NCBI GenBank assembly: GCA_026986255.1
Contig: JALSOX010000021.1
Span: 1 to 10,134 of the forward strand
Length of the DNA stretch: 10,134 nt
Reading direction: 5' to 3'
DNA from: Desulfurococcales archaeon
GTDB taxonomy: Archaea > Thermoproteota > Thermoprotei_A > Sulfolobales > NBVN01
Each line of letters starts with the position of its first letter. Within the stretch, counting starts at the first letter, position 1. Under the pieces are notes generated by a model, which saw nothing but the letters and a program-made list of their open reading frames with translations, was not told the origin of the DNA and ran no database searches. Below are positions 1 through 10,134 of this stretch, one piece after another. Made by a program: the position numbers and the translations under genes.

Positions 1-531
1 GGATTTCCTGCCGCTACGATAGGATTCGTACGCGAACATGTTTGACAGCAGTGATGCGTAGGGACAGTATGGACACGTGGGGGTCACTACAACATCAATG
101 ATCATTTTCTTAGAGATTTTTGAGAGCGTTGATTTTGTGTGTTCGCTGAGGCCGGAGTCACCTGTTCCTATCCTGATGATAGTTTCAATAAACCCTCTGA
201 TTTCCTCACCTGCTGGCATACCCACGTATCTTATGTAACCATCTAGTAACACTACTGTTGGTACCCTATCTATGCCGTACTTTGCGAAGATCTCCCTCTT
301 GTCCTCACTGTACTTCACGACCTCGTGCGTTATTAGGGGTTTCCCGTTCCTTTGAGGGCTTGCCTTAACTACGAGCTCTATTAGATCGATAGTGTTACTA
401 CAGTACCTGCAGTTCTTGGCAGTAAATGTTATTATTTTAATAGGGTTACGTACTTCCTCAAGTACGGTCTTCAATTCTTCGATGTCGGACTCGCTTAGCG
501 GTACCTTGAACATGCTGTCTATGTTATACAT
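1..531 (-). CDS. pdo: Protein disulfide oxidoreductase (two-thioredoxin-fold PDO), 5' part, cut by the left edge
   Basis: My own translation from the ATG at 531 stays open for 177 codons to base 1, so the C-terminus lies outside the window. Two CxxC redox centres are visible, CRYC at residues 41-44 and CPYC at 153-156. A cis-proline loop (GIDRVPT, about 86-92) follows the first centre, as in a complete thioredoxin fold. This tandem layout is that of archaeal PDO (usual length about 230 aa), a cytosolic enzyme that forms or rearranges the disulfides common in hyperthermophile proteins. About 50 residues should be missing, including the second cis-Pro loop. The start is backed by AAGGTGA at 538-544, six bases upstream. 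The gene lies downstream of the phosphatase gene on the same strand, but the 92-bp gap contains its own promoter. The family is seen clearly; whether it also acts as the local thioredoxin/glutaredoxin is inference. Confidence 0.9.
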   Translation of the reverse strand, partial: MYNIDSMFKVPLSESDIEELKTVLEEVRNPIKIITFTAKNCRYCSNTIDLIELVVKASPQRNGKPLITHEVVKYSEDKREIFAKYGIDRVPTVVLLDGYIRYVGMPAGEEIRGFIETIIRIGTGDSGLSEHTKSTLSKISKKMIIDVVVTPTCPYCPYASLLSNMFAYESYRSGRKS

Positions 532-537
532 TTCTGT

Positions 538-573
538 TCACCTTAAGGACTTATGTTTGCTAGAGTTATAAAT
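538..573 (-). promoter_or_regulatory. Promoter and ribosome site of the disulfide oxidoreductase gene
   Basis: On the minus strand a TATA element TTTATAA (566-572) sits in an A/T-rich block. An expected transcription start about 25 bases downstream would fall near 542-546. AAGGTGA at 538-544 is well placed for the ATG at 531. The transcript would then have a very short leader made of little more than the Shine-Dalgarno site. Confidence 0.5.
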
Positions 574-623
574 ATTAAGTTTAGATTAATCGAAAATAGA
601 TAGAGTGTTTAGCTTTAAGTAAG

Positions 624-1589
624 CTATGATGTCAGGGAAACTATGAAGTTGGTGATTCTGGTCCACCACCTTTCTATGGAGGTATCCACCACTATGTATG
701 AGGCTCTGCTATTATAATAAGGCGGGCCTAACCTGCTGAAAAGGGTAACAACCCTACCTCCATGATTGAGCTTGAAGCCGCGGTCAACGGCTTCGTGTCC
801 TCGAATAACGGCGTTGAACCTGAATGTATGTAGGAACCACTCAGTTACGGGTCTGCCGAATAGGTACCCAACCCCTCTGGGGGACGGGATTCTGTAGTGG
901 CTAGACTCTATGGGATCATTCCAGAGTATCTCGGCCATGACCTTGAAGTATTCGGTATGTGATTTGCCCATGAAGTACTCTACTAGGCTAACCTCTTTTT
1001 TAAAGGTCTCCGTAGGTAAACCTCCGTGAAGTGCCACGAATTGGTTCCTAACTATGAACACTAGCGGGAGGTTTTCGAATACTTCTAGGGATTTATTGTA
1101 AATTTCTAAGCCTTTAATATACCCGTACCTAGACCGTAAAATGCTGGGGTAGTCATGAGGATAAGGTTTTAGGTTCCTAGGTGGTTCGTGATTACCTCTA
1201 AGCAAGACAACGGAGTCAGGGAATTCTCTCTTAAGCATCAACACGGTTAGGAATGTCTCTATCTGATGGTCTCCTCGATCTACATAGTCCCCGAGGAAGA
1301 CAAGCGTGAGCTCATCCTTAGCAAGTCTTTCGTGAGATGTTCTCGAAAGTATGGTTCTTAACGTACGTAAGTCTCCATGAAGGTCTCCAATAATTAAGAA
1401 AGGCGTATTTGGTGAAGCTTCAACGATCCACCGCCCGTTGCGCTTTTTTCGTTCAGTCTCAAGTACTGTCAATATTTCCTCTAGGAATTTCATAACGGAG
1501 TCATGCTCCATCAATATTTCCTCGACCCTCCTAACGACCCAGTCGAGGCTTCTCAAGACTATCGTCCTCCCATTCCTAAGCGTAAACAA
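624..1589 (-). CDS. PPP-family serine/threonine protein phosphatase (archaeal PP1-like)
   Basis: A 321-aa metallophosphoesterase with the full PPP signature in order: GDLHGD (68-73), GDYVDRGD (100-107), LLRGNHE (129-135), LHGG (187-190) and IRGHE (262-266). These supply the Asp, His and Asn ligands of the bimetal centre and the catalytic His in GNHE. The enzyme should remove phosphate from Ser/Thr (perhaps also Tyr) of cytosolic proteins. About 60 residues precede the first motif and form a charged helical N-terminal segment, so the protein is a little longer than the roughly 300-aa crenarchaeal PP1 enzymes. The eukaryotic C-terminal SAPNYC loop is replaced by a segment with FSRLGPPYYN (284-293), so sensitivity to okadaic acid-type toxins cannot be assumed. 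The start is a TTG at 1589 with a TATA box about 30 bases upstream, suggesting a leaderless mRNA. The gene is divergent from the dphB operon; the substrate cannot be read from context. Confidence 0.93.
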   Translation of the reverse strand: MFTLRNGRTIVLRSLDWVVRRVEEILMEHDSVMKFLEEILTVLETERKKRNGRWIVEASPNTPFLIIGDLHGDLRTLRTILSRTSHERLAKDELTLVFLGDYVDRGDHQIETFLTVLMLKREFPDSVVLLRGNHEPPRNLKPYPHDYPSILRSRYGYIKGLEIYNKSLEVFENLPLVFIVRNQFVALHGGLPTETFKKEVSLVEYFMGKSHTEYFKVMAEILWNDPIESSHYRIPSPRGVGYLFGRPVTEWFLHTFRFNAVIRGHEAVDRGFKLNHGGRVVTLFSRLGPPYYNSRASYIVVDTSIERWWTRITNFIVSLTS

Positions 1590-1615
1590 TAAATGAACAA
1601 TTAAAACATTAGGTT

Positions 1616-1623
1616 TTTATTAA
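1616..1623 (-). promoter_or_regulatory. TATA box of the phosphatase gene
   Basis: The minus strand reads TTAATAAA followed by an A-run. Its centre is about 30 bases from the TTG start at 1589, so transcription should begin within a few bases of the start codon. No Shine-Dalgarno site lies between, which fits a leaderless mRNA. Confidence 0.45.
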
Positions 1624-1640
1624 TTCGGGATAGATTCACA

Positions 1641-1648
1641 GTTTAAAC
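1641..1648 (+). promoter_or_regulatory. Probable TATA box of the dphB operon
   Basis: GTTTAAAC, a perfect 8-bp palindrome, lies in the 90-bp region between the divergent phosphatase gene and the operon. Transcription would begin near 1670, just upstream of the candidate starts of the first gene. The two divergent promoters are only about 20 bp apart, so competition or a shared regulator is possible. That is inference only. Confidence 0.4.
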
Positions 1649-1679
1649 GATGAAAAAGGAGCTTAGATTGCGCTAAGTA

Positions 1680-2201
1680 TTGTGGGAGGGTGTGACGAAG
1701 AGTATGAGTGGCCGGAACTCAAGGAAAATGGGTTTGATGAGATTCATGAGTGCTATGGAGGGGTTGATTAGTAGTGACTCTTTGACCGCAGTATTCGCTA
1801 TGGCGGATGAGGAATGCGCTAGAAAGATCATATTACACTTTAAGGTCTCTGGGTGCGAGCCCTTAAGTGAGGCTGATCTATTTATAACGTACGCTCCGTA
1901 CGCAGATATTGTGGAGCCGTTGCGCCTAGAGGTAAGAATCAACCCGGATAAGGTGTTAGCACGAGAGTTCATGAGTAACCAGTATAGCAAATTAGCAAAG
2001 TTAGGGGCGCAAGTAGTTATAGGTAAGGACAGTGTGCATGTCATATTCAAAGTGCGGGAAGGGAGGAGCTTGGTGGGGTTTATTCGTAGAACCCTAGATC
2101 TAGTTTGCGAGGCTTTCAGCGATGAGAAAGGCGACAAAGAACCCAACCTAACCTATGATGGTTTCACACTGGTGAGAGAATGGGTAAATTATACTTGGTA
2201 G
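1680..2201 (+). CDS. Unrecognised 173-aa protein, first gene of the dphB operon
   Basis: I do not recognise this family. The protein is mixed alpha/beta in appearance. It has a methionine-rich, basic N-terminus, a stretch suggesting two strands around LRLEVRINPDKV (about 81-92) and another around AQVVIGKDSVHVIFKV (about 110-125), then a helix and a short C-terminal tail rich in aromatic residues. There are no membrane segments, CxxC pairs or known catalytic motifs. The start is uncertain: TTG 1680, GTG 1692 and ATG 1704 are all in frame. GGGAGGG at 1684-1690 lies 13 bases before the ATG, so the protein may really be about 165 aa. Its last 22 bases overlap dphB, so the two are co-transcribed and probably translationally coupled. 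This suggests, but does not show, a role in translation or diphthamide synthesis. Reality as a gene is supported by the overlap and by continuity with the operon. Confidence 0.75.
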   Translation: MWEGVTKSMSGRNSRKMGLMRFMSAMEGLISSDSLTAVFAMADEECARKIILHFKVSGCEPLSEADLFITYAPYADIVEPLRLEVRINPDKVLAREFMSNQYSKLAKLGAQVVIGKDSVHVIFKVREGRSLVGFIRRTLDLVCEAFSDEKGDKEPNLTYDGFTLVREWVNYTW

Positions 2202-2965
2202 GACTAGGGTTAAGTCCCGACCTCATCACGTTAAGAGGGCTTAGGAAAGTCAGGAAAGCACGTAAAATATACTTGGACTTCTACACTAGTTCCTTCCCCG
2301 GATCTGTAGACGAGGTTAAGAGGATTGTTGGGCGTGATGACATAGTACTAGCTAATCGAAGCATGCTCGAAGAACGAAGTTCTGAAATCATAGGGGAGCT
2401 TGAGCATGGGGACGTCGCGTTACTAGTTATAGGGAATCCTCTGCTAGCAACTACTCACATATCCTTACTTATAGAAGCAAGAAGTAGAGGTCACGGCTTT
2501 GAAGTTGTGCCCGCACCAGGGATCATACCTAATGCCCTACTATTCGCTGGCTTAATGATATACAAGATCGGTAAGCCAGTTACGCTGACATACCCTCGGG
2601 AAGGCATTATTTCAGAGTATCCGTATGACGTCATCAAAGATAATGACTCACGGAACCTCCATACAATACTATTACTTGAGATGGACATGGAGAAAGGCGT
2701 AATGATGACCATACCGGAGGCAGTGAAATTACTATTCAGATTAGAGGACATAAGGAGAGAGGGTGTCATTAGCGGTGACCGTAAGGCAGTCGCGGTTTCT
2801 GCGCTGGGTTCCCGCAAGCAACGTATATGCCCACGTAAACTTAGAGAACTCCTTAACTATGAGGGGGAGGGCCCCCACACATTAATATTAGTATCTCCTA
2901 AGCTCCACTTTATGGAGGAGGAGGCGCTCACGGTGGTAGGGAATGAGTTCTGCAGAGAGCCTTGA
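2180..2965 (+). CDS. dphB: Diphthine synthase (diphthamide biosynthesis methyltransferase DphB/Dph5)
   Basis: A 261-aa member of the tetrapyrrole-methylase fold that uses S-adenosylmethionine to trimethylate the precursor on the conserved EF-2 histidine during diphthamide synthesis. The N-terminus has the family start LYLVGLGL (4-11) and a TLRGL segment. The SAM-binding loop reads VIGNPLLATTH (83-93), where most relatives have GDP in place of GNP. PAPGIIPNA (111-119) and GLMIYKIGKPVT (124-135) match the next two conserved blocks. Length is normal for archaeal Dph5 (about 260-270 aa). ATG 2180 is preceded by GGTGA (2171-2175). The gene overlaps the upstream gene by 22 bases and the downstream one by 23. 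The rest of the diphthamide pathway (Dph2, Dph6) is not in the window. The Asp-to-Asn change in the SAM loop is conservative and does not by itself imply loss of function. Confidence 0.93.
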   Translation: MGKLYLVGLGLSPDLITLRGLRKVRKARKIYLDFYTSSFPGSVDEVKRIVGRDDIVLANRSMLEERSSEIIGELEHGDVALLVIGNPLLATTHISLLIEARSRGHGFEVVPAPGIIPNALLFAGLMIYKIGKPVTLTYPREGIISEYPYDVIKDNDSRNLHTILLLEMDMEKGVMMTIPEAVKLLFRLEDIRREGVISGDRKAVAVSALGSRKQRICPRKLRELLNYEGEGPHTLILVSPKLHFMEEEALTVVGNEFCREP

Positions 2966-3662
2966 GGAGACGCTTGCATCTAGGATTAGGATCTACCTAG
3001 GGATGGTCTCTAAAGCTCTTGAGCAAATAAACATTGATTCGTTGAAATGCCATTCGAAAGCCCTAGAAGTTCTGAACTTAGCTAAGTCATACCGTGATGA
3101 TGCTGAGCACTACCTAAACGTCGGTGACCTGCCCACCGCGTTAGCGTGTATATCGTATGCTGAGGGACTGCTTGACGCCCTGAGAATTATGGGTTTAGTA
3201 AACATTTCATGGACTCGGAAGAAACCTAAGAAAGTACTTGTTGCCGGCACCTTCGACATAATACATGCTGGTCATATACGCTTCTTAAGGGAGGCGTGGA
3301 AGCTTGGACTAGTTTACGCTGTGGTCGCTAGGGATAGGAACGTCCAAAAGTTCAAGGGAAGGCTTCCAATAATGCCTGAAGACATGCGGCTAGAGGTGGT
3401 ATCCTCTATAAAGTACGTGTATAAGGCACTCCTGGGCGATGACGCTGACCTGCTTAAGCCTGTGGAGCGTGTGAGACCCGACATAATATTCTTGGGACCG
3501 GATCAGCCTATGGATGAGGAGTTCCTAAAAAGAGAGCTTGAGCGAAGAGGCATAAAAGCTGAGGTTGTAAGAATGCCAAGAAGGGAGGGCCCTGAAATTG
3601 CGTCAAGTACCTTAATAATAAAGGAGATTCTAAGAAGGTACTGTAACAATAAATATTACTGA
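2943..3662 (+). CDS. DUF357 domain fused to a cytidylyltransferase-like nucleotidyltransferase (FAD synthase RibL-like)
   Basis: A 239-aa protein in two parts. Residues about 8-85 form an all-helical segment with a repeat-like bundle (ALEVLNLAKSYRDDAEHYL, then ALACISYAEGLLDAL), matching the archaeal DUF357 domain. From about 96 a Rossmann-like nucleotidyltransferase follows, with AGTFDIIHAGH (101-111, HxGH motif), VVARDRNVQKFKGR (127-140), RPDIIFLGPDQ (178-188) and the C-terminal ASSTLI (220-225, ISSTR-type motif). These resemble archaeal RibL, which transfers AMP or CMP from a nucleotide triphosphate to FMN. Archaeal phosphopantetheine adenylyltransferase and glycerol-phosphate cytidylyltransferase share the fold and are less likely. 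ATG 2943 is chosen for its overlap with dphB and the upstream GGTGGTAGG. It is the last gene of the operon. Domain assignment is firm; the FAD substrate is inferred. Confidence 0.82.
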   Translation: MSSAESLEETLASRIRIYLGMVSKALEQINIDSLKCHSKALEVLNLAKSYRDDAEHYLNVGDLPTALACISYAEGLLDALRIMGLVNISWTRKKPKKVLVAGTFDIIHAGHIRFLREAWKLGLVYAVVARDRNVQKFKGRLPIMPEDMRLEVVSSIKYVYKALLGDDADLLKPVERVRPDIIFLGPDQPMDEEFLKRELERRGIKAEVVRMPRREGPEIASSTLIIKEILRRYCNNKYY

Positions 3663-3737
3663 AGAGAATGAATGATTAAGTAACTAACCCGTACGTAAGT
3701 GGCAAGTTTGGATGGTGAATACTTTTAGAACGCAAAA
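3663..3737. other. Convergent intergenic region between the nucleotidyltransferase and L2 genes
   Basis: These 75 bases separate two converging transcripts. No hairpin followed by a long T-run is visible on either strand. Only short T-tracts occur (CTTTTAG on the plus strand near 3721-3727), so termination is probably of the weak oligo-T archaeal type. I see no small gene here. Confidence 0.4.
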
Positions 3738-4454
3738 TTACCTCTTTCTCCTACCAGTTCTTCTGGCTGCGATGTGGCCTACCTTCCTGCCAGGTGGGGC
3801 ATTCCTTGACACTGTGGACGGTATTGACACGCTCTGGTGCGAGCCACCGCCAAACTTGTGGCTGACGGCATTCATGGCGACTCCACGTACCTTAGGCCAG
3901 ATGTGTGCTTTTGGCTTCCACTTATAGTATGCCATCCCGGCTTTCAGCAGGGGCTTCTCAGTGCGTCCGGCTCCTGCAGGGACGCCTATAGTAGCTCTGG
4001 CTGTGCTAAGTATGTTTTTCTGCCTACCACTAGGTAACTGAACTATCGTGTATTTTCCGGATCTACCCAAGATTATGGCGTAACTACCTGACTGCCTCGC
4101 TAATTTACCACCGTCCCCTGGTCTTAACTCTATGTTGTAGACCTTCGTACCCTCAGGGATCTTACCTAAAGGAAGGGTGTTCCCTACGGCTATTGGCGCG
4201 TCTGGTCCGATAGCTACTTTCTGGCCTACGTACATACCCTCCGCTGCAGGTACGTAATACTCTGTACCGTCCTCTAGTTCTATGTGAGCTAGGGGTACCC
4301 ACCTACCGGGGTCGTGAACTAACTCAGTTACGACGCCCGTTAACGTAACGTCGCTTAATGGTGGGTACTTAGCTGGCGCTACCCTTAAGTGTCCTCTATT
4401 CCTGAACTGTTGACCCCCACGGCCGGCCCTTTGCTGCCTTATTCTCTTACCCAT
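3738..4454 (-). CDS. rpl2: 50S ribosomal protein L2 (uL2)
   Basis: A 238-aa archaeal uL2 of normal length. It binds 23S rRNA domain IV near the peptidyl transferase centre and helps hold the subunits together. Visible hallmarks are the basic N-terminus with GRGGQQFRNRG (11-21), the OB/SH3-like core ending around GRSGKYTIVQLPSGR (130-144), HIWPKVRGVAMNAV (184-197), and the C-terminal NAPPGRKVGHIAARRTGRR. The His of the mobile loop next to the peptidyl transferase centre is kept (H199), but its surroundings read SHKFGGGSHQ where most archaea have DHPFGGGRHQ. GGGGTG (about 4462-4467) precedes the ATG. L23 ends 19 bases upstream. L2 is the last gene of this operon: S19, which normally follows it, is not here but at 7929. 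Confidence 0.97.
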   Translation of the reverse strand: MGKRIRQQRAGRGGQQFRNRGHLRVAPAKYPPLSDVTLTGVVTELVHDPGRWVPLAHIELEDGTEYYVPAAEGMYVGQKVAIGPDAPIAVGNTLPLGKIPEGTKVYNIELRPGDGGKLARQSGSYAIILGRSGKYTIVQLPSGRQKNILSTARATIGVPAGAGRTEKPLLKAGMAYYKWKPKAHIWPKVRGVAMNAVSHKFGGGSHQSVSIPSTVSRNAPPGRKVGHIAARRTGRRKR

Positions 4455-4473
4455 GGGTTACACCCCATCTTGA

Positions 4474-4737
4474 TTAGATTATGCCTAAGCGAGTTGCCAC
4501 CTCGCTGGCCTTGTACTCTGGGGCGAGTCTGACGTAGGCTTTCTTTTCGCCCTTAGGAGTGATTAAAGTACGAACCTTTTCAACTTTAACACCGAAGAGC
4601 TCCTCGACTGCCCTCTTAATGTCGTGTTTGGTGGCCCTTAAGTCGACTATGAAAGTTAAGGTGTTGGCGGTCTCAATGTAATTCAAGGCCTTTTCAGTAG
4701 CCACAATCCTTTTTATCACGGTAGCTGGATCCCTCAT
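4474..4737 (-). CDS. rpl23: 50S ribosomal protein L23 (uL23)
   Basis: An 87-aa archaeal uL23, a compact alpha/beta protein at the exit of the nascent-peptide tunnel, where signal recognition particle and chaperones dock. The family pattern is plain: an early VATEKAL segment (12-18), [20 protein letters not shown] (25-44), then [26 protein letters not shown] with no bacterial-type long loop. Length is normal. Its ATG shares an ATGA with the L4 stop (4-base overlap), and GAGGTGA at 4745-4751, seven bases upstream, lies inside the L4 coding region. Translation is therefore probably coupled to L4. Confidence 0.97.
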
Positions 4738-5555
4738 GCTGAAATCACCTCAAATTTCTCTCCTATTTTTGATAAGGCTGAGAGGCTATACAGTGTTAAC
4801 CTACCTGGAACGCCGCCGGGTGCGAGGTGCAGCACGCTTAGGTTGTCGGCGGAAATTACATCTACGCCAGGCAGATTCCTAAAGGCCTTTACTGCAGGGA
4901 CATCATGGCTCGATACGACTATGAGCAAGGACTTAGGAATCTTATACCTCCTCCCCCGCATCTTGCCTTTCCCGCTCCTCACCCGTTTCCTCGTCGCAGC
5001 CCTCTCAACATCCTCCCAAAGACCTAAGTTCTGTAGCACTCTCTTAGCCTCAGCGGTACTGCTCACGCTCTCCAGGTCGTCCACAACAATCACAGGCAGG
5101 GTCTCCACATTGAACTTATGGCCTCTCGCCCTGACTAGCTCCTCTCTGGACGTTGCAGCGATAGCTGAAGCTATCGCTCTAATGCGTTCTTTCTTATTTA
5201 TCTCTTCATGAAGTACCTTCTCAACCCTTGGCGGGTGGGCAAGCCTTCCGCCACGAGTCATTGGAGCTATTACGGCGCGGCCATTATCAAGCCTTGGAAC
5301 CCTTGCGACGCTGTGGTGAATACCCCACGACTCACCCGCCCTCCTCATGCCGGCTAAGGGGTCTCTACCCTTAGGCTGGAGCCTTGCTGTGTGGGCAGAA
5401 TGGAATGCCCTTCTTATTAAGTCCTTCCTCACTGGTAGGCTAAAGACTGAAGGCAGCTCGACTTCCTTAACGGGTGTTCCATCTAGTCCATAAACAGGTA
5501 CCCGTTTTCCCGAACTCTCTTTTAATCCGAGCCACACTATCCTGTACGTCATCAC
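4734..5555 (-). CDS. rpl4: 50S ribosomal protein L4 (uL4, archaeal L1e/L4 type)
   Basis: An archaeal-type uL4 of 273 aa (272 from the ATG), which assembles early on 23S rRNA; its long loop lines the constriction of the peptide tunnel. The loop is visible at about 60-112, with [16 protein letters not shown] (63-78) and a basic, Gly/Arg-rich stretch up to [13 protein letters not shown]. The globular part contains [11 protein letters not shown] and the basic [16 protein letters not shown] segment typical of archaeal/eukaryotic L4, and ends with an [10 protein letters not shown] segment. Two starts are adjacent, GTG 5555 and ATG 5552. I prefer ATG 5552, because GGGTGG (5559-5564) then has six-base spacing, whereas the GGTGA directly touches the GTG. 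It begins about 15 bases after the L3 stop and overlaps L23 by 4 bases. Confidence 0.97.
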
Positions 5556-5567
5556 TCACCACCCAGC

Positions 5568-6620
5568 TCAGACTTTGCTTTCTAAGCTCACATAAATTAC
5601 CTTAGGTGCCTGCTCAGGCACCCATTTAGGCGGCCTCACCGGCCATCGCAGTACGAGTGGGCGTTTAGGTGTTCCCTGCACACTCCCCTTAACAACGATG
5701 TAGTCAGTCCTTAGGAGGCCATAATGTGGGAATGCACTTACCGGCGTGAACTCGCGCAGGATCTTCTCCGTCTCCTCAGCGGGCTTATCGCTTACTATTC
5801 TCATAGCTATGATTCTCTTATTATATTCTGTCCTCCTGTGCATGCCCATCTGGCCAGCCTGCGGCACAGGGCTAATCGCGCCGATGCCGGGGCTCCTGGC
5901 ACCTATCCTTCTTGATCCTTTCCTTTGTTTATTCCATTTAGGTAGCTCCTTGACGCCGAACCTTTTCACTACGCCTTGGAATCCTTTACCCTTAGTTACT
6001 CCTATTACGTCTATGAACTGACCTTCATGAAACACGTCTGAAATCTTTAAGGGGTTCCCGAGGATGTTTAACGCGTACTGCACTTGATCCTCTACGCTTC
6101 CTCCACCCACCTTGACCTCCACGATGTCAGGAACCTTCTTGCTGAGGCCCCCAGTTAACCGTGGTTGCGACGCCAGAATTAAGGAAACCCTAGCAACATA
6201 ATCCCTATTATTCTCTAGCTTCCTACGTGCCTTCTCAACGCTCTCTTCACTCACCCTCAACGATTTTATCCTTCGCTTTATCTGGAGCTCCTCGGGGGGC
6301 TGCGTCCAGACCTCCGTAAGTGTCCGTAACCCACCCACGGTTGCTTCATAGAATCTCGCCGCAACAGGGATCATTGGAGGGGTCTCAATCACGGTTACTG
6401 GAACAAATACTTCCTTCCCGTACGTTGGTGCACCAGGTCTATCATCAATCATTATTATGTGGGTCATCCCAACCTTGTAACCTAAGAATCCCAGGGGTTT
6501 GGGCTCATCGAAGTTTACCTCCGGCCAAGTCTTCACTCTAGGCACAAACTTGGAGGCCCTCTTCCTAGGCCTTACCCCTAAGCTACCTCTACGTGGCGCT
6601 GAGTGCTTCCGTCGTGCCAT
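5568..6620 (-). CDS. rpl3: 50S ribosomal protein L3 (uL3)
   Basis: A 350-aa archaeal uL3 of usual length, which nucleates 50S assembly and reaches toward the peptidyl transferase centre. The start MARRKHSAPRRGSL (1-14) and GFLGYKVGMTHI (44-55) are typical. The rRNA-contacting extension is seen as GVTKGKGFQGVVKRFGV (207-223), then WNKQRKGSRRIGARSPG and GQMGMHRRTEYNKRI (256-270). Many archaeal L3 proteins have Trp where this one has Phe in GKGFQG and KRFGV. The ATG at 6620 is immediately preceded by GGAGGT (6621-6626), with a second GGAGGT at 6635-6640. No in-frame upstream start is possible because a TAG intervenes. L3 opens the L3-L4-L23-L2 operon and is divergent from a small plus-strand gene. 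Confidence 0.97.
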   Translation of the reverse strand: MARRKHSAPRRGSLGVRPRKRASKFVPRVKTWPEVNFDEPKPLGFLGYKVGMTHIIMIDDRPGAPTYGKEVFVPVTVIETPPMIPVAARFYEATVGGLRTLTEVWTQPPEELQIKRRIKSLRVSEESVEKARRKLENNRDYVARVSLILASQPRLTGGLSKKVPDIVEVKVGGGSVEDQVQYALNILGNPLKISDVFHEGQFIDVIGVTKGKGFQGVVKRFGVKELPKWNKQRKGSRRIGARSPGIGAISPVPQAGQMGMHRRTEYNKRIIAMRIVSDKPAEETEKILREFTPVSAFPHYGLLRTDYIVVKGSVQGTPKRPLVLRWPVRPPKWVPEQAPKVIYVSLESKV

Positions 6621-6657
6621 ACCTCCACACCACTACCTCCAAGTGTCTGCTATCTGG

Positions 6658-6678
6658 CTTTAAATCCTTAGCTTATAA
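6658..6678 (-). promoter_or_regulatory. Promoter candidates of the L3-L4-L23-L2 operon
   Basis: On the minus strand two TATA-like elements are present, TTATAAG (6672-6678), preceded by an A-rich AAAAGCG that could serve as a BRE, and TTTAAAG (6658-6664). They predict transcription starts near 6649 or 6635. The first would give a leader of about 29 bases carrying both GGAGGT sites. Alternatively the operon could be transcribed from further upstream, together with the C/D box RNA that lies just beyond. Confidence 0.45.
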
Positions 6679-6690
6679 CGCTTTTGAAGG

Positions 6691-6749
6691 TTGTGTCAGC
6701 CTATGTCCCTACATCACCCGTCAGAACTCGGCAAACACATCATTCACTC
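6691..6749 (-). ncRNA. C/D box guide sRNA (2'-O-methylation guide) upstream of L3
   Basis: The minus strand carries all four boxes of an archaeal double-guide sRNA in the right order and spacing: C box ATGATGT (6737-6743), a 12-base guide GTTTGCCGAGTT, D' box CTGA (6721-6724), a 3-base CGG spacer, C' box GTGATGT (6711-6717), an 11-base guide AGGGACATAGG, and D box CTGA (6696-6699). A short GTG/CAC pairing outside C and D (6745-6747 with 6693-6695) can close the kink-turn. Both C boxes end in T instead of the commoner A, which archaeal C and C' boxes tolerate. Such RNAs bind L7Ae, Nop5 and fibrillarin and direct ribose methylation of rRNA or tRNA at the fifth base from D/D'. A possible TATA element (TTATTACC, about 6773-6780) is suitably placed for its own promoter. 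Box architecture is seen directly; expression is inferred. Confidence 0.82.
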
Positions 6750-6758
6750 TCACACTTA

Positions 6759-6795
6759 CCTTAATTAAGGCAGGTAATAAGCTATGAGAGGAGGT
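6759..6795 (+). promoter_or_regulatory. Promoter and Shine-Dalgarno site of the 38-aa gene
   Basis: CTTAATTAA (6758-6766) is a reasonable TATA element, predicting transcription from about 6788. GGAGGT (6790-6795) is a full-strength ribosome site eight bases before ATG 6804. An ATG at 6784 upstream opens only a four-codon frame (ending in TAG) and would largely be left out of the transcript. Confidence 0.45.
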
Positions 6796-6803
6796 TAGCA
6801 GGA

Positions 6804-6920
6804 ATGGGAGGACGTCAGAGAACAACGTTATTCATGGGTGTTGGTGGAATAAAGGAAGAAAAGAAGAAGGAGCAGGAGAAAGGCAAACAAAAAGGTAAGG
6901 GTAAGAAAAAGAAAAGGTAA
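6804..6920 (+). CDS. Small lysine-rich basic protein (38 aa), unrecognised
   Basis: My translation from ATG 6804 gives 38 residues. It starts MGGRQRTTLFMGVGGI, continues EEKKKEQEKGKQKGKG and ends KKKKR before TAA. About a third of the residues are lysine. The gene is supported by a perfect GGAGGT at 6790-6795 with eight-base spacing, by a TATA candidate upstream, and by its place between divergent ribosomal genes. I do not recognise the full protein. The MGG start followed by a Lys/Glu-rich stretch recalls the disordered N-terminal region of crenarchaeal S25e, but the winged-helix domain that defines S25e is absent and not found in any frame after the stop. A nucleic-acid or ribosome-binding role is plausible from charge and context only. 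A T5 tract follows the stop. Confidence 0.65.
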   Translation: MGGRQRTTLFMGVGGIKEEKKKEQEKGKQKGKGKKKKR

Positions 6921-6924
6921 AGCA

Positions 6925-6935
6925 CCGGCGTTTTT
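6925..6935 (+). terminator. Possible oligo-T terminator after the 38-aa gene
   Basis: ACCGGCGTTTTT begins a few bases past the TAA of the small gene. A G/C-rich step followed by five T residues resembles weak archaeal intrinsic termination. It would separate the small gene from the methyltransferase gene, though read-through is quite possible. Confidence 0.3.
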
Positions 6936-6995
6936 AATGTTACTAAGCCAGCAAACTAGTAAAGCATATCGGCAGTAATCTGGAGTTGGGCTGAG

Positions 6996-7871
6996 TTGAA
7001 GGCTTTTGAGTGGCCCCCTCGGAAACATCCGGTGCATATAGTGGTGGTCATACCTGCATCCAACTTATCAATCCTACCTACACTTCGGGAAAAGACAGAA
7101 TTCGCTGGTGAGCTGGGGCGTGCCCTAGCGATATATAAGGTTAATGACGTCATAGTGTACGACGACGAATTTGCTGAGAAGGGCGATGCTGACCTCCTAG
7201 CGACGTTGTTGAGTTACCTGCAGGTCCCACCATATCTTCGGAAAAGGATAGTCCCGATAACACCTGAGTTAAGGTATGCAGGGCTTCTGCACCCGCTTAA
7301 CATAGTTACCCACAATCCCGCAAATAAGGCACCTACGCGCGGCGATCTTAGGGAGGGGGTAGTGGTGGTCTCGTGGGGCACAACAGCTAAGACCTTCGTG
7401 GGGTCAAAGAATCTTTGCTTTACCGAATCATCCCGAGAACTTAAGCCGGGAGAACGGATCCTAGTTAGAATTGAGCGCGTCAAGCCTATGAAGTGTCGCG
7501 AGATAAGGCCGGAGGAGATAGAGGAGTACGTGGGTTATAGGGTGTTGAGGGTAGGAGACGACATAGTTGATGCGATAAGGTATTTCAATGGTGTAATTGT
7601 TCTGACGTCTAAACAGGGCGAGAGCTTTTCCAAACAGGGGCTAAGGAAAGCCCTGCTAGGCGAGGCGTTGCGGAGCAAGGGACTGATTCTGCTGTTTGGT
7701 AATAGCAAGCTAGACTTTGATGAAATCCTCGGCAAAGAGAGGTTCGCAGCCCTTGAGCCGGTGTGGAGAGTGAACTTTATCCCAGGGCAGGGGGTGCTCT
7801 CGGTTAGAACTGCTGAGGCTCTACACGCTGTTCTGTCCCAGATAAACACGGAGTTATGGCCTAGGAGGTAA
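6996..7871 (+). CDS. COG2106 SPOUT-fold RNA methyltransferase (SPOUT1/C9orf114 family)
   Basis: A 291-aa SAM-dependent RNA methyltransferase of the alpha/beta-knot class. N-terminal HIVVVIPASNLS (14-25), ELGRALAIYKVNDVIVYDD (39-57) and LLSYLQVPPYLRKRI (71-85) are the family hallmarks. A beta-rich OB-like insert (about 110-185) with VVVSWGTTAKTF follows. The C-terminal half carries the knot: LLFGNSKLD (232-240) and NFIPGQGVLSVRTAEAL (260-276), which bind SAM and form the dimer. The human relative SPOUT1 is reported to make N3-methyluridine in RNA; the archaeal substrate is probably rRNA but is not established here. Start is TTG 6996, with GGAG at 6981-6984 upstream. Archaea often carry this gene directly upstream of L3 in the same direction; here it is divergent from L3 and followed by S19. 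Confidence 0.9.
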   Translation: MKAFEWPPRKHPVHIVVVIPASNLSILPTLREKTEFAGELGRALAIYKVNDVIVYDDEFAEKGDADLLATLLSYLQVPPYLRKRIVPITPELRYAGLLHPLNIVTHNPANKAPTRGDLREGVVVVSWGTTAKTFVGSKNLCFTESSRELKPGERILVRIERVKPMKCREIRPEEIEEYVGYRVLRVGDDIVDAIRYFNGVIVLTSKQGESFSKQGLRKALLGEALRSKGLILLFGNSKLDFDEILGKERFAALEPVWRVNFIPGQGVLSVRTAEALHAVLSQINTELWPRR

Positions 7872-7896
7872 CCTTAAGTGTTAGCCAGGATAGGGG

Positions 7897-7909
7897 AAAA
7901 CTAATAAAG
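7897..7909 (+). promoter_or_regulatory. Probable promoter of S19
   Basis: An A-rich BRE-like stretch plus CTAATAAAG is centred near 7905, some 24-27 bases before the candidate starts TTG 7929 and GTG 7932. No Shine-Dalgarno site intervenes. S19 could therefore be made from a leaderless mRNA of its own as well as by read-through from the methyltransferase gene. Confidence 0.4.
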
Positions 7910-7928
7910 CTCGCAGAGTAAAGACGGG

Positions 7929-8414
7929 TTGGTGCGTAGAGTGGCGCTCGACATCGAGATACCGCCGGAGTGGAAGAAGTTTAGGTATAGGGGGAGGACC
8001 CTCGAGGAACTGCTGAACATGCCTATGGATCAGTTACTGGAGTTACTGCCTTCGAGGGCGAGGAGATCACTACTCAGAGAATCCTCCCCTGAGATACAGC
8101 AGAGAAGGATGGAGATGGGTATTAAGGAATCCCCCAGACTAAAGTTGCTTAGGAAGGTTATGGAAGCTAGGGAACTACTAAAGCAAGGCAAGAAAGTTCG
8201 CATAAGGACGCACGTTAGGGATATGATAATATTGCCAGTAATGGTAGGGCTCACGATTGAAGTGTATAATGGTAAGGAATTCATACCTGTGAGAATAACG
8301 CCTGAAATGATAGGACATTACCTGGGGGAGTTCGCGCCAACAACTAAGATAGTGCAGCACGGAGAGCCAGGTCTCAAGGCGACTAGGTCAACACTGTTCG
8401 TCGCGATGAAGTAA
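7929..8414 (+). CDS. rps19: 30S ribosomal protein S19 (uS19, archaeal S15e-like)
   Basis: A 161-aa archaeal uS19 located in the head of the small subunit, contacting 16S rRNA and the subunit bridge. The C-terminal core is unmistakable: [20 protein letters not shown] (88-107), [20 protein letters not shown] (108-127), [21 protein letters not shown] (128-148) and KATRS (150-154). The roughly 85-residue N-terminal extension with [15 protein letters not shown] (18-32), [13 protein letters not shown] (37-49) and [10 protein letters not shown] is the archaeal/eukaryotic S15e-type arm. TTG 7929 and GTG 7932 are both possible starts, differing by one residue. It normally sits between L2 and L22; here it follows the SPOUT methyltransferase by 57 bases and is itself followed by a convergent gene, so neither partner is adjacent. 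Confidence 0.96.
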
Positions 8415-8436
8415 GTAGTTCTTGCCTTAACTAACA

Positions 8437-8823
8437 TTATTTCCTCAGGCTTTTTACGAGTCTACCAACGTCCTTCTCGAGGAGGATTAAACAGATTTCC
8501 TTACGATTCCTTAGCCTCATCAGCACCTCCGATACGTTCCCGCTAATTTTCTCAGGAAATAAGTCAGCAATATCTCTCCGTGTCCTCCTTAGGGGGTACT
8601 TACGGATGTTGAGGACATCGCTTGCACGGATCTCCAGTTCCGTGACGCCTTTGCTCGATAGGATAGTGTGTAACTCCCTTATCGAGAGTTGTCCCTTTAT
8701 CTTAACGAGTCTGTTACTTATGTTTGGATAAATTATGATGCGTGCCTTCCTTGGGGACACCACGATTTTACACTTATGGAAAAATCTGTCCCTACGTATG
8801 TATGCTGGCTTGATTATTGGCAT
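8437..8823 (-). CDS. Unrecognised basic 128-aa protein downstream of rtcB
   Basis: I do not recognise this family. The protein is strongly basic, with no Cys pairs, membrane segments or signal peptide. Predicted strands alternate with helices: CKIVVSPRKARIIIYP (18-33), LVKIKGQLSIRELHTIL (39-55), a basic linker RKYPLRRTRRDIADLFPEK (about 74-92), then SEVLMRLRNRKEICLILLEK (97-116), ending KSLRK. The small alpha/beta size and many Arg/Lys residues suggest an RNA-binding protein, by inference only. It is not archease, the usual RtcB helper, which has a different sequence. It begins 5 bases after the rtcB stop, so the two are co-transcribed and an RNA ligation or tRNA-processing role is the natural hypothesis. 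It converges on S19 with 22 bases between the stops. Confidence 0.8.
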   Translation of the reverse strand: MPIIKPAYIRRDRFFHKCKIVVSPRKARIIIYPNISNRLVKIKGQLSIRELHTILSSKGVTELEIRASDVLNIRKYPLRRTRRDIADLFPEKISGNVSEVLMRLRNRKEICLILLEKDVGRLVKSLRK

Positions 8824-8828
8824 CGTGC

Positions 8829-10134
8829 TTAACCTTTGACAACCCCAATCGGTCTGAGCCTAGCGACTAGCGTCGCTATCTTTACTTGGTGAGTTACCAT
8901 CGCTACTTTGTCTACGTCCTTGTAAGCACCGGGTGCCTCCTCGCTTATTACTCTCCTAGTTGCCGCGTGTAGGTATATGCCTTGCTTAGCTAGGCTGGAG
9001 GTGACTTCCTGAGGTCTGTAGGTTCTTATTGCGGCGTGTCTCGACATCCACCTGCCAGCTCCATGCGCTGCTGAGTAGAACGTGCGTTTCCCTTTAGGTA
9101 CTCCCACCATGACGTAGCTAGCCGTCCCCATGGATCCCGGTATCAGTACTACCTGCCCTATTGACTTATGGTCTTTCGGTATTTCTGGGTGGCCTGGCGG
9201 GAACGCTCTCGTTGCTCCCTTCCTGTGAACTACGAGTTTCATTCTCTTTCCGTTCACTTCATGTTCTTCGAGCTTAGCGATGTTGTGTGCTAGGTCGTAT
9301 ATTATCTTTAACCCTAACTTGTCTGGGTCGGTGTGGAATACCTTACCGAAGGACTCGCGGACCCAATGCGTTATTATTTGCCTGTTGGCGAAGGCGAAGT
9401 TTGCTGCTGCCCCCATAGCCTTAAAGTAGTCTTGCCCCTCCTTACTGTTGAAGGGGACTGAAGCAAGTTCCCTGTCGGGGGGCCTTATTCCGTACTTACG
9501 CATGGCCCTCTCCATGATTATTAGGTAGTCGCTAGCTACCTGGTGCCCAAGACCCCTTGACCCTGTGTGAACCATTACAGTGACTTGTCCCTCCTCGTAG
9601 ATCCCTAATACCTTAGCTACGGCGGGGTCGTAGATCTTATCCACTATCTGGATTTCTAGGAAGTGGTTCCCAGCACCTAACGTGCCTAGCTGAGGAGCGC
9701 CTCTCCTCTTGGCGGTGCTACTCACCTTACTTGCGTCAGCCCAAGGTATCCGGCCCTGAGCCTCTATATGCTCGGTGTCGTCGGCCCAGCCAAAACCGTT
9801 CCTCACAGCCCACTGGGCTCCCTCATTAAGAACCTTGTCGAGCTCGCTGAAGCTTAACCTAAGTTTCCCTGTGCTCCCAACGCCGGATGGTACGTTCCTA
9901 AAGATTGTGTCAACTAGTTCCCTCAGCTTCGGTTTTATATCATCAGCCCTTAGTTCGGTTGAAAGTAGCCTAACGCCGCAATTTATGTCGTAACCAACGC
10001 CACCCGGCGAAATCACGCCCTCGTCAGCCATCATGGCAGCGACGCCACCTATCGGGAAGCCGTAGCCCTGGTGACCGTCGGGCATCACGTAAGTTGCTAA
10101 GACGACGCCATCAAGGCATGCTATGTTAGCTGCC
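8829..10134 (-). CDS. rtcB: RtcB, tRNA-splicing RNA ligase (3'-phosphate/cyclic-phosphate type), 5' end cut by the right edge
   Basis: This GTP- and Mn-dependent ligase joins RNA 2',3'-cyclic-phosphate ends to 5'-OH ends and completes archaeal tRNA splicing. The frame is open to the window edge: 15 codons beyond the GTG at 10088 read AANIACLDGVVLATY, typical internal RtcB sequence, so that GTG is not the start. Numbering from 10088, motifs are MPDGHQGYGFPIGGVAA, GVGYDINCGVR with metal ligands Asp34 and Cys37, GNHFLEI (His141), HTGSRGLGHQ (His173), DLAHNI (His268), VVHRKGATRAFPP, AAHGAGR with the guanylylated His341, and the C-terminal VVKG. The spacing matches Pyrococcus horikoshii RtcB (Asp95, Cys98, His203, His234, His329, His404). 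By that offset about 46 N-terminal residues lie outside. No intein interrupts the visible part. It is followed 5 bases later by the 128-aa gene. Confidence 0.96.
   Translation of the reverse strand, partial: AANIACLDGVVLATYVMPDGHQGYGFPIGGVAAMMADEGVISPGGVGYDINCGVRLLSTELRADDIKPKLRELVDTIFRNVPSGVGSTGKLRLSFSELDKVLNEGAQWAVRNGFGWADDTEHIEAQGRIPWADASKVSSTAKRRGAPQLGTLGAGNHFLEIQIVDKIYDPAVAKVLGIYEEGQVTVMVHTGSRGLGHQVASDYLIIMERAMRKYGIRPPDRELASVPFNSKEGQDYFKAMGAAANFAFANRQIITHWVRESFGKVFHTDPDKLGLKIIYDLAHNIAKLEEHEVNGKRMKLVVHRKGATRAFPPGHPEIPKDHKSIGQVVLIPGSMGTASYVMVGVPKGKRTFYSAAHGAGRWMSRHAAIRTYRPQEVTSSLAKQGIYLHAATRRVISEEAPGAYKDVDKVAMVTHQVKIATLVARLRPIGVVKG

Follow-up and report, generated by a model that had tools for sequence, protein, structure and literature searches.

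The spacer upstream of uL3 in this Desulfurococcales archaeon raises the question of whether it encodes a small guide RNA and, if so, whether that RNA belongs to the leader of the L3 transcript. The original prediction, made on the window (the whole stretch of 10,134 nucleotides analysed here), was that a C/D box guide RNA lies in the leader region of the L3 operon, where it would couple rRNA modification to the supply of ribosomal protein. From the sequence comparisons described below, we consider it highly probable that the feature is the gene of an archaeal C/D box sRNA of an ordinary, known kind, with one guide for 23S rRNA. The parts of the locus are listed in Table 1.

Table 1. Features in and around the uL3 upstream spacer, in positions of the window.
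Feature	Position	Strand	Remarks
uL3 gene (archaeal 50S ribosomal protein L3)	5568..6620	-	PF00297; TIGR03626 and NF003261 above cut-off
Motif GGTAGTGGTGTGGAGGT, directly before the uL3 start	6637-6621	-	similar motifs in relatives
TATA-like TTTAAA	6659..6664	-	between the sRNA and uL3
C/D box sRNA gene, about 55 nt	6693..6747	-	predicted ends, from the possible terminal stem GUG to CAC
Flanks GTG and CAC	6747-6745 and 6695-6693	-	able to pair; possible 3-bp terminal stem GUG/CAC
C box ATGATGT	6743-6737	-	read from sequence
D' guide GTTTGCCGAGTT, 12 nt	6736-6725	-	predicted pairing partner: 23S AACUCGGCAAA
D' box CTGA	6724-6721	-	read from sequence
D'-C' gap CGG, 3 nt	6720-6718	-	
C' box GTGATGT	6717-6711	-	read from sequence
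D guide AGGGACATAGG, 11 nt	6710-6700	-	orphan (no target found)
D box CTGA	6699-6696	-	read from sequence
Palindrome TTAATTAA	6761..6768	.	centred some 22 nt ahead of the C box; putatively for the sRNA or the divergent 38-aa ORF
TATA-like TTATTA	6775..6780	-	candidate promoter of the sRNA, centred some 34 nt ahead of the C box
Small basic lysine-rich ORF, 38 aa, divergent from uL3	6804..6920	+	context

We identified the four boxes C, D', C' and D on the minus strand in the order originally predicted, and the predicted lengths (guides of 12 and 11 nucleotides, D'-C' gap of 3) are correct by sequence reading. The compact archaeal geometry, the location in noncoding DNA and the strand shared with L3 are likewise supported. 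The further claim, that the array lies between divergent ribosomal genes, is imprecise: the nearest divergent frames are the 38-aa ORF and a gene for a PF02598 putative RNA methyltransferase, and the ribosomal S19 gene comes only third. Near the ends of the array, AUGAUGU and CUGA correspond to the consensus C box (RUGAUGA) and D box (CUGA), the last base of both the C and the C' box being T where the consensus has A; internally, CUGA, 3 nt and GUGAUGU provide the D' and C' boxes.

The box array exceeds chance expectation. On both strands of the window, this array was the sole site matched by a loose box regular expression. Of 500 sequences resampled from the window with a first-order Markov model, 2 contained any such site, and a tight expression found none in 500; both expressions were composed after the site had been seen. 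Among the 22 L3-adjacent cases described below, the D'-C' gap ranges from 2 to 14 nt, and the C box is ATGATG or GTGATG in every case, TGATG having been demanded by the search pattern in most of them. The possible terminal stem has three pairs in the window clade and four in L005, the most distant of the five relatives retrieved through uL3 (see below). Across the same 22 cases, own flanks formed 1.86 pairs compared with 1.29 for swapped flanks at the best of three offsets; the other two offsets gave 1.14 compared with 0.94, and 0.27 compared with 0.32.

A scan of contigs with uL3 yielded five loci, all from Desulfurococcales archaeon MAGs, with uL3 identities of 95, 95, 95, 93 and 79%. The four boxes upstream of uL3 are kept in all five. 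As these relatives were retrieved without using the RNA, they constitute the cleanest evidence of conservation. In L005 (uL3 identity 79%), the core TTTGCCGAGT is unchanged, and changes are seen in the D guide and in the D'-C' gap.

Across 197 genomes of the order, which are a draw from a larger group, a search pattern made up of a C-type box, the guide core and a D-type box occurs in 51 genomes and the reversed pattern in 3. A loose four-box array is present at 44 of the 51 pattern places; it is absent at seven (G048, G182, G072, G041, G099, G173 and G187), some of which may be chance or decayed sites. Coordinates and tblastn place 20 of the 51 upstream of uL3 on the same strand. The uL3 gene was found in 182 of the 197 genomes, and its upstream region was read in 120 of them plus the window, a non-random set in which 20 regions were brought in by the pattern and five stretches are shorter than 330 bases. 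Same-strand upstream arrays with the guide of the window or its variant (G106, AAAGCCGAGT) number 22 of 121, window included, with one (L062) overlooked by the box regular expression and counted via its guide. In G083 (1 of 121), the array upstream of uL3 is on the opposite strand. A box-only scan of the 98 regions upstream of uL3 without a pattern hit there gave one array, that of G106, whose D' guide has GCCGAGT in common with that of the window; the scan of these 98 regions turned up no L3-adjacent array whose D' guide is unrelated. An array at L3 is absent from most of the order. The prediction had been made dependent on relatives not keeping the region while losing the boxes: it withstood this in the five relatives retrieved through uL3, but further out the refuting situation did arise, with an array in only one of the 98 regions.

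What the conserved guide may do is suggested by its complementarity to ribosomal RNA. In 6 of 6 genomes scored (G004, G046, G159, G145, G135 and G076), a stretch of 11-12 bases in the D' guide complements AACUCGGCAAA in the genome's own 23S rRNA, with a Watson-Crick pair at N+5; an LSU was found in 1 of 5 and 5 of 17 genomes, so that the match was scored in a minority of the L3-adjacent genomes. G004, the nearest genome with a 23S, stands in for the window's own genome; this bin is mixed and also contains two bacterial 23S genes, and we used its single archaeal LSU. On G004 rRNA, the score of the window's D' guide was equalled by 0 of 300 shuffles and that of the L005 guide was matched by 22 of 300. 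The second-best 23S site in G076 (12 bases, 3 G-U) scored 9.75 compared with 10.25 at the expected site, and an 11-base match of the D' guide to a tRNA-Thr, with three G-U pairs, was equalled by 19 of 200 shuffles. The predicted methylated C aligns with position 1672 of E. coli rrlB, there an A. The target string itself is present in 11 of 28 genomes given, a count that is no proof of conservation, as the 17 negatives include many genomes in which no LSU was found. The archaeal 23S gene of G004 (L006) is 3694 bases long compared with a 2987-position model, and perhaps contains introns.

We propose an RNA of about 55 nt that would assemble with L7Ae, Nop5 and fibrillarin, pair through its D' guide with 23S rRNA at AACUCGGCAAA, and direct 2'-O-methylation to the C located five bases away from the D' box, the equivalent of E. 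coli A1672. The boxes, their spacing, their recurrence in relatives and the complementarity to 23S sequences are observed; expression, the protein complex and methylation would follow by analogy with the known family. The sRNA most likely guides one methyl group onto ribosomal RNA.

We take the D guide to be either an orphan or in the course of degenerating. Among 16 one-per-clade sRNAs, the mean identity of the last 8 nt is 0.92 before D' and 0.30 before D, the D' value being partly by construction, since the pattern used to retrieve most of the L3-adjacent set prescribes the guide core. The low identity before D shows that the D guide is free to change. We detected no partner beyond shuffles for the D guide in the 23S and 16S rRNA of G004 (150 of 300 shuffles as good) or among 61 tRNA sequences with 37 anticodons from G002 (180 of 200 as good). 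The D guide of G046 matches its own 16S rRNA over 10 bases, a match that 18 of 300 shuffles equalled on G004 rRNA and that is absent for the window. The D target string gave 59 matches in five genomes compared with 70 for the reversed pattern; ARAGORN identified no tRNA in the 30 of these 59 matches that became loci. The D guide of G106 contains TCTCCCGAAGT, the exact complement of ACTTCGGGAGA, which is located about 20 bases past the D' target in several 23S sequences (the 23S of G106 itself was not found). This complementarity suggests that a double guide for two neighbouring 23S sites may be the older state. The sRNA is a likely case of a two-guide RNA in which one guide is held and the other drifts. 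In L054 (G083), the guide core precedes the D box, not D', and the order in L055 (G017) is similar; the guide halves are swapped.

To ask whether this RNA belongs to the L3 leader is to ask where the two transcripts begin. A TATA-like hexamer is present at -62..-30 of the uL3 start, between the sRNA and L3, in 22 of 22 L3-adjacent cases (shuffled mean 3.0, maximum 10). Relative to the C box, 17 of 22 cases have one at -45..-18 (shuffles: mean 2.9, maximum 7); the hexamer list was our own, made after reading the sequences, and the shuffles preserve base composition only. Since the hexamer precedes uL3 in every case, the L3 mRNA likely starts downstream of the sRNA, which speaks against the predicted location in the leader. 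The result for the C box is less clean, because the palindrome TTAATTAA in the window may serve the divergent 38-aa ORF; TTATTA, 34 bases off, fits the sRNA better than this palindrome. We suggest that the sRNA gene is probably served by a start region of its own and situated upstream of the L3 promoter, and that the sRNA is probably not an L3 leader element.

Alternatively, the sRNA may be part of the L3 mRNA leader, with one transcript, begun at the start region ahead of the sRNA, processed to both RNAs, thereby tying the supply of guide to L3. The two share a strand, the C box is 123 bases from the L3 ATG in the window, and adjacency is found in 17 of 20 rows of the window clade. No T-run was seen after the D box in the window sequence, which is compatible with read-through into L3 and processing, and 11 potential snoRNAs within 5' UTRs of T. 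kodakarensis are described in the accessible text of PMC4247193. Against this stand the TATA-like box between the sRNA and L3 in all 22 cases, the inconstant spacing (106 to 267 bases) and the location of the sRNA away from L3 in G016, G063 and G082 of the same clade, and we regard a shared leader transcript as rather unlikely. According to the part of PMC7994747 available, a TATA-like motif is found in only about 20% of archaeal C/D genes and most ride on neighbouring transcripts, so neither an own promoter nor co-transcription would be unusual.

The history of the adjacency was traced on a FastTree phylogeny of uL3 (120 rows; the short row L056 was dropped), on which the L3-adjacent label changes 5 times compared with a shuffled mean of 20.5. 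The window clade (20 rows, support 99) comprises the 17 L3-adjacent rows and the three genomes, G016, G063 and G082, with the sRNA elsewhere. In G016, G063 and G112, the genes away from L3 have a D guide that keeps the GGGAC core of the window, and this common core makes it very likely that they carry the same sRNA at another place. There (L199, L200 and L213), the sRNA sits between two reading frames; those of G016 resemble, from their translations, a methyltransferase and a seryl-tRNA synthetase, and frames of like size flank the sRNA in G063 and G112. Pattern matches away from L3 have neighbours of several kinds, with no rule visible in ORF translations read by eye. A tblastn search with seven window proteins against 18 non-L3 loci gave one match, to the 38-aa ORF in G082.

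We propose that some lines of the order inherited the place beside L3 and that in others it would have been lost or shifted. The adjacency has the look of a lineage trait, not of an obligate coupling. The idea of a coupling to ribosomal protein supply loses support in that 31 of the 51 pattern places do not show the window's arrangement, upstream of uL3 and on its strand, although the seven of the 51 without a four-box array may be chance matches. Conservation of a position next to a ribosomal protein gene does not by itself imply a leader RNA.

The 38-aa ORF was recognized by tblastn in 18 of 30 loci. In G082, it is located near the sRNA (25 aa at 68%), with uL3 on another contig. Searches gave no PDB match up to E 10 and no NCBIfam match up to E 1, and the ORF may be an unannotated small protein gene. 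Possibly, the sRNA shares its start with the 38-aa gene and feeds into L3, such that a guide modifying 23S rRNA, a structural protein of the same ribosomal subunit and the small basic 38-aa protein would be made together. Such a coupling, which we nevertheless consider improbable, would have left its traces in the long-kept neighbourhood and in G082, in which the 38-aa gene stays with the sRNA and L3 does not. The spacer also carries the motif that directly precedes the uL3 start: a GTGGTG-like string occurs within 30 bases of this start in 38 of 120 regions, compared with 1 of 116 control pieces further upstream. Genome-wide recurrence of the uL3 leader motif found no support (9 matches in 6 of 23 genomes, 4 for the reversed pattern); by coordinates, six of nine matches of a related uL3-motif pattern are directly before uL3.

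The boxes could also form a kink-turn that acts in cis, bound by L7Ae and controlling L3 translation, with no guide role in trans. There is a precedent in S. acidocaldarius, in which L7Ae regulates its own mRNA via a k-turn in the 5' UTR, as reported in the accessible portion of PMC5539422. A guide would be superfluous in such an element, yet the D' guide complements 23S rRNA in all six genomes scored, L005 keeps the D' guide while its D guide has changed, and guide and boxes are also found away from L3. We therefore judge a purely cis-acting element very improbable, and return to the reading as a C/D box guide RNA gene.

In an Rfam scan of the window, the array stretch scored 29.5 bits with RF00095 (snoPyro_CD; E 0.0063, gathering score 45), 28 bits with RF01150 (sR11; E 0.061, gathering score 39) and 20.6 bits with RF01312 (sR9; E 2.2, gathering score 36), so that none of the three reached its gathering score. 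These scores could be cited for a chance resemblance within an AT-rich spacer, an explanation that we dismiss almost entirely, as it is already contradicted by the comparative data, in which the same boxes and guide recur ahead of uL3 in 20 further genomes, and by the resampling, with arrays in just 0-2 of 500 resamples.

Among the Rfam families, snoPyro_CD gives the top score, with the boxes and terminal stem aligned, but its guides are unlike those of the window and 29.5 bits compare with the 45 needed. The alignment to sR11 spans the whole model, and UUUGCC.AG of the D' guide is common to both; the D guide and part of the D' guide are unlike, and the score is 28 bits compared with the required 39. 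The available text of PMC7994747 reports that the neighbourhood and promoters of archaeal C/D box sRNAs vary and that orphan guides are on record among them. This sRNA, its 23S site and its adjacency to uL3 are not mentioned in the main text available for PMC7994747 and PMC4644070, whose supplementary tables may list it, and the accessible parts of the literature on D box sRNAs and ribosomal protein L3 in archaea do not describe the arrangement. Compared with the archaeal C/D box sRNAs treated in the available portions of PMC7994747 and PMC4644070 (a 489-member set), the window sRNA shows no difference of kind that we could find. It shares with them the C, D', C' and D boxes and guides of 11-12 nt, as well as the short D'-C' gap and an rRNA target predicted by the N+5 rule, and it adds to them one well-supported guide RNA with a predicted 23S methylation site.
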